DNA from: Candidatus Peribacteria bacterium
GTDB lineage: Bacteria > Patescibacteriota > Gracilibacteria > Peribacterales > Peribacteraceae
Assembly: GCA_023245935.1 (NCBI GenBank)
Contig: JAHFJM010000002.1
Location: 97,135-161,134 of the forward strand
DNA length: 64,000 bases
Reading direction: 5' to 3'
Below the pieces are notes generated by a model. The model was not told where the DNA came from, did not search any database, and saw only the letters and a list, made by a program, of their open reading frames with translations. A program made the position numbers and the translations under genes. Each line of letters opens with the position of its first letter. Position 1 is the stretch's first letter. This document shows, one piece after another, positions 1-64,000 of this stretch.

Positions 1-2
1 TG

Positions 3-761
3 GCTCTCGAGAAACTCGTCGAGGACGGACGCATCCAACCGGCACGCATCGAGGAAGTGGTCAATAAGGTGAAAGAGGACGTGGCAAAAATGATGCTGGA
101 GTTCGGCAAACGTGCCGTCGAGGAACTCGGCATCACGGGGTACAGCCAGGATCTCCTGAAGATCATCGGACGTCTGCGCTTCCGCACGAGTTACGGTCAG
201 AACATTCTGAAGCATTCCGTGGAAATGGCGAACATGGGTCGCATGATGGCGGAGGAAATCGGCGCGGACGCATCGATCGTCGTTGAAGGATGTCTCCTCC
301 ATGACATCGGCAAAGCTCTCGACCATGAGGTCGCGGGTACGCACGTGCAAATCGGTGTTGAGATCGCCAAGAGGTTCAAAGTCCGTCCGGAAGTCGTGCA
401 CTGCATCGCCGCACACCATCAGGATATTCCCATCGACAGTGCGGAGGCATTCATCGTTGCCGCAGCGGATGCGATCTCCGGCTCACGCCCGGGTGCCCGC
501 AGGGAATCGATGGAAGCGTACATCAAACGTCTCACGGAACTGGAGAACACCGCGAGGAGCTTCGAAGGCATTTCGAAAGCGTACGCAATCTCCGCCGGTC
601 GCGAGATCAGAGTGTTCGTCGACGCCGGAAAAGTAGACGACTTGAAGCAACAGCAACTCGCGAAAGACATTGCCAAGAAAATCGAATCGGAACTCACGTA
701 TCCGGGAGTGATCAAGGTCAATGTGATTCGAGAGAGACGTGTGGAGGAAATGGCAAAGTAA
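3..761 (+). CDS. rny: Ribonuclease Y, C-terminal part (5' end outside window)
   Basis: The reading frame is open from the left edge and ends at 761, so only the C-terminal ~250 residues are present. The HD phosphohydrolase core is visible: a conserved His in ILKHS, then the metal-binding HD pair in LLHDIGKALDHE (about nt 297-332), and later AAHHQD. RNase Y is a membrane-anchored endoribonuclease that starts mRNA decay; the anchor, coiled coil and KH domain normally precede the HD domain and lie mostly upstream of the window. The C-terminal segment after HD (EIRVFVDAGKVDD, TYPGVIKVNVIRE) is typical of the family. Identification is firm. Confidence 0.93.
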   Translation, partial: ALEKLVEDGRIQPARIEEVVNKVKEDVAKMMLEFGKRAVEELGITGYSQDLLKIIGRLRFRTSYGQNILKHSVEMANMGRMMAEEIGADASIVVEGCLLHDIGKALDHEVAGTHVQIGVEIAKRFKVRPEVVHCIAAHHQDIPIDSAEAFIVAAADAISGSRPGARRESMEAYIKRLTELENTARSFEGISKAYAISAGREIRVFVDAGKVDDLKQQQLAKDIAKKIESELTYPGVIKVNVIRERRVEEMAK

Positions 762-780
762 AGTACGGAACGTACGGTAG

Positions 781-819
781 GTAGGGAATGTATGGAAAGA
801 CCTTCCACACCTTCCCTAC
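781..819 (+). terminator. Hairpin after rny
   Basis: GTAGGGAA (781-788) pairs with TTCCCTAC (812-819), and an inner TGGAA/TTCCA pair is stacked inside. The 3' side is pyrimidine-rich but has no long T run, so termination is inferred and may be inefficient. Confidence 0.45.
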
Positions 820-848
820 TTTCCAAATCTTCCAGACTGTAATCTATG

Positions 849-877
849 TTGACCTCGCCCCTCCCCTCCCCTAGAAT
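849..877 (+). promoter_or_regulatory. Promoter of tuf
   Basis: TTGACC (849-854), a 17-nt spacer and TAGAAT (872-877) give a good sigma-70-type promoter. Transcription would start near 884, leaving a ~75-nt leader before tuf. The leader contains AGAGGGT and AACCTCT segments that could pair. No Shine-Dalgarno sequence is seen before the tuf ATG. This is one of the few genes here with a real 5' leader. Confidence 0.65.
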
Positions 878-959
878 CCTCCCGCTTTAGACGATATGAC
901 CCCATGGTTTAAAGAGGGTCTTAGAGTCAACCTCTATTTCTCCTTTTTCCCCTACTTTT

Positions 960-2141
<1,182 letters not shown>

Positions 2142-2156
2142 GCATTCTCTGAGCAG

Positions 2157-2181
2157 GACCCCCGCAATCACTGCGGGGGTC
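2157..2181 (+). terminator. Strong hairpin between tuf and rpsJ
   Basis: GACCCCCGCA (2157-2166) and TGCGGGGGTC (2172-2181) form a perfect 10-bp stem with a 5-nt loop. No T tract follows, so it may act as a partial terminator or an mRNA-processing/stability element between tuf and rpsJ rather than a full stop. Confidence 0.6.
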
Positions 2182-2226
2182 ACCTCTGCTCCCCGATACT
2201 CTCCCTGCTCTTTCCCACCCCTCTCC

Positions 2227-2733
2227 ATGGTTCCCGCAAAGAAAGCCTCAACCGATAAGAAGAAGCTTCCTCCGAAGAAAGCTCCAAAGGCTGCGCCGAA
2301 GAAAAAAGCAGCACCGAAAGCTACCAAGGAATCTATAAAGAAAGTGGAAAAGACGGTCGCTACGAAAGCAGTTCCGGTCGCAAAAGCGGCTCCTTCAACG
2401 CAAGCTGCACCGCCGCAGGCTGTGAAGATCAAAGGCATTCGCATTCGCCTCTCCGCATTCGACCATACGGTGCTTGATGAAGCGGCACTCAAGATCATCG
2501 ATACGGCTCTCCGCACGGGCGCTGTTGTGCACGGTCCGATCCCGCTGCCAACCAAAATCCGCAAGTTCACGGTGAACCGCTCAACCTTCGTTCACAAAGA
2601 CGCGCGCGATCAGTTCGAGATGCGCATCCACCGCCGCCTGATCGACCTCAGCGAAACAACCTTCAAAACCGTCGACGGACTGCAAAACCTCAGCCTCCCA
2701 AGCGGTGTGGATATCGAAATCAGAATGGGATAA
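2227..2733 (+). CDS. rpsJ: 30S ribosomal protein S10 with a basic N-terminal extension
   Basis: The C-terminal ~100 residues are S10: [10 protein letters not shown] near residue 75, the central [14 protein letters not shown] loop, and RRLIDL with an I-rich C-terminal strand. S10 belongs to the 30S head and also partners NusB in antitermination; nusB is in this window at 6824. Normal S10 is ~102 residues but this one is 168. The first ~70 residues are a Lys/Ala/Pro-rich tail with [16 protein letters not shown]-like repeats resembling histone H1 tails. The ATG at 2227 is the only methionine upstream of this tail that does not run back through the hairpin at 2157-2181. The S10 identity is firm; the role of the tail is unknown. 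Confidence 0.9.
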
Positions 2734-2757
2734 ATTTTGATTCTTCTTCTCAATTCT

Positions 2758-2925
2758 ATGAATCGCCTTCCACAAAGAGAAAATAAAGGCAGCGCTGTAG
2801 AAGCCTCGTGTAAGGTGGGTATTCTCAAATCTACACTTGGATCGAATGAACATCTCACTGCAGTCTTGGAACACATAGAAAAAGATCAGCAGAGAATGAA
2901 GACAATAATGAACCCGGGGAAATAA
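2758..2925 (+). CDS. Hypothetical small protein (55 aa)
   Basis: A short open frame between rpsJ and the membrane protein at 2985. Its base composition is lower in GC than its neighbours. The sequence is hydrophilic with a basic N-terminus, a C-terminal LEHIEKDQQRM stretch that could be helical, and no signal or membrane segment. No clear -10 box or ribosome site precedes the ATG. It may be non-coding spacer, and no family was recognised. Confidence 0.3.
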   Translation: MNRLPQRENKGSAVEASCKVGILKSTLGSNEHLTAVLEHIEKDQQRMKTIMNPGK

Positions 2926-2984
2926 TGATGAGCTGGAAAAGGAAAGTAGAAAAATTGCCGTTTTTCTGGTACAATCAAACGGTT

Positions 2985-3383
2985 ATGGCACAAAAGAACA
3001 CACTCACACCGATCACCGTTCTCTTCGTGCAGTGGTACTACTTCGAAGCTCCCCTCTCGTTTATTCGAGGATATTTCGCATACGCGAAGGCAATCTCCGA
3101 AATCGTTCCATTCGTCTTTCTCTTCCGAACGCTCCTTCTCCCCTGGAAGAATATCGCTGACAGAACCCGCATGCGCGGGATCGATCTGACGAGAATCATG
3201 GAGAAGCTCAGCCTCGGGCTCCTCGCCTGCGGCGTCGGATTCGTCGTGCGCGTCCTCACCATCTGCATGGGTCTACTCGCACAGTTCCTGCTCCTGACAT
3301 TCGTTCTGACGTATCTCGCCGTGTGGCTCCTGTTTCCGGCTCTCTTCCTGCTCGGTATCGGCACCTGCATCCAGTCACTATGA
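2985..3383 (+). CDS. Small polytopic membrane protein
   Basis: 132 residues starting MAQKNTLTPI. The ATG at 2985 is chosen because a -10-like TACAAT (2970-2975) lies 9 nt upstream; an in-frame ATG at 2925 would add 20 residues. Hydrophobic segments are around VLFVQWYYFEAPLSFI, a long stretch after LSLGLLACGVGFVV, and the C-terminal LLLTFVLTYLAVWLLFPALFLLGI, giving about 3-4 membrane helices. Its stop overlaps the start of the Clp-type ATPase (ATGA), so the two are translationally coupled and may work together at the membrane. No family was recognised. Confidence 0.75.
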   Translation: MAQKNTLTPITVLFVQWYYFEAPLSFIRGYFAYAKAISEIVPFVFLFRTLLLPWKNIADRTRMRGIDLTRIMEKLSLGLLACGVGFVVRVLTICMGLLAQFLLLTFVLTYLAVWLLFPALFLLGIGTCIQSL

Positions 3384-5803
3384 GTCTTGAAACATTCAAC
3401 ATCCGGCACACGAATGCCTACCGGTCACTGCAGGTACGGAAAATGCTCTGGGTGTCCTGGCTCTGCATGCTCGTTCTCGCAACGGTCGCGACGCTTTTCA
3501 ACCTGAAAACACTCGCAGCAAATCCTCTGTCGCTGATTATTTTGATTGCCCTTCCGTGCTGGATCCTGTGGTCGATCGAACTCTTCCGCAGAAAAAAACT
3601 GAAAACCAGTGTCAGTGCGTTCGAAAGACCCGATAATCTCGCGGAGCTGCTCTCGTATCACATGGTGCAACATCTGAGCACCAAACCTGCAGTCACGATG
3701 CATACGATGATCGAAGCTGCGATGGAAAGCGAATGGGGAATCTTCGTGCTCCATTCCATCAATATCGAAAAGAGCGATATTCTTGCTGCACTGTTGCATG
3801 CGTCACCCGAGAGCACGCTGGAGGAATGCCTGCAATGGTGTGTGAAGGCAATGAAAGATCTGCAGACGACGCATCTGGATTCGACCGCCACCATCTACGC
3901 ATTCCTGACGAACGTCCCTGCTCTGGCAGCACTCGTGGAGAAAGCCGACCTCGCGGTGGAAGATCTGAAAAAAATCCTCCATGCGGAAGCATTCCACTTC
4001 GAACTCCTGGAACAGACGCATCATCCGCTCAGCCCCGCGATGCTCGTGCGAACGCTCGGGTCCATCGGTCGATCGTGGGTCATCGGCTACAACAACGATC
4101 TGGAACGACTGACCAACAATATTTCGGAGACGATCCTGAGTTACAGACGCTCCGTCGTGATCCACCGGGACATCATCGACCATACGCTCAAAAACATCGA
4201 GAGCAGGATGCAAACCAATATTCTGCTTCTCGGAGAGAGCGGAACCGGCAAACGGACGCTGATCCGGAATATCGCATACGAACTTCGCAGCAGGGAGATG
4301 CGACGCTCAAGCCCGTTCAGTGATGTGTTGGTTCTGAAGACCTCGCTCCTGCTCTCCGGCGGAGAGGAGAGTGACCAAATCCTCCTGCAAGCCGAGAACG
4401 ATGCCAAGCAGGGCGGACGGTTCATTCTGGTGATCGAAGATTTTGCCATGCTCCTCAGCGCCGCCGATGCGAAGCTGAAGAAAATCCTCGTCAGCATTCT
4501 GGAAGCGAAGAACATCCGGACGATCTGCATCGCGAACACCGAGGATTATCACACGCTCATCAAATCCGACACATTCCTCGATACGCTCCTCGAGAAAGTC
4601 TACGTGGAAGAGCCGTCGGATGAGGAAACCATGGACGTTCTCCTTGAGGAATACTTCAAACTGAAGAAAGTTCATAACGTGCGACTGACGTACCGCGCAC
4701 TCAAGTCAATTCTGATCCTCAGTAGACGCTATGTCGGTCACGGAGGTCTTCCCGGAAAAGCTGTGGAAGTACTCGAAGAAGCGTTGCTCGCTGCACGCGC
4801 TAGCAGCGGACAGACGGTCACTGAAGACACGATTCGCGCGATTCTCTCGAGACGGACACGCATCGACATCGAAGTACTGACGGAGGAAGGAAAGCAGAAA
4901 CTTCTCCATCTGAAGGAACGACTTCAGTCGCACATCATCGGGCAGGAACATGCAATCGGGAGCCTGAGTGCTGCACTGAAGCGCGGACGCATGAACATCG
5001 GCAGCGGCAAGAGACCCATCGGCACGTTCCTCTTCCTCGGCACCACGGGACTTGGAAAGACGGAAACTGCGAAGGCGCTTGCCAAAGAATACTTCGGCAG
5101 CGTCGAGAACATGATCCGCATCGACCTCAACGAGTTCTCGAATGAAGCATCCATTCCTCTGCTGATCGGCGGACCTACGGAAAAGGGTGGATTTACCGAA
5201 GGGCTCCTGATCAAGAGAATACAGGATAGACCGTCGTCCATCGTCCTCCTCGATGAGATCGAGAAAGCGCACCCGAAGATCCTGAATCTCTTCCTGCAAA
5301 TTCTGGATGAGGGAATCCTCATCGGCGGCAACGGCGGCAAAGCGGACTTCCGAAACACCATCATCATCGCCACCAGCAATGCCGGCAGCCATTGGATGAC
5401 CGAGCATTCGCTGCCGAGCGAAGAATCGGAGCAGATCGTCTTCCGCACCGCGCTCCTCGAGACGATTGTCGGTGAACGGACCTTCTCGCCGGAATTCATC
5501 AACCGCTTCGATGAGATCATCCTCTTCACGCAACCGACCGACGATGAGGTCCGGCAACTTGCGATTCTGATGCTCGGTGAGATCATCGAACGCATCATGA
5601 AAGATCGGGGCATACGCATCACAGTCGAATCTCCCGTCATCGATTTCCTCGCGGAGAAAGGATTCTCACGTGAATACGGCGCACGCGAAATGCGTCGCAC
5701 GATTACGCAGACGATCGAGAACTACCTCGCCGACTACCTCCTCAGCCGCAGCGTAAAGCGGGGAGATGAGATAGCGATCAGGGCGGAGGATTTGCAACAT
5801 TAA
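3380..5803 (+). CDS. Membrane-anchored ClpA/B/C-type double AAA+ ATPase
   Basis: 807 residues with the start overlapping the upstream stop. Two hydrophobic helices near the N-terminus (about 22-41 and 50-69) suggest membrane anchoring, which cytosolic ClpC/ClpB lack. A divergent first AAA+ module has Walker A GESGTGKR (~285-292) and a modified Walker B, VIEDF. The second module is canonical: Walker A GTTGLGKT (~554-561), Walker B VLLDEIEKAH (~622-631), sensor-1 SNAGS and FINRFDE with the arginine finger. Clp ATPases unfold proteins for a protease or disaggregate them. I see no clear ClpP-docking loop, so whether it feeds a protease is open. The coupled upstream membrane protein is a candidate partner. 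Confidence 0.88.
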   Translation: MSLETFNIRHTNAYRSLQVRKMLWVSWLCMLVLATVATLFNLKTLAANPLSLIILIALPCWILWSIELFRRKKLKTSVSAFERPDNLAELLSYHMVQHLSTKPAVTMHTMIEAAMESEWGIFVLHSINIEKSDILAALLHASPESTLEECLQWCVKAMKDLQTTHLDSTATIYAFLTNVPALAALVEKADLAVEDLKKILHAEAFHFELLEQTHHPLSPAMLVRTLGSIGRSWVIGYNNDLERLTNNISETILSYRRSVVIHRDIIDHTLKNIESRMQTNILLLGESGTGKRTLIRNIAYELRSREMRRSSPFSDVLVLKTSLLLSGGEESDQILLQAENDAKQGGRFILVIEDFAMLLSAADAKLKKILVSILEAKNIRTICIANTEDYHTLIKSDTFLDTLLEKVYVEEPSDEETMDVLLEEYFKLKKVHNVRLTYRALKSILILSRRYVGHGGLPGKAVEVLEEALLAARASSGQTVTEDTIRAILSRRTRIDIEVLTEEGKQKLLHLKERLQSHIIGQEHAIGSLSAALKRGRMNIGSGKRPIGTFLFLGTTGLGKTETAKALAKEYFGSVENMIRIDLNEFSNEASIPLLIGGPTEKGGFTEGLLIKRIQDRPSSIVLLDEIEKAHPKILNLFLQILDEGILIGGNGGKADFRNTIIIATSNAGSHWMTEHSLPSEESEQIVFRTALLETIVGERTFSPEFINRFDEIILFTQPTDDEVRQLAILMLGEIIERIMKDRGIRITVESPVIDFLAEKGFSREYGAREMRRTITQTIENYLADYLLSRSVKRGDEIAIRAEDLQH

Positions 5804-5814
5804 TATATTTATGT

Positions 5815-5820
5815 TATAAT
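5815..5820 (+). promoter_or_regulatory. -10 box upstream of small ORF 5855
   Basis: A perfect TATAAT (5815-5820) sits in an AT-rich stretch just after the ATPase gene. A second AT-rich run follows before the ATG at 5855. The -35 element is not clear. Confidence 0.5.
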
Positions 5821-5854
5821 AATACCAAATATATATCTATTTCCCCTCTACCAG

Positions 5855-6046
5855 ATGAAATCACCATCCTTCTCTATGAAGAAATGTCTACACTATTCCT
5901 CGCTCGGGCTACTACTCGTCGCAGCCGTTGGAAGTGCCACTTTTGGAGTAATGCACTCATACAAAGGAACCCTTCGCTCTACCCTTGGAAAAATTCGTCT
6001 TCTGTGCAAAAAGACGATGAGATTCGCACCGACAAAATTCATGTAA
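5855..6046 (+). CDS. Small single-span membrane protein (63 aa)
   Basis: Starts MKSPSFSMKKCLHY, followed by one hydrophobic helix (SLGLLLVAAVGSATFGVM) and a basic C-terminal tail (KIRLLCKKTMRFAP). It has a TATAAT box 35 nt upstream and a hairpin terminator downstream, so it looks like an independent transcription unit. The second Met (residue 8) is an alternative start. No family was recognised. Confidence 0.5.
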   Translation: MKSPSFSMKKCLHYSSLGLLLVAAVGSATFGVMHSYKGTLRSTLGKIRLLCKKTMRFAPTKFM

Positions 6047-6074
6047 ACAGATAACTCAGTACTAAAAGTTCACC

Positions 6075-6105
6075 ATTCGACTGAACATTCGATCAGTCGA
6101 ATGTT
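6075..6105. terminator. Hairpin between convergent genes
   Basis: AACATTCGA (6084-6092) and TCGAATGTT (6097-6105) form a perfect 9-bp stem with loop TCAG. An alternative pairing, ATTCGACTGA with TCAGTCGAAT, shares the same bases, so two hairpins are mutually exclusive. It sits between the stop of the small ORF (+) and rnc (-) and probably serves both. Confidence 0.6.
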
Positions 6106-6112
6106 TGCATGT

Positions 6113-6805
6113 CTACTTCCACCCCTTCTCCTTGAGCGCCGCCTTCGCCGCATCCTGCTCTGCTTTCTGCTTCGTGTTGCCTTCACCAACCGCAACTTTC
6201 TCGGAGCCGATGAAGACCGCACAGACGAAGACTTTGCTATGATCCGGACCGGATTCGGTCACCAGAGAGTAGGTCGGCGTGATGCCGGTCTTCTCCTGCG
6301 CCATCTCCTGAAACACGCTCTTCTCATCCCTGTGTTTTCCTTTCGCAATCAGCTGCTTCAGATGTGTCAGGATGAACGTGTGGATGAACTTTCGAGCTTC
6401 GTCCAAACCCTGATCCAGAAATACCGCACCGATGAACGCCTCGACGGCGTTGGCAAGGTTTGATTTCTTCGTGCGTCCGCCGCTGCTGTCTTCCCCGCGG
6501 CTGAGGAACAGATACTCCCCGAGCTTCAACTCCATGGCAACCTCGTAGAGGTGATCGCCCTGCACCAGAGCCGATCGCCAGTTCGTCAGCTCCCCTTCTG
6601 GACGGTCGCTGAGGTGATACAGATACTCCGTCGTAATCAGCTGCAGCACGGCATCACCGAGAAATTCCAGTCGTTCATTGTGTCCGTGTTTGGCTCTCTC
6701 GCGAAGCGCGGAACGGTGTGTGAGTGCCTGGTACAGAAGATCTTTGTTCTTGAACCGAACATTCGTGAGTTTTTCAAGACCGAGAAGGGAGGTGGGATTT
6801 GTCAT
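6113..6805 (-). CDS. rnc: Ribonuclease III
   Basis: 230 residues, typical bacterial RNase III length. It cleaves double-stranded RNA during rRNA processing. The signature ERLEFLGDAVLQL (~44-56) carries catalytic Glu and Asp, and a second acidic site lies in EAFIGAVFLDQG. A double-stranded RNA-binding domain fills the C-terminus, ending EQDAAKAALKEKG. It is the last gene of a minus-strand run with the BI-1 protein, L32-like protein and NusB, 18 nt after nusB. Confidence 0.97.
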   Translation of the reverse strand: MTNPTSLLGLEKLTNVRFKNKDLLYQALTHRSALRERAKHGHNERLEFLGDAVLQLITTEYLYHLSDRPEGELTNWRSALVQGDHLYEVAMELKLGEYLFLSRGEDSSGGRTKKSNLANAVEAFIGAVFLDQGLDEARKFIHTFILTHLKQLIAKGKHRDEKSVFQEMAQEKTGITPTYSLVTESGPDHSKVFVCAVFIGSEKVAVGEGNTKQKAEQDAAKAALKEKGWK

Positions 6806-6823
6806 GACGGAAATTATTATGAA

Positions 6824-7234
6824 TTACTTCTTCGCGTGTGCCAACGCATTCAGCACGCCGTTCACAAACTTGCCGCTCTCCGCACTTCCGTACTCCTTGG
6901 CGATATCAATCGCTTCGTTCATCACGACGGCAGGCGGAGCATCATTGAGGAAAAGAAGTTCGTACGCACCGATGAGGAGAATGCTGCGCGTGATCGTATC
7001 CATACGCACAAGCGGCCATTCGGGCGCGTGGTCTTCGATCGCTTTCTGAATGGCATCCGATTCCTTCATCACGCCGGAAAAAAGCTTCTCGGCAAAAACG
7101 CAGTCCACGGCGGCGGAACCGCCGAATTCCTGCATGTTCTTCTCCAGCGACACGCTCAAATCGATGGGACGGATCTGCCTCTCGAAGACCGCTTGCATTG
7201 CGGCAACCCGGGCAAGGCGACGACGAGACGGCAT
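6824..7234 (-). CDS. nusB: Transcription antitermination factor NusB
   Basis: 136 residues, all-helical NusB family. It begins SRRRLARVAAMQAVFE, corresponding to the conserved R..A...L.... helix, and has the family C-terminal block PPAVVMNEAIDIAKEYG followed by KFVNGVLNAL. With S10 (NusE) it binds boxA RNA in rRNA antitermination. It lies between the L32-like gene and rnc, so an RNA/ribosome operon is likely. Confidence 0.95.
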   Translation of the reverse strand: MPSRRRLARVAAMQAVFERQIRPIDLSVSLEKNMQEFGGSAAVDCVFAEKLFSGVMKESDAIQKAIEDHAPEWPLVRMDTITRSILLIGAYELLFLNDAPPAVVMNEAIDIAKEYGSAESGKFVNGVLNALAHAKK

Positions 7235-7244
7235 AGGAACGGGG

Positions 7245-7430
7245 TTACGCCTTCACCTTCGTGATCTTCTTCAGTGCTTTTCCACTCTTACTGCGAACGG
7301 GAGCCGGTCCGGAGAACGGGGAAGCGGAGAAATTCCTGAGACGCACAACCTCCCTGCCGACGTACACCGAGTGACGACGACGACCGCGGTCTTTACTGAG
7401 CCGTTTCTTGGGGGTGGGCTTCTTGGACAT
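7245..7430 (-). CDS. rpmF: Probable 50S ribosomal protein L32
   Basis: 61 very basic residues. The N-terminus (MSKKPTPKKRLSKDRGRRRHS) follows the L32 pattern of a short leader, a proline, a basic block and a RRxH core. The C-terminal half lacks the zinc-binding cysteines of classic L32 and ends in a Lys-rich tail. It lies 10 nt upstream of nusB and shortly before rnc; rpmF near rnc is common. It could instead be an unrelated basic protein. Confidence 0.55.
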   Translation of the reverse strand: MSKKPTPKKRLSKDRGRRRHSVYVGREVVRLRNFSASPFSGPAPVRSKSGKALKKITKVKA

Positions 7431-7444
7431 ACAGCTGCGCCATC

Positions 7445-8143
7445 CTACCTCCTGTTTCCCGACATCGCAAGCATGAACCTGACGACGTACAGGAAGAGAT
7501 TGAAGATATCGAGGTAGAGAGACAGTGCAAGGAGAAACGGCGACGATCCGCGGTCCGATGCGGCAAGACGCTGCATATCCCATGCAAGAAAGAGCGAGAA
7601 GATCACAATGCCGAAACCGGAGAGAACGACTTCTATGGACGATCCCCGAAGTGACGGGATGAAGATCTGCAATAACCCGAAGACGATCAGACCGATGAGA
7701 GACTGGAAGAGAAACCGACCGAGAGTGTGCCCGATATTCATCGTGGTCGTCCGCGCAAAGAGTCCTGCCGCAAGCGTGAGGAATGTCGTTGCGATCGTCG
7801 CATTCAGGAGAATCGTCGTACCGTTCACGTACGAAGAAACAACCGAGAGCAAAAACGGCGTGATCGTGAGACCGGAGAGGAAGGGGAACGCAAGAAAGAG
7901 CAAATAGTTGAGCGGCGCATTCCTGCTCCACGCGGGTGCGGTGAGAATGAGCACGAACTCCGCAAGAAACAGAAAGAAGATCCAACCCGAGGCCAAAATA
8001 GGCAGGGCGAACGCCGCACCGACGAATACGCCGACACCCGTCACCAGGAGCGCGAGCGCGACGAGCCAGTACGCGGTCGAGAACTGCGAAGCGGTGAGTG
8101 GCGAAGAACGGCTAGCCGATGCGAAAGAGAAGCGAGGGATCAT
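7445..8143 (-). CDS. Bax inhibitor-1/YccA family membrane protein
   Basis: 232 residues with about seven hydrophobic helices. The C-terminal part, LALSLYLDIFNLFLYVVRFM, matches the conserved last helices of the BI-1/YccA (UPF0005) family, and the internal acidic AWDMQRL region also fits. Family members are inner-membrane proteins, some with Ca2+ leak activity and others interacting with FtsH; its substrate here cannot be read from sequence. It is the first gene of the minus-strand run leading to rnc. Confidence 0.85.
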   Translation of the reverse strand: MIPRFSFASASRSSPLTASQFSTAYWLVALALLVTGVGVFVGAAFALPILASGWIFFLFLAEFVLILTAPAWSRNAPLNYLLFLAFPFLSGLTITPFLLSVVSSYVNGTTILLNATIATTFLTLAAGLFARTTTMNIGHTLGRFLFQSLIGLIVFGLLQIFIPSLRGSSIEVVLSGFGIVIFSLFLAWDMQRLAASDRGSSPFLLALSLYLDIFNLFLYVVRFMLAMSGNRR

Positions 8144-8178
8144 AAAGATATCCTACTGATTTTGACCTCTCCGGCAAG

Positions 8179-8207
8179 TTGTTCACGCCCCCGTTGTGTG
8201 CTATAAT
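8179..8207 (+). promoter_or_regulatory. Promoter of the VirB2-like gene pair
   Basis: TTGTTC (8179-8184), a 17-nt spacer and a perfect TATAAT (8202-8207). The start would be near 8214, only ~6 nt before the ATG at 8220, so the mRNA is nearly leaderless. This box decides in favour of ATG 8220 over 8196, which lies inside the promoter. Confidence 0.75.
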
Positions 8208-8219
8208 CATTGGATTCTT

Positions 8220-9005
8220 ATGCGCATTCATCAGCGTTCTCTACTTACGGCGATCCTCCCTGTACTGCTGGCGGTACCTGAACTCTGTTATGCAGCATTC
8301 ACATGCCCGGTACCTGCAACTGCACCGGGGTCACAGCAGCTTGCATGCTTCATCCAAGATCACATCATCGGCCAGGCAATGATCGCTTTCACCGGCATCG
8401 CCACCGCTGCAATCTTCTACTACGGCATTCGGATGATCGTCGATGCTCACAATGAGAAAGCGTTCACCGATGTGCAGAATTCATTCATCTATGTCCTCAG
8501 CGGCTTCATCGTCATCGCACTGTCGGCGGCGTTCGTAAACTCGTTCGCAAGCGGCATCGCACCGATCAACCTGACAGCCGGCATCTACAGTGTCGGAACG
8601 TTCTTCCGACTTGCCGGAGCAGGAGTATTCACCATGATGATCGTGATTGCGGGGCTGAGAATGGTGACTGCGCAGGGTGACGAAGGCGCTTTTACAAAAT
8701 GGCAAAAAGTGCTGGTCGGCAACTGCATCGGCGTCATGCTCATGTTCCTCGCAGACGCCATTGTCACCGGCGTAAACACGGGAAATCCGGCAGCCATCAT
8801 CACCGAGCTCATCGGCGTCGGGCTCTTCATGCTCACGATCATCGGTTTCTCATGCGTCCTCGCACTCGTCATCGCCGGCATCCTCCTCATCATTTCCATC
8901 GACGAGTCGCTGCGGGATAGGGCAAAGCGCGCGATCATCGGCACACTGATATCACTTTTGATTGTCGTCGCAACGTACACGCTGATTTTCACCTTCGTCC
9001 TCTGA
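8220..9005 (+). CDS. VirB2/TrbC-like polytopic membrane protein with three internal repeats
   Basis: 261 residues with an N-terminal signal-like segment (SLLTAILPVLLAVPELCYA). Three repeats follow, each a hydrophobic helix ending in a G-[IL]-R-M-type motif, a short charged loop and a second helix: GIRMIVDAHNEKAFTDVQ (~69), GLRMVTAQGDEGAFTKWQ (~145) and GILLIISIDESLRDRAKR (~220), about 75 residues apart. The GLRMVT...GDE...K.W pattern resembles the two-helix VirB2/TrbC-type pilins common in CPR genomes, but single-unit pilins have only one copy. The next gene, 2 nt downstream, is a paralogue. A role in a secretion or pilus channel is only inferred. Confidence 0.75.
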   Translation: MRIHQRSLLTAILPVLLAVPELCYAAFTCPVPATAPGSQQLACFIQDHIIGQAMIAFTGIATAAIFYYGIRMIVDAHNEKAFTDVQNSFIYVLSGFIVIALSAAFVNSFASGIAPINLTAGIYSVGTFFRLAGAGVFTMMIVIAGLRMVTAQGDEGAFTKWQKVLVGNCIGVMLMFLADAIVTGVNTGNPAAIITELIGVGLFMLTIIGFSCVLALVIAGILLIISIDESLRDRAKRAIIGTLISLLIVVATYTLIFTFVL

Positions 9006-9007
9006 TC

Positions 9008-9829
9008 ATGCGCATGCATCGGATTCTCCACCGACTTCTCATCCTCGGCTCACTCCTGAGTCTGCCACTCCCCGCGTATGCAACGGGAGCAGATATCTCC
9101 AACATCTTTCTCAGCCTCATCACCGCCTTCGCTCCGGTCTGGTGGTTCATCGCATTCATTATCATCGTCGTCGCAGGGCTCACGCTGATGCTCTCGGAGA
9201 GCGAGGGAGCGATCGAGAAGGCGAAGACAACGATTATCGCTGCCATCATCGGCGGCATCATCGTCGTCATCATTTTGTACTTCTCACCGAGCGATCTCAC
9301 GTTGCTCGTCCGGCAGTTCTACAACCCGGTCTACAATCCGGCCACCACAACGGTCACAGGGATCTTCAACGTCAATACGATCGGATTCGAAGCCGAAGGA
9401 GTCGCCGGATGGCTCACGGGAATGGCTGCCATGATCGGCATCGTGATCATCATCATCGCGGTGCTCCGAGCCGTCACCAGCTTCGGCGGGGATGAGGCGT
9501 CGTACACGGCAGTCCGCAACTCCATCGTGCAGGTCGTCATCGGACTGATCGTCATCAGCGCCGCATACATCCTCAAAGACGTGTTTTTCAACATCAAAGA
9601 CCCTAGCCAAATCATTGCATTCATCACAGGAAAAATGTTGATCGTCTTCGCGCTGATCGCAACGGTCGCCGTCGGGGTGCTTGTCTACGCCGGACTTCGG
9701 ATGGTCGCGAGCTTCGGTCGCGAGGATGAGTATACGGCTGCAAAATCACTCGCGTTCCGCGTTGCGATCGGACTGATTGTGATCGCCATGAGTTATGCGC
9801 TGGTATTCATCGTTCGGACAATCTTCTAG
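9008..9829 (+). CDS. Second VirB2/TrbC-like protein with three internal repeats
   Basis: 273 residues with an N-terminal signal (HRLLILGSLLSLPLPAYAT). Repeats begin near AGLTLMLSESEGAIEKAK (~56), AVLRAVTSFGGDEASYTAVR (~151) and AGLRMVASFGREDEYTAAK (~228). Each is flanked by hydrophobic helices, and the unit type matches the preceding gene, from which it is separated by 2 nt. The two are co-transcribed paralogues and probably form one hetero-oligomeric membrane complex. No ATPase or VirB4-like partner is nearby. Function unknown; the pilin relationship is by motif only. Confidence 0.75.
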   Translation: MRMHRILHRLLILGSLLSLPLPAYATGADISNIFLSLITAFAPVWWFIAFIIIVVAGLTLMLSESEGAIEKAKTTIIAAIIGGIIVVIILYFSPSDLTLLVRQFYNPVYNPATTTVTGIFNVNTIGFEAEGVAGWLTGMAAMIGIVIIIIAVLRAVTSFGGDEASYTAVRNSIVQVVIGLIVISAAYILKDVFFNIKDPSQIIAFITGKMLIVFALIATVAVGVLVYAGLRMVASFGREDEYTAAKSLAFRVAIGLIVIAMSYALVFIVRTIF

Positions 9830-9957
9830 AGAGAACCTCTGAAAAATGCATGCTGCTTCGTCAACTGCGTTGAAATTTTTCTCGACGTATATCGTTTATA
9901 CGCCTCAAAAAATTTCAATTTGTTTCCTCGCATCCTGCTATTTTTGAGAGGTTCTCT
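9830..9957. mobile_element. MITE-like element, copy 1
   Basis: 128 bp lying exactly between two convergent stop codons. The outer arms AGAGAACCTCTGAAAAAT (9830-9847) and ATTTTTGAGAGGTTCTCT (9940-9957) pair over 17 of 18 positions. A second inverted repeat (TTGAAATTTTT / AAAAATTTCAA) and a third (CGTATA / TATACG) nest inside. Read on the minus strand it aligns with the element at 48256-48381, including GCGAGGAA.CAA and GAGGCGTAT. No coding capacity. It may also terminate transcription for both flanking genes. Confidence 0.75.
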
Positions 9958-9958
9958 A

Positions 9959-10783
9959 TTACTTCCTTTGACATTGTTGCTTCGTCTCTCGTGGATCATG
10001 CGTTCGAAGAAACGACGCACCGTTGAGCGCTGCTTTCTGCGTTGCCTTCAGCGTTGCGGGCAATCGCTCCGAAGCGGGAAGATTGTCGGGACCCGCGAGG
10101 AATGATTTGCGCGAAGGGCTCACGAGAATCGGACCGAGGTCACAAAGCTCCGACAACCTCTCGAGAATCTCAAATGAGTATTTCGGATCGGACGACACAA
10201 AGTGCCCAAGCCCCGGATCGAGAATGAGCTGAGAGGATGCAATACCGCTCTTCTTTGCTGCCGCAATTCGTGACAGAAGAAACGCACGGATCGTAGCCAT
10301 CACATCGTCGTACTGTGCGTCTGCCCGCGTCGTCCTCGGTGTCGCATCTTTGGAATACATCATGATGAAAGGACATCCGACTCTCGCAATCACCGAAAAC
10401 ATGTCGCTGTCCGCTCTTCCCGCAGAAACGTCATTGATCATATCCGCACCACTGTCGAGAGCCTGACTCGCAACCTCGGCTTTCGTCGTATCGATGGAAA
10501 TCCACGCATCGGGAAATGCAGCGCGAACAGCACGAAGTGCCGGAAGCACGCGATCAAGCTCAACACTAACTGAAACATCACTCGAATCCGGTCCCGTCGA
10601 TTCACCGCCGATTTCGAGGATATCAGCTCCGCCATGGATCGCATGTCGTGCACTTTGAAGAAGAACAGAAGGATCAAGGTTTTTTCCACCATCGTAGTAC
10701 GAATCCGGCGTGACATTCAGAATCGCAACGACTGCCGGACGCGGTTTGAGATCTAAAACTTTGGAACGAAACACAAGTTGCAT
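9959..10783 (-). CDS. folP: Dihydropteroate synthase
   Basis: 274 residues, usual FolP length. It condenses p-aminobenzoate with dihydropterin pyrophosphate in folate synthesis. The first signature ILNVTPDSYYDGGK (~21-34) and the second LEIGGESTGPDS (~56-67) are clear, followed by INDVSAG and ILDPGLGHF. The Tyr-Tyr in place of the usual Phe-Ser after PDS is a mild variation. The start is only 20 nt from the divergent small ORF at 10804. No other folate gene is in the window, although the chorismate pathway at 51-60 kb could supply the p-aminobenzoate precursor. Confidence 0.95.
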   Translation of the reverse strand: MQLVFRSKVLDLKPRPAVVAILNVTPDSYYDGGKNLDPSVLLQSARHAIHGGADILEIGGESTGPDSSDVSVSVELDRVLPALRAVRAAFPDAWISIDTTKAEVASQALDSGADMINDVSAGRADSDMFSVIARVGCPFIMMYSKDATPRTTRADAQYDDVMATIRAFLLSRIAAAKKSGIASSQLILDPGLGHFVSSDPKYSFEILERLSELCDLGPILVSPSRKSFLAGPDNLPASERLPATLKATQKAALNGASFLRTHDPRETKQQCQRK

Positions 10784-10803
10784 GAAGAGAGTATACTGTC
10801 GCC

Positions 10804-10968
10804 ATGTGGCCGTTCACACCGAAGAAAGTGAAAGAGAGCAAACCGCGCAAAATCATGCGACGCATGGTCGTAGGCTTCATCATCGGCGGTGCCATCAGCT
10901 CGATCGTCGGCAAGACACTGCTGAAGGAGAGGCGAAGGGAACATTTGGGAGAAGATGCAGCTGAGTAG
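10804..10968 (+). CDS. Small single-span membrane protein (54 aa)
   Basis: Begins MWPFTPKKVKESKPRK, a basic head, followed by one Gly-rich hydrophobic helix (MVVGFIIGGAISSIVGKTLL) and a charged tail. A TATACT box (10792-10797) ends 6 nt before the ATG, giving a leaderless transcript. The stop is 1 nt from the convergent gmk stop. The Gly-rich helix resembles glycine-zipper or YtxH-like small proteins; the family is not certain. Confidence 0.65.
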   Translation: MWPFTPKKVKESKPRKIMRRMVVGFIIGGAISSIVGKTLLKERRREHLGEDAAE

Positions 10969-10969
10969 G

Positions 10970-11545
10970 TTACGCAATCGCCTTTTCTACCTGTGCAATC
11001 GTCTCCGCCAACTTCCCTTCGATATTCTTTATTTGCACATCGGTCTCGGGAGCAACGGCAAGTTCTTTCTTCATGCTTCCGATTCTGCGACGCAGTTCCT
11101 CCGGTGCCATTGGTGCACGACCTTGAATGTGTTTCAGAAGCTGCTCTTCACTCTCAGGAAGAATAAAAATTGTATACAGCTTGTACGTCTTCCCTGAAGC
11201 AAAATACGGGTGACAACGGATACTCTGAAACCCCTGCACGTCGACTTCTCGAATGACGGTCTTCCCCTGCTTGATCGCGGGAATAATTTCACTGACCAGC
11301 GTGCCATATCGAGCACCCTTATGTACTTGTGCCCATTCAAGAAACTCTCCTTCTTTCCACCACTTCGAAAAATTCTCTTCGGACACAAAGTGATACAGAT
11401 CGTCGCTTTCTCCTGCACGTCTCGCTCGTGTCGTTGCTGAACGCGGAAAGACATATTCCGGGTGCTTTGCCTTCAGCGCCTTCAGAATCACGCTCTTCCC
11501 CACTCCACTCGGACCGATGATGAGGACAAGCTTGCCTTGAGACAT
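10970..11545 (-). CDS. gmk: Guanylate kinase
   Basis: 191 residues from the ATG at 11545. The P-loop GPSGVGKS is at 11-18, followed by RSATTRARRAGE, corresponding to the GMP-binding S-x-TTRxxRxGE motif, then YHFVSEENF and a lid region. It phosphorylates GMP to GDP. The open frame runs further upstream only because it crosses the repeat at 11574-11710, and the conserved P-loop context fixes MSQGKLVLIIG as the N-terminus. Confidence 0.95.
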   Translation of the reverse strand: MSQGKLVLIIGPSGVGKSVILKALKAKHPEYVFPRSATTRARRAGESDDLYHFVSEENFSKWWKEGEFLEWAQVHKGARYGTLVSEIIPAIKQGKTVIREVDVQGFQSIRCHPYFASGKTYKLYTIFILPESEEQLLKHIQGRAPMAPEELRRRIGSMKKELAVAPETDVQIKNIEGKLAETIAQVEKAIA

Positions 11546-11573
11546 GTGCGCATCGTAGCACTTCGCACACCGC

Positions 11574-11710
11574 ACCTCACCCCCGACCCCTCTCCCAGCG
11601 CTGATGCGCTTGGGGAGAGGGGAGCTTCGTTTCACATCCAAAAACATTTTGGCATGGCTTCCTCTCTCCCCTTTTGGGAGAGAGGTGGCTTCGCAGAGCC
11701 GGAGTGAGGC
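11574..11710. repeat. Double-hairpin dispersed repeat, copy D
   Basis: Starts with CCTCAC and ends with GTGAGG. It contains one CCCCTCTCCC...GGGAGAGGGG hairpin and one CCTCTCTCCC...GGGAGAGAGG hairpin. The same layout appears at 31866-31989, 37272-37399 and, reversed, inside aroA at 57354-57477. It lies between the gmk start and the RNA candidate's promoter. Confidence 0.75.
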
Positions 11711-11713
11711 GTC

Positions 11714-11742
11714 TTGCCCAAACTTCAAAAAAGATGTATACT
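11714..11742 (+). promoter_or_regulatory. Promoter of the putative RNA gene
   Basis: TTGCCC (11714-11719), 17-nt spacer, TATACT (11737-11742). The predicted start is about 11749. No plausible open frame begins just downstream, unlike other TATACT boxes in this window. Confidence 0.65.
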
Positions 11743-11748
11743 TATTGG

Positions 11749-12119
11749 ATTTGCTCTTTCAAATCCTCCAACACCTTTTCGCGGCTGAAACCGCAGGGAG
11801 AGAGATGGAATAGATGCGGAAAACCCAAAATATTCTATCTCCCTCCCTGCTCTTCCGGCCCAAATCGACCGAGAGAGTTCCCTTTGCCAAAACAGCGGAG
11901 GGACCTACAAAACACAAACATACGGCACCGTGCACGCCCAGATGCACGAGCGATTCCCGACTCCTCGGGATACAACAAATACACATAACGGAGCGATTCC
12001 CGCTTAGGATCGCAAGAGGTGTGGGGAGAGAGAGCGCCTGGTCGACGTTCTCGCTGCTCAATTCCTCTTCACAGAGAATTGAGTTCAAACCGGGCACTCG
12101 AAAGGGTGCCCGTTTTATT
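11749..12119 (+). ncRNA. Candidate structured non-coding RNA, ~370 nt, unidentified
   Basis: The stretch runs from a good promoter to a strong intrinsic terminator and has no credible ORF. Hairpins seen: GGATTTG/CAAATCC (11747-11766); GCGG/CCGC; a 19-position arm at 11794-11812 pairing with 11831-11849 with one mismatch and one G-U; CGTGCA/TGCACG; TCCCGA/TCGGGA; GCGAT/ATCGC; GAGAGCG/CGTTCTC; and CAATT-CTCT/AGAG-AATTG. A 12-nt direct repeat, GAGCGATTCCCG, occurs at 11948 and 11991. Hallmarks of RNase P RNA (GAGGAAAGTCC), tmRNA (tRNA-like ends) and SRP RNA were looked for and not found. It could be a divergent housekeeping RNA or a new class. Confidence 0.6.
12091..12119 (+). terminator. Intrinsic terminator with GAAA tetraloop
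   Basis: CGGGCACTC (12091-12099) and GGGTGCCCG (12104-12112) form a 9-bp stem capped by GAAA, followed by TTTTATT. It ends the putative RNA and overlaps the stop codon of the convergent gene at 12115. Confidence 0.8.
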
Positions 12120-13188
12120 GCCAATCAAAGTGCGTCCGATCGAGAAGAGGAAGAAGTGTGCTGAATGATTTTCCGTCCGACTGGAACGATGCCCGTATCG
12201 CAGGAACGAGATACGTCGGAGAACGGTCATCTTGTGGCAGGAGAAGATACACAATCTGCGCTGTGCTATACGTCACACTCGGTGCATTCTGACCTCTCGG
12301 GAACGGAAGAAGACCGCCACTCAAAAACCGCACTTCAAGCATCTGCGACGAAAGTGTTGGATAGTTTGATGCAGCAAGCACCTCGGGCGAGAGCAGAGAC
12401 ATCGTGGCACTGACTGCCCGATGCGACACCCGACCGATCTGCATGCTGAGCGCTGCAATTCCCTGTCCGTCGGCACCGATAACCGGAACCGCTCCGATCG
12501 TCATCGGCCACGTCACGAATGTTTTCTTCGGCTGGTCACCCGTCGCCTTCGTCTCGCTGATCTGCGGTGCGCCGTAACCCGTCAGATCGATATTCAGTGT
12601 TGCCGCGAATGTCTTCGCAAGTGCGAGGACTTCCGCATCATCTGCTCGTTCCGGAGGAGTGGTGCGCTCGGCTTGCAGCACGCGAGTGATGGTGAGCGTT
12701 CTCGTTGGTAGAGAGAGACTGACTTTCAGGAGCCCGTCGGCAGATTTGAACGTCTCGGTCTCGGGAAGCAATTGCATCTTCAGAGGATCAACCGGTGCGC
12801 GAAGGGAATGAAAGAGCGCACTCAGACTGCTTGTATCGAGCTCGGTGCCCTGATCGCGGTACACCGCAAGTTCCGCAGGAATGGCAGGCACAATCGACGG
12901 GGGAAGCACATACCGGTTCACCGGGTTCAGGGCTGCGCCACTCGCGTTCGTGAGTTGCGGACGCACAGGAATCGGACGACTGATGTCACCGAAGGCAAGA
13001 GACGCGAGAGCAGCGCGGGACGAAGACAGCGACTTTCCATTCGGAGAGAGATCACTCGGGGAAGAATTCGTCTGCCTCGTCACGATCAGAAATGCATTCC
13101 CCGCAAGGGAGAGCAGCAAAACGAAGCTCGCAACCGGCACAAGAATGCGTGAGAGAAAGGAAGCGCGCGTGAGAGTGTTTGTTGCCAT
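12115..13188 (-). CDS. Membrane-anchored secreted protein, unknown function
   Basis: 357 residues. An N-terminal hydrophobic helix (ILVPVASFVLLLSLAGNAFLIV) anchors it or acts as a signal, and the rest is predicted extracytoplasmic. It has a Ser/Pro-rich linker (SSPSDLSPNGKSLSSSR) followed by a folded region rich in alternating hydrophobic residues. No catalytic motif was recognised. The start at 13188 is divergent from the SLH gene at 13208, and the two share a ~20-bp region holding the TATACT box of the latter. Conserved hypothetical at best. Confidence 0.75.
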   Translation of the reverse strand: MATNTLTRASFLSRILVPVASFVLLLSLAGNAFLIVTRQTNSSPSDLSPNGKSLSSSRAALASLAFGDISRPIPVRPQLTNASGAALNPVNRYVLPPSIVPAIPAELAVYRDQGTELDTSSLSALFHSLRAPVDPLKMQLLPETETFKSADGLLKVSLSLPTRTLTITRVLQAERTTPPERADDAEVLALAKTFAATLNIDLTGYGAPQISETKATGDQPKKTFVTWPMTIGAVPVIGADGQGIAALSMQIGRVSHRAVSATMSLLSPEVLAASNYPTLSSQMLEVRFLSGGLLPFPRGQNAPSVTYSTAQIVYLLLPQDDRSPTYLVPAIRASFQSDGKSFSTLLPLLDRTHFDWQ

Positions 13189-13193
13189 GCCTG

Positions 13194-13199
13194 TATACT
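13194..13199 (+). promoter_or_regulatory. -10 box of SLH gene 13208
   Basis: TATACT (13194-13199) ends 8 nt before the ATG at 13208, supporting that start and a leaderless mRNA. The in-frame sequence further upstream is antisense to the divergent gene. Confidence 0.65.
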
Positions 13200-13207
13200 A
13201 TAGGAGT

Positions 13208-15526
13208 ATGCATGCAAAAAAAGCCACAGGTCTTGTACTGATGTTCGGTCTGCTGCTTCCGCTCTGTGCTTCGGCTGCGCAATTCCTGATCGACACCGCC
13301 GGCACCGAATCGGAGATTGCAATCCAGGGGCTTCTTGATCGCGGCATTGTCCAAGGCTATAGCGACGGAACATTCCGACCGGGCAATACGATTAATCGGG
13401 CAGAGTTCTTAAAAATTCTGATCGGCAGCAGATTCCCCGGGCACATACCGCGGGACACAAAATGTTTTGCAGATCTCGAAGTGAACGTCCCGCAGTGGTA
13501 CGCGAATTCAGTCTGCACTGCACAGGAACTCGGCATCGTGAGCGGCTACCCCGACGGCACGTTCAAACCTGATCGCACGGTAAACCTTGCAGAGGCACTG
13601 AAAATGGCATTCCGATCGTTCGGAATTTTCCCCGCCATACAAACGAACAAGCCGTGGTACGAACCGTACCTTGTAGAAGCCAGAGACCGCGGGCTCCTCA
13701 TCAGTCTCCTCAAGAACCCATCGCATCTCCTCACGCGTGGCGAGATGGCGGAACTGACGTACGCACTCACGGTTGCAGCCGAAGATGCAGCGGAACATCC
13801 AGCAGAGCAGAACGCCGTCTGCGGGAACGGCATTCAAGAATCTTCCGAGCAGTGCGATGACGGGAATACGGAAGACAGCGACGGCTGCAGCTCGATCTGC
13901 ATACTCGTTCCGGAACCCGTGCGGAGAGCGATTCTCCAGATCGACGCGCAGGCGAGCGGAACCGTCGGAACGATTGCGCAGGGACAATCCTCCGTACCGC
14001 TGCTCAAATTCACAGTGACAGCAGGACGCCAAGACGCACTCCTCACGTCACTGATCTTTTCGCCGACCGTCGGATCACTCGTCTACGGAAAAAATTACAC
14101 ACTCAGGATGGATCGAAATGGGACGGGTGCCTACGACACCGTCGTCGGATTCGGCAAAGCCGACGGAGTGAACCTGACCTTCGATGCACTCGGACAAAAA
14201 GGAATCCTGATCCCGGAAGGGCTCCGTGTTCCTTTCATCCTCACCGCTGACCTCGTGTCCACACTCGGACCCGTAAGCCTCGGAGTAAACTTCGCAACAG
14301 ACAACTTTAATTACGTGCAAGCGGAAGGTGCTCTCGACCACTTCAGTCTCACCGGCATTGAAACGAACGCTCTTTGCACCGACGATGGCGGTTGTTTCAT
14401 CCGCGTGAACACGCGGGCAACGACGGATATCAACGTCGTCGAGCGAGGCTCGCTCTTCGTCACGGAAGACTCCCAGCCCGCCATCAGCCATCTCCTCCTC
14501 GGCGGCAGCGAGACTCCCCTGCTCCTGAAACTTCGCCTTCGCGCAACAGGAGAGACCGTCGATCTGCATGAGATTCGCATCGACGGTGTCAGCAACAGTA
14601 TCGAATCGCTCCTCCTCTATACACTTTCCGCAAGCGGTCTTCCCGAGTCGTCCCCTTTTGCACAAGCAACCACCGGGCAATGCGCGTCGCAAAGCAGCAC
14701 GAGAGTTTGTGCCATCCTCCCGCTTCGCACGCTCCTCCTTCCTGCGAACCAGGACATTCGAATCGGCATCGTTGCACGGATGAAAACCGATACGCTGGGA
14801 GCGGTCAGCGGCGAGAATTTGACGCTGTCACTTGCGACAGCAACCAGCGATACAGGGCTTGCGGTAAAAGCGCGTGGCATATCGTCGAACCAGGATCTTG
14901 CGCAGAATAACGGAGACGGCAGCGCGCTTGGCGAAGTCTTCATCGGAACGTCGTCACCCGAAGCAAACAGACAAATCCTTAGTCGCACCAGTGACACGGC
15001 ACTCGCAAGCATCGGCTCTGTCACGAATGCAGGAGCAGCGACCAGCGTGTCGATTCCGAGTGGCAATACGATCATCGGCAGTTTCCGCATCGACGCACTG
15101 CCGCACAGTAATATGCAGAACGGTTCCAATGACGTTGTTCTCAAAACCATGACCTTCTCGGTCAGCGCTCAAAACGTGCAGATCGATTCTGCGAGCTTCC
15201 GGCTCACGACATCCGAAGACCCGAGTGCGGAACACTCGTGCACTGCAACCGGCACGACCGGAACGATCACGGTGACGTGCTCCGGTATTGATACGGGCAC
15301 GATCCAGGGACGGATCGGTCAGGGGCAGTGGGCAATCTACAAGCTCAAGGCAAACGTCACGAACACCAGCATTGCTCCGGGGGTCAGCTCACTGGTCGTA
15401 GAGCTCCCGACCCTCGGAACGCGCTCACAAACGAATTCCATCATCTGGAGTGATGAAGTCACAACGTTCACGTGGGTCGATGTGCCCGTGTCGAGTGTGC
15501 AGTCAACGGTCTTTCAGACGAGGTAG
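13208..15526 (+). CDS. SLH-domain surface protein with DUF4215-type Cys-rich repeat
   Basis: 772 residues. Signal peptide (ATGLVLMFGLLLPLCASA), then S-layer homology units (GYSDGTFRPGNTINRAEFLKIL; GYPDGTFKPDRTVNLAEALKMA; a weaker third). Next is a short Cys-rich block, CGNGIQESSEQCDDGN...GCSSIC (about residues 200-225), typical of the DUF4215/Myxococcus Cys-rich repeat. The rest is a long beta-rich region with repeated Thr/Ser-rich strands. SLH domains bind secondary cell-wall polymer, so it is probably anchored on the cell surface. The ligand of the C-terminal region is unknown. Confidence 0.9.
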   Translation: MHAKKATGLVLMFGLLLPLCASAAQFLIDTAGTESEIAIQGLLDRGIVQGYSDGTFRPGNTINRAEFLKILIGSRFPGHIPRDTKCFADLEVNVPQWYANSVCTAQELGIVSGYPDGTFKPDRTVNLAEALKMAFRSFGIFPAIQTNKPWYEPYLVEARDRGLLISLLKNPSHLLTRGEMAELTYALTVAAEDAAEHPAEQNAVCGNGIQESSEQCDDGNTEDSDGCSSICILVPEPVRRAILQIDAQASGTVGTIAQGQSSVPLLKFTVTAGRQDALLTSLIFSPTVGSLVYGKNYTLRMDRNGTGAYDTVVGFGKADGVNLTFDALGQKGILIPEGLRVPFILTADLVSTLGPVSLGVNFATDNFNYVQAEGALDHFSLTGIETNALCTDDGGCFIRVNTRATTDINVVERGSLFVTEDSQPAISHLLLGGSETPLLLKLRLRATGETVDLHEIRIDGVSNSIESLLLYTLSASGLPESSPFAQATTGQCASQSSTRVCAILPLRTLLLPANQDIRIGIVARMKTDTLGAVSGENLTLSLATATSDTGLAVKARGISSNQDLAQNNGDGSALGEVFIGTSSPEANRQILSRTSDTALASIGSVTNAGAATSVSIPSGNTIIGSFRIDALPHSNMQNGSNDVVLKTMTFSVSAQNVQIDSASFRLTTSEDPSAEHSCTATGTTGTITVTCSGIDTGTIQGRIGQGQWAIYKLKANVTNTSIAPGVSSLVVELPTLGTRSQTNSIIWSDEVTTFTWVDVPVSSVQSTVFQTR

Positions 15527-15578
15527 GAATATCGGACAGTGGAAAAATTTTCATTCTCTGCTAAGATCCTGCGGCTAT

Positions 15579-15653
15579 TGGGGAGTCGCCAAGTGGTAAG
15601 GCAGTAGCCTCTGGAGCTACCATTCGGGGGTTCGAATCCCTCCTCCCCAGCCA
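15579..15653 (+). tRNA. tRNA-Gln (anticodon CTG)
   Basis: Acceptor TGGGGAG pairs with CTCCCCA, followed by discriminator G and an encoded CCA (15651-15653). The anticodon stem GTAGC/GCTAC holds loop CTCTGGA, giving anticodon CTG. The T-loop is GTTCGAATC. The U1-A72 start pair is typical of tRNA-Gln. Confidence 0.95.
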
Positions 15654-15682
15654 TTGACAGATATATTATTATCTGTTATAAA
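15654..15682 (+). promoter_or_regulatory. Consensus promoter of the ClpP-like gene
   Basis: A perfect TTGACA (15654-15659) starts right after the tRNA CCA. A 17-nt spacer follows, then TATAAA (15677-15682). The predicted start coincides with the ATG at 15689, giving a fully leaderless mRNA. The spacer contains AGATA...TATCT arms that could be an operator. Confidence 0.8.
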
Positions 15683-15688
15683 ATAGAT

Positions 15689-16249
15689 ATGGAAAATCAG
15701 GAAACCTTCTATCTCAGTGTTTCAGGAAGTCTCAATGAACATGTTTGTAGCGAAGTGAGACACATTTGTGACGAAATTACAGCGCAGAAATCAAAGATAT
15801 GTTTATTAATAAATTCAACCGGTGGTCTTACGAGACCAACGATCATGCTCTCGCATTTCCTAGAGGAATTAGGTGATTCTGTGACCACCTATGGAGACGG
15901 TCGGGTAGAATCGGCAGCTGTGACAATTTTTGTTGCGGGTCATAAGAGAATTGTGCATCCTAATTGCTTCATCCATGTTCATCCAAGTTCAATGAAGATG
16001 GAAGGCTCCTATACCGAAGCAGAATTATTGAGAACCGCTGAAGTGCTCAAGAGAGATAGAGAGGAAATTGATCACATCTTTTCGAATAGAACCAAAATGT
16101 CAAAAAGAATGCGCAATCAGGTCTTTGTGAACCAAGGAAGAGACATGACTCCACTGGAGGCACAAAAATTGGGAATTACACACGATATTGGTATCGTAAA
16201 GATACCAAAAGATGCTCCCCAATTTGGTCTACGTGGAGAAAGAGATTAA
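15689..16249 (+). CDS. ClpP-like serine protease/crotonase-fold protein
   Basis: 186 residues with the ClpP/SppA fold pattern: LLINSTGG (substrate-binding Gly loop), GRVESAAVTIFVAG (nucleophile Ser in the ClpP GxAxS position), FIHVHPSS (catalytic His region), and a C-terminal GRDMTPLEAQKLGITHDI like the ClpP Asp-helix region. Compared with true ClpP (GMAASM, HQP, DRD) the motifs are altered, so this may be a divergent or specialised ClpP, or a TepA-like protein. It is clearly more AT-rich than its neighbours, consistent with recent acquisition. No ATPase gene adjoins it. Confidence 0.75.
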   Translation: MENQETFYLSVSGSLNEHVCSEVRHICDEITAQKSKICLLINSTGGLTRPTIMLSHFLEELGDSVTTYGDGRVESAAVTIFVAGHKRIVHPNCFIHVHPSSMKMEGSYTEAELLRTAEVLKRDREEIDHIFSNRTKMSKRMRNQVFVNQGRDMTPLEAQKLGITHDIGIVKIPKDAPQFGLRGERD

Positions 16250-16324
16250 GGCAAAAAATGATGCCCAGCCATGACCACTCACTTCACTCGAGTGCATTGC
16301 CGCGCCCTCTGCTACCATCATCCA

Positions 16325-16762
16325 ATGCACACTGCCCCGCGCTTCAGCATGGAAACGATCGATGATGCAACGGATCTTCCGGATGTTAAGGTGCTTTCGC
16401 CATCGGAGGAGTATTCGAAAGCGCTTCAGGACTTTCGGTACGCATGGTTGAACATTCACACGCTCGGAGCATCGATGAGGGCACATTCCAGCTTTACAAC
16501 GCATGCGGTGGAAGCGCTCGTCACGTTGCTAATCGCCAAGCAACGCTTGCATGGCACTGCTTCGCATCCCGATGCCAAGAAAATACTCACGGAAAATTCC
16601 GTGCCGGAAGAAATCCAACAACTGCTTTTGGAGCGTCTGGACGAAACACTGCTTCATCGACTTGCCCTTGAATCACAGAAAACAGCGACGAACGAATCTT
16701 CGCCGGCGCTGCAGCAGAAGGTTTTTGAAAAGATTTGTGCAACATTCAATTCCAGAAATTAG
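16325..16762 (+). CDS. Hypothetical protein (145 aa)
   Basis: Start chosen at ATG 16325 because a TACCAT box, like that of the small gene at 60411-60518, lies about 8 nt upstream; an ATG 54 nt upstream and one 9 residues downstream are alternatives. The protein is soluble, helical and rich in Leu, Ala and Glu, with EALVTLLIAKQRLHG and IQQLLLERLDETLLHRLAL segments suggesting a helical bundle. No signal, membrane segment or known motif was recognised. Confidence 0.6.
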   Translation: MHTAPRFSMETIDDATDLPDVKVLSPSEEYSKALQDFRYAWLNIHTLGASMRAHSSFTTHAVEALVTLLIAKQRLHGTASHPDAKKILTENSVPEEIQQLLLERLDETLLHRLALESQKTATNESSPALQQKVFEKICATFNSRN

Positions 16763-16794
16763 AGGTAAGCATTATCACTAACAAACAATCTTCT

Positions 16795-18252
16795 TTAGTG
16801 AAAAGGCACCGACGGTACCCTGATGTCCGGACCGCCGACCGTACCATGACATTCTTCGACCTTGCAATCCATCAATGCGTCGTACAGCCTCCGGTTTTCC
16901 GCTTGCAGTGCCGCATTGTTTTCCATGTTGCGCGCATGCAGAGCGTCGCGTTCTTTCGCAAGACCTTTCCTATCTGCTCCCGGTGCAACCACGTGTTGCA
17001 GGTAGTACGACTGCATCTGCATATCGTATTTTCCCGTACAGACAATCGCGCGAATCGAAACATCGTACTGATACTGAAGATCGTTGCATGCCGCGCACGG
17101 GCAGGAATCTTTCTTCACGCCGTCGGTCGGATCGCATTCGAACACGAACGATCCCGAAGGTGCACTTGAGCTGCTCGATGAGCTCGAGCACGACGTTGCT
17201 TCGCAGTTCTGCAACCGTGCTGCGATGTCTTTCAGCTCTGCCGTGAGCCCTTTGATCTCGGCACGTTTCTCCGCAAGCTTCTTCTTGTCTCCCTGAATAT
17301 TCTTGAGGATTGCCGAGCGCTGTTTCGCCAGTGTCTCGCTCTGTGCGCGAACTTTCGCCGTCTGTTTCTGATCGTTCAGAAGATTCATCTCGCGGTCGAT
17401 GCACTCCAGTTCCTGCTCGTACCATCCCTGTATCGATGCGAGCTGATCGATGACGGCACGCGCTTTGTTGATCGCATACACGGTGCCGTTGTAGCTGTCG
17501 GCTGCCCCCGCACAGTTTTTGCAGGTGACGGTCTTCTCGGGAAGGCGCGGACCGCGGATGGGATGAATTTCCGTGATCGCGCGGTGACATGCAGTCTCGG
17601 GCGTGATGCCCTCAAGATCGGGAGGATCCGTCCCGAGCTCCTTCACCGACCGGTAGTGCCAGGCATAGGAGACGGCGGTGTTGCCGCTTGCCACGGTCCA
17701 ATCGTCTTCGTCGCCGCTCTGCCCTCCGTCCGTGGGGTCTTTCGACGTCGTTCCGTCGGGATTGCAGCACTTGCAATCGGTTCCGCCGAAGAGAATGTGA
17801 AATTCCGTGACGGTGCCGTCGCGCATGCCATCCCGAAGATTCTTTTCGGAGAACGGACTCCAGATCATCTCGTAGTACGGCTGCGGCTCCTCTCCGTATT
17901 TTTCCCTGTACTTCTTCGGATCCACTTTCCACGAAAGTTGCGGTGTATCGAACCCCGTCGACGATGCGCAGAAAATGCAATCCGACAGATGGTCGTAGAG
18001 CGGATCGGCGAGGCGCTTCGGAACGCCGCCGGCGATTGCTTCGGCTTTGCGACGCTCTTTGATGCGCTTCGCTGCCGTGGGATTGTAGAAGTGCTCCGGG
18101 CTCGTGCATTGATTGTCTTTCGCACGGGAAGACGATGCCTGAGTGGCGGGAGGAGTCGGAGAATTTTTTGCACGCTGAGCAGTCATTGCGGCTCCGCCGA
18201 GCCCGACGACCACAACTGCCGCCGCTGCCGATATCGCGACTGAGGTGCGCAT
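16795..18252 (-). CDS. Secreted Cys-rich protein with coiled coil
   Basis: 485 residues. N-terminal signal/anchor (VAISAAAAVVVVGLGGAAM), then several Cys pairs (SDCIFCAS, TDCKCCN, VTCKNCAG), and a ~90-residue coiled coil with regular Lys/Glu/Leu spacing (about residues 290-360). A run of 8 Ser follows (CSSSSSSSSAPSG), then more Cys (CPCAAC) and another helical stretch. The CxxC pairs could bind metal or form disulfides. No enzyme motif was found. It probably acts outside the membrane. Confidence 0.75.
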   Translation of the reverse strand: MRTSVAISAAAAVVVVGLGGAAMTAQRAKNSPTPPATQASSSRAKDNQCTSPEHFYNPTAAKRIKERRKAEAIAGGVPKRLADPLYDHLSDCIFCASSTGFDTPQLSWKVDPKKYREKYGEEPQPYYEMIWSPFSEKNLRDGMRDGTVTEFHILFGGTDCKCCNPDGTTSKDPTDGGQSGDEDDWTVASGNTAVSYAWHYRSVKELGTDPPDLEGITPETACHRAITEIHPIRGPRLPEKTVTCKNCAGAADSYNGTVYAINKARAVIDQLASIQGWYEQELECIDREMNLLNDQKQTAKVRAQSETLAKQRSAILKNIQGDKKKLAEKRAEIKGLTAELKDIAARLQNCEATSCSSSSSSSSAPSGSFVFECDPTDGVKKDSCPCAACNDLQYQYDVSIRAIVCTGKYDMQMQSYYLQHVVAPGADRKGLAKERDALHARNMENNAALQAENRRLYDALMDCKVEECHGTVGGPDIRVPSVPFH

Positions 18253-18282
18253 GACAAAAGTCTAGGATAGAATTCGGGTCAC

Positions 18283-18807
18283 GTGAAGCACCATCCTTTC
18301 ATTCTCGGCATCGGACTCCTGCTCCTCTGCGGCTGCACGAAGCAGCCTGCGACTCTCACGCTCACGAGTACGGCATTCGGTGACGGCGGGATGATTCCCG
18401 CTTCGTACACATGCGACGGTGCAGACATCAGCCCGCCGCTTGCGATCGGCAATGTGCCAAAGAACGCGAAAGGTCTTGCGGTCATCATGCATGACAGCGA
18501 TACGCAATCGGAGGGAGATTTCTTGCACTGGGCAGTGTGGACGGCAGCGCCCGATGCGGTTCATTGGGCTGAGGGAAGCGTGCCCGCCGGCGTGACACAG
18601 GGGCAAAATGATGCGAATGTCAGCGGCTACACCGGTCCGTGTCCGCCCGCAGGTTCCACTCATCACTACGTGTTCGAAGTGTTTGCGTACGACGACCATT
18701 TCCCGACAATGTGGTTCGGATCAAGCAAGTCGACGATCGAGGACAACTTCCACGCGCACGTCATCGGTCACGGTGCGCTCACGGGTCTCTATCAGCGCAC
18801 CAAGTAA
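18283..18807 (+). CDS. PEBP family (YbhB/YbcL-like) lipoprotein
   Basis: 174 residues starting at GTG 18283, 9 nt after a TAGAAT box (18268-18273). The signal ends in a lipobox-like LLLLCGC, predicting a lipid-attached protein. The PEBP core is clear: PASYTCDGADISPPL, a central VIMHDSD and HWAVW (the PEBP ligand-binding D-x-D and H-W pair), and later GPCPPAGSTHHYVF. Family members bind anionic ligands; the bacterial role is unknown. Confidence 0.9.
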   Translation: MKHHPFILGIGLLLLCGCTKQPATLTLTSTAFGDGGMIPASYTCDGADISPPLAIGNVPKNAKGLAVIMHDSDTQSEGDFLHWAVWTAAPDAVHWAEGSVPAGVTQGQNDANVSGYTGPCPPAGSTHHYVFEVFAYDDHFPTMWFGSSKSTIEDNFHAHVIGHGALTGLYQRTK

Positions 18808-18817
18808 TCGAGAGTTC

Positions 18818-19309
18818 TCACTGATACGTCAGCGTCATCGAATCGCTGTGACTGAACCCCGCGCTCTTGCCATCAAAATGAAACGGCACTGTTTTGCTTG
18901 TTTTATTCACGGAACCGCTGAAATCGGCGCTTGCCGGAATGTTCACGAAGAACGGGCTGCAGACTCCTTTCATCGTGCCGCTGATCACTCCGTTGTCCTG
19001 ACCGCTGAACGTGGCTTTGACCGTGCCGTCACACGTTCCGGAAACCGTACCGGTCACAGAGCCGCCTCCGAGCGGAATGTTTGCGGTGATGTGCACGTCA
19101 TTGCCTTTATAGGTGTACGTTCCCGTCGCGACAACCGTTCCTTCCGGTTCGGGCTCATCGTCGAATCCGCCCATCAGACATTGTAAAATTTCGATGTCCT
19201 GACAATGGCTGAAATAGTAACCCATTGCTTCATTGGAGCCGAGGAGAGCCAGTATCAGAAAAACGAGGAGAAATCCCATTGCCGATCCGCATCCCATTCG
19301 AGAAGACAT
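18818..19309 (-). CDS. Membrane-anchored beta-rich protein, unknown
   Basis: 163 residues with an N-terminal hydrophobic segment (MGFLLVFLILALLGS). A Cys pair and an acidic DDEPEPEG linker follow, then a Gly/Thr-rich repetitive beta region (GTYTYKGNDVHITANIPLGG, VTGTVSGTCDGTVKATFSG). The pattern suggests an extracytoplasmic beta-sandwich. The stop is 10 nt from the convergent PEBP gene. No family was recognised. Confidence 0.7.
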   Translation of the reverse strand: MSSRMGCGSAMGFLLVFLILALLGSNEAMGYYFSHCQDIEILQCLMGGFDDEPEPEGTVVATGTYTYKGNDVHITANIPLGGGSVTGTVSGTCDGTVKATFSGQDNGVISGTMKGVCSPFFVNIPASADFSGSVNKTSKTVPFHFDGKSAGFSHSDSMTLTYQ

Positions 19310-19360
19310 TGCGGATTATTGAATCAGGAGCAAGGGAAAAAATCAACCTGCTCTTTTCCT

Positions 19361-19993
19361 CTACTCCGGAAACACAATCACTTCACCGTTTGCAAGCGTG
19401 ATGTTTTGTACGATTGCATCCAACGCCGCCTGCACCCTCCGCTCATCGGTCACAGTGAATTCTCTGATCGACCCCGCTTCGTAATTTGCAAACTGCGTCT
19501 GTCCGATGCGTTGCCTGATGTCGTAGCAAACGTTCCCGACGGAGAGCCGGTACAGACGATCATGCGCGTAGTGTCCCGCACCCGCATCACCGAGAGGAGT
19601 GAAGAGGCTTGTACCGTAACCGGTGTCGTGATGAAGAACCGGTGTGAGACCGCTAGAACCGTCCGGTTGCATCGTGAGACAGTCACTCTCCGTCACTCCT
19701 GTTCGCTTCGTGATACCGACACCCGCACTCTCGAAATTCGTTCCGGAATACCCCGGGGCATTCCAATAGAAGCAATACTCAAAACCAGGTTCACAGGGCG
19801 GAATATAGGAAATGGCAAGAACCTGTTCCGGCGCAGTGACGAGTGCGAATGCGGCAGGGGATGAAAATGTAATCGTTCCATCGGTGACGGATTGCAGAGA
19901 AGCACCTGTAGAAGATTCCCCGGGAGAACTGCTCAGCGAGCATGCTGCAAGCAAGAAGAGTGACAGGAGGAGAGAGGTGTGAGAGGTGCGCAT
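19361..19993 (-). CDS. Putative lipoprotein, unknown
   Basis: 210 residues from ATG 19993. The signal SLLLSLFLLAACS has a lipobox (LAAC), so the mature protein starts at Cys 18. A TATAAT box on the minus strand (20007-20012) lies 13 nt upstream and supports this start over a longer frame. The mature part is Ser-rich at first, then has several cysteines (CEPGFEYCFYW, DCL, VCYD). No motif was recognised. Confidence 0.7.
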   Translation of the reverse strand: MRTSHTSLLLSLFLLAACSLSSSPGESSTGASLQSVTDGTITFSSPAAFALVTAPEQVLAISYIPPCEPGFEYCFYWNAPGYSGTNFESAGVGITKRTGVTESDCLTMQPDGSSGLTPVLHHDTGYGTSLFTPLGDAGAGHYAHDRLYRLSVGNVCYDIRQRIGQTQFANYEAGSIREFTVTDERRVQAALDAIVQNITLANGEVIVFPE

Positions 19994-20105
19994 ACAGGAG
20001 GAGACGATTATACCGAGTGATTCTGTCATCAGACGAGTGCAATCTCCGTCCTGCGCATCATAATCCGACTCGCCATACGTCTGAAGAGGTATACACTCTT
20101 GCCTC

Positions 20106-20777
20106 ATGAGATTCCTTGCACTCCAAACGGACGTCGAACTCCTGAAGAAGCAATTCATTCCGGAAGGCGAACACGAAATTCTGACCGTCACAAGACATCC
20201 GATCAAGTTCGTGACCGAATTTTTCGGAAAGACATTGATTGTCCTTCTTCTGACAACCGTACTCGGTCTCATCTTGGAGTTCCTGACGAGCAGTCTCACG
20301 CAGAATATTGTCTACGGTCTGGCGTTGATCGTGGTCCTTTCGTACCTCTACCAAATCGTGAAATCGTACATCGCCTGGCGTTACAACTTTCTGATCGTCA
20401 CCTCCGAGAAATTGATCATCATCCATCACGAATCGTTCCTCCATCAGTACGTCAACACCATCCATCTCAACAATATCAGGAGCACCAGATTCGAATCGCA
20501 ATTCTTCGGGATCTTCCGGTGCGGCATCCTCTCCATCGACCTCCTTGAGTTGGAAGGGGGTTCCACGGAAGTCTTGGTTTTGTCGTACATCCCTACGCCG
20601 GACACCATCGCCAGCGCCATCGAACATGCAATCGCACTGAAGCAACAGAGGAAAGAAGGTACGGATACTCCGCAGGAACAGGAGGAGAAAGCAGAAGACA
20701 TCAAAGAATCGCTGGAGAAGGAAGTGGAGCATCCGCCGACAAGCGACGAAGCTGCACGGGGAACAAAGCCGGAGTAG
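20106..20777 (+). CDS. Bacterial PH-domain (YdbS-like) membrane protein
   Basis: 223 residues. Two hydrophobic helices (FGKTLIVLLLTTVLGLILEF and NIVYGLALIVVLSYLYQIV) are followed by a bPH-type beta domain: YNFLIVTSEKLIIIHHESF and the family-typical VNTIHLNNIRSTRFESQFFGIFRCG. The C-terminal ~45 residues are a Glu/Lys-rich tail. A TATACACT-type box lies ~8 nt before the ATG. It stands just before the sugar genes but may be independent. The bPH_2 call is by pattern; its ligand is unknown. Confidence 0.75.
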   Translation: MRFLALQTDVELLKKQFIPEGEHEILTVTRHPIKFVTEFFGKTLIVLLLTTVLGLILEFLTSSLTQNIVYGLALIVVLSYLYQIVKSYIAWRYNFLIVTSEKLIIIHHESFLHQYVNTIHLNNIRSTRFESQFFGIFRCGILSIDLLELEGGSTEVLVLSYIPTPDTIASAIEHAIALKQQRKEGTDTPQEQEEKAEDIKESLEKEVEHPPTSDEAARGTKPE

Positions 20778-20789
20778 AGTTGCTCGCGC

Positions 20790-21902
20790 ATGCAATGCGA
20801 TCTTCTCATCGTCGGTTGCGGTCCGGTAGGCTGTACCGTTGCAGAGCGCGCGGCGAACAGAGGATGGTCATCCGTCATTCTCGACCGCAGGAACCACATC
20901 GCGGGAAACTGCTACGACTCTCCGTACGACAACGGCGTGCTCATCCACCGCTACGGCCCGCATTATTTCCGCACGGACAAACGCGAGATCATCGACTACC
21001 TCTCGCCGTTCACGGGATGGATTCCGGGGAATTACAGAGTGAAAAGCCAGGTGAAAGGAACGCTGTATCCGTTTCCCATCAATCTCGACACATTGGAGCA
21101 GTTTTTCGGAAAGAAGCTGGATGAAGCCTCGGGTGCGGCACTTCTCCAAGCCCTTCGCGAACCGTTTGAACACCCGACGAATTCGGAAGAGTTCGTGCTC
21201 TCAAAGGTTGGCAGAGAACTCTATGAAGCATTCTACCTCGGCTACACGCTGAAGCAGTGGGACAAGCATCCGAGAGAATTGGATCCATCGGTCTGCGGTC
21301 GCATCCCCGTGCGTTTCAATCGTGATGATCGTTACTCGGATGCGGAATTTCAGCTGACACCCGACAAGGGATTCTCGGCCATGTTCGCCCGCATGATCGA
21401 CCATCCGCTCATCACGAAAAAACTGGGAACGGAATACCGTGAGGTCTCTTCCGTGATTCAACCAAGAGTCGCAACCGTCTACTGCGGACCGCTCGATGAG
21501 TACTTCGGCACTTCGCTCGGACCGCTGCCGTGGCGATCGCTGTTCTTCGAGTACCGCATCGAGAAGCAAGAATTCGTGCAGCCGTGCGTGCAGATCAACT
21601 ATCCCGATGCACACGACTACACCAGGAGCGTTGAGATCAAACACGTGACGGGACAGAAGCACGCCGAGACCGTAATCGCACATGAGTACGCCAAAGCGAC
21701 GGGCGAACCGTACTACCCCATCCCCTGCCCGGAGTCGCGAACACTCTACGAGAAATATCGCCGCATGGCGGAAAAAGAGACGCGAACCAAACGCGTCTAC
21801 TTCGCAGGAAGACTGGCAACGTATCGTTACATCAATACCGATCAGGCGATTGAAGAAGCGCTTCAGGTTTTCGAGCGGATCGGGCAAGATGCGCTTCGTT
21901 GA
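20790..21902 (+). CDS. glf: UDP-galactopyranose mutase
   Basis: 370 residues, usual Glf length. A flavoenzyme that converts UDP-galactopyranose to UDP-galactofuranose for cell-surface glycans. The FAD-binding GCGPVGCTVAERAANRG is at the N-terminus, followed by NHIAGNCYDS and HRYGPHYFRT, and later FYLGYTLKQWD and the C-terminal FAGRLATYRYINTDQAIEEA FAD motif. It overlaps the next glycosyltransferase by 4 nt. Confidence 0.95.
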   Translation: MQCDLLIVGCGPVGCTVAERAANRGWSSVILDRRNHIAGNCYDSPYDNGVLIHRYGPHYFRTDKREIIDYLSPFTGWIPGNYRVKSQVKGTLYPFPINLDTLEQFFGKKLDEASGAALLQALREPFEHPTNSEEFVLSKVGRELYEAFYLGYTLKQWDKHPRELDPSVCGRIPVRFNRDDRYSDAEFQLTPDKGFSAMFARMIDHPLITKKLGTEYREVSSVIQPRVATVYCGPLDEYFGTSLGPLPWRSLFFEYRIEKQEFVQPCVQINYPDAHDYTRSVEIKHVTGQKHAETVIAHEYAKATGEPYYPIPCPESRTLYEKYRRMAEKETRTKRVYFAGRLATYRYINTDQAIEEALQVFERIGQDALR

Positions 21903-22612
21903 GTCCTCTGCTTGTCATCATGCCGGCATACAACGAAGAAGCTGCGATTGCACCGGTGGTGAAGGCATGGTCGATCGTGCTGAGTGCAGTGGTACCGGAT
22001 CATACTCTGTATGTTCTGAACGACGGTTCGAAGGACGGAACACTTGCAAAACTTCGATCTCTCGAAAAAGAAATGCCAAACCTGAAGGTAGTCGACAAGC
22101 AAAACACAGGACACGGACCCACGTGCGTCGAAGGGTACACGTTGGCTCTCAGAGAAGGTGCCGACTGGATTCTGCAGATCGACTCGGACGGGCAATGCGA
22201 TCCTTGTTACTTTGAATCTCTGTGGCGTCTTCGAGAGAAACATCCGGTGATCTACGGATTTCGACGAAAGCGCGAAGATGGAATGCTGCGGCTCTTCATT
22301 TCACGCTGCATCAGCGTTCTCATCGTGCTCTCCTGCGGCGTGTGGGTGAGGGACAGCAATGTCCCGTACCGTCTGATGCGAAGAGATGCGCTTTTGAAAG
22401 CACTGCCGAACATTCCCGCCGACTTCTCACTCGCAAACATTCTGCTCTCCGTTTTTCAGGAGTCGCAGACCGGGATCACGTGGGTACCGATTGTTTTTCG
22501 CACACGAACCGGAGGCGTATCGTCCATGAAGATGCGAACATTCCTGCCGCACGCACGAGCACTGATGTCGCAGCTTCGCCGCTCCTCACGGCTTCTTCGC
22601 AGAACTGCGTGA
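21899..22612 (+). CDS. Family 2 glycosyltransferase (TTG start)
   Basis: 237 residues from TTG 21899, which overlaps the glf stop (TTGA). The in-frame ATG at residue 8 would cut off the first beta strand (LLVIMPAYNEE), so TTG is preferred. GT-A fold motifs are visible: PAYNEE, NDGSKDGT and QIDSDGQCDP (the D-x-D metal site). A hydrophobic pair of helices lies around FISRCISVLIVLSCGVWV. It likely transfers a sugar to a lipid or polymer carrier, coupled with Glf. The acceptor is unknown. Confidence 0.88.
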   Translation: MSPLLVIMPAYNEEAAIAPVVKAWSIVLSAVVPDHTLYVLNDGSKDGTLAKLRSLEKEMPNLKVVDKQNTGHGPTCVEGYTLALREGADWILQIDSDGQCDPCYFESLWRLREKHPVIYGFRRKREDGMLRLFISRCISVLIVLSCGVWVRDSNVPYRLMRRDALLKALPNIPADFSLANILLSVFQESQTGITWVPIVFRTRTGGVSSMKMRTFLPHARALMSQLRRSSRLLRRTA

Positions 22613-24196
22613 AGTCTCCGGTTTCAGAACATATCGAATCAGTCCGATGGAATACCCCCCATCGGAAATCCTTTCGGAAATAGCAATATCGTAGCGCTCC
22701 TCCACTGCTGCCTTTGCCGCATCATCCGGAAGATTTGGAAAATCAATGAAAGAGAATTCCTTGGGAGGAGTATCCATCATGGGGATGTCATCAATCAACA
22801 GATAGACCGGAAAGAACCCAGTGGGAGACCATGTGCGACGGAACGTGACGGGGTCGATCGGATCGCGGTGGCTGCGGTAGGCATCGGGCGGGAATGCAAT
22901 GATCGTGCCGCTTCCCGGTCGTATGCGCTGAAAGGCTCGATCTTGCAGCGTAAACAATTTTCTGTATTCCAGATTGTAGGCCAGCTGATCCCGACCCATG
23001 AGACAACAATCGTCCTTGGTTCCGAGTGCGTACATCTGGTGCGAGCCGAAGAGGAACGTCCCAAGCAGCTCCGCGGAGACCGGATCGACACTCCGGAACA
23101 TCGACACACCGCTGAGAATCACAGCGACCATCAGAAGAGCAACGGAGACTTTGCCCTTCCGTCCGATCGCAAGCGCACTCTCCGAGAAGAGCAGAATGCC
23201 GAGCGGGAACAGCGGCATCAAATAACGCACATTGTTGTAGGGAACGTAGCGCGTGAGGGAATAGATGCCGGTGAGATAGAGAAATGCAATGAATCCGACG
23301 GAAGCAGCATGCTTCGTGCTCTTTCGGCCGATGTCCCTCTGCCAGAACCAAAGTAAAAGTCCGCAGAGAGTGATCGCGGTCTGGAACCACGTGAACTGGA
23401 ACAGGAGAATCTCCGTGAGGAATGTCAGAAAACGCTCATGGAGCAGATCGATGCTGAGCATCGCATGCAGCAATGCTCCCGGCGCAGTATCGTCATGCAG
23501 AAGAGTATTTCCCAGATGATGTTGCAAGAGCTCGTGGAATCCGTACAAGAAGAGGGGGAGGAGAAGCCAAAAGCGCCGGAGTCCCGCTTTCAGTGCTGCC
23601 GGAAGGAAGTGATGAGCAGTCCGAACGGAGAACATCCAAAACCCGATCAGTGTGAGACCGTAGAGCATCACCCCGCTCTCCTTCGTGAACACCATCATGA
23701 TGCCAACGAGCACCGCCCATTTCTCATGACCGTGGAGCAGCAGCGCAAGAAGGATCACGAAGAAGATCGTGACACCGCTGTCGAAGTTGTAGTCGATGAG
23801 ATTCGAGACGATCACCGGTTGCAGTGCGAAGAGCATGACGCAGAGCGACCGAAACAGTCGCGATGCCGTAGGAAAGAAGAGTCGGCAGAGCGCGGAGAAA
23901 GCAAGAACGGATGCCGCTCCCAGAACGAACATCAACGTATGCATGAGGAAGACGGAGCCCGGGAAGTAATATTCCGGAATCGCGAAGAGAGTGACAAAGA
24001 AGAGCGTCGGATGCGCGTAACACAGGAAATTCTGCCACTGGAATGTTTCGTGCGCAGCACCGCGCACGCATTCGACGAATGCCTGACCGTCCCAGACGGG
24101 CAGGGAGAACCAGTACGGTGCGACGAGAAGGAAGAGCAGAAAAAGCCCCGGAAGGACTTCGAGGTTTCGTCGAAGAAGACTGACGAGGGCTGTCAT
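22586..24196 (-). CDS. Polytopic GT-C-like/DUF2079-like membrane protein
   Basis: 536 residues with about 9-11 membrane helices and a C-terminal soluble domain (~150 residues). Early acidic motif: LPVWDGQAFVECVRG, then FQWQNFLCYAHPTLFF. The architecture suits DUF2079 or GT-C glycosyltransferases that use lipid-linked sugars. Its 3' end overlaps the convergent GT2 gene by 27 nt. The specific activity is not known. Confidence 0.7.
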   Translation of the reverse strand: MTALVSLLRRNLEVLPGLFLLFLLVAPYWFSLPVWDGQAFVECVRGAAHETFQWQNFLCYAHPTLFFVTLFAIPEYYFPGSVFLMHTLMFVLGAASVLAFSALCRLFFPTASRLFRSLCVMLFALQPVIVSNLIDYNFDSGVTIFFVILLALLLHGHEKWAVLVGIMMVFTKESGVMLYGLTLIGFWMFSVRTAHHFLPAALKAGLRRFWLLLPLFLYGFHELLQHHLGNTLLHDDTAPGALLHAMLSIDLLHERFLTFLTEILLFQFTWFQTAITLCGLLLWFWQRDIGRKSTKHAASVGFIAFLYLTGIYSLTRYVPYNNVRYLMPLFPLGILLFSESALAIGRKGKVSVALLMVAVILSGVSMFRSVDPVSAELLGTFLFGSHQMYALGTKDDCCLMGRDQLAYNLEYRKLFTLQDRAFQRIRPGSGTIIAFPPDAYRSHRDPIDPVTFRRTWSPTGFFPVYLLIDDIPMMDTPPKEFSFIDFPNLPDDAAKAAVEERYDIAISERISDGGYSIGLIRYVLKPETSRSSAKKP

Positions 24197-24260
24197 GGGA
24201 GCATTGTTTCAAACGCACACGAGAGAGTCAAACAAGGAACGGGCTGCTGAATTCCGGCAA

Positions 24261-24312
24261 TTTTTTGTGTAGAGTGCGTTCGTGACTCAAGGCAGTGCGA
24301 AAACGCCGGTAT
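24261..24312 (+). repeat. Duplicated leader, copy 1
   Basis: 52 nt covering a T run, TAGAGT -10-like box (24270-24275), 6-nt gap, GTG start and the first codons of the deacetylase gene. It matches 25046-25097 at about 45 of 52 positions (counted by eye). Confidence 0.7.
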
Positions 24313-25043
24313 CTCTGAAGAGAACGCTGATGCAGCTTGCATTCGGATCGCTCATCGTTCTCTCGCTCTCCGCATTCTCCCCGGAGAAGCAGCGCTTCCG
24401 CGTGCCGATCCTGATGTACCACTACATTCAAAGTCTCCCGCCTCCGCGGGACAGAATGGGCAGAGGACTCACCGTGACTCCCAAAACATTTGCACGCCAG
24501 TTGGATACTCTGACCGAAAAAGGGTACCAGACGATCGATTTCGCAACGCTTGCAAGAAGCGGTGCCACCCTTCCGAAAAAACCCATTCTCCTCACATTCG
24601 ATGACGGGTACGACGATGCGTACTCGCAGGCGCTGCCCGTCCTTCTGGCTCACCACATGCACGCTACTTTTTACATTGTGACGGGATTCGTCGGAACGCC
24701 ACACTACGTCACGTGGGCAGAGCTGAAGACGATGCGCGATGCGGGTATGGACATTGCCGCACATACGGTGCACCACGACGATCTGAGGAAACTGCCTGCG
24801 GAGAAACAGGCAAAGGAAATCCTTGGCAGCATCAAGACACTGCAAGAGAACCTCTCCGTACGCGTGCAGAGCTTCGCCTATCCGTCCGGACGCCATACCA
24901 ACGCCGCGGTGAGAACGTTGAGGAGCGAAGGCATTCCATTTGCCGTCACGACCCGACCGGGCATTGCGAGCGATAGAATGAACCCCCTGTTGCTCCCGCG
25001 CGTACGAATGAAAGAGACAACGAATCTCAGTATCATGTTCTGA
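24282..25043 (+). CDS. Polysaccharide deacetylase (NodB family)
   Basis: 253 residues from GTG 24282, whose leader is duplicated before the next gene. A membrane helix (LMQLAFGSLIVLSLSAFS) is followed by the NodB domain: YHYIQSLPPP, motif 1 TFDDGYDD (catalytic Asp and metal Asp), motif 2 HTVHHDDL (metal His pair), and FAYPSGRH. It probably removes N-acetyl groups from a surface glycan outside the membrane. It lies between sugar transferases and an ABC exporter. Confidence 0.93.
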   Translation: MTQGSAKTPVSLKRTLMQLAFGSLIVLSLSAFSPEKQRFRVPILMYHYIQSLPPPRDRMGRGLTVTPKTFARQLDTLTEKGYQTIDFATLARSGATLPKKPILLTFDDGYDDAYSQALPVLLAHHMHATFYIVTGFVGTPHYVTWAELKTMRDAGMDIAAHTVHHDDLRKLPAEKQAKEILGSIKTLQENLSVRVQSFAYPSGRHTNAAVRTLRSEGIPFAVTTRPGIASDRMNPLLLPRVRMKETTNLSIMF

Positions 25044-25045
25044 GC

Positions 25046-25097
25046 TTTTTTGTGTACAGTGTTTTCGTGACTCAAGACAGTACGAAAGCGCCGGCAT
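25046..25097 (+). repeat. Duplicated leader, copy 2
   Basis: Second copy of the 52-nt leader, with TACAGT (25055-25060) 6 nt before GTG 25067. It starts 3 nt after the deacetylase stop. See copy 1. Confidence 0.7.
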
Positions 25098-26839
25098 ATT
25101 CCACAATGATGCTGATGCGGGACATCGCGGGACTGATGAAACCCTACAGAATGAAGTTTGTGGTCGCGAGCGTGCTCCGTACCATCTCCGATCTCTCCAG
25201 ACTCTACCCTGCCTACGCCTTCGCAGAGATTATTTCCGTTCTGACGAAAAACAGCGCCGATCCGGAACTTCAGAGCACGCTCTGGTGGCTTCTCGGACTC
25301 TCGGGAGTCGCGTATCTGTCGCACATCTTATGTCGCGAGTACGCGAAGTACATCGGTTTCCAAGTCTCGCAGCGCATCGGTCTCGACGGAGAAGTCCGGA
25401 CGCTTGGGCACCTCTTCCGTCTGGATCTCACGTGGCATGAACGCGAGAATTCCGGAAACAAACTCAAACGCATGCAGAAAGGAGGCGATTCGCTCGATCA
25501 AATTCTGAGAATTTTCCTCACGAACCTAATCGAAGTGTTCGTGAACTTCGTCGGCATTACGGTCATCGTCGCATTCTTCGATACGAAGATCTCCGTGCTG
25601 CTGTTCATCTTCGTCGCGGTCTACTACATGATTGCATCTGTCATCCTCACGCATGCGGCTCGCGCGGAACGCATCGTGAACATCGGCGAGGAAAATTTCC
25701 ACGGGCTTGCATTCGAAGCGGTCGGCAACATCCGGAGCGTGAAAGTGCTTGGCATGTCTGTGCCGCTCCTCACGCGCATTCAGGAACAAGCGGATTCGCT
25801 GTTTCAAAGCATCCGCACGCGCATCGTCTGGTATCGGATCCGCGATGTCGTGCTCGTGATCTACGGTCGGACGTTCTTCCTCCTCTCCGTCGCATTTGTC
25901 GCGTGGGGCATTCACCTCGGGCACTACGAGCTGGGGTTCCTCGTACTCTACAGCCAGTACTTCCGGCAACTGTGGGAGAACGCGGAAGAACTCTCCAGAG
26001 TGACGCAGGACTTCGTCGTCGCGAAGTACGGCATCTCTCGCATGATGGAGATTCTGCACGAACCGATCGACGACGGCGAAACCGGCAAGCAGGAACAGGA
26101 AGAACACTGGACGTCGATCGATATCCGCAATCTCACCTTCAGCTACCTCGCAGGAAAACCGGTGCTCAGGAATCTTTCGTTCTCGGTTCGGAGGGGTGAA
26201 AAAATAGGCATTGTCGGCGTGTCGGGGGCGGGGAAATCCACACTCTTCAAGTTGCTGCTGAAAGAGTACGAAAATTTCGGGGGTGAGATCGAAATCGGTT
26301 CTGTGCCGCTTCGGGAGATCAGCCGATCATCGTTCTCACGTCACTCTGCGGTCGTGTTGCAGGACACGGAGGTCTTCAACTTCACGCTTCGAGACAACAT
26401 CACCATCGCGAATGCGGGTGAAGAGAAGAATGAGACACTGCTCCGGCAGGCAATCGAGATCGCACACGTCAGCGACTTCATTCAGAAACTTCCGATGGGT
26501 CTCGAAACGTTCATCGGAGAAAAGGGCATCAAACTCTCGGGTGGGGAAAAGCAACGCGTCGGGATCGCCAGAGCCGTCTTCAAGCGTCCGCAGATTCTGT
26601 TCCTCGACGAGGCGACATCGCACCTGGATATGGAATCGGAAGAAAATATTCAGGATTCCCTGCACCGTTTCTTCCAGTCCGTGACGGCGATCGTCATCGC
26701 CCATCGTCTCTCGACCATCAAAGAAATGGATCGTATTCTCGTCCTCGAACACGGAACGATCATCGAGTCGGGATCATTCGACGAGCTGTACGCGAAGAGA
26801 GGTAGATTTTTTGAACTGTGGGAGAAGCAGAAGTTTTAA
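25067..26839 (+). CDS. ABC exporter (fused membrane and ATPase domains)
   Basis: 590 residues from GTG 25067, chosen from the duplicated leader; an in-frame ATG at 25052 lies in the promoter. The N-terminal half has ~6 helices of the type I exporter fold, with the coupling-helix region LGHLFRLDLTWHERENSGNK. The ATPase has Walker A GVSGAGKST, Q-loop LQDTEVF, signature LSGGEKQRVGIARA, Walker B ILFLDEATSHLD and the H-loop AHRLST. It may export a lipid-linked sugar or peptide; the neighbouring glycan genes favour the former. Its stop overlaps the convergent anti-sigma gene by 4 nt. Confidence 0.93.
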   Translation: MTQDSTKAPAYSTMMLMRDIAGLMKPYRMKFVVASVLRTISDLSRLYPAYAFAEIISVLTKNSADPELQSTLWWLLGLSGVAYLSHILCREYAKYIGFQVSQRIGLDGEVRTLGHLFRLDLTWHERENSGNKLKRMQKGGDSLDQILRIFLTNLIEVFVNFVGITVIVAFFDTKISVLLFIFVAVYYMIASVILTHAARAERIVNIGEENFHGLAFEAVGNIRSVKVLGMSVPLLTRIQEQADSLFQSIRTRIVWYRIRDVVLVIYGRTFFLLSVAFVAWGIHLGHYELGFLVLYSQYFRQLWENAEELSRVTQDFVVAKYGISRMMEILHEPIDDGETGKQEQEEHWTSIDIRNLTFSYLAGKPVLRNLSFSVRRGEKIGIVGVSGAGKSTLFKLLLKEYENFGGEIEIGSVPLREISRSSFSRHSAVVLQDTEVFNFTLRDNITIANAGEEKNETLLRQAIEIAHVSDFIQKLPMGLETFIGEKGIKLSGGEKQRVGIARAVFKRPQILFLDEATSHLDMESEENIQDSLHRFFQSVTAIVIAHRLSTIKEMDRILVLEHGTIIESGSFDELYAKRGRFFELWEKQKF

Positions 26840-27945
26840 GGCAACAACTTCTTCAGTTCTTCCTTGATGTCTCCGTGCACGGATGCACTGCCGACCGACG
26901 ATGAAACGGATGCAGAGGACATCGAAGAAGATTCCGACGACGACTGCTCAGGCGATGAAGAAGCCGTCGAAGATGAGAAACTTGAAGCATCGGCATCAGT
27001 ATCCGATGACAGCAGAGCGCCTGCATCAATCGAGGAGGAGTATTTGTTCTTGCGACTCTTTGACGACCCTCTTCCACCGATGAAACCGCTCTCAAGCACA
27101 CCGCGAATGATTTCTTTTTTCTTGCCGTGTCGCTCAGAGGAACGAGCGGAGGAACTGACCGACGAAACGGATGACTCATCCGTGCCACGGATATCTTCTG
27201 CCGTGCTCTTCTCTTGCGATGCTTCTCTTCGACCCTTCACCGCTGTAACCCATGTCCGGATCTTCGCATCGGGAACACCGGCATTCAAGAGATCCAGAAG
27301 CACTTCCTGCTGCTTCCCTGTCAATCCGCGGGTATTTACAACAGGCAAGACGATCGGAGCTTTCACTACAGCTGTCTCCGTTGCTTGCGTATTTGTAGTA
27401 GTAGATTCCGGTTGGTCGAGACGAACCTTTGCCGTTGCCTGAGTATCCTGTTTGGGAGATGCCTGCATCACAAGTACGCGCGCTTCGTCGAGACGCCGTT
27501 CCAGTTTTCGCGCAGCCCACCGTGCCTTCTCTTGCGGCGTGTGCTGCAGAAGCGTCACCACCGGCTCATTCACACTCACCTTCACCGGATACAGAAGATC
27601 TCCGGGAAGCGCACTCTCGGCGGCGTACGCAAGAACACCTCCTCCCGCACCGACGAGAGCGAGAGAGGCAGAGACCATCGCAATGAAACGATTGACCGAG
27701 AAATGTTCCAGGAACCGGAAATCCGAAGCAACACTCACTCCGTGCATCGCTTCTCTCAGTTCCGTCCGTGCATGTAATTTCTCCGAAGGATCCAAGGTGA
27801 ACGCGCGGGCGGCTGACTCCAGCGTACTGAATGCATGCGGGAAACGCATCCTTGCCTGAAGCACGTCGCGAGTATCCTCTCTCTCCTGCTTGGAGAGAGC
27901 GAGAGAGTCGAGAGAAGCCAGCAGTTGGTGGGCGCGCTTAGTCAT
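26836..27945 (-). CDS. DUF5667-type anti-sigma-like membrane protein
   Basis: 369 residues from ATG 27945, overlapping the sigma-factor stop by 3 nt, so they are co-translated. The cytoplasmic N-terminal ~90 residues could bind the sigma factor. One helix (FIAMVSASLALVGAGGGVLAYA) is followed by ALPGDLLYPVKVSVNEPV, characteristic of DUF5667 in anti-sigma factors. The outer part has a Ser-rich low-complexity tail (many SSS runs) ending in DIKEELKKLLP. It likely holds the ECF sigma factor inactive until an envelope signal arrives. Confidence 0.85.
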   Translation of the reverse strand: MTKRAHQLLASLDSLALSKQEREDTRDVLQARMRFPHAFSTLESAARAFTLDPSEKLHARTELREAMHGVSVASDFRFLEHFSVNRFIAMVSASLALVGAGGGVLAYAAESALPGDLLYPVKVSVNEPVVTLLQHTPQEKARWAARKLERRLDEARVLVMQASPKQDTQATAKVRLDQPESTTTNTQATETAVVKAPIVLPVVNTRGLTGKQQEVLLDLLNAGVPDAKIRTWVTAVKGRREASQEKSTAEDIRGTDESSVSSVSSSARSSERHGKKKEIIRGVLESGFIGGRGSSKSRKNKYSSSIDAGALLSSDTDADASSFSSSTASSSPEQSSSESSSMSSASVSSSVGSASVHGDIKEELKKLLP

Positions 27946-28468
27946 GAGATGGATTGACGGCGGATTCGAGTTTTTCGAGCCCTCGATGGATGCGAACAGA
28001 AATGACGTTTTGGGAGACTCCCAGCACCTTTGCGATCTCTGCGGGAGGCAGACCATCGACGAAACGCATCACGAGTGCGGTTCTGTAGGGCTCATCGAGC
28101 TTCCGCATGCTCTCCATTGCGAGTGCCGCTTCGGTCTGCCTTGCCGGACTCGGCTCTCGGTCCGGAAGATCGAAACCCGTTTCCTGCAGCGCTTCGAGAG
28201 AATCCTGCGTGCGCAGCTTCCTGCGACGGGCGACGTCGATGATGAGATTGTTGGCAACCTTATAAAGGAATGCCCGACAGTTCTCGACCTTCGTCCCGCG
28301 ACCAACCGACTCCCATGCACGAATGAAGGTCTCCTGCATGAGTTCTCTCCCCTGCTCGCGATCCATAAGACGGAGAGCGCAGTGACGAAAGATCGCGTCC
28401 GCATACTGTTCGTACGCGTCCAGAAACCACTGTTCGACCGACGATGGAGAAGGATCGGGTGCGTTCAT
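27938..28468 (-). CDS. ECF-type sigma-70 factor
   Basis: 176 residues, typical of group 4 sigma factors. Region 2: HCALRLMDREQGRELMQETFIRAWE and FLYKVANNLIIDVARRRK. Region 4: MRFVDGLPPAEIAKVLGVSQNVISVRIHRGLEKL. The middle part carries a basic linker. Its stop overlaps the anti-sigma gene. An own-regulated promoter is not obvious. Regulon unknown. Confidence 0.93.
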   Translation of the reverse strand: MNAPDPSPSSVEQWFLDAYEQYADAIFRHCALRLMDREQGRELMQETFIRAWESVGRGTKVENCRAFLYKVANNLIIDVARRRKLRTQDSLEALQETGFDLPDREPSPARQTEAALAMESMRKLDEPYRTALVMRFVDGLPPAEIAKVLGVSQNVISVRIHRGLEKLESAVNPSHD

Positions 28469-28528
28469 GGGAGGTGACGGAGGAAGACTGGCGATATTAC
28501 AGGCGAGACACCATTGCTGTCACTACAA

Positions 28529-28556
28529 TTGCACTTCGTCCTTCCGACTGTAGAAT
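28529..28556 (+). promoter_or_regulatory. Promoter of the TrpR-like gene
   Basis: TTGCAC (28529-28534), 16-nt spacer, TAGAAT (28551-28556). The start would be at or next to ATG 28564, giving a leaderless mRNA, and this excludes the longer in-frame start at 28444. Confidence 0.65.
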
Positions 28557-28563
28557 GACCTCC

Positions 28564-28854
28564 ATGTCTCATTCTCCCAAACCGCTTCGCGATCTCTATG
28601 CGCTCTTCGCATCCATCGACGATGAGAAAGAATGTGAGATGCTTTTGAAAGATATTCTCACGCCGCAGGAACTGGAGACAATCGCCGAGAGGTGGCAACT
28701 CGTCCAAGCACTTGCGAGAGGCATGCCGCAGCGCGAGATTGCGAAGAAGTGCGATGTGAGCATCAGCAAGATCACGCGCGGCTCACATGAGCTGCAGTAC
28801 GGGAGCGGAGGATTCAAGCATTTTTTGAAGAAACTAAACATGACACGACCCTAA
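28564..28854 (+). CDS. Trp repressor family protein (TrpR/YerC-like)
   Basis: 96 residues from ATG 28564, the usual TrpR length. Helices: LLKDILTPQELETIAERWQLVQALARG, then the helix-turn-helix PQREIAKKCDVSISKITRGSHEL, which matches the TrpR recognition helix (ITRGSN in E. coli), and GSGGFKHFL. It could be the tryptophan-binding TrpR or its YerC/YecD relative. An aromatic amino acid operon lies 22 kb away in this window, but I found no paired CTAGT-type operator there. Its 3' end overlaps convergent msrA by 21 nt. Confidence 0.82.
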   Translation: MSHSPKPLRDLYALFASIDDEKECEMLLKDILTPQELETIAERWQLVQALARGMPQREIAKKCDVSISKITRGSHELQYGSGGFKHFLKKLNMTRP

Positions 28855-29340
28855 TCCCCTCTTCATCAGATACTGCTGATGATAGTCTTCCGCGGGAGTG
28901 AATATTTTCGCGTCTTCGATCTGCGTAACGATCGGTCGTTTCCATATTCCCGACTGCTCGAGATTTTTTTTCGATGCCTCCGCAATTTTTTTCTGCTCGG
29001 GCGAATGAACGAAGATCACCGAGCGATACTGCGATCCGAAATCCGGACCTTGCTGATTCATCGTCGTCGGATTGTGATTCTTCCAGAAGACGTCGAGAAG
29101 TTTTTCGTACCTGATGACTGCAGGATCGAACGTGACATTCACCACTTCCGCATGTCCGGTGAGATCGGTGCACACCGCTTCGTAGGTCGGATGTTCCGTG
29201 ACACCGCCGGAGTATCCTACTTCCGTTTTCAACACTCCCGGAAGGACTCGAAAAGCCTCTTCCACGCCCCAGAAACACCCTGCACCGAAGGTTGCCGTTT
29301 CCGGTGAGGGCTTCATTTTTGCGATATTCATCGTTCCCAT
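28834..29340 (-). CDS. msrA: Peptide methionine sulfoxide reductase A
   Basis: 168 residues from ATG 29340 (MGTMNIAKMK); a TATATT box about 8-9 nt upstream supports it. The active-site motif GCFWGVEEAF includes the catalytic Cys, and later FDP..ISYE-like (FDPAVIRYEKLLDVFW), NQQGPDFGSQYRS and YHQQYL. It reduces methionine-S-sulfoxide in proteins. No msrB domain is attached. Confidence 0.95.
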   Translation of the reverse strand: MGTMNIAKMKPSPETATFGAGCFWGVEEAFRVLPGVLKTEVGYSGGVTEHPTYEAVCTDLTGHAEVVNVTFDPAVIRYEKLLDVFWKNHNPTTMNQQGPDFGSQYRSVIFVHSPEQKKIAEASKKNLEQSGIWKRPIVTQIEDAKIFTPAEDYHQQYLMKRGLGSCHV

Positions 29341-29368
29341 TCTATCCGAATATACCTTTCGCAACACA

Positions 29369-29408
29369 CAAAAAAACGTCACTTCGTTTTCTTCAACGTC
29401 GTGACGTT
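29369..29408 (-). terminator. Terminator of the Lys-rich peptide gene
   Basis: On the minus strand AACGTCAC (29408-29401) pairs with GTGACGTT (29382-29375) around an 18-nt loop, followed by a run of seven T. It is positioned just after the stop at 29422. Confidence 0.75.
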
Positions 29409-29421
29409 CTCAGAGGCAAAA

Positions 29422-29499
29422 CTACTTGCGCTTCTTTTTCTTGGACGACTTCTTCGTCGTCTTCCTCTTCGCAACTTTTTTCTTTTTCTTGGCTGCCAT
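29422..29499 (-). CDS. Tiny Lys-rich basic peptide (25 aa)
   Basis: ATG at 29499 to TAG at 29422. The composition is almost only Lys, Arg, Ala, Thr and Ser (MAAKKKKKVAKRK, then TTKKSSKKKKRK), like the H1/HU-tail-type Lys-rich peptides seen in other bacteria. A T-tract terminator follows the stop, indicating a real transcript. It may bind DNA or RNA. Too short for family assignment. Confidence 0.55.
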   Translation of the reverse strand: MAAKKKKKVAKRKTTKKSSKKKKRK

Positions 29500-29785
29500 A
29501 AGAATATTTGGGAAAAAATAAAGCTTACTCACCATTGTACTCGTGATGATGCGCTTGTGAAGAGCGCGGAAAAATAATTGATTGCAGGAATCTGCGATGA
29601 TGAGGAAACATGGAGAAGAAAAATTTTTAAAATAATTTTTTATTCCAAGATTGCTGTTTCATTTTTTTGGAATTTGGTTTCTTGTTTTGGTATTTTCCTG
29701 AAATTTGAATTTTTTTACCTTGCGCTAGACTAAAGCTGTACCCCATTATGTGGCGCATTCTTTTTTCGCTTCCCTTCCCTACACC
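29500..29785. other. AT-rich intergenic region upstream of hppA
   Basis: About 285 nt, far more AT-rich than the surrounding DNA, with A/T runs and ATTTTTTTGGAATTT-type strings. It holds divergent promoters: a possible TTGAAT (29705-29710) with TAGACT (29726-29731, 15-nt spacer) for hppA. No ORF or clear hairpin is seen. Confidence 0.5.
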
Positions 29786-31867
29786 ATGACCAGTCTTCTC
29801 TCCTCTCTTACATTCAAGCAGCAACTGATGCTCACGATCGCATCCGGCGTGCTCGCACTCGCCTTCGCTCTCCTCTTCCGCATTCTCATCGGCAGACAGC
29901 CTGCAGGCAATGACGTCATGCAGAATCTCGCGAAGAAGATACGCATCGGCGCGATGGCATTCCTCACGCGCGAGTACGCGGTGATCGTGCCATTCATCCT
30001 TCTCACTGCGGCACTGATCTACATCTTCCTTGATACTGGTCTCTCGAACATAGGGTCAACCTGGGGCAGACCGTTCACGACACTCAGCTTCATCATGGGT
30101 GCCGTCTCCTCCGCACTCGCAGGATTCATCGGCATGCGCACGGCGACGATGGCGAACGTTCGCACCGCCGAGGCCGCACGCACGAGCATCGTGAAAGCGC
30201 TGCGTGTCTCCTTCCTGAGCGGAGCGACGATGGGGCTTGCAGTCGTTGGACTTGGACTGATCGGTTTCGTCAGCGTGTTCCTCATCCTTCTGCAATCCGT
30301 CGATGCGGCAACCGCGCTCAAGTCCCTCACGGGCTTCAGCTTCGGAGCATCGTGCGTCGCACTCTTCGCGCGTGTCGGCGGCGGCATCTTCACGAAAGCT
30401 GCCGATGTCGGCGCGGACTTGGTCGGGAAAGTGGAGAAGAACATTCCGGAAGATGATCCCAGAAATCCCGCCGTCATCGCAGACAACGTCGGAGACAACG
30501 TCGGAGACGTTGCCGGCATGGGTGCTGACCTTTTTGAAAGTTACATCGGAGCCATCCTCGCAACGATGCTCGTCGGACTACACGTCGATTGGGCGACAAC
30601 AAACAGCAACGCCGCACTGATCTTCCCGCTCCTCGTCTCGGCTGTCGGCATCGTCGCCGCCATCATCGGCATGGCAGTCGTCCGCACGAAGAACGCGGCA
30701 GGCGTGCAACGCGCACTGAAGAACGGCATGCTCCTCGCTTCGCTTCTCGCCGTTGCCGGAACACACTGGCTCTCGAGAGCGATCCTCCCGCCGGATATTG
30801 CATGGGGAGTATTTCTGGCATCCACGGCGGGGCTTCTCGCCGGCGTGATCGTCGGGGGTCTCACCGAGTACTACACCTCGCAGGTCTATCGACCGGTGCA
30901 GGCACTCGCGGCATCAGCGAAGACGGGAGCGGGAACGGCGCTCATCGAAGGCTTGGCACTCGGCTACCTTTCGACGGCTCTGCCGGTACTCGTGATCGGC
31001 GTCGCAATCGGGGTCGCATATCTCGAGGCAGGTCTCTATGGCATCGGTATCGGTTCCGTCGGCATGCTCTCGACACTCGCGATGACGCTTGCGATCGACG
31101 CATTCGGACCGGTCGCGGATAACGCCGGAGGCATTGCAGAAATGAGCAAGCTCCCGAAAGAAGTTCGCGAGACGACCGATGCGCTCGACTCCGCCGGCAA
31201 TACGACGGCTGCGATCGGCAAAGGATTCGCAATCGGCGTCGCCGGATTCATGTGTCTCGCCCTCTTCGGCGCATTCAAAGAAGAGTCCGGGCTTGCCGGC
31301 ATCGATGTCAGCAATCCGTTCACGCTGATCGGACTGCTGTTTGGAGGCATGCTGCCCTTCCTCTTCAGCTCGCTCACGATGCGAGCGGTCGGCAGAGCCG
31401 CCATCGCCATGATCGAGGAAGTCCGTCGCCAATTCCGTGAAATCAAAGGACTGATGGAAGGAACGGCGGAAGGCGACACCGCAACGTGTGTTTCCATCGC
31501 AACGTCCGCCGCGATCCGCGAGATGATCGCACCGGGACTCCTCGCAATTATTTCTCCGGTCGCGATCGGACTTGTCCTCGGCAAAGAAGCGCTCGGCGGC
31601 ATGCTCGCCGGCGCACTCGTCAGTTCCATCATGCTTGGAACCTCGATGGCAAACAGCGGAGGAGCGTGGGACAACGCAAAGAAGTACATCGAGTCCGGGA
31701 AGTTCGGCGGCAAAGGCAGCGATACGCACAAAGCGGCCGTCGTCGGCGACACCGTCGGCGATCCGTTCAAGGATACATCCGGACCGGCACTGAACATTCT
31801 CGTGAAGCTGATGTCGATCGTGGCCGTGCTCACCGCGGGACTCTATGGAACGGGGTGGATTGGATAA
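29786..31867 (+). CDS. hppA: Membrane-bound ion-pumping pyrophosphatase, K+-dependent type
   Basis: 693 residues from ATG 29786; a GTG at 29750 in frame would add 12 residues. About 15-16 helices. Catalytic region: GGGIFTKAADVGADLVGKVE, EDDPRNPAVIADNVGDNVGD and GMGADLFESY. A second set, DAFGPVADNAGG, follows. The motif GNTTAAIGKG has Ala and Gly at the K+-sensing positions, which marks K+-dependent enzymes (K+-independent ones have Lys). Such enzymes hydrolyse PPi to pump H+ or Na+; the ion is not decided here. Its stop touches a dispersed repeat. Confidence 0.95.
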   Translation: MTSLLSSLTFKQQLMLTIASGVLALAFALLFRILIGRQPAGNDVMQNLAKKIRIGAMAFLTREYAVIVPFILLTAALIYIFLDTGLSNIGSTWGRPFTTLSFIMGAVSSALAGFIGMRTATMANVRTAEAARTSIVKALRVSFLSGATMGLAVVGLGLIGFVSVFLILLQSVDAATALKSLTGFSFGASCVALFARVGGGIFTKAADVGADLVGKVEKNIPEDDPRNPAVIADNVGDNVGDVAGMGADLFESYIGAILATMLVGLHVDWATTNSNAALIFPLLVSAVGIVAAIIGMAVVRTKNAAGVQRALKNGMLLASLLAVAGTHWLSRAILPPDIAWGVFLASTAGLLAGVIVGGLTEYYTSQVYRPVQALAASAKTGAGTALIEGLALGYLSTALPVLVIGVAIGVAYLEAGLYGIGIGSVGMLSTLAMTLAIDAFGPVADNAGGIAEMSKLPKEVRETTDALDSAGNTTAAIGKGFAIGVAGFMCLALFGAFKEESGLAGIDVSNPFTLIGLLFGGMLPFLFSSLTMRAVGRAAIAMIEEVRRQFREIKGLMEGTAEGDTATCVSIATSAAIREMIAPGLLAIISPVAIGLVLGKEALGGMLAGALVSSIMLGTSMANSGGAWDNAKKYIESGKFGGKGSDTHKAAVVGDTVGDPFKDTSGPALNILVKLMSIVAVLTAGLYGTGWIG

Positions 31868-31989
31868 CGATCCTCACTCCGTCCTGCGGGACACCTCTCT
31901 CCGCTGCGGCGAAGAGAGGAATGTCCGTAATCAGAGAAACACGAGTCACCCCTCTCCAGCCGATGGAGAGGGGCTGGGGGTGAGGACCG
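31866..31989. repeat. Double-hairpin dispersed repeat, copy A
   Basis: 124 bp starting at the hppA stop. It runs from GATCCTCACTCCG to GGGGGTGAGGACCG with hairpins ACCTCTCTCC/GAAGAGAGGA and CCCCTCTCC/GGAGAGGGG. Its reverse complement at 57354-57477 inside aroA differs at only about 6 of 124 positions (by eye). Confidence 0.85.
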
Positions 31990-32002
31990 TCTTCGGCATG
32001 CT

Positions 32003-32008
32003 GTATAC
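32003..32008 (+). promoter_or_regulatory. -10 box of mscS-like gene
   Basis: TATACT (32003-32008) ends 7 nt before ATG 32016. It fixes this start; the upstream frame is repeat sequence. Confidence 0.6.
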
Positions 32009-32015
32009 TTCCCCC

Positions 32016-33437
32016 ATGAGAAAATTCTCAGCGACTGGCGCAGTACTGATTGCAACGATTCTTTTTGGCGTTCTTCCCGTCGTCCTCGCCCAGCAAATCA
32101 GCAGCGTCCCCGTGTACGAGGAAAAGACATTGGTGCTGCTGTATCAGGCATTGATCAAGAAGAACGGAGCGGATACGTACATCGAGAAGCGCATCACCGA
32201 CGAGAGATCCAGAATACGATTACTTGCCGACAAAGAAGTAAAAGCTCTCATCGAACCTGTCGATACGACGCTGCAACCCATCGAAGCCGCCGCACCGACG
32301 AAAGCGGTGGATCGCCAACGCACGATCGTTCAGCTGCTCGAAGATCAGCTCCGCGACCGGAAAGCCGATCTCGAACTTCTGAAAGAGGAAGAGCAACAGT
32401 ACTACCAAAATCCGATCGGAAGCAGCGATGTCTCCGACGCTCTCCGACTGACCAAATCGCATCCCGAACTCCTCGCAAAGAAAGCCATCCTCGAGGAACG
32501 GATCGATGCGCTGCAGTCCGGGCTGAGTTTGCAGAACGATCGTCTCAGCAAGCTGGATCGCAACCAGTGGCTGGAGCAATTCCAGAAACTGTTCGGTTTT
32601 CTCAGTTACATCGCGATCATCCTCGCCGCCATCGTGCTCGATCGTTTCATCAGGAAGCGAGTTGCGCGCAGAGTCGAAGAGAAGAACAAGCGCTACCTGA
32701 TCGCGAAGTTCGTCACGGCGGGGATCTATACGGTCGCAACGCTCTGGGTCCTGAGCAAACTTCTGTCCGATCATCCGAATGCACTCGCATCTCTGGCAAT
32801 CGTCGGTGCGGGTATCGCCGTTGCGCTGCAGGACATCGTCAAAGATTTCATGGGCTGGATCATCATCCTCCAGCGCCGTCTCTATCGCCTCGGCAACCGC
32901 GTGGCAATCGGACAGTACACGGGCGATGTCGTCGACATCGGACCGCTTAGGACAACGTTGCTCGAGATCAGCGTCGGCGGAACCTTCAACGCGCACGAAC
33001 GCACGGGCAAGATCCTCACGCTGCCGAACTCGCTGGTGCTTCGGGAACCCGTGCTGAACTACAACACAACGTCGGATTTTATGAGTGTTGAGGTGCAGGT
33101 GACGATCACCTACGCGAGCAACTGGCGCAAAGCAGAGCAAATTCTGAAAGATGTGCTCCTCAAACAGACCAGTCAGTTCTCGGAACTCGCGCGGGCGCAG
33201 CAACGCAGACGAACGGCGCTCTTCTTCACGATGTGGGAAGTCGGGGAGCCCGAGATCCATACGGATCTTGCAAGCAACGGCGTGCTGTTCACGCTCAAAT
33301 TCATCGTGCCGATCGGAAAGCGCAGAGGAGTCGTCACCAATCTCTCACGCGAAATTCTCGAACAGTTCAATGCGGATCGCGAAGTGGAACTCGCCTACAA
33401 CACGATTCAGATCGTGGGAGGAAAAGAGGTAAGTTAG
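32016..33437 (+). CDS. MscS-family mechanosensitive channel
   Basis: 473 residues. Signal or first helix (GAVLIATILFGVLPVVLA), then a ~150-residue periplasmic-type helical region with coiled-coil character (DRKADLELLKEEEQQYY). The MscS core follows: helices around YIAIILAAIVLDRFI and IYTVATLWVLSKLL, the pore helix SLAIVGAGIAVALQDIVKDF, and the beta domain GDVVDIGPLRTTLLEI and LTLPNSLVL. It releases solutes under hypo-osmotic stress. Length and extra N-terminal domain place it with larger MscS/MscM-like proteins. Confidence 0.92.
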   Translation: MRKFSATGAVLIATILFGVLPVVLAQQISSVPVYEEKTLVLLYQALIKKNGADTYIEKRITDERSRIRLLADKEVKALIEPVDTTLQPIEAAAPTKAVDRQRTIVQLLEDQLRDRKADLELLKEEEQQYYQNPIGSSDVSDALRLTKSHPELLAKKAILEERIDALQSGLSLQNDRLSKLDRNQWLEQFQKLFGFLSYIAIILAAIVLDRFIRKRVARRVEEKNKRYLIAKFVTAGIYTVATLWVLSKLLSDHPNALASLAIVGAGIAVALQDIVKDFMGWIIILQRRLYRLGNRVAIGQYTGDVVDIGPLRTTLLEISVGGTFNAHERTGKILTLPNSLVLREPVLNYNTTSDFMSVEVQVTITYASNWRKAEQILKDVLLKQTSQFSELARAQQRRRTALFFTMWEVGEPEIHTDLASNGVLFTLKFIVPIGKRRGVVTNLSREILEQFNADREVELAYNTIQIVGGKEVS

Positions 33438-33856
33438 GAAGAGCGATGTTTCCCGACATACTTCTTCAGCAATTCCCCGAGTGTTCGTTTCTCTTCTTTC
33501 GTGAAAATACTCATGCAGTCGGACGCGCGTCGAACAAGCAGTTCTCGAAGACGGACGCTCGTCGATGATCCTTTGGTCGTGAGCACGAGCTCGGTGATAC
33601 GCCGATCGCTTTCCAGAAGCGAACGCGTAACGAACCCTTTCTCCTCCAACCCCGCAACGACCTGCGTGATGTTGCTCTTGTGGCAGCACATCTCCCTGCT
33701 CATGTCCGACATCGAGATCTTTCCCTCCCCGATCTTCATCAGAATCATCGCCTGACAGTGCGAGATATCGAACTCACAGAGCGCATCATTCAGCTCCCGC
33801 TCGCAACACGCGGCAGCGGCTTTCAGCAGATTGCAGAGGCAGAGCGAATCGTCCAT
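33434..33856 (-). CDS. MarR-family transcription regulator, Cys-rich
   Basis: 140 residues with winged-helix motifs (ISMSDMSREMCCHKSNITQVVAGLEEKGFVTR, SDRRITELVLTTKG). Unusually many cysteines lie in the N-terminal dimerisation helix and the HTH (CLCN, CCERELNDALCEFD, CC), seven before residue 60. This hints at a thiol or metal switch as in some MarR/OhrR proteins, by inference. It overlaps the MscS gene end by 4 nt and is divergent from purM. Confidence 0.88.
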   Translation of the reverse strand: MDDSLCLCNLLKAAAACCERELNDALCEFDISHCQAMILMKIGEGKISMSDMSREMCCHKSNITQVVAGLEEKGFVTRSLLESDRRITELVLTTKGSSTSVRLRELLVRRASDCMSIFTKEEKRTLGELLKKYVGKHRSS

Positions 33857-33901
33857 GACTGAACCAGTGTATCACAATCGGAGTTCTGATACCCTCTATC
33901 C

Positions 33902-34942
33902 ATGCCACAGAAGATCACCTACGCCAAAGCCGGAGTGGATATCGCAGCTGCCGATGGTGTGAAGAAAGGGATGGCGAAGAGTTTGGAAACGAAGAATCCG
34001 CTCGTGCTCAACAAGATCGGTGCGTTCAGTTCGCTCTGCGACGCTTCTTTTCCGGGTTATGACCATCCCGTGCTCGTCTGCAAAACGGAAGAACCGGGGA
34101 GCAAGCAGCTGCTCGCGTTCAAGTACAAGCGAGTGAAAAGCATTTGCGAAGATCTCATCAATCATCTCGTGAATGACGTGATTGTGATGGGTGCTACACC
34201 GCTGTTCATCCAGGATCTGATCGTCTGCGGAAAACTGGAAAAAGAAGTTGTCTCCGATCTTGTGAAATATTTTGCAGAAGCGTGCAGAGCACAAGACTGC
34301 GCACTCACGGGCGGTGAGACGAGCGAACAACCGAACGTGCTCGCGCCGGGAACGTACGTACTCGGAGCGAGTTGCATCGGCGTCGTTGAGAAGAAGCATG
34401 TGATCGATGGATCGGCGATTCGGGAAGGCGACACCGTCCTCGCGATCGAGAGCAGCGGCCCGCACACGAACGGCTTCACGCTGATTCGCACACTTATCGA
34501 CTTGGACAGCCAGATTCTCGATGCCAACATTGGGGGAAAGAAATTCTTCGATCTCATCATGGAGCCACATCGCTGCTACTACCACGCACTCAAAGAACTT
34601 TTCAAGAATCCTGCACTGCACGGAATGGCACACATCACGGGGGGAGGGATTGCGGGAAACCTCAATAGAATTCTTCCGGAAGGGTTCGATGCGATTGTTG
34701 GCTGCGCAGCAATCAAAGTTCTCCCTGTATTTTCATTCATCAAAGAGAAGTCCGGCAATGACGATATCGACATGATGAAGACATTCAATCTGGGAGTGGG
34801 CATGACGCTCGTCGTCGACAAAAAAGCTGTCAGACAGGTGATTGATCATCTGAAGGAACATGAACTTGAATGTTATGAGATAGGAAAAATTGTCGGTGGA
34901 GGAAAGCAGGCGGTGAGGATGGAAGGGAAATTGAAGTGGTAA
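33902..34942 (+). CDS. purM: Phosphoribosylformylglycinamidine cyclo-ligase (AIR synthase)
   Basis: 346 residues, usual PurM length. It closes FGAM to AIR in purine synthesis, using ATP. Typical PurM blocks: YAKAGVDIAA, NDVIVMGATPLFIQDLI, TGGETSEQP, the C-terminal HTNGFTLIR and THITGGGIAGNLNRILPEG-type motifs, and FNLGVGM. Other purine genes nearby: purE (42116). Their separation suggests a dispersed pathway. Confidence 0.96.
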   Translation: MPQKITYAKAGVDIAAADGVKKGMAKSLETKNPLVLNKIGAFSSLCDASFPGYDHPVLVCKTEEPGSKQLLAFKYKRVKSICEDLINHLVNDVIVMGATPLFIQDLIVCGKLEKEVVSDLVKYFAEACRAQDCALTGGETSEQPNVLAPGTYVLGASCIGVVEKKHVIDGSAIREGDTVLAIESSGPHTNGFTLIRTLIDLDSQILDANIGGKKFFDLIMEPHRCYYHALKELFKNPALHGMAHITGGGIAGNLNRILPEGFDAIVGCAAIKVLPVFSFIKEKSGNDDIDMMKTFNLGVGMTLVVDKKAVRQVIDHLKEHELECYEIGKIVGGGKQAVRMEGKLKW

Positions 34943-34944
34943 CC

Positions 34945-35769
34945 CTATATTCCTATCGGCTTTATCTTCCCACTCGTATGCGTTTTATGATGATGTTCCG
35001 GTTTCTCGGCATGATGCGTTGTATGCGTATGCGTCGCTTTGTGCGCATGATGTTCGAGCGGAACATGCGGTTGAACCGTCTCCGGCTCCTGAGTCTGTGT
35101 GCTGTACCCGCCGACAGAATCACGCACAATGGTGCCGTTCTCGAGCCGGAGCACGCGCACATTCAACGAGTCGATCACGCGCTGATCGTGCGAGGCTAGA
35201 ATCACCGTCGCACCTTCACGGTTCACCTCCTTCAGAAGCTCTAAGATTTCCATCGACTGATCCGGATCGATGTTGCCGGTCGGCTCGTCCGCAATCAGGA
35301 TACTCGGCTTTCCGGCTATGGCTCTGGCAAGCGCCGTTCTCGTCTTCTCCCCTCCGGATAATTCACTCGGAAATGCATTCCGACGGTCAAGCAGACGAAG
35401 ACGCGTGAGGAGGGTCTCGACCCGCGGTCCGATCTCGAGATCCGGCACACCGGACACCTCGAGAGCGAACGCAATGTTTTCTGCAACCGTGCGATCCGAG
35501 AGCAGCTTGTAATCCTGAAAGAGCACACCCATCTTCCGTCGGTACATCTGGAGTACTGGTCTCGGGAGATTCGCAAGATCGGCTCCGTCCACTTCGATTG
35601 TTCCGCTCGTCGGAGATTCGGCGCAGATCAAAAGATGCACGATGGTGGACTTCCCCGCTCCGCTCGGACCCGTAAGACAGACGAACTCACCGGGCTGTAT
35701 CTGAAAACTGATTCCATTCAGAACCGGATTCCCATGAAACTGCTTGGTCACCGAGGAGAACGTGATCAT
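34945..35769 (-). CDS. ftsE: FtsE-like ABC ATPase with His-rich C-terminal tail
   Basis: 274 residues from ATG 35769. FtsE core: ITFSSVTKQFHGNPVLNGISF, Walker A GPSGAGKST, MGVLFQDYKLL (Q-loop, typical of FtsE), LSGGEKTRTALARAI, ILIADEPTGNID, LASHDQ. FtsE is usually ~222 residues; here an extra ~45-residue tail is rich in His, Thr and Lys (HHAHKATHTHTTHHAE, HHHKTHTSGK). FtsE acts with FtsX in divisome/peptidoglycan hydrolase control, but no ftsX is adjacent. A role for the tail in metal binding is only a guess. Confidence 0.85.
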   Translation of the reverse strand: MITFSSVTKQFHGNPVLNGISFQIQPGEFVCLTGPSGAGKSTIVHLLICAESPTSGTIEVDGADLANLPRPVLQMYRRKMGVLFQDYKLLSDRTVAENIAFALEVSGVPDLEIGPRVETLLTRLRLLDRRNAFPSELSGGEKTRTALARAIAGKPSILIADEPTGNIDPDQSMEILELLKEVNREGATVILASHDQRVIDSLNVRVLRLENGTIVRDSVGGYSTQTQEPETVQPHVPLEHHAHKATHTHTTHHAEKPEHHHKTHTSGKIKPIGI

Positions 35770-35774
35770 GGAGA

Positions 35775-36380
35775 CTAGGATAGCGTGATCGCTTCCGAAC
35801 ACACAACGTACACTTCCCTGCTCCTGTCTCTGCTCGCAACGGCGCTCATTACTTTCAGTCTTCGAAACTGCGTCTTCAGCTCCTGCGTGAACGCATCGAA
35901 ATCTTTGCCACGGAACACTTTCATCACAACACTGCCTTTCCCGCGCAAGTATTTCCGTGCAATCGCGGCAATTTTTTGGTTCAGCTCGATCGATCGCCAC
36001 TGATCGACATCTTTAATGCCGCTGGTATTCGGAGCGATGTCCGAGAGCACCAGATCGACGTGCTTCCAACTTCTCTCCGCAATCGCTTTTGCAACCGCAA
36101 CATCATCGAATACATCGACGACACGCGTGACAACATTCGGTGCCGTGAACGCAATCGGTTTCAGATCCAACCCGAGCACACGACCCTCGGGACCAAGCTT
36201 ATCGCTGGTGTACTGAAGCCACGACCCCGGTGCAGCACCGATATCGAGCACGCGGAGCCCGGGACGAATCAGTTCGTACCGAGCATCGATCTCCATGAGT
36301 TTGTACACCGACCGTGCAAGGTAACCCTCGCTCGCGGCACGTTGACTCCACTTGTCATTCGGGATGTAAGGCTTTGGCAT
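35775..36380 (-). CDS. rlmE: 23S rRNA 2'-O-methyltransferase RlmE (FtsJ/RrmJ)
   Basis: 201 residues from ATG 36380. SAM site VLDIGAAPGSWLQY, followed by GLDLKPI, and the K-D-K-E tetrad pattern: YLARSVYKLMEID (K), LVLSDIAPNTSG (D), VVMKVFRGKDF (K) and SREVYVV (E). It methylates U2552 of 23S rRNA. It sits 5 nt upstream of ftsE, so the two are probably co-transcribed. Confidence 0.94.
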   Translation of the reverse strand: MPKPYIPNDKWSQRAASEGYLARSVYKLMEIDARYELIRPGLRVLDIGAAPGSWLQYTSDKLGPEGRVLGLDLKPIAFTAPNVVTRVVDVFDDVAVAKAIAERSWKHVDLVLSDIAPNTSGIKDVDQWRSIELNQKIAAIARKYLRGKGSVVMKVFRGKDFDAFTQELKTQFRRLKVMSAVASRDRSREVYVVCSEAITLS

Positions 36381-36420
36381 AGAACACCTGCAACTATAGA
36401 ACAATGTGGGAATTGTTCAA

Positions 36421-36448
36421 TTGTTCACTTCTGTGATCTGCTTATACT
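36421..36448 (+). promoter_or_regulatory. Promoter of a small membrane peptide gene
   Basis: TTGTTC (36421-36426), 16-nt spacer, TATACT (36443-36448). The same -35 hexamer occurs in the promoter at 8179. It starts transcription about 25 nt before ATG 36481. Confidence 0.6.
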
Positions 36449-36480
36449 GACATCCTGTTACATTCTTCCCACGAAGATGT

Positions 36481-36573
36481 ATGCGCTCCCGCACACTGAG
36501 ATTCTCGCCTTTTCTCGTCGTCTTTGCAGCGTGCCTGGTTGTGGTGATGACCACCCTGTCACAACATTTATAA
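36481..36573 (+). CDS. Tiny membrane peptide (30 aa)
   Basis: ATG 36481 to TAA 36573: a basic head (MRSRTLRFS) and one hydrophobic helix (PFLVVFAACLVVVMTTL). A good promoter precedes it. It overlaps the convergent rsmG stop by 6 nt. FAAC could be a lipobox, leaving an ~11-residue lipopeptide. It may be noise; supported mainly by the promoter and composition. Confidence 0.4.
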   Translation: MRSRTLRFSPFLVVFAACLVVVMTTLSQHL

Positions 36574-37242
36574 AGGCTTCGCCTTCGGTATCCCCACCTT
36601 CCTCGGATACTCGGATGAAGTTGTTTTCGTTTTGCGGAAGAACACAATCAATCGTTTTCCAAAGTCAGACGAAAGGTCGTACTCGTAGGTTCCTGCAAAC
36701 GACACGCCGAGGATTTTCTGGGCATTCACCGACGCGGCTAGTTCATCGGCTACCTTGCTGCTCTTCCAAAACGCGCAGAAGCCGCCGACCGTCAGAAACG
36801 GCACGGCATATTCAAGGAGAACCGCAATCGGAGCAACGGCGCGTGCGGTCACGCAATCAAATTTTTCTCGGAAGTTCTTGTCTCTTGCCTTGTCCTCGAA
36901 CCGATCGACAAACAGTCCGACATTCTTGAGACCGAGAGACGCGACGATTCTCTGTACGGCATCGATCTTCTTTCTCGTCGCATCGATGCCGGAGCAATGC
37001 GTTTCGGGCAAACTGATCGCAAGTGGAAGCAGAGGAAAACCTCCCCCGGTGCCGATATCGAGAAGCGTTGCGGGCATTTTCAGCCCTTCAACGGATTTAA
37101 GAGCTTCGAGAAACGACAGTGAATCGAGCACGTTCCCGATCCAGCAGTGCTCATCCGTGCGAAAAGCGGAGAGGTTGAGTTTCTTGTTTTCTTCCAGGAA
37201 AACATGCACGAGTTGCCGGAGTTTTACTTGATCAATGATCAC
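36568..37242 (-). CDS. rsmG: 16S rRNA (guanine-527-N7) methyltransferase
   Basis: 224 residues from GTG 37242. SAM-binding LLDIGTGGGFPLLPLAIS is the RsmG signature, followed by GIDATRKKIDAVQRIVASLGL, RAVAPIAVLLEYAVPFL and FWKS. A TACACT box on the minus strand (37249-37254) ends 6 nt before this GTG, which favours it over the ATG 9 codons upstream. N7-methylation of G527 affects streptomycin sensitivity in other bacteria. Confidence 0.93.
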   Translation of the reverse strand: MIIDQVKLRQLVHVFLEENKKLNLSAFRTDEHCWIGNVLDSLSFLEALKSVEGLKMPATLLDIGTGGGFPLLPLAISLPETHCSGIDATRKKIDAVQRIVASLGLKNVGLFVDRFEDKARDKNFREKFDCVTARAVAPIAVLLEYAVPFLTVGGFCAFWKSSKVADELAASVNAQKILGVSFAGTYEYDLSSDFGKRLIVFFRKTKTTSSEYPRKVGIPKAKPL

Positions 37243-37271
37243 GAATGGAGTGTAGCAGACAGCCCTCATCC

Positions 37272-37399
37272 CGCCTCACTCCGTCGCTGCGGCGACACCT
37301 CTCTCCCTGTATCGGGAGAGAGGAAGTCCGTATTCAGGAAAACAGTGCTCCCCTCTCCCCAAGCGCCTCAGCGCTGGGAGAGGGGTTGGGGGTGAGGCG
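37272..37399. repeat. Double-hairpin dispersed repeat, copy C
   Basis: 128 bp with perfect 8-bp ends CGCCTCAC/GTGAGGCG and two internal hairpins (CCTCTCTCC/GGAGAGAGG; CCCCTCTCC/GGAGAGGGG). It lies between rsmG and pyrE, in the layout of copies A and D. Confidence 0.8.
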
Positions 37400-37421
37400 C
37401 ATTTCCTGCTACTCTCATCGT

Positions 37422-38066
37422 ATGCACCACGGACTTCGCATCGCAGAACATCTCCTCACGATCGGTGCGGTGAAACTGTCCCCGTCTCAGCCGTTCACGT
37501 GGACAAGCGGGATCAAGTCGCCGATCTACTGCGACAATCGGATGATCTACAGTCATCCCGAAGCGAGGGATTTCGTCGTGGCAACACTCAGCAACACCGT
37601 GAAGAATCTTCACATCCCCGCAGACGTCATTGCCGGAACCGCAACGGCAGCCATCGGCTGGGCGGCATTGGTCGCAGACCGATTGAAACTTCCGTTCGTG
37701 TACGTTCGGTCGCAAGCCAAAGAACACGGTGCGAAGAAACGCATCGAAGGCGATCTGAAAAAAGATCTCCACGTCGTCGTCATCGAAGATCTGATTTCGA
37801 CCGCGCAGAGTTCCGTTTCAACCGTCGACGCGCTGCGTGATGAAGGCAAGTGCATCGTGACCGACGTCGTCTCGATCTTCAGCTACGAGCTCCCGATTGC
37901 ACGCGAGAAATCGAGCGAGTGTAAGGTACGGTTGCATCCGCTCACGACACTGTCGACACTCCTCGACGTTGCACTGCTGCAGGATAGGATCACGAAAGAG
38001 CAGGTCGAGAGTATTCTGGAATTTGCGAAGGATACGGAGAATTGGGCGAAGAGGATGGGAAAGTAG
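37422..38066 (+). CDS. pyrE: Orotate phosphoribosyltransferase
   Basis: 214 residues from ATG 37422, where a TACTCT box (37410-37415) lies 6 nt upstream; the frame further upstream is repeat. It joins orotate to PRPP in pyrimidine synthesis. The PRPP motif is VVVIEDLISTAQSS, preceded by the TWTSGIKSPIYCDNR block and the YVRSQAKEHGAKKRIEG flexible loop (KxxGxKxxIEG). No other pyr gene is in the window. Confidence 0.95.
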   Translation: MHHGLRIAEHLLTIGAVKLSPSQPFTWTSGIKSPIYCDNRMIYSHPEARDFVVATLSNTVKNLHIPADVIAGTATAAIGWAALVADRLKLPFVYVRSQAKEHGAKKRIEGDLKKDLHVVVIEDLISTAQSSVSTVDALRDEGKCIVTDVVSIFSYELPIAREKSSECKVRLHPLTTLSTLLDVALLQDRITKEQVESILEFAKDTENWAKRMGK

Positions 38067-38080
38067 GCAGTACGGGCACA

Positions 38081-38109
38081 TTTACAATATACTATAAATA
38101 TAGTATAAT
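38081..38109 (+). promoter_or_regulatory. Promoter of hypothetical gene 38117
   Basis: TTTACA (38081-38086), 17-nt spacer, TATAAT (38104-38109). The -10 ends 7 nt before ATG 38117, giving a leaderless transcript. Confidence 0.75.
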
Positions 38110-38116
38110 ACTAATA

Positions 38117-39127
38117 ATGAACATCCAAAGAAATCCTTCCGACTATACGGATACTGACGGGCTCAATGACCGACAGAGAAATCATGCGATCCTTCAGAAA
38201 AGTTTTGAAACGGAACACAATGCACTCACGGGTGACCAATTCGAACTGATGATGATGTATCCGGATGGTGAGGAGCGCAATTCCATTCTTCAGCGGCAGA
38301 AATTACCGGAGAGCGTGCCGCGTTTAACGCCGGTGGATGCAGTCATCGATGCGTGTATGCAGAATCACCATTCGTACCAAGGACAAGAGCAGAAACGTTC
38401 TCTGTGGCTTGATGGCGTCGAACAGAATTTCTATAAATTACTCGGTCTGAAAAATCTCCCCGCACAAGTTTCGGCTGAGCTCCTCAAGACGGTTCCGTGC
38501 ATCGGTTCCTCGCTCGACCTTCACTATGGTGTGGACGGGTTCTTTCTTGCATGGAAACCGGAATTCTTGAAAGAAGCGATACAATTCAACACAGCCGTCC
38601 TGCAGGCTCGATCGGCTCAAATGGAGATTGATATTGCGCAGAGCGTACGGTATCAGGGAGTCGTTCGCATCAACGATGATCAACGATCCGATGCCGCAAA
38701 CACCCGACTCGCTGCAGCGCGCCTGCTCGATGACGCTTTCCGTTCCGGAAACTGTGCAATCGCCACCTTTGATATTTCCTACGACCGCGAGAAAGAAGAA
38801 GGAACAATCAAGAGAACTGCCGATAATGGCGGAACCAAAGCAGATCTACTCGTGACGGAGACAGGCGGAGTTTTCCATGGGGATTTTCAGGGAACGGTTC
38901 AAGGAGCGGACGGCGTTGTGTTCGGAGGCTCCAGAGATTTTTCTCTTCAACGAAAAGATTCGCGACGTGCGTACCTCGCGATGGCGTTGGATTTGATCTT
39001 GAAACAAAAATATGAGAAACCGGGATCCATCTCACAAAACATTCGATACCCGGGAAAAGGAGCCGAGTGGACCATCAATAGAAAAGTAACGGCAACACGG
39101 GAGCAAATGCAGAAAATCGCCGGTTAA
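38117..39127 (+). CDS. Hypothetical protein (336 aa)
   Basis: A soluble protein with no signal peptide or membrane helix. The N-terminal ~100 residues are polar (DYTDTDGLNDRQRNHAIL, GDQFELMMMYPDGEER). The central part is helical and the C-terminal third has Gly-rich strands (TETGGVFHGDFQGTVQGADGVVFGG). No motif was recognised. It is expressed from a strong leaderless promoter. The gene end is convergent with the next small gene. Confidence 0.65.
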   Translation: MNIQRNPSDYTDTDGLNDRQRNHAILQKSFETEHNALTGDQFELMMMYPDGEERNSILQRQKLPESVPRLTPVDAVIDACMQNHHSYQGQEQKRSLWLDGVEQNFYKLLGLKNLPAQVSAELLKTVPCIGSSLDLHYGVDGFFLAWKPEFLKEAIQFNTAVLQARSAQMEIDIAQSVRYQGVVRINDDQRSDAANTRLAAARLLDDAFRSGNCAIATFDISYDREKEEGTIKRTADNGGTKADLLVTETGGVFHGDFQGTVQGADGVVFGGSRDFSLQRKDSRRAYLAMALDLILKQKYEKPGSISQNIRYPGKGAEWTINRKVTATREQMQKIAG

Positions 39128-39498
39128 CATTCCTCTTCATCCAAAGCAGCAATGATATCCGGGAAGATCGGATTCTCTTCGCCGGAGAACTTTTCAACGC
39201 ATCGATCGTACTTTGCCTGCACCGAGCCGAACTCTTGGTCATGGAGAAGACCCAATACTGCTTCTTGTGTTTTATTGAATACATCGACACCTCTCTGGGC
39301 GAGTCTCCCTTCCATCTCTGCAACGGAGAGATGCAATGCCTTTGCCTTCAGTTTTTTCCCCGAGGAAGAAGATCCGAGTACATGTAGCAATGCTGTACGA
39401 ACGAGATTCTCCGAACAAATTTTGATCACGTGGAGATCGTCCGCACTCACAAACGGAAGCACTGTTCTTTCCGATGAAGACTGTGCACTGGTATTCAT
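39124..39498 (-). CDS. Hypothetical protein (124 aa)
   Basis: A small soluble, mostly helical protein (LHVIKICSENLVRTALLHVLG, KLKAKALHLSVAEMEGRLAQRG). On the minus strand, TATAGAAT lies ~9 nt before the ATG. It ends in an acidic tail (LDEEEC). Its stop overlaps the convergent gene at 38117 by 4 nt. No family was recognised. Confidence 0.6.
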   Translation of the reverse strand: MNTSAQSSSERTVLPFVSADDLHVIKICSENLVRTALLHVLGSSSSGKKLKAKALHLSVAEMEGRLAQRGVDVFNKTQEAVLGLLHDQEFGSVQAKYDRCVEKFSGEENPIFPDIIAALDEEEC

Positions 39499-39555
39499 AC
39501 TTTCTTATTCTATACAATTAAATACAGAATAAGCAATAGCATACACAAGCCGTGT

Positions 39556-39599
39556 CAGTTCGAGTAGCCCGAGCCGAAGCGAGGGTGTATCGAGAACTA
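39556..39599. repeat. Small palindromic repeat next to pheS
   Basis: An AGTTC...GAACT-bounded element, with inner GAGTAGCCCGAGCCGAAGCGAGGG, ends at the pheS stop. From general knowledge, a near-identical ~40-bp motif occurs in many environmental genomes. Only one copy is seen here. Confidence 0.45.
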
Positions 39600-40601
39600 A
39601 AACTGCCTCAGGAACCTCAAATCTCCTTCGAAGAACGACCGTAGATCAGGTATCTGATGCCGGATCATGAGCATGCGTTCCACTCCAAAGCCGAAGGCGA
39701 AACCCTGAAACTCGTTCGGATCGATGCCGACGTTCCTGAGGACTTGCGGATGCACCATGCCGCAGCCGACAACTTCGAGCCATCTGCCTTCGCGGCTCTT
39801 GCTCTCATCCCCCCTCCACCGGAGATCCATCTCCAGACCCGGTTCCACGAACGGGAAGTATCCCGTCCTCCAACGGAAATCGACGTTCGGATCGACGAGC
39901 TCCCGCACCGCCGTTTCCATCACGGCTTTCATATTCGCAAGTGACACGGTCTTTCCGATCATGAGCCCTTCGATCTGATGAAACATCGGCGAGTGCGTCG
40001 CATCGGAATCCTTGCGGTACACTTTTCCTGCACAGATCATCCGGAAGGGCGGCTTCTTCTCTTCCATGTAACGTATCTGCATCGGTGACGTGTGCGTACG
40101 AAGCACAGTTCGATCGAGAGAACTGACCCAGAATGTGTCCTGTAAATCCCTCGCCGGATGGCTCTCCGGAATATTGAGCTTATTGAAGTTATAGTCCTCG
40201 GTCTCGAGCTCGGGACCACTCGCCGTATCGAACCCCATGCGACCGAACACTTCTTCCGCCTTGCGGATGTATTCGTGAATCGGATGCTTGTGACCCTTCT
40301 CAGCCACGGGAAGATCGAGCGTGACATCGAGCGAATCTCCTTCGGCAAGCGTATCTATGGACAGTGTTGCAATCGCTTGGAGGCGTGCAGAGATCAAAGC
40401 CTCAAGTTTCACTTTCAGGACGTTCAACTCCTGTCCTTTCGTCCGACGTTCTTCCGGCGATTTTTCTGCGAGATCTTTCATCGCAAGAGTCATGACACCT
40501 GCCTTGCGTCCGAAGAGCTCGTGACGAACGGCTTCGACCTGTTCAATGCTTGAGACAATACTGATCTTGCCGATGTATTCATCCAACGAAGGAAGAGACA
40601 T
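39597..40601 (-). CDS. pheS: Phenylalanyl-tRNA synthetase alpha subunit
   Basis: 334 residues from ATG 40601 (MSLPSLDEYIG), with a TACACT box 9 nt upstream; the earlier in-frame Met is in a low-complexity leader. The N-terminal coiled coil is followed by the class II catalytic core: HPIHEYIRKAEEVFGRMGF, motif 2 FRMICAGKVYRKDSDATHSPMFHQIEG, and motif 3 GFAFGFGVERMLMI. The beta subunit (pheT) is not adjacent. Confidence 0.96.
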   Translation of the reverse strand: MSLPSLDEYIGKISIVSSIEQVEAVRHELFGRKAGVMTLAMKDLAEKSPEERRTKGQELNVLKVKLEALISARLQAIATLSIDTLAEGDSLDVTLDLPVAEKGHKHPIHEYIRKAEEVFGRMGFDTASGPELETEDYNFNKLNIPESHPARDLQDTFWVSSLDRTVLRTHTSPMQIRYMEEKKPPFRMICAGKVYRKDSDATHSPMFHQIEGLMIGKTVSLANMKAVMETAVRELVDPNVDFRWRTGYFPFVEPGLEMDLRWRGDESKSREGRWLEVVGCGMVHPQVLRNVGIDPNEFQGFAFGFGVERMLMIRHQIPDLRSFFEGDLRFLRQF

Positions 40602-40639
40602 GCAAACGGTAGTGTAGAGAATGATGGGAATGAGGAAAA

Positions 40640-40708
40640 GAATGAAAGGAAGGAAAAGATTCAAAGGAAACAAAGGAAATGCTGTTACTGAGAATCTTCC
40701 TTTCATTC
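40640..40708. repeat. Long inverted repeat between 40737 gene and pheS
   Basis: GAATGAAAGGAAG (40640-40652) pairs perfectly with CTTCCTTTCATTC (40696-40708), 13 bp, around a purine-rich loop with GGAAA repeats. It could terminate the upstream gene or structure the pheS leader. Confidence 0.55.
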
Positions 40709-40736
40709 CTTTATTTCCTTTCACTCTTTTGACTCC

Positions 40737-41099
40737 TCACGAATGCAGTGCCACCTCCACCAAAACGAATACGAGGTAGATGAGTCCTCCGATCCACCAT
40801 GTCAGAATGCCGAGGATTTGGAAGACAATGAGGAGCGTGGTCGCCGTCGCGAGAAAAAATCCTTCGCGGAGCGACACACTTACCATCCGACCGGTATCCA
40901 TTCCCTCGACCGAGAGCGCTCGCCAAAGTGCATAGCAGAGAAGCGTCGTGATGCTCGCCACCGACAGGAAGACGGTGAGGAAAAAGAAGGGAATCGCAAG
41001 CCCTGGAGACGTGAGCGGGCTGACGCGGAAGAGCACGACAATGAGGGATGCGAGTGAGAAGAATGCGGCAGCGGCGATGCGGAGAAGGAGAGGGGTCAC
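40737..41099 (-). CDS. Small polytopic membrane protein (120 aa)
   Basis: Three or four hydrophobic helices: IAAAAFFSLASLIVVLFRV, IPFFFLTVFLSVASITTLL, GFFLATATTLLIVFQILG and LTWWIGGLIYLVFVLVEV. There is one polar loop with charged residues. The upstream flank is a G-rich TTAGGG-type repeat. No family was recognised. Confidence 0.65.
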   Translation of the reverse strand: MTPLLLRIAAAAFFSLASLIVVLFRVSPLTSPGLAIPFFFLTVFLSVASITTLLCYALWRALSVEGMDTGRMVSVSLREGFFLATATTLLIVFQILGILTWWIGGLIYLVFVLVEVALHS

Positions 41100-41102
41100 G
41101 AC

Positions 41103-41140
41103 GGGTTAGGGTTAGGGCTAGGGCTAGGGTTGAGGGTTAG
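41103..41140. repeat. G-rich TTAGGG-like repeat
   Basis: A short run of GGGTTA and GGGCTA units with six GGG tracts, just upstream of the membrane protein gene on the coding side. A related string lies at 59247-59280 inside the aroB N-terminal coding region. It could form a G-quadruplex. Confidence 0.6.
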
Positions 41141-41146
41141 AAATAT

Positions 41147-41704
41147 TTATTTCACTGTCTTCAGAAATTCACCCAGTGCACGAAAATCAGCAAGCAGGCT
41201 CGATCGCAAATTTCCATTATGAAGCGCCGCTGCCGGATGGTAGATCGGAAACAGTGTGATGGAATCGGTGATCTTGAACGGCTTCCCGTGCGCATTCGTA
41301 ATCGTCATCGTCGGAAAGAAATGCCCAAGCGAGTGTCTGCCGAGCGTTGCGATCACTTTCGGCTGCACAAGCGCGATTTCGAGCATCAGCCACGGCATGC
41401 ACTGCTCTTTCTCGATCGGCTCCGGATCGCGGTTGCCGGGCGGTCGGAACTTCACGACATTGGAAATGTACACGTCTTCACGCTTCAGATTGATCGATGC
41501 AAGGAGTTCATTCAGGAATTGTCCGGCTGCACCGACAAACGGTCTCTTCAGTTCATCCTCCTTCTGCCCGGGCGCTTCGCCGATGAACATCACCGTTGCG
41601 TGAGGATTCCCTTCGCCAAGCACGGCGTTGGCAGTCTTGCTCAAGTCACAACCCTTCCACACCGTGAGTTTTTCCTTGAGGAGATCGAGGGTGAGGGCTG
41701 ACAT
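41147..41704 (-). CDS. Uracil-DNA glycosylase, family 4, with missing Fe-S cysteines
   Basis: 185 residues from ATG 41704, 8 nt after a TATGAT box. Family 4 motifs: GEAPGQKEDELKRPFVG (motif A) and HPAAALHN (motif B). The family normally ligates a [4Fe-4S] cluster with Cys-x2-Cys, a Cys in NVVKCRPPGN and one more Cys. Here the first is Trp16, the second Cys19 is present, the third is Phe86 (NVVKFRPPGN) and the fourth Cys102 is present. So two of four ligands are lost and the cluster probably is too. It should still excise uracil from DNA, by the conserved motifs. Confidence 0.88.
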   Translation of the reverse strand: MSALTLDLLKEKLTVWKGCDLSKTANAVLGEGNPHATVMFIGEAPGQKEDELKRPFVGAAGQFLNELLASINLKREDVYISNVVKFRPPGNRDPEPIEKEQCMPWLMLEIALVQPKVIATLGRHSLGHFFPTMTITNAHGKPFKITDSITLFPIYHPAAALHNGNLRSSLLADFRALGEFLKTVK

Positions 41705-41732
41705 ACGCATGCATCATAGCAAATGTATTTTT

Positions 41733-41810
41733 TGGTGCGCCCGGCAGGATTTGAACCTACGACCCCCAGCTCCGCAAGCTGATGCTCTATCCAGGCTGAG
41801 CTACGGGCGC
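41733..41810 (-). tRNA. tRNA-Arg (anticodon GCG)
   Basis: On the minus strand: acceptor GCGCCCG with CGGGCGC, discriminator A and encoded CCA. The anticodon stem TCAGC/GCTGG encloses loop TTGCGGA, so the anticodon is GCG (Arg, CGC/CGT). Most bacteria use A34 (inosine); here G34 is encoded directly. Confidence 0.93.
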
Positions 41811-41936
41811 ACGATGGTGTGAATGAATGCGGAGACAGTGTAGACGAGTTGGCTGCGCCACGTGGACGCAACGTGCTTGCCACGTAAAGCGGCTGCGCCG
41901 CCACGTGGCACGTAAATCCGCTGATGCGTCTTTACG

Positions 41937-42012
41937 TGGTGGAGCTCAGGGGACTCGAACCCCTTACCTCTTCCATGCCATGGAAGCGCTCTACCAGATG
42001 AGCTAGAGCCCC
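41937..42012 (-). tRNA. tRNA-Ala (anticodon GGC)
   Basis: On the minus strand: GGGGCTC acceptor pairing with GAGCTCC (one G-U), discriminator A, encoded CCA. The anticodon stem CTTCC/GGAAG holds ATGGCAT, anticodon GGC. The T arm is GGGGTTCGAGTCCCC. Confidence 0.95.
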
Positions 42013-42103
42013 AGAGTCCACATAGAGAGAAAGATCAATTCATCGCAAGCCGCGGGAGTATAACGAGATGTACGCTACATTTGAAGGGATTCCGCATTTT
42101 CCC

Positions 42104-42109
42104 TATACT
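42104..42109 (+). promoter_or_regulatory. -10 box of purE
   Basis: TATACT ends 6 nt before ATG 42116 and supports that start over 42068. The mRNA would be leaderless. Confidence 0.6.
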
Positions 42110-42115
42110 CACGCC

Positions 42116-42568
42116 ATGCCTACCGTCACCTTCCTCCTGGGATCCAAAGTCGATACGGAGTTTGCCGAAAAGATCGGTGCGACACTCAAAGAATTCGGTG
42201 TCAGTTACGACATCATCGTCGCATCGGCACATAAAGTTCCCGAGAAAGTAGTTGAAGTGATCGCAGAGCTGAACAAGCGCACCGAGCCCACGGTCGTCAT
42301 CACCTGCGTCGGCATGAGCAACGGGCTTGCCGGTGTCACCGCGGGGAGTTGCGTTCATCCGGTCGTGAACTGTCCACCGTACAAAGACTTAAGCGAATAC
42401 ATGGTAGACCTGAGCAGCAATCTTCGCATGCCGTCCGATGTTCCCGTCCTCACCGTTCTGCATCCGAAGAACGCAGCGCTCGCGACCCTCAGAATTCTTG
42501 CGGAGAGCGATAAGGCGTTGCAGAAAAAACTGATGGAGAGAATCAAGAAGATCAAGGCGGAGTATTAG
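42116..42568 (+). CDS. purE: AIR carboxylase, class II PurE-like
   Basis: 150 residues. PurE family motifs: LLGSKVDTEFAEKIG, SYDIIVASAHKVPEKV. The central block CVGMSNGLAGVTAGSCVHPVVNCPP resembles class II PurE and animal PAICS (SNGL..VMSGNTAYPVISCPP) rather than class I (GGAAHLPGM). Class II enzymes carboxylate AIR directly with CO2, so no PurK is needed; none is seen here. The class call is by motif reading. Confidence 0.88.
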   Translation: MPTVTFLLGSKVDTEFAEKIGATLKEFGVSYDIIVASAHKVPEKVVEVIAELNKRTEPTVVITCVGMSNGLAGVTAGSCVHPVVNCPPYKDLSEYMVDLSSNLRMPSDVPVLTVLHPKNAALATLRILAESDKALQKKLMERIKKIKAEY

Positions 42569-42582
42569 TTTTCCCTCTCTAT

Positions 42583-43053
42583 ATGAGCAAAATACTGACT
42601 GATCCGGAAGAAATAACGGATTATGAAGCGAAATTGGAACCCAGTGTCAGAAGAGCGAACAGAATGCTTTCGGGTAGCGTTTCGGAAATGGCTGATGCCG
42701 ATCATCCAACTCTTGAGCTTCAAGGTAGGTTGCAAGTACTACGACCAAATCCCGGAGAACTCGTCGCCTCCGCGCTACGCGGAAGCGTCATTGATATGGT
42801 GCAATTGAAAGATACGGTTGCGAATTCGGGCATTGCGGGCAAATTGAAAAAAGTTTTAGGCATGCAAGCGAGACAACCTTTTCTTGAAGCTGAAATTGCA
42901 GCATTGTCTGAAATCGTCGATCGTGAAAGCTTTGCCATGCAGGCAACGCTTGCTGATATGCACATGGCTGCAGGAAATAAGGAAGAAGCTGAAGCAACAT
43001 ATAAAGCTGCACTGGAAGCTGCGATGAGAGGCGGGTATCCGGTGATTGAGTAG
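42583..43053 (+). CDS. Hypothetical protein with TPR-like C-terminus
   Basis: 156 residues, no signal. The C-terminal ~45 residues (ADMHMAAGNKEEAEATYKAALEAAMRGG) have the A-x-x-Y-x-A-A pattern of a TPR helix pair. The N-terminus is acidic with Leu-rich helices. It starts 14 nt after purE and may be co-transcribed. No specific family was recognised. Confidence 0.6.
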   Translation: MSKILTDPEEITDYEAKLEPSVRRANRMLSGSVSEMADADHPTLELQGRLQVLRPNPGELVASALRGSVIDMVQLKDTVANSGIAGKLKKVLGMQARQPFLEAEIAALSEIVDRESFAMQATLADMHMAAGNKEEAEATYKAALEAAMRGGYPVIE

Positions 43054-43121
43054 GAATTGCTGATGTTGGTGCGTAAGACATCATAAAGTACGGTATACTC
43101 GGGCTACTTTCCCCGTACTTC

Positions 43122-43814
43122 ATGAAACTCTTCCTCGATACCGCCAATGTCAGTCAGGTCGCAGAAATTACCGCGTGGGGTGTTCTGGATGGTGTAACGA
43201 CGAATCCATCGCTTGTTCTGAAAGAAGGCAAGGATAGTTCGACCCATTCGACGAGCTCAGGGCAAGCAGGCTCACTACAAGTCTTCAAGAAAACCGTCCT
43301 CGAGATGTGCAAGCTTGTTCCGTGCGTCAGCGCACAAGTCACGGCAACGGACAGTGCAGGGATGATCAAGCAAGGGCTTGAGTATGCGGCATGGCACAAG
43401 CACGTGGTCGTGAAAGTTCCGATGACGACGGAGGGGCTGAAGGCGATTACGTTCTTCGCAAGCAAGAAGATCAAGACGAACACGACACTCGTCTTCTCCG
43501 CCGCGCAGGCGATGCTCGCTGCAAAAGCCGGAGCGACGATCATCAGCCCGTTCATCGGTCGCCTCGATGATCAGGGTGAGGATGGGATGAATCTGATCGC
43601 GGAGATCATGGAAATCTGGCAGCAACACGGGTTCACAACCGAAGTCCTCGTCGCATCGACCAGGCATCCGAGACACATCGTCGATGCAGCGCGTCTCGGC
43701 GCGCACATCTGCACGATTCCGTATGACGTCTTCAAGAAATTGCCGAATCATGGGCTGACAGATTCGGGACTGAAGAAATTTCAAGAAGATTGGAAGAAAG
43801 TAAGCGGTCGATAA
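43122..43814 (+). CDS. tal: Transaldolase (TalC/FSA-like) with a repeat-derived insertion
   Basis: 230 residues. FSA/TalC-type core: MKLFLDTANVSQV, GVTTNPSLVLKEG, VVKVPMTTEGLKA (Schiff-base Lys), NTTLVFSAAQA and SPFIGRLDD. Between KEGKD and VFKKTV there are ~14-16 extra residues, STHSTSSGQAGS, encoded by the 25-bp repeat also present in aroA. It lies before gnd, so non-oxidative and oxidative pentose-phosphate steps are adjacent. TATACT lies 22 nt before the ATG. Confidence 0.93.
   Translation: MKLFLDTANVSQVAEITAWGVLDGVTTNPSLVLKEGKDSSTHSTSSGQAGSLQVFKKTVLEMCKLVPCVSAQVTATDSAGMIKQGLEYAAWHKHVVVKVPMTTEGLKAITFFASKKIKTNTTLVFSAAQAMLAAKAGATIISPFIGRLDDQGEDGMNLIAEIMEIWQQHGFTTEVLVASTRHPRHIVDAARLGAHICTIPYDVFKKLPNHGLTDSGLKKFQEDWKKVSGR
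43243..43267. repeat. 25-bp palindromic repeat inside tal
   Basis: CCCATTCGAC, two variable bases, then GCTCAGGGCAAGC, translated as HSTSSGQAG. The same repeat occurs at 57917-57941 within aroA on the minus strand in the same reading frame, with two mismatches. Confidence 0.75.
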
Positions 43815-43830
43815 TTTTCTCTGATTTTGT

Positions 43831-45240
43831 ATGCATCTTGGTTTGATTGGGCTTGGCACGATGGGCGCGAATCTTGCGCGCAATGCCGCGAGGAATGGAG
43901 CGAAAGTTGCGGTCTACAACCGCACCACGGAGAAAACCGATGCGTTCATTCGGGCGTACGGAGGGGAAGGGACGCTCATCGGCTGTAGGTCTATCGAAGA
44001 ACTCCTGCAGAATCTTCCGCAGCCGCGATCGATCATTCTCATGGTCAATGCAGGAAAACCCGTTGATGATGTCATCGGAGAACTGCTTCAATCCCGGAAA
44101 TCAAAACTCAAAGCCGGCGATGCCGTCATCGACGCAGGCAACAGTCACTTCACCGATACGGAGAGGAGAATCGGCGAACTCAAGAAACGCGGCATTCACT
44201 TCCTCGGCATGGGTGTTTCCGGCGGAGAGGAAGGCGCACTGAATGGCCCCAGCATGATGCCGGGCGGAAGTCGCGAAGCATATGATCGCATCGAATCACT
44301 CTTAAAAAAAATGGCAGCCAAAGACGGCAGCAGCGGAAAGTGCGTCTCGTTCATCGGGTCGGGTGCCGCAGGGCACTTCGTGAAGATGGTGCATAACGGC
44401 ATCGAGTACGGTGACATGCAGCTGATTACCGAAACCTATCACCTCATGAAATCCGTACTGAAACTCGGAAACGAAGAGATTGCTGAAACGTTTGAAGACT
44501 GGAACAGGAGCCGCGAACTGAAATCGTTCCTCATCGAAATCACGAGCAAAATATTCCGGAAGAAAGAGGACGGACACTCAGACGACTTGATCGATGCGAT
44601 CAAAGACGAAGCGAAGCAGAAGGGAACCGGGAAGTGGACGACGCAAGGTGCGCTCGATCTCGGCATTGCCGTTCCGACGATGACCGCAGCCGTCGATGCG
44701 AGACTGATGTCATCGCTGAAAACTCTGAGAACGGAAGCGGAAGGAAAAATCGAAACTCTCGATCTGAAGCATCCGACACTCGCACTCGGAGCACTGAAGA
44801 ACGCATTGTTCCTGAGTAAAATCTGCTCGTATGCGCAAGGCTTTTCCCTCATCGCCGAAGCGAGCCGCATCCATGACTGGACAATCGACCTCGCGGAAAT
44901 CTGCCGCATTTGGAAAGGCGGCTGCATCATCCGCTCGGCGCTCCTGAAAACATTCGAAGAGGCATACAGAACGGAGCCTGCCCTCACAAACCTCCTCCTC
45001 GCACCGACGATCATCGACCTCTTCAAAACCCGTCACGCGAAGTGGCGGAAAGTGATTGCGGCAGCGGCATTCTCCGGCATTCCCGTTCCCGCGATGTCCG
45101 CCTCACTCGCCTACTTCGACAGTCTGAGAACGGCACGGCTCCCGCAGAATCTGACGCAAGCGCAGCGGGATTTCTTTGGAGCACACACGTTTGAGAGGCT
45201 CGATCGAACCGGAGTGTTTCATGCGGAGTGGAGTAATTGA
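43831..45240 (+). CDS. gnd: 6-phosphogluconate dehydrogenase
   Basis: 469 residues. NADP-dependent oxidative decarboxylation of 6-phosphogluconate to ribulose-5-phosphate. The N-terminal Rossmann motif GLIGLGTMGANLARNAARNG and VYNRTTEK (phosphate-binding Arg of NADP-type enzymes) are clear, followed by GVSGGEEGALNGPSMMPGG, and later HNGIEYGDMQLI. The start is 16 nt after tal; they form a likely operon. Confidence 0.96.
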   Translation: MHLGLIGLGTMGANLARNAARNGAKVAVYNRTTEKTDAFIRAYGGEGTLIGCRSIEELLQNLPQPRSIILMVNAGKPVDDVIGELLQSRKSKLKAGDAVIDAGNSHFTDTERRIGELKKRGIHFLGMGVSGGEEGALNGPSMMPGGSREAYDRIESLLKKMAAKDGSSGKCVSFIGSGAAGHFVKMVHNGIEYGDMQLITETYHLMKSVLKLGNEEIAETFEDWNRSRELKSFLIEITSKIFRKKEDGHSDDLIDAIKDEAKQKGTGKWTTQGALDLGIAVPTMTAAVDARLMSSLKTLRTEAEGKIETLDLKHPTLALGALKNALFLSKICSYAQGFSLIAEASRIHDWTIDLAEICRIWKGGCIIRSALLKTFEEAYRTEPALTNLLLAPTIIDLFKTRHAKWRKVIAAAAFSGIPVPAMSASLAYFDSLRTARLPQNLTQAQRDFFGAHTFERLDRTGVFHAEWSN

Positions 45241-45265
45241 AGATCCGCCCGTTCTGTATTTGATA

Positions 45266-45294
45266 TTGCAATTGTAGCTACAATTGTGTACACT
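45266..45294 (+). promoter_or_regulatory. Promoter with palindromic operator of the toxin-antitoxin pair
   Basis: TTGCAA (45266-45271), 17-nt spacer, TACACT (45289-45294). The spacer contains a perfect 16-bp palindrome, AATTGTAGCTACAATT (45270-45285), overlapping the -35 end. It is a likely site for autorepression by the antitoxin. Confidence 0.75.
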
Positions 45295-45324
45295 ATTTAT
45301 TGTCCTGCAATTCCCCTCAATGCT

Positions 45325-45573
45325 ATGTCTGTCACTCGTACCGTCAGTGTTCGAAACTTCCGTGAAAACATGAGCAAATTCCTGACGGAATCTCAGGAGA
45401 AAGGCGTGCATTTCGTGATCATGAAACACTCGGTTGCTGTCGCGCATGTGCTGCCTGCCTCCCAAAGTGATACGCATGAAGAACTTGCGAAAGATATCGC
45501 AAGAGCCCGCAAGGAGGTGAAACAAGGCAAAACCTTTTCGAGCGATGAAGTGCGGCATATTCTCGGGCTATGA
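45325..45573 (+). CDS. Phd/YefM-type antitoxin
   Basis: 82 residues from ATG 45325. Phd/YefM fold: TRTVSVRNFRENMSKFLTESQEKG and VIMKHSVAVAHVLPAS, followed by a charged C-terminal helix (EELAKDIARARKEVKQG) that would bind the toxin. The stop overlaps the toxin start (ATGA). It probably binds the palindrome in its own promoter. Confidence 0.88.
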   Translation: MSVTRTVSVRNFRENMSKFLTESQEKGVHFVIMKHSVAVAHVLPASQSDTHEELAKDIARARKEVKQGKTFSSDEVRHILGL

Positions 45574-45836
45574 GGCTTGCATATTCATTCACTGCACTCC
45601 GTGATCTTTCACGACTGCCGAAGAATATTGCACGAAGAATCACCGACAAGATGGAATGGTTTCTTTCGCAAGAAGAGCCGCTTTCCTTTGCAAAACCCAT
45701 GAAAGGCAATAAATTTGGCGATTATCGGTTCCGCATCGGAAATTATCGAGTCATTGTGGATATTGATCATGATGGATCTGTGCAAGTATTATTCGTTCTT
45801 TCCATCAAGCATCGAAAAGAAGTGTATCGATTTTGA
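45570..45836 (+). CDS. RelE/ParE-family toxin
   Basis: 88 residues. RelE/ParE pattern: LAYSFTALRDLSRLPKNIARRITDKM, FGDYRFRIGNYRVIVDIDHD and VLFVLSIKHRKEVYRF (C-terminal basic His/Arg residues). RelE-type toxins cut mRNA on ribosomes and ParE-type poison gyrase. The C-terminal KHRKEVYRF favours RelE, with moderate certainty. Translationally coupled to the antitoxin. Confidence 0.88.
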   Translation: MRLAYSFTALRDLSRLPKNIARRITDKMEWFLSQEEPLSFAKPMKGNKFGDYRFRIGNYRVIVDIDHDGSVQVLFVLSIKHRKEVYRF

Positions 45837-45856
45837 TGTATGCTAAACACACACAT

Positions 45857-45933
45857 GCGCCCGTAGCTCATCTGGATAGAGTACCTGGCTTCGAACCAGG
45901 GGGTAGCAGGTTCAAATCCTGCCGGGCGCACCA
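45857..45933 (+). tRNA. tRNA-Arg (anticodon TCG)
   Basis: Acceptor GCGCCCG pairs with CGGGCGC, discriminator A, encoded CCA. The anticodon stem CCTGG/CCAGG holds CTTCGAA, anticodon TCG (Arg, CGA). The T arm GCAGGTTCAAATCCTGC is nearly identical to that of the GCG tRNA at 41733. Confidence 0.94.
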
Positions 45934-45957
45934 AATGAACAAGCGCACCACTTAGAA

Positions 45958-45993
45958 AGAACCCTACACCAACGGTGCAGGGCTCTCGTTTCT
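45958..45993. terminator. Bidirectional terminator
   Basis: AGAACCCTACACC (45958-45970) pairs with GGTGCAGGGCTCT (45974-45986) with two mismatches, loop AAC. T-rich runs flank both sides (CGTTTCT on the plus; TTCTTTCT on the minus). A second hairpin, TCTCTACC/GGCAGAGA, follows. It separates tRNA-Arg (+) from the minus-strand gene at 46028. Confidence 0.7.
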
Positions 45994-46027
45994 CTACCTT
46001 TCGGCAGAGACTCTTTAACAACTCACT

Positions 46028-46849
46028 TTAGGAGTGCATGGCGTTCGCATGCTTGCGAGCATCAGCATCCTTGGAAACAGTCTGCTTCTTTGGCGCTTCG
46101 CCGTTGCCGCTCGCGTGAGCTTGCGGCGTGGCAGTAGCCTGTTTCGCTTCGGCGGCATACGGGCTCCGGATGTTGAAGTCCAAGCCCGACTGACCGACGA
46201 CGGCGTTCTGGATGACCGGAACGAATAGGTCGCATGCGACCATTTGTCCGATCTGCGGCAGCTCAACATCAGGAATGAACTCCTGGATGAGATCCACCAC
46301 GTGCTGAAGCGATGCTGACACCGCTTCTCCGGCACTCATTCCGATGACACCGAAGGAAATCAACACCGGCAAGGTGCCCGTGAAGAAGTCCTTCTTTTCA
46401 CCGCGTGCGAAACGCACGAACTCTGTGAAAGCGACATAGTCGCTCTCGAGGAGTTGCTGCAGTCGCATGAGAATCGTCGCAACGATACGGGGATTGACCA
46501 CCGTACCGTCTCGCAACTTGGCAGTCGGCTCTGGGCGAGAGTCTTGCTCAGCGCCTTCCAATGGATGGAAGAGCCGCATCGCAAGACCATCTCCCTCGAC
46601 GCACACCGCGACGAGGTCGCGGATCGCATCGTGAACGGGGCTGCCCCGTCCTTCACCGACCAATCCCAGGTTCAACAACACCTTGAGGGTGCCCCTCCCG
46701 CCGAATGGCTGGTAGGAACGTGTCCGACTGTGCCGGACAAACTCAACGAACAGCACCGGATTGAGAGCCCACAAAGCTTGCAGCTTCGCGAACAAACCCA
46801 ATACCGCACGTCCATTGACCTCTCTCCCTGACAAACGCAACGTGGCCAT
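46028..46849 (-). CDS. Hypothetical protein with SD-led, structured leader
   Basis: 273 residues, soluble. The sequence has two similar helical parts: LQALWALNPVLFVEFVRHSRTRSYQ and LQQLLESDYVAFTEFVRFARGEKK, both followed by a LNLGLVG or LISFGVIG type segment, so it looks like an internal duplication. The C-terminal ~50 residues are Ala/Lys-rich and polar. A Shine-Dalgarno-like AAGGAAGG lies 8 nt before the ATG, uncommon in this window. No family was recognised. Confidence 0.7.
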   Translation of the reverse strand: MATLRLSGREVNGRAVLGLFAKLQALWALNPVLFVEFVRHSRTRSYQPFGGRGTLKVLLNLGLVGEGRGSPVHDAIRDLVAVCVEGDGLAMRLFHPLEGAEQDSRPEPTAKLRDGTVVNPRIVATILMRLQQLLESDYVAFTEFVRFARGEKKDFFTGTLPVLISFGVIGMSAGEAVSASLQHVVDLIQEFIPDVELPQIGQMVACDLFVPVIQNAVVGQSGLDFNIRSPYAAEAKQATATPQAHASGNGEAPKKQTVSKDADARKHANAMHS

Positions 46850-46969
46850 GATGACCCTTCCTTTGTCCCATCAAAGGGACAACAAGTGAGATGTGAAAGA
46901 GCAATCGACCGACCGACATGATCAGAAGACGCCCTTTCGGGCTTTCCGGCTTTACAACCGGACCGCGGT

Positions 46970-46997
46970 ATTTTATGTATTTTTTCACATTTGTCAA
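46970..46997 (-). promoter_or_regulatory. Promoter and hairpin leader of gene 46849
   Basis: On the minus strand: TTGACA (46997-46992), 16-nt spacer, TAAAAT (46975-46970). The ~110-nt leader has hairpins GCCC-GAAA-GGGC and TTGTCCC/GGGACAA just before the SD. It is one of the best consensus promoters here, and the only gene with a long structured leader besides 62884. Confidence 0.7.
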
Positions 46998-47001
46998 TAC
47001 T

Positions 47002-48213
47002 CTACACCCTCCGGAGTCTGTGTTTCATCCTCGTCTTCTTCGTCTGCAAATACTTCTTCTGCTTCGCACTTTTCGGCGTGATCTCGATCGGAACTTGCTC
47101 CGCAATCGTTAAGCCGTAGCCTTCAAGTCCGACGACCTTCTTCGGATTATTGGTCAGTAAGCGCATCTTCCCGACACCGAGATCTTTCAGAATCTGCGCT
47201 CCGATGCCGTACTCGCGAAGGTCATCGGGGAGCCCGAGAGCGCGGTTGGCATCGACGGTGTCCATGCCGAGATGCTGCAATTCGTACGCGCGGATTTTAT
47301 TCGTGAGCCCAATGCCTCGCCCTTCCTGCCGAAGGTACACAAGCACTCCCCTGCCCTCAGCCGCAATGCGCCGAAGCGCGAGATCGAGCTGCTGGCCGCA
47401 ATCGCAATGGGAGGAGCCGAACACATCACCCGTGATGCACTCGGAGTGCACGCGCACGAGCGTCGAGACTGACGGGCTGATCTTGCCCATCGTTAACGCA
47501 ACATGTTCTTTTTTATGGAGGACATCTTCGTACACCGACACCGTGAACTTTCCGTACCTCGTCTCGAGAGTCGAACGTGCTTCGAGTTTGATGAGAGATT
47601 CCGATTTCCTGCGGTAGGCGATAAGGTCGGCAATCGGGAGAATCGGAATCTTGTGTTTCGCCGCAAAGGGAACGATGGACCGGAGCCGCATCATCGTACC
47701 GTCGTCATGCATCAGCTCACTGAGCACGGCACCCTCGCGAAGACCGGACATTCTGCAGAGATCGACCGTCGCTTCGGTATGCCCCGCGCGGCAGAGCACG
47801 CCTCCGTCGTCTGCGCGAAGCGGGAAGATGTGTCCGGGGTGAACGAGATCTGCCGGCTTTGCTTTCGGGTTGATTGCGGTGCGAATCGTCGTCGCACGGT
47901 CGGCGGCGGAAATCCCTGTCGTTACGCCTTTCTTCGCTTCGATGCTCACGGTAAACGGTGTGCCGAACTTGCTCGTATTCTTCTTCACCATCGCAGGCAG
48001 CTTCAGCTGGTCGGCAATTGCATTGCTCAGCGGCAAACACACGACCCCGCCGGTGTAGCGAATCATGAATGCGAGCTTCTCGGCTGTCGCGAACTCTGCC
48101 GCAAGAACCAGATCGCCTTCGTTTTCACGGTCAGCATCGTCAACGACAATCACAAACTGCCCATTCTTCAGAGCTTTCAGTGCTGCCGGAACATCGGAGA
48201 ATGGCTTTGGCAT
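47002..48213 (-). CDS. ribBA: Bifunctional RibBA (DHBP synthase / GTP cyclohydrolase II)
   Basis: 403 residues. RibB domain (1-~200): VVDDADRENEGDLVLAAE (acidic active site), GHIFPLRADDGGVLCRAGHTEA. RibA domain (~205-403): VRVHSECITGDVFGSSHCDCG (zinc Cys triad), LRQEGRGIGLTNKI, EYGIGAQIL. It supplies both precursors of riboflavin. A basic C-terminal tail (KQKKYLQTKKTRMKHRLRR) ends the protein. RibH and RibE follow 1.6-2.6 kb upstream; RibD is not in the window. Confidence 0.96.
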   Translation of the reverse strand: MPKPFSDVPAALKALKNGQFVIVVDDADRENEGDLVLAAEFATAEKLAFMIRYTGGVVCLPLSNAIADQLKLPAMVKKNTSKFGTPFTVSIEAKKGVTTGISAADRATTIRTAINPKAKPADLVHPGHIFPLRADDGGVLCRAGHTEATVDLCRMSGLREGAVLSELMHDDGTMMRLRSIVPFAAKHKIPILPIADLIAYRRKSESLIKLEARSTLETRYGKFTVSVYEDVLHKKEHVALTMGKISPSVSTLVRVHSECITGDVFGSSHCDCGQQLDLALRRIAAEGRGVLVYLRQEGRGIGLTNKIRAYELQHLGMDTVDANRALGLPDDLREYGIGAQILKDLGVGKMRLLTNNPKKVVGLEGYGLTIAEQVPIEITPKSAKQKKYLQTKKTRMKHRLRRV

Positions 48214-48255
48214 GGGATTGGATTCTACATGATTTTTTTATCCAATGTTGTAGGT

Positions 48256-48381
48256 AGTAAACTTCTAAAAAACAGCAGTATACGAGGAATCAAGCCAAAA
48301 TTTCGCGAGGCGTATCGGTATACGTTGAGAGAAATTTTTGGCGAAGATGACAAAGTAGACTGCGTTTTTTAGAAGTTTACT
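48256..48381. mobile_element. MITE-like element, copy 2
   Basis: 126 bp with perfect 18-bp terminal inverted repeats AGTAAACTTCTAAAAAAC (48256-48273) and GTTTTTTAGAAGTTTACT (48364-48381). Inside are ACGAGGAATCAAG, GCGAGGCGTAT and GTATACG. The stop codon of the SLH gene lies in the right repeat. It is homologous to 9830-9957 (reverse orientation). Confidence 0.8.
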
Positions 48382-49741
48382 TTGGATGGAACTGCACTGT
48401 GTACGGAACTTTATGGATCGAGTCACCCGTCTTCCGTCCGATCCCAACCGTGTACTGCGCTCCTCCGTCACCGGCGCTGAAGAGGTACGGCACGTTGCAC
48501 TCCGGACCCTTGAAGCCGAACTGATCGACGGCATCGGGAGTGTAGATGATGCAATTCATGGGCTCGCCCGACGTCAGCTCGATGGTTGCCGTCTGCTCCG
48601 TCGGAATCGTGAAGCTGTACCAATCGAAGAGATCGCTTGCGTCGAGGATTCCCGTGCGAGGCAAACCCGGCTTCAGTTCAATGGCACTCGAAAATCCGTC
48701 ATTGCCGTCTCCTGTCAAGAATTTGGCAGAGACGGTGTAGAGCACACCTGCAACCGTCGGTTGCAACTGCAACTGGTACTTTCCCGGCTTGAGTGTCGCC
48801 TGAATCGTACACATCGAACTCTCCTGGAAACCAAGGTAGTACTCGCTCGAGAAACCGTCATCCTTCAGGAGGTACAGACGACACGAGACGTCCGAGTGAT
48901 AGTACCCGGAGGTCGCGACCTGCAGGGACACATCTGAGTACTTCGTGATCGTGAACAGGTAGACAGCGGGCTTCTTCTCGATGAAGGTGTCACTATCGAG
49001 GAACGGTACGGAAAGATTCTTCAGAATGTCCGTTCGCACCGAAGATGCGGAAGACGATGAGGAAGCTACGGTCGATACCGAGGATGACTGCTGCGAGGAA
49101 GATTGATTCTGAGAGAGGTTCAACGCATTGTAGATGTAGGCAGCTGCCTCGCCTCGAAGTAGTTCCTTGTCAGGATAGAAACGCGAACCGGTTTGTCCCG
49201 CAATCGGCAAAAGCCCGCTGGTGTATCCGGCACTGACATAGGCGCTGTACCACGCGGATGTGGAGATATCGACGAACTTGATGAGGTTCTTGTCATCCTG
49301 CGAGATATCCGGTGCTTTGAGTCCGAAGAGCATGAAGACCATCTTCAAAGCTTCGGTTCTCGTGACCGGGCTTGCCGGACGGAATTTGTTGTCACTGTAG
49401 CCCTTCACGAAGGCGTTCTCTCTGGCAGCGGCATCGCAGACATAGCCTTCGTACCAACTGCCGACGACGACATCGTCAAAACATTTCACATTGATCGGCT
49501 TCGGCATTCTCCCGGTTGCGACGTAAAGCATCTTCAGGAATTCCGCACGGTTCACCGAGCGCTCCGGGTAGAACTTTCCATCGGGATTGCCTTTCAGGAT
49601 TCCCGCCCTCGCGAGCGATTCGATCTCACCTTTGAAGACGTGCGTGTCGCTGATATCGGAGAAGAGTCCTGCACCGAGAGCAGACATCGGTTCCAGAAGA
49701 ACCAGTGAAACAAGAAGGGTCGCGAGACGAAGTTGCTTCAT
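48377..49741 (-). CDS. SLH-domain surface protein with a PPC-like C-terminal domain
   Basis: 454 residues from ATG 49741. Signal (LATLLVSLVLLEPMSALGA). Three SLH repeats: GNPDGKFYPERSVNRAEFLKML, GYSDNKFRPASPVTRTEALKMV, and a third with SRFYPDKELLRGEAAAYIY. A Ser-rich linker (SSSQQSSSVSTVASSSSS) is followed by a ~220-residue beta domain with DWYSFTIPTEQTATIEL and PYTVQFHP, resembling bacterial pre-peptidase C-terminal domains. Its stop codon is within a MITE-like repeat. It interrupts the riboflavin genes. Confidence 0.88.
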   Translation of the reverse strand: MKQLRLATLLVSLVLLEPMSALGAGLFSDISDTHVFKGEIESLARAGILKGNPDGKFYPERSVNRAEFLKMLYVATGRMPKPINVKCFDDVVVGSWYEGYVCDAAARENAFVKGYSDNKFRPASPVTRTEALKMVFMLFGLKAPDISQDDKNLIKFVDISTSAWYSAYVSAGYTSGLLPIAGQTGSRFYPDKELLRGEAAAYIYNALNLSQNQSSSQQSSSVSTVASSSSSASSVRTDILKNLSVPFLDSDTFIEKKPAVYLFTITKYSDVSLQVATSGYYHSDVSCRLYLLKDDGFSSEYYLGFQESSMCTIQATLKPGKYQLQLQPTVAGVLYTVSAKFLTGDGNDGFSSAIELKPGLPRTGILDASDLFDWYSFTIPTEQTATIELTSGEPMNCIIYTPDAVDQFGFKGPECNVPYLFSAGDGGAQYTVGIGRKTGDSIHKVPYTVQFHPK

Positions 49742-49804
49742 GGGTGAGCGGAAAAGGTAGAGATCGCGAGCGTACCCTTGAACACATCTGTTATACAAGA
49801 TTTC

Positions 49805-50278
49805 TCAACTCATTTTGGAAACATTCGCAAGCTGAGTCAGCAGAGTCTTCGCAGCAAGAGAACCCTTCGCATCCGTTCCAACAGCTCTTGATCGTGCGTC
49901 GTCGAGCGCATCCACAAAGAGCACTTCGAAGATAATCGGCTTCCCGAGTGCAAGCTGCACCTGCATGCATCCTGCGGCAGACTGCTCTGCGATGAGCCGC
50001 GCGTGATGTGTTGCTCCCTGCACGATAATGCCGAGTGCAATGGCACCGTCAGCACCTTGTTCCAATGCCTTCTGACAGAGCAGCGGAAGTTCGAACGAAC
50101 CCGGTGCATCGATGAGCTGAATATTCTTTTCCGGAATGCCGGCAGCAATCAATGTTTTCCGGGCATCCGTTGCCATCGCCGACGTGAGATCCGAATACCA
50201 CACGGATCGAACCAGTGCGATCTTCCACTGCGGATTGATCTGAGTCTTGCCGAAATCGGGAACGTCACTTTTTGTCAT
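49805..50278 (-). CDS. ribH: Lumazine synthase
   Basis: 157 residues. 6,7-dimethyl-8-ribityllumazine synthase, the penultimate riboflavin step. Typical blocks: VRSVWYSDLTSAMATDA, DAPGSFELP (substrate-binding loop), ALGIIVQGATHHARLI (GxxxxGxTxHxE-like; Ala replaces the usual Phe/Tyr before the His pair) and GKPIIFEVLFVD. The start overlaps the ribE stop by 14 nt. Confidence 0.95.
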   Translation of the reverse strand: MTKSDVPDFGKTQINPQWKIALVRSVWYSDLTSAMATDARKTLIAAGIPEKNIQLIDAPGSFELPLLCQKALEQGADGAIALGIIVQGATHHARLIAEQSAAGCMQVQLALGKPIIFEVLFVDALDDARSRAVGTDAKGSLAAKTLLTQLANVSKMS

Positions 50279-50843
50279 GAGCTGTGAGTATATATTTTCC
50301 GAGAATATCCGTCTCGATATTCACCGCATCCCCAGTACTAAGCAAACCAAGTGTCGTGCAGCTGAGCGTGTGAGGAATGAGTGCGACGGAGAGTTGAGCG
50401 CCCGAGAGTCCGGCAACGGTCAATGCAACGCCGTCGATTGCGATCGAACCGTGGAGAACGATGTATTTCTGGAGATGTGTTGGGATCTGTACGAGCAGGA
50501 TCGTGCCCCCGACCCCCTTCCGTAACTCTCCTACCCTCCCCACTCCTTCGCAGTGCCCGAGCACCATATGCCCCTCAAATCTGCCATTCGCCTTCATCGC
50601 ACGCTCAAGATTGACCGGATCGCCGACGAGAAGCTCACCGAGCTTGGTCTTCTCGAACGTCGTCTCGACGACATCGAACGACATGGACATCTGGTCGAAT
50701 GAAACAATCGAAAGACACACGCCGGATACGGCAATGCTGGAACCGATGTTGATATCATCAAAACTCTTCGGTCGCTCAAGCGTGAGCGCGTTTGTGCTCA
50801 TCTTGAGAACTTTCGCCGTTGCTTCGATGATTCCGGTGAACAT
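50265..50843 (-). CDS. ribE: Riboflavin synthase alpha chain
   Basis: 192 residues, two tandem lumazine-binding domains: MFTGIIEATAKV with AVSGVCLSIV, and GHMVLGHCEGVG with SIAIDGVALTVAG. It dismutates lumazine to riboflavin. It is the first gene of a ribE-ribH pair. Confidence 0.95.
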   Translation of the reverse strand: MFTGIIEATAKVLKMSTNALTLERPKSFDDINIGSSIAVSGVCLSIVSFDQMSMSFDVVETTFEKTKLGELLVGDPVNLERAMKANGRFEGHMVLGHCEGVGRVGELRKGVGGTILLVQIPTHLQKYIVLHGSIAIDGVALTVAGLSGAQLSVALIPHTLSCTTLGLLSTGDAVNIETDILGKYILTAHDKK

Positions 50844-50888
50844 GGGGGAGGAATCTTAGCATGAACATATTCGGAAAGATTCATACCA

Positions 50889-51521
50889 TCAACATTCTTG
50901 CCATTTTGGTCCGTAACGATTACATATGCCAAATTCAGAGTTCGGTGGATTAAAGCTGCAAGATGCTGTTGTATATTCTTGCCACTTGCGACACTTACCA
51001 TAATGGCACCCTTGGACACATCCACCATTATACTTTTTTTTGCAATTGGTTTCTTGGTTGCACTTAGTCGGAGATGGTGGTGGAGGCGGGGTAGTGCCAG
51101 ATGCAGGTGTCAATGAAGGTGGTTTATTCTTACACTGTCCCATCTTCGGTCCGGTCTGATCGCAAAAACCGGAACAACATGGAAATGGCATACCGACACC
51201 GCAAATGGTGCCATTTATTACGCAAATATCCGCATGCACACATGTGTTATTACAAGTAGCATCAGAAGACGGAGCGCCATCAGTCAATCCTTGGTCTGTG
51301 CACTGTGTTCCCAAATTATTTGTCGCCGTACACACCGGATGATCCATGATGGAGTCCCTGCAACATATATATGGAGATGGAGGTGGACGCGTACCCCCTC
51401 CCTTCAAAACCACTCCCCTCACATCCCCTCCGGAAATTCCGAGGCGCTCCGTTAAGACCATGCCGGCAATACCGACCATGGCAACTCCTGCAAGGATAAG
51501 AATGGTGACGGACTTCGGCAT
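50889..51521 (-). CDS. Secreted Cys-rich protein
   Basis: 210 residues from ATG 51521. N-terminal hydrophobic segment (VTILILAGVAMVGIAGMVL), a Pro-rich stretch, then a domain with over 20 cysteines (ICCRDS, CTATNN, GTQCTDQG, CNNTCVHADIC, FPCCSGFCDQ), a Pro-rich linker (TTPPPPPSP) and a second Cys-rich region. Likely several small disulfide-bonded knots exposed outside. No family was recognised. Confidence 0.7.
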   Translation of the reverse strand: MPKSVTILILAGVAMVGIAGMVLTERLGISGGDVRGVVLKGGGTRPPPSPYICCRDSIMDHPVCTATNNLGTQCTDQGLTDGAPSSDATCNNTCVHADICVINGTICGVGMPFPCCSGFCDQTGPKMGQCKNKPPSLTPASGTTPPPPPSPTKCNQETNCKKKYNGGCVQGCHYGKCRKWQEYTTASCSFNPPNSEFGICNRYGPKWQEC

Positions 51522-51620
51522 ACTGTTTGGAGGGAACGTATTGCTGCAAATTCTCTGCCGGTTGTTTTTGGAAAGCAAGTGCGAAGTAGGGGCGCATCGC
51601 GATACGCCCCTACGAAAACT

Positions 51621-52781
51621 TCACAGCACTTTGATTATCTTCCCACACAGCTCCCCTATTCTCCTTTCAGGAATTCCCGCTATATTGATGCGTCCGTCGA
51701 GCGGAAGAAAAACCTGCTCTTCCACTTTTAAACGAACCACTTGATCCTGCGTGAGCGGCAACATCGCAAACATGCCGTAGCCCAAAAGCGATGCATGAAA
51801 TGTTTCAGGCAGATTTGAAACGAGCAACGAACGTTTTCGCTGCATCAGAGCACGCGCGGCGCGGAGATCCTCCCGCCACTGCGCGCTGAATTTCTGCTGC
51901 GTCCGTGCAACGATCGCCTGTCCGAAGGTCGGTGCCGCAGAATGCATGGTGCGTGTGATCGACGAGTAGTTGCCCTCGATGATTTCTTTCTCCTTTGCAG
52001 AGGAAGCAAACGCGCAGGCAAGACCAGTCCGTAGACCGTAGATACTGTGATTTTTCGAAGCAGACCAGGTTACAAGCGTCGTGATCCCAGCATCGACGAA
52101 GTGCTGTACGGGTTTAGTATCCGCCTCGGGTTCTTCTTTGAATCCCTGATACGCGATATCGAGAAGCGCAATGCAGGGAACGTTCTGCAGTGCCTGGATG
52201 AGCTCATGCCAATCGTTCTCCGTGAGATCGAGTCCCGTTGGATTATGACATCCAACCTGGAGCAGCAGCCCGAACGGCTCCGTCATTTTTTTCACAGCGG
52301 AGAGAATTCCGTCGATTGATGCTTTCCCGTCCTGCAGATACGGAACTTCGAGGACCGCAAGCCCCGCAGCTTTTGCCGGGGGATGGTGATTCGCCCACGC
52401 GGGAACAGGGAGAATGATTGTACGAGAAGTTTTTTCAAGCATCATGTGCATCAGTCGCAAATTAATTGCGAGCGCTCCCGTACCACCGGTCGATGCAATG
52501 GACGCAATTTGCGCACCCCGATTTGTAGTCAGCAACGCAGAAACACTCTCACGAAATTCAGGAAGCCCGTTCAGTGGCGGATAGGAAAAGTTGAAGGTCT
52601 GAAGGTTTTGCTGTAACTCTGCGATTGACATCTTCACACTCGGTAACACGAGAGGCCTTCCCTCTTCATCCATGTAGATGCCGAGTGTTCCATCAATCGC
52701 CTGCGGTCCCGCCGCTCTCGCTTCCGCCGCAATCGCAAACAGCGGATCTGGGATGGGAACGGGAAGAGAAGAGAATTTCAT
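51621..52781 (-). CDS. Class I aromatic/aspartate aminotransferase (AspC/TyrB family)
   Basis: 386 residues from ATG 52781; a TATTCT box on the minus strand (52788-52793) ends 6 nt upstream. Family blocks: PDPLFAIAAEARA and GTLGIYMDEEGRP, VPAWANHH, CHNPTGLDLTENDW, LLDIAYQGF and SASKNHSIYGLRTG (PLP-Lys). At the end of an aromatic operon it probably transaminates phenylpyruvate to phenylalanine or 4-hydroxyphenylpyruvate to tyrosine, by context. Its own leaderless promoter suggests it can also be expressed alone. Confidence 0.9.
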   Translation of the reverse strand: MKFSSLPVPIPDPLFAIAAEARAAGPQAIDGTLGIYMDEEGRPLVLPSVKMSIAELQQNLQTFNFSYPPLNGLPEFRESVSALLTTNRGAQIASIASTGGTGALAINLRLMHMMLEKTSRTIILPVPAWANHHPPAKAAGLAVLEVPYLQDGKASIDGILSAVKKMTEPFGLLLQVGCHNPTGLDLTENDWHELIQALQNVPCIALLDIAYQGFKEEPEADTKPVQHFVDAGITTLVTWSASKNHSIYGLRTGLACAFASSAKEKEIIEGNYSSITRTMHSAAPTFGQAIVARTQQKFSAQWREDLRAARALMQRKRSLLVSNLPETFHASLLGYGMFAMLPLTQDQVVRLKVEEQVFLPLDGRINIAGIPERRIGELCGKIIKVL

Positions 52782-52815
52782 GAGAAGAGAATACAGGATT
52801 GAAGAAAGGCATCGG

Positions 52816-53604
52816 TCACCATTGACCGAGAACAGTGACTTCTGCGTGCTCTGAAAGTTCTTCCAGAACTTTCTTCGTTCGCTCCTGATCCGGACTCCCG
52901 AGAAAATCAAGATAGAACACATAGTGCCCGAAACGCTGACCGCTCGGACGACTCTCGATACGCGTGAGACTGATGTCGTACACTTTGAACGGTGTGAGGA
53001 GCGCATGCAGAAGCCCGGGTCTGTCGCCGGTAGGGTTGAGAACAATTGTCATATGCATTCGTTTCTCGTTCGCATAGAGATCGGTGACTGAGACAACGGC
53101 GAAGCGCGTTGTGTTGCCGTCTCCCTCGATGTCTTCGCTCTGAACCGTGAGACCGTTACTTCTGAGAACGTTTGCCGATGCGATCGCACCGATCGTCGGA
53201 TCATTGGAAGCGAGCAGTGCAGCGGCAGCCGTGCTCGTTGCCGGAAGATGTTCCGCGTCGGGATAGTGAGCTTTCAGCCATTTTCGGCACTGCCGGAGCG
53301 CTTGCGTGTGACTGGAAACTTTTCGAACGTTCTTCGGATCGAGCGCGCCAAATGCATGCTTGATCGCGAGGTCTTCGGTACGGACGATCCGCACCTTCGA
53401 TTCGTACAGCAGATCGAGAATTTCATCGATGGAGCCGTGCAGACTGTTCTCGATCGGAACGACACCAACATCCTTTGGATGCTTCTCAAGTGCATCGAAC
53501 AGAGCATCGAAGTTCGGTGCGAACACGATCTGCTCACCGGGAAAAATCTTCTCCGCCGCTTCATGGGAGAATGTTCCTGCCGGACCGAGCGTGTGAACCT
53601 TCAT
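52816..53604 (-). CDS. pheA: Prephenate dehydratase with ACT domain
   Basis: 262 residues from ATG 53604, overlapping the chorismate mutase stop (ATGA). Prephenate dehydratase: TLGPAGTFSHEAAE, VPIENSLHGSIDE, SHTQALRQCRKWL, GDGNTTRFAVVS (catalytic Thr). ACT domain: LNPTGDRPGLLHALLTPF, ESRPSG. It makes phenylpyruvate. The ACT domain predicts feedback by phenylalanine, as in other PheA proteins. Confidence 0.95.
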   Translation of the reverse strand: MKVHTLGPAGTFSHEAAEKIFPGEQIVFAPNFDALFDALEKHPKDVGVVPIENSLHGSIDEILDLLYESKVRIVRTEDLAIKHAFGALDPKNVRKVSSHTQALRQCRKWLKAHYPDAEHLPATSTAAAALLASNDPTIGAIASANVLRSNGLTVQSEDIEGDGNTTRFAVVSVTDLYANEKRMHMTIVLNPTGDRPGLLHALLTPFKVYDISLTRIESRPSGQRFGHYVFYLDFLGSPDQERTKKVLEELSEHAEVTVLGQW

Positions 53605-53885
53605 GCGTCCGTGGAGTGTTGGATTTTCTTCGATTCGACGAGAATACAATCGAGGATCAGCAATGCGAGTTCGACCGGAATGCCAAGGTCAGTCGCCTGC
53701 TTCCTCCAGAGATCTTTCAGCACTTTCTCTCGCTCAGGATCTTCAATCTCGATGCCCGCAACATCCTTCACTGTTTTAAGGTGCCTGACAGCGCGGAAAC
53801 GAGCGGCGAGCGCTCGGAGGAAAATCGTATCGGCTTCGTCGATGGCGCGCCGTACTTCACTCAGGATGGTGAGGGGATTCGTCAT
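53601..53885 (-). CDS. Chorismate mutase (AroQ fold)
   Basis: 94 residues from ATG 53885. AroQ pattern: LSEVRRAIDEADTIFLRALAARFRAVRHL (R..ID..D..L..L..R), then KTVKDVAG, EREKVLKDLW and a C-terminal helix. It forms a free enzyme coupled to prephenate dehydratase by a 4-nt overlap, rather than the fused P-protein of enteric bacteria. Confidence 0.9.
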   Translation of the reverse strand: MTNPLTILSEVRRAIDEADTIFLRALAARFRAVRHLKTVKDVAGIEIEDPEREKVLKDLWRKQATDLGIPVELALLILDCILVESKKIQHSTDA

Positions 53886-53890
53886 AGAAA

Positions 53891-54880
53891 TTATTGGTAC
53901 ATTTTCTGCATCAAATAGCAGTCGGCAAGTACAAGAGCGACCATCGCTTCCGCAACGGGAATCACACGCGGAACAATGCACGGATCGTGCCTCCCCTCCT
54001 TCGCAACCTGTCCGATGGAACTGGCGGGCTTGATGCTGAGAGTGAGGAGGAGCGGTTCTCCCGTGGAAATTCCCCCCAGCATGCCGCCAAAGTTTTTTGG
54101 ATCCGCAGTGTAGTCTTTCCCCTGCATCTCCGCTGTCTTGAACCCTGCACCGTAACTGAATCCCGTGACGGCACCAATCGTCATGATGGCTTCTGCAAGC
54201 CTCGACTTCAGCTTCCGGAAGACAGGATCACCTAGATTCTTCGGAGGATTCTCGACGCGGATCTCGATGAGCCCACCTGTGGAATTCGCATGCGCTTTCA
54301 AGTCGAGAATGTACGCTTCCATCTTCTTCGCAACTGCTGCGTCAGCACACCGTACCGGATTCTTCTCAATGACCTTCGGATCGAACTTCACCGCCTCGAA
54401 CGGACCGATCTTCGTACTGTGACCGATAATCTTCACGCCTTTCGGAAGAATTTTTCGCGCAACAACTCCGGCGATCACGCGCGCAACGGTCTCGCGACCC
54501 GACTGCCGCCCTCCCCCTCGGTGATCCCGATGACCGTACTTTTCCGCAAAGACCTGATCGGCATGACCGATGCGGAACACGCTACGAAGTTTCTCGTAAT
54601 CCTCCGGTCGCTGATTTTCATTCGCAACAATCACCGTAATCGGCATGCCTGTTGTTTTTCCCTCGAAAATTCCCGAGAGAAGCACCGGAGCATCCTCTTC
54701 TTTGCGAGCCGTCGTCACCGCACTCTGCCCCGGTCTCCTGCGAGCAAGCTCAGGAAGAAAATCCGCTTCAGCAAGCGCAATGCCGGCAGGACAGCCGTCA
54801 ATGACGACACCGAGTGCTGCGCCATGCGACTCACCGAAGGTGGTGATCGTGAGGAGATGTCCGAAGGAGTTACTGGCCAT
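53891..54880 (-). CDS. aroC: Chorismate synthase
   Basis: 329 residues. Flavin-dependent conversion of EPSP to chorismate. Signatures: GESHGAALGVVIDGCPAG, FEGKTTGMPI, RPGQSAVTTAR, and the RDHRGGGRQSGRETVARV block. Also GGMLGGISTGEP and MVALVLADC. It is ~30 residues shorter than E. coli AroC. Five nt separate it from the next gene. Confidence 0.96.
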   Translation of the reverse strand: MASNSFGHLLTITTFGESHGAALGVVIDGCPAGIALAEADFLPELARRRPGQSAVTTARKEEDAPVLLSGIFEGKTTGMPITVIVANENQRPEDYEKLRSVFRIGHADQVFAEKYGHRDHRGGGRQSGRETVARVIAGVVARKILPKGVKIIGHSTKIGPFEAVKFDPKVIEKNPVRCADAAVAKKMEAYILDLKAHANSTGGLIEIRVENPPKNLGDPVFRKLKSRLAEAIMTIGAVTGFSYGAGFKTAEMQGKDYTADPKNFGGMLGGISTGEPLLLTLSIKPASSIGQVAKEGRHDPCIVPRVIPVAEAMVALVLADCYLMQKMYQ

Positions 54881-54901
54881 AGCGAGTGGTTAGTGATGAG
54901 T

Positions 54902-56281
54902 GATTAGAATTGATCGAAGATACTCTGCATCATCAGAAAAGATTTTCTTCCCTGTGAAATACTCAAATTGTTTGAGCGCCTGTGAAATGAGCATCGGAAT
55001 ACCATCACGTACACGATACCCCTGTTTAGCCGCATCACGCATGAAAGAAGTGATTTTGTTGTAACGCAGATCGATGGCGAGTGAGCTTTGAGACTTGAGC
55101 TTTGAGCTTTGAGCTTTAGGAATCGGAAGAGAAATATCCTCGCTTATTGCACAGAGAACAGCATCCGCTCCGAAAGCAGGTGCCGATCGCATTGGTTCAA
55201 TGGCAACGTGAAATTTTTGAAGCGCTGCTTCTGCTTTTTTTGTATCGCGAGCGAAAACTGTGATATGCGTTTTCGGATTCAAATGTCGAATTGCCAAAAT
55301 GGCTGACGGTACGGCTCCGCCGGCACCGAGAATAGCAATCGACTTCGCTTTCTTCAGTTCCGGATAACCGGACTCGATACCGGAGACATCGGTATTGAAC
55401 GCGTGGAAGCCGGTTCCCGACTTCACCAGCGTATTGGCAACACCAAGACTATTCACGATTGCATCGTGTTTTTTTGCGAGTCGAAAGGCTTCCTGTTTAA
55501 ACGGTGCAGTGACGGAAAAACCAACAACGCCGATCTTCGCAAGAATCTTGATCGCTGCTTTGAAGTTTTCCGTCGGAAAACACGAGTACAGCGCATCGAT
55601 CTTGTGTCTCTGGAACAGCGCATTGTGAATCAGTGGACTCAGTGAAGAAGCAATTTGTTTCCCGCCGATAATGCCAAACAGCTTTGGCTTCTTCCTGCCT
55701 TTCGTCAGATGATAGAACGACAATGGGAGCTGCCCGGGTGCTGCAGGCTCCGTTCCGTCAAGAAATGTATACGTGAATGTGTTTCTGATGAGTGAAGTGA
55801 TACGGAGAATGTGTGACCTCTCGCCCATGCCAAGCACCGTGGATTGTATACTTTTTTTATTCAATAAATCCTGCAAATTCAAAAGCGCCACAACATCGTT
55901 ATAGTTGCCGGTGACAGTGGCAAATTTGACCATCCATGGTTTTAGTGAATACATATTTTGTACAGTTTTCTTCAATTCTTTCAGGGCTGGAGTCTTTTCA
56001 TAATGATGGATACTGAGAATGATCTTCACGCTCCTTGAGATTTTCGATAGTGAAAGCTGCTCTTCTTGATCCAGATCGAGATAAGTAACTTTGAATCGCT
56101 CAATAAAACGCATCCCCTGACCGCGAGGGGTAATCAGGAGAGGGAGGGGTGAAACGAATCCTGCGACATTCGGCGTGAGATCGCCTCGAATCTCAAGAAT
56201 ATCAGCTCCTGCCTTCTTTGCATTGATCGCAAAACGCTGAGGATTCTTTGCAGCCGACAGTGGAAGTGTGACAACCAACAT
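54902..56281 (-). CDS. aroDE: Bifunctional AroD-AroE (dehydroquinate dehydratase / shikimate dehydrogenase)
   Basis: About 459-463 residues (stop near 54890-54904). Type I dehydroquinase (1-~205): ILEIRGDLTP, IILSIHHYEKTP (catalytic His), MVKFATVTGNYND (Schiff-base Lys), GTEPAAPGQLP. Shikimate dehydrogenase (~206 on): SSLSPLIHNALF, VTAPFKQEAF (catalytic Lys), NTDVSG, ILGAGGAVPSAILAI. The fusion catalyses consecutive steps, as in plants and chlamydiae. Between ISLPIPK and LAIDL the linker is coded by five 7-bp tandem repeats. The frame as listed ends at 54890. Confidence 0.93.
55083..55117. repeat. Tandem 7-bp repeat inside aroDE
   Basis: Five units of GAGCTTT (second unit GAGACTT) back to back. 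Coded on the minus strand as KAQSSKLKSQSS. Seven is not a multiple of three, so unit gain or loss would shift the frame. Confidence 0.75.
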
Positions 56282-56283
56282 GG

Positions 56284-58206
56284 TTATTGTGGGTCGACGT
56301 GAACGAGAGCTCGAAGTGCTCGAACTGAAAACGGAACCTGTTTCGAGTAGGGAATCTTTGGATCAATTGCGATCTGCGTGACCTCTTTGTAGTTCGGTGC
56401 ACGTTCGACGAGAAGCTTGTGGACTTCTTCATGCAGCGGCAGCTCAGTGAGAGCGGGGCGCTTGCCCGATTCCAGACGCTTGATCAGCTGAGCCTTCGCC
56501 GTCTGAATCCAGATCACGATCGCCCTCTCCTTCAAAAGCGTGCGTGTCTTCTTTGATTCCGTTGCGCCTCCTCCGAGCGAGAGCACGGTACCGGAATGCA
56601 AAAGCCCTGCAATAAGCTCTTCCTCCTTCGTTCGAAATTCCTGCCAACCGTGAGCGGCAATGTATTCCTTGATCGGTCCATACAGATCCACAAAGACATG
56701 GTCACTGTCCGTACACCGAAGTTTCAGCCGTGCAGCAAGCCTTCTTCCCAGGCTTGATTTTCCTGCGCCACGCATACCGACGATGACGATGGGGCGCGAC
56801 GAAAAAAGAATCGATTGGAGATGACCAAAAAACTGCGGGTAACTTTTCTTCACGCACTCGGGGCTGGAAATCGAGATGTTCCCGAGCTTCAGCCCAAGAA
56901 TGGCAAAACACATCGCCATGCGGTGGTCATGAGAAGGGTCGAGGGTTTGGGGCGAGGGATGGGGCGTCCGAGTTCCTCCATGAATGATGAGCCCATCATG
57001 ATGCTCGACAATATTGACCCCAACTTTTGAAAGCTCGGTTGTGATCACCGCAAGACGATCGCATTCTTTGTGCCGAAGATTCGCAACACCAATGATCGTT
57101 GTCTTTCCCGAACGAAATGCTGCAAGAACAGCCAGATTCATGACTTGATCAGGTATCGCACTGCAGTCAATCGTAAGATCACCGCTCCTCCTCAGTCTCC
57201 GGATCATCTCCGGAAGTTTTCTGTCCGCTTGGGTCGAGTCCGAATGAAGGTTCGGAAAACGAATGTGACTGCGTGTGAGTTCATTCAGAACAAGCCACGC
57301 ACCGGCTGCGCTCCAGTCGCCTTCGATGTCGTAACAACACTCATCTCCTCTCTCGGTCCTCACCCCCAGCCCCTCTCCTTCAGCAGGAGAGGGGTGACTC
57401 ATGCTTCTCTGATTACGAACATTCCTCTCTTCGCCGCAGCGGAGAGAGGTGTCCCGCAGGACGGAGTGAGGATCGTTCGGAGAGGAATACTCACCTTTCC
57501 TCACAACAAACGTATTCATCTCCCTCTCGATCTTCACGCCAAAATCCTTCATGACTTTCTCCGTGAGATCAATGTACGACTCCGATGCAAGCGGTCCATC
57601 CAATTCGATCGTAAGACCCTGTGGCAACAGTGGCGCGATGAGCAGGAGTGATGTGAGGTACTGACTGCTGATATCTGCCTTCAGACGAACCATTGAGCCT
57701 CGTAGCTTGCCGCCAACAACTCTTATCGGAGGACAGCCACCGGTATCGCTGATCTCGACTCCGAGAGAGCGAAGTGCGGAGACGAGATCCCCAATTGGAC
57801 GCTTCCGCATGTGCTCATCACCGGTGAGTGTCCACTCACCGGGCACAAGTGCTGCGACGGAGGTGAGGAAACGAAGAGCTGTTCCTGCGTTGTGGCAGTC
57901 GAGTTCCCCTCTCCCCGCTTGCCCTGAGCCTGTCGAATGGGCGGGGGAGGGGTTAGGGGTGGGGGTCCCAACAATCTTCAACTCTCCCGTTTCCTTATTC
58001 ACCCACACAATCTCAAATCCCATCTTCTGCAAATTCTCGACCATGACGAGAACATCGTCGCAGGGTGTTGCATTCCGAATAACAGTTGTACCGGAAGCAA
58101 GACACGCACAAATAATCGCGCGATTCGCATGAGATTTCGACCCCGGCATGATCAGATCCGCTTCGACCGGGAACGGGAGAGCCGATGCATCGAACACTGC
58201 ACTCAT
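56284..58206 (-). CDS. aroA-aroK: AroA-AroK fusion (EPSP synthase / shikimate kinase) with repeat insertions
   Basis: 640 residues. EPSPS (1-~465): PGSKSHANRA, HNAGTALRFL, GDEHMRKRPIGDLV, DISSQYLTSLL, YDIEGDWSAAGA, SHDHRMAM. Shikimate kinase (~470-640): P-loop GMRGAGKS (477-484), DSDHVFVD, LGGGATES, KRPALTE. Insert 1 (~81-101) is encoded by the 25-bp palindromic repeat plus C/G-rich arms. Insert 2 (~241-289) is encoded by a 124-bp double-hairpin repeat. Both keep the frame and lack stops. Catalytic residues on both sides look intact, so the enzyme may still work if the inserts loop out. Operon position between aroB and aroDE. Confidence 0.93.
   Translation of the reverse strand: MSAVFDASALPFPVEADLIMPGSKSHANRAIICACLASGTTVIRNATPCDDVLVMVENLQKMGFEIVWVNKETGELKIVGTPTPNPSPAHSTGSGQAGRGELDCHNAGTALRFLTSVAALVPGEWTLTGDEHMRKRPIGDLVSALRSLGVEISDTGGCPPIRVVGGKLRGSMVRLKADISSQYLTSLLLIAPLLPQGLTIELDGPLASESYIDLTEKVMKDFGVKIEREMNTFVVRKGEYSSPNDPHSVLRDTSLRCGEERNVRNQRSMSHPSPAEGEGLGVRTERGDECCYDIEGDWSAAGAWLVLNELTRSHIRFPNLHSDSTQADRKLPEMIRRLRRSGDLTIDCSAIPDQVMNLAVLAAFRSGKTTIIGVANLRHKECDRLAVITTELSKVGVNIVEHHDGLIIHGGTRTPHPSPQTLDPSHDHRMAMCFAILGLKLGNISISSPECVKKSYPQFFGHLQSILFSSRPIVIVGMRGAGKSSLGRRLAARLKLRCTDSDHVFVDLYGPIKEYIAAHGWQEFRTKEEELIAGLLHSGTVLSLGGGATESKKTRTLLKERAIVIWIQTAKAQLIKRLESGKRPALTELPLHEEVHKLLVERAPNYKEVTQIAIDPKIPYSKQVPFSVRALRALVHVDPQ
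57354..57477. repeat. Double-hairpin dispersed repeat, copy B, inside aroA
   Basis: 124 bp, reverse complement of copy A (31866-31989) with ~6 differences. It codes for about 42 extra residues (including RDTSLRCGEERNVRNQR) in the EPSP synthase domain. Confidence 0.85.
57904..57966. repeat. Composite repeat inside aroA
   Basis: The 25-bp palindrome (57917-57941; TGAGCCTGTCGAATGGG side) is flanked by CCCCTCTCCCC and GGGGGAGGGG arms, the same kind of arms as in the double-hairpin element. It codes for PTPNPSPAHSTGSGQAGRGE. Confidence 0.7.
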
Positions 58207-59330
58207 GAGAAGAGAACCGAAAATTGTTCCGATGTGATCGTGTGCACAGCGCCTTCTCCAATGGAGACCGGAACCGCACAGCGTACGGCTCCGCCTTCAT
58301 TCTTCTTATCTGTTTTCATGACGTTCCAGAGTGCATCGCGAGTCAGAAATTCCGGAATCGTAAGAGGCATATGTATGGCTTCCAGAAGAGCTGAAACTCT
58401 CTTCAGATCTTTCGATTGCAGCGCCGTCATCTCGGCAATCATCCCGATTGACACCGCGGCACCATGCGACAGTGTGTACAGAGACAAGGCTTCGACGGCG
58501 TGTCCGATCGTGTGACCGAAGTTCAGGAGAAGTCTCTCATCTCTGTCATGGTCATCGTTTTCGACGATGCGTACTTTCGCTTCGATTGCACGTGTGACGC
58601 ACTCACTGATCTCGGGCTCTTTTCGCTTCAGAACGGACTGCATATTCTCCTCGAGCCACTCAAAAAACGGACGATCGACCATCGCAGCAATCTTGATGAT
58701 CTCGACCAAGCCTTCGGAAAACTGTGCTGCCGGAAGATCCTTCAGAAGCGCAAGATCAACAATGACGCACATCGGATGCGTAATGGTGCCGAGCATGTTC
58801 TTTCTGCCTCCCGCATTCACGGCAGTCTTCCCGCCGATTGCCGCATCGACCATACCAAGAAGGCTAGTCGGAACCAGAACACAGGGAATTCCGCGCATGA
58901 AGACGCTGGCAAGAAAACCGCCAAGATCGGTGATCATTCCTCCGCCAATGCAGACGAGAAGTGTTTTTCGCGTACAGCCTGCATCCAGCATTAATGCAGT
59001 CAAACGTTCGACTTCCGCGAGAGACTTCGAGCTGTCACCACTTGAAACAGGAAGCAGAATGCACGTTCCAATCGAGTGCTCGATGCGCTTGGCGATCGAT
59101 TCTATGCCGCTGTCGTACAGCAATACGATACGATCGAAGGAATCCGTTTTGATGACGGTCTTGAGTTTCGTACTTACATCATTCCCGATCAGGATCTTCG
59201 TGACAGGAACAGGATGAGCCGGAGGAGTGAGGGTGAGAGTATGCACGGTTAGGGTTGGGGATGAGGGTTGAGGGCTAACGCTAGACTTAAGGTTAGGATC
59301 ATACAACACGCTTACCGATTGCCTTCGCAA
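58203..59330 (-). CDS. aroB: 3-dehydroquinate synthase
   Basis: 375 residues if started at ATG 59330, overlapping the aroF end by 32 nt. The NAD/Zn core is clear: LVCIGGGMITDLGGFLASVFMRG, PTSLLGMVDAAIGGKTAVN, GTITHP, FSEGLVEIIKIA, and FGHTIGHAVEAL. The first ~40 residues (PNLKSSVSPQPSSPTLTVHTL) are low-complexity and derive from G-rich TTAGGG-like DNA, so the true start may be downstream (for example GTG at VHTLTLT). It makes dehydroquinate from DAHP. Confidence 0.93.
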   Translation of the reverse strand: MRRQSVSVLYDPNLKSSVSPQPSSPTLTVHTLTLTPPAHPVPVTKILIGNDVSTKLKTVIKTDSFDRIVLLYDSGIESIAKRIEHSIGTCILLPVSSGDSSKSLAEVERLTALMLDAGCTRKTLLVCIGGGMITDLGGFLASVFMRGIPCVLVPTSLLGMVDAAIGGKTAVNAGGRKNMLGTITHPMCVIVDLALLKDLPAAQFSEGLVEIIKIAAMVDRPFFEWLEENMQSVLKRKEPEISECVTRAIEAKVRIVENDDHDRDERLLLNFGHTIGHAVEALSLYTLSHGAAVSIGMIAEMTALQSKDLKRVSALLEAIHMPLTIPEFLTRDALWNVMKTDKKNEGGAVRCAVPVSIGEGAVHTITSEQFSVLFS

Positions 59331-60318
59331 CGGCTGTTACACCGTCCATGCACTCGTTCCAATGTTCGAGGTCGAGAAGCTGCGACGCGTCGCAGCTGGA
59401 TTCGCTCGGACGAGGATGGATCTCGACGATGAGCCCGTCGGCACCGACGGCAACTCCACCGAGCGCAGCATCTTTCACCCAACGTGTCTTGCCCATTGCA
59501 TGGCTCGGATCGACGATGATGGGGAGATGCGTGAGTTCGCGAAGTGCCGGAACCGATCCAAGACAGAGCGTGAAGCGCACTTCCTCTTCGAATGTGCGAA
59601 TCCCCCGCTCGCAAAGAATCACGTTCGGATTGCCTCCCGCGAGGATGTACTCGGCGGCAAGCAGCCACTCTTCGAGTTTCGCGGCGAGCCCGCGCTTCAG
59701 CATCACCGGTTTCTTCGACTTTCCGAGTGCCTTGAGAAGCTCGTAGTTCTGCATATTGCGCGCACCGACCTGCATCATGTCGACGTACTCTTCAAACAGC
59801 GGCAAATCTTCCGCTTTCATGATCTCGGAAATTGTTTTCATTCCGTACTTCTGACCTGCCTTCGCGATGAGTTTCAATCCTTCTTCACCCTTCCCCTGAA
59901 ACGAGTATGGACCCGTACGTGGCTTGTACGCACCGCCACGAAGGATCTTAATGTCACGCGCCTTCGCCATCGCAGCGGTTTCATCGAGCTGCCCTTCGGA
60001 ATCGATCGAACAAGGACCGGCAATCATAACAACGGATTTTGGATCTCCGATCACACAATCTTTGCTGATTTCGATCATTGTCCGATCTTTCCGTTCTCTC
60101 GAAGCAAGCTTGTACGGACGATCGACGCGGTCAACAGAACGAATCCCATCCATGTTCTTGAGAAACTCGACGTCGACACCCGACGTATCACCCGTTACCG
60201 CAAGCACTCGCTTGTTGCCGCCGATGATGTGCGACTCGCAGCCGTACTTTTCGCTAAGCATCGACTGGAGTTTTTGGATCAGCGATTCATGATTCTTTTC
60301 TTTGATGACAATGAGCAT
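59299..60318 (-). CDS. aroF: DAHP synthase with N-terminal regulatory domain (AroI-beta type)
   Basis: 339 residues. The N-terminal ~70 residues form the ferredoxin-like regulatory domain (MLIVIKEKNHESLIQKLQSM). The catalytic part: IAGPCSIDSEGQL, LRGGAYKPRTGPYSFQGKG, MQVGARNMQNYELL, PVMLKRG, CERGIRTFE, PIIVDPSHAMG, VEIHPRPSES. It condenses PEP and erythrose-4-phosphate, the first step of the aromatic pathway. First gene of the minus-strand aromatic operon. No clear TrpR operator was found upstream. Confidence 0.95.
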   Translation of the reverse strand: MLIVIKEKNHESLIQKLQSMLSEKYGCESHIIGGNKRVLAVTGDTSGVDVEFLKNMDGIRSVDRVDRPYKLASRERKDRTMIEISKDCVIGDPKSVVMIAGPCSIDSEGQLDETAAMAKARDIKILRGGAYKPRTGPYSFQGKGEEGLKLIAKAGQKYGMKTISEIMKAEDLPLFEEYVDMMQVGARNMQNYELLKALGKSKKPVMLKRGLAAKLEEWLLAAEYILAGGNPNVILCERGIRTFEEEVRFTLCLGSVPALRELTHLPIIVDPSHAMGKTRWVKDAALGGVAVGADGLIVEIHPRPSESSCDASQLLDLEHWNECMDGVTAVAKAIGKRVV

Positions 60319-60369
60319 GGCGGGGAGGGGTAGGAATGAGGGTTAGAGAACAGAGAAAGAGACCGCTCT

Positions 60370-60405
60370 CTCTTTGAGGGGGAGCGAGTGCTCGGAGTCA
60401 AAGAG
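60370..60405 (-). terminator. Hairpin after the 35-aa peptide gene
   Basis: CTCTTTGA (60370-60377) pairs with TCAAAGAG (60398-60405), with inner GAGC/GCTC. On the minus strand it is just after the stop at 60411. The T tract is weak. Confidence 0.45.
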
Positions 60406-60410
60406 AAAGT

Positions 60411-60518
60411 TTAGAAGAAGGTAAAGTATGCAAAACCGAACGCACCGAACGCCGCAAACGACAACCACGCTGCAAGAGCGAGATTGGAACGCTTGAGAGC
60501 AAGAACTCGAGTGCGCAT
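60411..60518 (-). CDS. Small single-span membrane peptide (35 aa)
   Basis: ATG 60518 to TAA 60411: a basic head (MRTRVLALKRSN) and one helix (LALAAWLSFAAFGAFGFAYFTFF). It is preceded by a good promoter and followed by a hairpin. It replaces a longer, less plausible frame over the same DNA. No family was recognised. Confidence 0.5.
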   Translation of the reverse strand: MRTRVLALKRSNLALAAWLSFAAFGAFGFAYFTFF

Positions 60519-60527
60519 ACGCAGACA

Positions 60528-60555
60528 ATGGTAGACCTGCGAGATTGTAAGTCAA
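60528..60555 (-). promoter_or_regulatory. Promoter of the 35-aa peptide gene
   Basis: On the minus strand TTGACT (60555-60550), 16-nt spacer, TACCAT (60533-60528); ATG is 9 nt further on. Confidence 0.6.
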
Positions 60556-60567
60556 GGTTTTCTCGTC

Positions 60568-61725
60568 CTACTCCACAATCACCTGCCCTCCCTGGCTCGG
60601 ACTGAAATGATTATGGTATCCCCACGTTCCTCTGTTCAGGAATACGAAGGAATACTCCTGATCCTTCAGAATATTGTGATTTGAATTGAATTCCGGATAA
60701 TTCGTATGCGTTGGATGCGGATTGCTCGCGACCCAGAGATCACCGTCTTCCGTGATGTTCTTGAAAATCACCGTCTGACCCGCCTTGATGCGAATCACGG
60801 AAGGCGAAAAACCGGTCGCCGAATACAGAACGGTCACCGCGGAGAGCGCACTCCGGCTGGAAGAACTTCGGGAGGAGGAACGGAAAGATGAGAACGAAGA
60901 CGATGAACGCGAAGAGGAAGAGTAGAGAACACACTGACGGATCATCCAGCCGCAGCGGCCATCTTGAAAACGCTCACACACCGGACCACCGAACGAACCG
61001 TCGGGGCATGACCAGTTCGGGAGACCCACAGGATGTTCGCCGCATTCATCGATACCGCAGCTGAGACCGGAAGAGCTCTGCCGGCTCGAATCCATTCTCG
61101 AACCGTACCGTTCCCTCGCTGCAATTGCGATCTTCACGGTCTCCGCACGATTGATGCCGACGTCGGGTCGGAACCGTCCGGTCGCCTTTCCTTCTGCATC
61201 GGTATCACCGGAAAGAATTCCGTCACGATTGAGTGCCTGAATCTCAAATGCAAAAGAATGCGAGGCGGAAACATCGGTGAAGACCTGAGAGAAGTACGGA
61301 GGCATCGAAACTTTGAACGCATCTGCGATGAGCGATGCGACTTCCGCCCTCGTTGCGAGACGATCGAGATCGACATTCTGGTTCGGTGCGAGCGAGAAAC
61401 GCTCGCCGATCGCGATCGATAAATACTTCGCTGCCCAGTGTCCGTACCCCTGACCCAAATTCTCATCGTACCCCGCACTTTCGAGTGCGATCTTCAGTGC
61501 TTCCGCAAATGTCACGGAATTCTCGGGACCGAACTGCCCCGTCGGATTTCCATTCGCATCCTTGTAACCGCTCACGATGCCGAGGTCGACAGCTTGCTGC
61601 ACGGAAGAAGAGAACCATGCGCCATCGGGAACATCGGCGAAGCGAGTGCTCGTTCCCATGATGGCACTCGTGATGAGAGGAACGAGGACGAGAGACGGGA
61701 CTACGAAGAGGAGGCGGGAGAGCAT
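60568..61725 (-). CDS. SLH-domain protein with C-terminal cupredoxin-like domain
   Basis: 385 residues from ATG 61725; a TATCCT box (61733-61738 on the plus as AGGATA) ends 7 nt upstream. Signal (LFVVPSLVLVPLITSAIM). Two or three SLH repeats (SGYKDANGNPTGQFGPEN, FRPDVGINRAETVKIAI). A Cys-rich patch (CGIDECGEHP, CPDGSFGGPVCERF) and a Ser/Arg linker follow. The end is a cupredoxin-like fold: SPSVIRIKAGQTVIFKNI, NPHPTHTNYP, GTWGYHNHFSPSQGGQVIV, with several His but no Cys ligand in the usual loop. It may bind copper or another metal at the surface. Confidence 0.87.
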   Translation of the reverse strand: MLSRLLFVVPSLVLVPLITSAIMGTSTRFADVPDGAWFSSSVQQAVDLGIVSGYKDANGNPTGQFGPENSVTFAEALKIALESAGYDENLGQGYGHWAAKYLSIAIGERFSLAPNQNVDLDRLATRAEVASLIADAFKVSMPPYFSQVFTDVSASHSFAFEIQALNRDGILSGDTDAEGKATGRFRPDVGINRAETVKIAIAARERYGSRMDSSRQSSSGLSCGIDECGEHPVGLPNWSCPDGSFGGPVCERFQDGRCGWMIRQCVLYSSSSRSSSSFSSFRSSSRSSSSRSALSAVTVLYSATGFSPSVIRIKAGQTVIFKNITEDGDLWVASNPHPTHTNYPEFNSNHNILKDQEYSFVFLNRGTWGYHNHFSPSQGGQVIVE

Positions 61726-61776
61726 GGGAGGGAGGATACCGGAAATGATACACCTTCTAAAAAATGACACACAAAA

Positions 61777-61810
61777 GCCGCCAGATCATCCTTGATCTGG
61801 CGGCACTTTT
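61777..61810 (-). terminator. Strong terminator
   Basis: GCCGCCAGATCA (61777-61788) and TGATCTGGCGGC (61793-61804), a perfect 12-bp stem with a 4-nt loop, flanked by TTTTGTGT on the minus-strand 3' side. It ends the 61826 gene. Confidence 0.85.
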
Positions 61811-61825
61811 CACACGTGGTTGGCA

Positions 61826-62884
61826 TTACTGCCCGGGATTGTCATCAGGGTCTTCCAGTGTAGGAAGATTGTCGAAACCTCGACGCTCTGTGAGACGCTT
61901 CGTCCTCTTGCCGCTGTTAATATGACCCTTGAGAAAGTCATACAACACCCGATCGGTCTTCGATCCCGCCGAAGACAATTGGATGACCGTCGGATCGAAG
62001 ATCGGGAAACCCGCAAACTTCCGACGGAGCGGAGCCTCGATGAGGAGGCGATTCTCCCGCCAGAATTCGTTACAATTTGCAAGCAAGCAAGCAAGCGTCA
62101 TCTGAAATGTCGACCGCAGTTGAGGAGCTTTCTCCTTGAAAGCGATCGTTTTTAGTCCCCAACATTCCTCGATGAGCTCATAGTACGTCTTCACGTTCGC
62201 TCTGAGGATGTTTTTCCCGACCAAGTCGTAGATGGTTTGCACCCTCTTGCCAAGATCGGATCCTGACGCTGACGCACCAGAAATTCCAGTCTGGAACGAA
62301 TGGAGCATGGTAATGACCTTCCCCAGACCAAAGCCGGTAATCAGGTGATTCCGACCCAGAGCCTGGTTCCAGGAAATTCTTCCTCGAAGGACGAATCCGG
62401 AATCGTCATTCATGCTGTGCAACATCCTCACCGCTTCGAAGTCTTCCTTCGAATTGCGGAAGATGATATTGCCTGAGACACGGGTGCGATCGGCATTCAG
62501 AATCTTGAATAACCGACGTTCCCATGACTTTTCGGTGCCAAAATGCACCTCAGCACCAAGATGAGGAATACCACCTCTTGAAGCGAATATCTTTGCAGCG
62601 GAAATCCGCTGCAACCCGTCGATAACGAAGACGGGATCGAGAAGTGTATACACACCTTCCCGGTAAGATTTTCGCACTCCACGCATCCCGAGTTCAACGT
62701 CGGGGACAGCGCTGCCCGATTCAAACCCGCTCATGATCTTATTGAGCGCAGACACCGAGCGGATCTCCCGCTGATAGTCATCCATCTGGATTGCGTCCAG
62801 GGTGGCGGGATCAAGAGATCCCCTAAGGACTACCTTTCCTTCGTGCTCATCGAGAGCACCATTCCAAATTCTGACGTTTGACAT
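61826..62884 (-). CDS. DGQHR/ParB-like domain protein (DndB-like)
   Basis: 352 residues. The motif VFVIDGLQRISAAKIFAS corresponds to the D-G-Q-H-R motif (here DGLQR) of DndB/DGQHR proteins and ParB-like nucleases. Before it are LDAIQMDDYQREIRS and after it GAEVHF and LFKILNADRTRVSG (F..LN..R.PLS-like, with S/T at the usual site). The C-terminal half is helical with Cys pairs. DGQHR proteins occur in DNA phosphorothioation loci and elsewhere; no dnd genes are nearby. A GGGAGAAA Shine-Dalgarno precedes the ATG. Confidence 0.65.
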   Translation of the reverse strand: MSNVRIWNGALDEHEGKVVLRGSLDPATLDAIQMDDYQREIRSVSALNKIMSGFESGSAVPDVELGMRGVRKSYREGVYTLLDPVFVIDGLQRISAAKIFASRGGIPHLGAEVHFGTEKSWERRLFKILNADRTRVSGNIIFRNSKEDFEAVRMLHSMNDDSGFVLRGRISWNQALGRNHLITGFGLGKVITMLHSFQTGISGASASGSDLGKRVQTIYDLVGKNILRANVKTYYELIEECWGLKTIAFKEKAPQLRSTFQMTLACLLANCNEFWRENRLLIEAPLRRKFAGFPIFDPTVIQLSSAGSKTDRVLYDFLKGHINSGKRTKRLTERRGFDNLPTLEDPDDNPGQ

Positions 62885-63030
62885 GACATTTCTCCCTGGT
62901 TTGGCTCTGAGACTCTTAAAGAGCTAGATTTGCCAACCGTTGGTGAAAAGGAACGCATGTACCCACCATGGGCACATGTACTAACATTTTGATCTATATT
63001 TGCATTTTAGTCAAATAGTGACGAGGTACT
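62885..63030 (-). promoter_or_regulatory. Structured leader of gene 62884
   Basis: The minus-strand leader contains TTGACT with CAAAAT 17 nt on, hairpins GTAC...GCCC/GGGTAC and CCAACGGTTGG, CTCTTTAAGAG, and the SD. It resembles the leader of 46849 in layout, not in sequence. No ORF. Confidence 0.5.
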
Positions 63031-64000
63031 TTATTCAAAGTCTTTCACCTGTGACAATGCCTTCTCCAATTCTGCAATGAATTCGTCATCTCCGCATGGA
63101 TTGCCGTCGATCTCTGCGGAACAATCTCCAACACATGCCTCAATGAATTTGCTGTTTTGCATGAAGGATTCTTTCTCTGCTTTCTTCTCAACTTTTTCCA
63201 CCCATTCCGCAGAAGTACTCTTCAGTTGCTGCAGTAATCCTTGCCTCTCTTGATAATGCCTTCTGTACTCCTTACAGTGTGCAATGCACTCAGCAGGGTC
63301 ACGACTGAGAGGAGCTTTTGCGATGGCATCCTGCAATTTTTCTGACGATATCGATGCCTTCTTGCCACCGAGAATTTTTTTGAGAGTGACAAGAATGTCA
63401 CCGGCAGAAGCACGATTCTGATCCAGACCGCGCATGCAGATCATAATTTGTTTTCGAAGGTATGTGCACCGCTTGAGGGCTTGCTCGGAAGTACTTGGAG
63501 TTGCAGAAGGTTCTTCCTCCTCTTGTTTCTGGGCAGCTTCCGGCTTTTGCTCCTGCAACGGAACCGACTGCTGAACTTCAAGCTCAACGAATGCTTCAGT
63601 CTCTGCTTCATCCTCATTTGCACTCTCATCGTTACCTTCATCATCTTCATCCTCCTCATATGATTCAACACCCGATATCGCACGTTGGTTGTTCTCAGCG
63701 ACCTCCCTTCCTTCAAGGACCTCATCCAATTCCAATTTCTCGGATTCAACCATGTCCCTTTCTTCTTCCAACTCCTGACGTTCTGAATCGAGAAAAGCTT
63801 TCTCATCTTCAAGTTGTTGTTTGTCGACACTCAGTGCTTCCCGCTCTGCCTGCAATGCTTCTTTTTCTTTCAGAAGTTTCGCAGATTGCGCTGCAAGAAA
63901 ACGGTTGTAGTCGTCCAAACTTTTCTGCTTGGCTGCAAGTTCCTCTTCTAGCGCACGCAATCGATCTCTCTCTTGCTGCAGCGCTGTGTTCTGATCAGCA
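63031..64000 (-). CDS. Coiled-coil protein, partial (5' end outside window)
   Basis: The frame is open through the right edge (the TTG at 63960 is not taken as a start). At least 320 residues. Heptad-like Leu/Glu/Lys over the first ~100 visible residues (EKEALQAEREALSVDKQQLEDEKAFL), then an acidic low-complexity stretch (SYEEDEDDEGNDESANEDE), a Gln/Glu/Pro-rich linker and a C-terminal helical part with six Cys (YLRKQIMICM, CIAHC, CVGDCS, NPCG). No family was recognised; possibly structural. Confidence 0.75.
   Translation of the reverse strand, partial: ADQNTALQQERDRLRALEEELAAKQKSLDDYNRFLAAQSAKLLKEKEALQAEREALSVDKQQLEDEKAFLDSERQELEEERDMVESEKLELDEVLEGREVAENNQRAISGVESYEEDEDDEGNDESANEDEAETEAFVELEVQQSVPLQEQKPEAAQKQEEEEPSATPSTSEQALKRCTYLRKQIMICMRGLDQNRASAGDILVTLKKILGGKKASISSEKLQDAIAKAPLSRDPAECIAHCKEYRRHYQERQGLLQQLKSTSAEWVEKVEKKAEKESFMQNSKFIEACVGDCSAEIDGNPCGDDEFIAELEKALSQVKDFE

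Follow-up and report, generated by a model that had tools for sequence, protein, structure and literature searches.

Very few large self-standing structured RNAs have been found in bacteria, and the lineage-wide ones, such as RNase P RNA, tmRNA, SRP RNA and 6S RNA, do basic work. The published consensus of the boxA antitermination element is GYTCTTTAANA, from a survey that left out non-coding RNAs (PMC5725501). rRNA operons, suhB and a handful of further genes are known to be targeted. Here we describe a locus at 11714-12119 on the forward strand of a 64,000-nucleotide stretch of Candidatus Peribacteria DNA (the window), which is almost certainly a real, conserved gene for a structured RNA. 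Judged by its sequence, it represents a previously undescribed RNA family, belonging to no family tested and categorically new as an RNA family. Our explanation as a whole, which we regard as probable, is that of a stable, Nus-antiterminated, trans-acting RNA of a new family encoded beside gmk.

A new structured RNA gene of ~370 nt had been proposed by the first-pass annotation, and this proposal is supported by the lack of any Rfam match, by the existence of homologs and by strong covariation. The proposed promoter, TTGCCC-17-TATACT, is present at 11714-11742 and is the sole sigma-70-like site within 11500-12300 (1 found, 0.2 expected in shuffles); it places the start of the transcript at an estimated ~11749. 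The proposed terminator, with a 9-bp stem and a GAAA tetraloop, is present at 12091-12112, and relatives have terminators at the equivalent place; terminator-like sites are less exceptional than the promoter (3 found, 1.0 expected in shuffles). The annotation had seen no credible ORF. ORFs do cross the interval, and we rejected a protein-coding reading, as the frames are unconserved and broken by single-base indels between close relatives of 80% identity. At least eight hairpins had been drawn; hairpins are indeed present, and the folding energy of 11747-12119 (373 nt) is -148.1 kcal/mol, compared with -104.5 +/- 5.2 kcal/mol for shuffles (z -8.4). The long arm placed at 11794-11849 corresponds to our P3. 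The repeated 12-mer GAGCGATTCCCG does occur at both 11948 and 11991, and we considered it as a functional duplication; the repeat is best put down to chance, because its copies lie in different elements (the P7 arm and the pseudoknot) and G001 and G002, the closest relatives, have GAGCGGCTCCCG in place of the second one. The boxA-like element, the H-type pseudoknot, the kissing contact between the P4 and P8 loops (L4-L8) and the divergent gmk neighbour were absent from the annotation. The features of the locus are as follows.

10970-11544, minus strand: gmk (guanylate kinase), divergent neighbour, conserved across families
11714-11742, plus strand: sigma-70-type promoter TTGCCC-17-TATACT, by sequence match
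11747-11766, plus strand: P1, small 5' hairpin GGATTTG..CAAATCC containing boxA, from the predicted fold and homolog comparison
11753-11763, plus strand: boxA-like antitermination element GCTCTTTCAAA, 10 nt after the -10 box
11765-11776, plus strand: 5' strand of P2, CCTCCAACACCT, pairing with 12017-12028 (predicted fold and homologs)
11793-11850, plus strand: P3, long arm GCAGGGAG...CTCCCTGC, predicted fold, found across homologs
11850-11877, plus strand: P4 hairpin, with loop region CGACC (11866-11870) as the 5' side of the putative kiss
11879-11903, plus strand: P5 hairpin TCCCTTTGC/GCGGAGGGA (predicted fold and homologs)
11907-11922, plus strand: A/C-rich single-stranded linker ACAAAACACAAACATA, conserved in alignments
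11929-11948, plus strand: P6 hairpin CGTGCA/TGCACG, with changes on both sides among homologs
11955-11970, plus strand: P7 hairpin TCCCGA/TCGGGA, with 97.5% of alignment cells paired
11971-11988, plus strand: second A/C-rich linker TACAACAAATACACATAA, conserved in alignments
11989-12013, plus strand: H-type pseudoknot, with stem S1 formed by CGG (11989-11991) and CCG (12000-12002), and stem S2 by GCGATTC (11993-11999) and GGATCGC (12007-12013)
12017-12028, plus strand: 3' strand of P2, AGGTGTGGGGAG (GGTAGGGAG in most homologs), from the predicted fold and homologs
12031-12051, plus strand: P8 hairpin AGAGCG-CCTGGTCGA-CGTTCT, whose loop GGTCG (12040-12044) would kiss CGACC of L4
12057-12083, plus strand: P9 hairpin CTCAATTC...GAATTGAG, from the predicted fold
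12091-12119, plus strand: intrinsic terminator CGGGCACTC-GAAA-GGGTGCCCG-TTTTATT, 9-bp stem (stem-loop 12091-12112)

In the predicted structure, P2 closes a multibranched body composed of arms P3-P7. On the 3' side of P7 follow, in this order, the A/C-rich linker, the pseudoknot, the 3' strand of P2, P8, P9 and the terminator. The pairing of P1 is weak and not kept in all relatives; its boxA sequence is kept. P7 is the best-conserved hairpin in the Peribacteraceae, and P3 has large extensions in some genera. Lineage-specific insertions, either of ~40-80 nt in the P4 loop or in the form of a large extra P3 subdomain (GUGACRCCAU...AGUCAC), were seen in loci L041, L038 and L039, and in L045, L047, L049-L051, L055, L059, L064 and L065.

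A search of related genomes, as suggested in the first-pass annotation, did find homologs: at the DNA level, 144 relatives yielded full-length homologs of 80% identity within the genus and pieces of 69-75% identity in other genera. The length of the RNA is ~370 nt in the window and ranges from roughly 300 to 550 nt among relatives. R1, a covariance model built on the 3' core, matched 40 of 353 genomes of the class, 38 of them in the window's own family, the Peribacteraceae. A second model (R2) was built from 17 distant members of the family, leaving out the window and its nearest kin; it matched 53 genomes of the family and picked out the RNA of the window at 11926-12059 (E=7.5e-15). Together, R1 and R2 find the RNA in ~56 of the Peribacteraceae genomes, which number at least 73; most have one copy, the few second matches being weak. 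The 56 include a doubtful match by R1 only, in G058, which is without the P2 motif. The R2 matches on C16 of G323 and C54 of G327 are not beside gmk and were not counted, the gmk-anchored copies on C6 and C69 being the real homologs. The weak second or off-site R2 matches (G323 C16:6958, G327 C54:7139, G059 C39:8566 and G023 C4:76711; E 1e-4 to 6e-3) are either chance matches or second copies. Neither model matched the other ~17 Peribacteraceae genomes, which may point to a dispensable RNA or to insufficient sensitivity of the models. Among named records, the P7-linker pattern occurred only in Peribacteria/Peregrinibacteria or unassigned Patescibacteria, and a scan of viral contigs found none.

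Covariation among aligned relatives, the other comparative analysis suggested by the annotation, is strong for the helices, the pseudoknot and the L4-L8 contact alike. RNAalifold applied to six sequences showed compensatory changes in 24 of 89 pairs. In an alignment of 17 sequences, 86% of the cells in five helices are standard-paired, compared with 76% in shuffles and 19-53% in slid versions, and the covariation score of 0.344 (0.202 in shuffles) was reached by 0 of 500 shuffles; the structure was read from these same 17 sequences, so the relevant controls are the shuffles and slides. The pseudoknot was misaligned by MAFFT on mixed clades and was scored sequence by sequence against shuffles. 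By this measure, in 35 of 39 homologs no more than 3 of 40 shuffles equal or exceed the native score. Of 25 gmk-anchored regions from other families, 10 also have the pseudoknot, with GTAGGG/GTAGAG after it, and their shuffles score zero or well below. Its stems are kept while their sequence changes completely, from CGG/CCG and GCGAUUC/GGAUCGC in the window to GAGC/GCUC and GGCAC/GUGCC in L046, UGACC/GGUCA and UGGGAUU/AAUCCCA in L058, and AGACCUU/AAGGUCU and GGUGG/CCACC in L145.

In almost all lineages inspected, the P4 and P8 loops are complementary to each other although both have changed: CGACC/GGUCG, UGACCA/UGGUCA, CGACUA/UAGUCG, UCGACUC/GAGUCGA, CGAUUA/UAAUCG, CCAACA/UGUUGG, CGACGA/UCGUCG and CGGCAG/UUGCCG. 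For 18 sequences the mean score of native L4-L8 pairs is 14.6, compared with 10.5 for swapped pairs, and 0 of 200,000 permutations reached the native value; in a previous test, made largely on family members, the figure was 1 in 100,000. The hairpins were picked by eye and then verified by exact match, and the permutation ignores kinship. Simple inheritance of the match is argued against by the variation of the loops from family to family. CGACC, the L4 half of the kiss in the window, shares some of its positions with the P4 stem. The two loops are separated by ~170 nt in the window and by 140-300 nt among loci, a moderately constant distance. As far as can be read from the sequences, the shape of the RNA is kept, including a pseudoknot and a loop-loop contact, while almost every letter has changed.

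The A/C-rich linkers raise the question of whether the RNA serves to titrate a protein, as 6S RNA does for RNA polymerase and CsrB for CsrA. The linkers would then bind an RNA-binding protein, and the arms would merely present them. Two or more ACAAACACACA-like linkers are present, their position is conserved across families, and they are more constant than the adjacent helices, as this explanation would predict. However, a titrating RNA has no need for a covarying pseudoknot and kissing contact, and from one family to another the linkers shift from ACAAACACACA to ACAAAAACAAA. We consider titration unlikely; it and an RNA-only assembly are the leading alternatives to our explanation.

An assembly consisting of RNA only, in which the L4-L8 contact is made between molecules to give dimers or oligomers like those of OLE, ROOL and GOLLD, is distinctly unlikely in our view. 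Ornate RNAs of unclear function that form homo-oligomers have been documented (PMC12286853), and covarying kissing loops fit contacts in trans as well as in cis. Yet self-complementarity is not a general property of the loop pairs, and with L4 and L8 a moderately constant 140-300 nt apart in one molecule, a contact in cis is simplest.

We compared the trans-acting RNA that we propose with known families. With all Rfam 15 models at gathering thresholds, cmscan returned only tRNAs in the window, and relaxed thresholds on the interval added nothing beyond microRNA-like and other chance matches, far below gathering; the microRNA matches to P3 (best E 0.0007) were dismissed as chance matches of a long hairpin. 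There was likewise no family match in 31 homologous loci (20 divergent homologs and 11 loci of other families), which is the outcome of the Infernal/Rfam search that the first-pass annotation had proposed. The annotation had looked in vain for the core motifs of RNase P RNA, tmRNA and SRP RNA, in keeping with the absence of any model match in the interval, but had allowed for a very divergent housekeeping RNA. RNase P RNA (RF00010) is encoded elsewhere in the source genome, at C6:179766-180129 (164 bits, E=1.9e-53), as is tmRNA (RF00023), at C4:180441-180841 (102 bits, E=4.1e-41); ARAGORN found no tmRNA in the window. The 6S RNA model (RF00013) does not match the interval and has a weak candidate at C6:80260-80414 (40 bits, cut-off 46.4). 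By Rfam, neither the window nor the homologs contain sequence or structure homologous to OLE, GOLLD or ROOL. We found no prior description of the RNA in the open-access literature, the scope of our search.

That the RNA is a known housekeeping RNA in very divergent form, notably an unrecognised SRP RNA, is quite improbable. What speaks for it is that RF00169, the model of the small bacterial SRP RNA, leaves the SRP RNA of the source genome and of 57 family genomes unaccounted for: it found nothing in the former and one chance 20-nt match in the latter. In a control, Bacillus subtilis, which has a large SRP RNA, likewise gave no match with RF00169, so a lack of matches to this model need not mean that an SRP RNA is missing. 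The SRP RNA of the Peribacteraceae is either large-type, very divergent or absent. Against the present RNA being the missing molecule, no Rfam 15 model matches the window or its homologs, and inspection of the homologs by eye revealed no conserved GGAA-capped hairpin with the internal loops of SRP domain IV; RNase P RNA and tmRNA are, as already mentioned, located elsewhere.

The guanylate kinase gene gmk is visible in 33 loci, where it lies beside the RNA in 33 of 33 and is divergent in 32. The sole rearranged locus is L056, in which gmk is downstream and on the same strand. In divergent loci, the distance from the start of gmk to the 3' strand of P2 is 304-575 nt, and the synteny also holds in f2 and f20 loci whose gmk has an identity of only 44%. 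With gmk as the anchor, we inspected the divergent side in 25 genomes of other families and found the RNA in 10 of them, from families f2, f4, f9, f18, f20, f21 and f33. It was unrecognised at gmk in sampled members of the TGA-recoded families f10, f12, f14 and f22, and in those of f6, f7, f15, f16, f23 and f27. One gmk-divergent region (L151, G290 of f18) has the linkers and P3 without the pseudoknot and is possibly a decaying copy. Several gmk-anchored loci are followed by what appears, by eye, to be the end of a convergent ssb gene. Inverted repeats, CCCCTCTCCC...GGGAGAGGGG, are located at 11580-11690, immediately upstream of the window promoter; they look like a dispersed repeat, because L036 has similar CACCCCCAAACCCCTCTCC sequences at the equivalent position and L065 has them downstream. 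A cis-acting element for gmk or for the downstream gene, to which this constant proximity might point, is very improbable: transcription of the RNA leads away from gmk and stops at a terminator of its own, the next gene 3' of the RNA in the window has the opposite orientation, and L056 has gmk on the other side.

The proposed free-standing RNA starts with a candidate boxA. The window element, GCTCTTTCAAA, departs from the published consensus at one position. A TTGC/17/TATACT-like promoter with GYTCYTTNANA 9-10 nt after it is present in 34 of 41 homologs (0.66 expected). Family f9 (L150) has the exact consensus, GTTCTTTAACA, and in family f18 boxA is farther from the -10 box, which argues that the element itself, rather than its spacing from the promoter, is conserved. 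No clear boxA was found in the gmk-anchored loci of families f2, f4 and f21 and of one f33 genome. In the source genome, the one genome inspected in this respect, boxA-like sequences also occur at the start of RNase P RNA (CATACT-9-CGCTCTTTGA) and tmRNA (TATACT-10-TGTTCTCTGAAA), and the 16S rRNA leader contains TTTTCTTTGAAAAT (loci L026, L027 and L094 for RNase P RNA, tmRNA and 16S rRNA). These elements suggest that Nus antitermination may apply to stable RNAs in general. A scan of the whole source genome for a generic promoter/boxA pattern at fixed spacing was uninformative, with 19 matches compared with 13 in the reversed control. We judge it likely that the RNA at 11714-12119 is subject to boxA antitermination, which in Peribacteria and their relatives would then serve stable non-coding RNAs besides rRNA.

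We propose the following mechanism. A free-standing, stable non-coding RNA would be transcribed from a constitutive-type promoter and closed by an intrinsic terminator. NusB and NusE (S10) would bind the nascent RNA at boxA, within its first ~fifteen transcribed bases, and the polymerase, now Rho-resistant, would finish the long untranslated RNA, as on rRNA. The L4-L8 kiss and the pseudoknot would lock the RNA into a compact body acting in trans, as a ribonucleoprotein core or a catalyst. An antisense regulator is disfavoured by the preserved shape with freely changing letters, a combination that typifies RNase P RNA, tmRNA and SRP RNA, not pairing regulators. By this analogy, we lean towards a trans-acting ribonucleoprotein or catalyst. 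Our confidence is evenly balanced on the wider proposal of a class-wide, vertically inherited housekeeping RNA without counterpart in other bacteria, forming the core of a ribonucleoprotein or ribozyme under rRNA-type Nus antitermination. Given that it occupies the same place in at least eight families with reduced genomes and has a covarying tertiary fold, the RNA is likely to be important to these small, probably host-dependent cells.

How does this RNA compare with known systems? With rRNA leaders it shares the boxA sequence and its position close to the start of a long transcript that is not translated; the known Nus targets are rRNA operons, suhB and a few genes, whereas here the element, as read from the sequence, would serve a free-standing non-coding RNA. 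RNase P RNA and tmRNA are likewise stable, housekeeping-type RNAs with pseudoknots and, in the source genome, have a boxA-like element ~9-10 nt after the -10 box, but both genes are elsewhere in the genome and neither model matches here. Bacterial SRP RNA (RF00169, RF01854) is, in its large form, of similar size; here no domain IV motif was seen and no covariance model matched. In build the RNA resembles OLE, GOLLD, ROOL and the raiA-motif RNA, which are also free-standing, several hundred nucleotides long, multibranched and pseudoknotted, with a conserved shape and a function that, as here, is wholly or partly unclear. Those RNAs belong to other bacteria and have no Rfam match to ours, which is shorter than OLE, ROOL and GOLLD and is set apart by its boxA start and its gmk neighbour.
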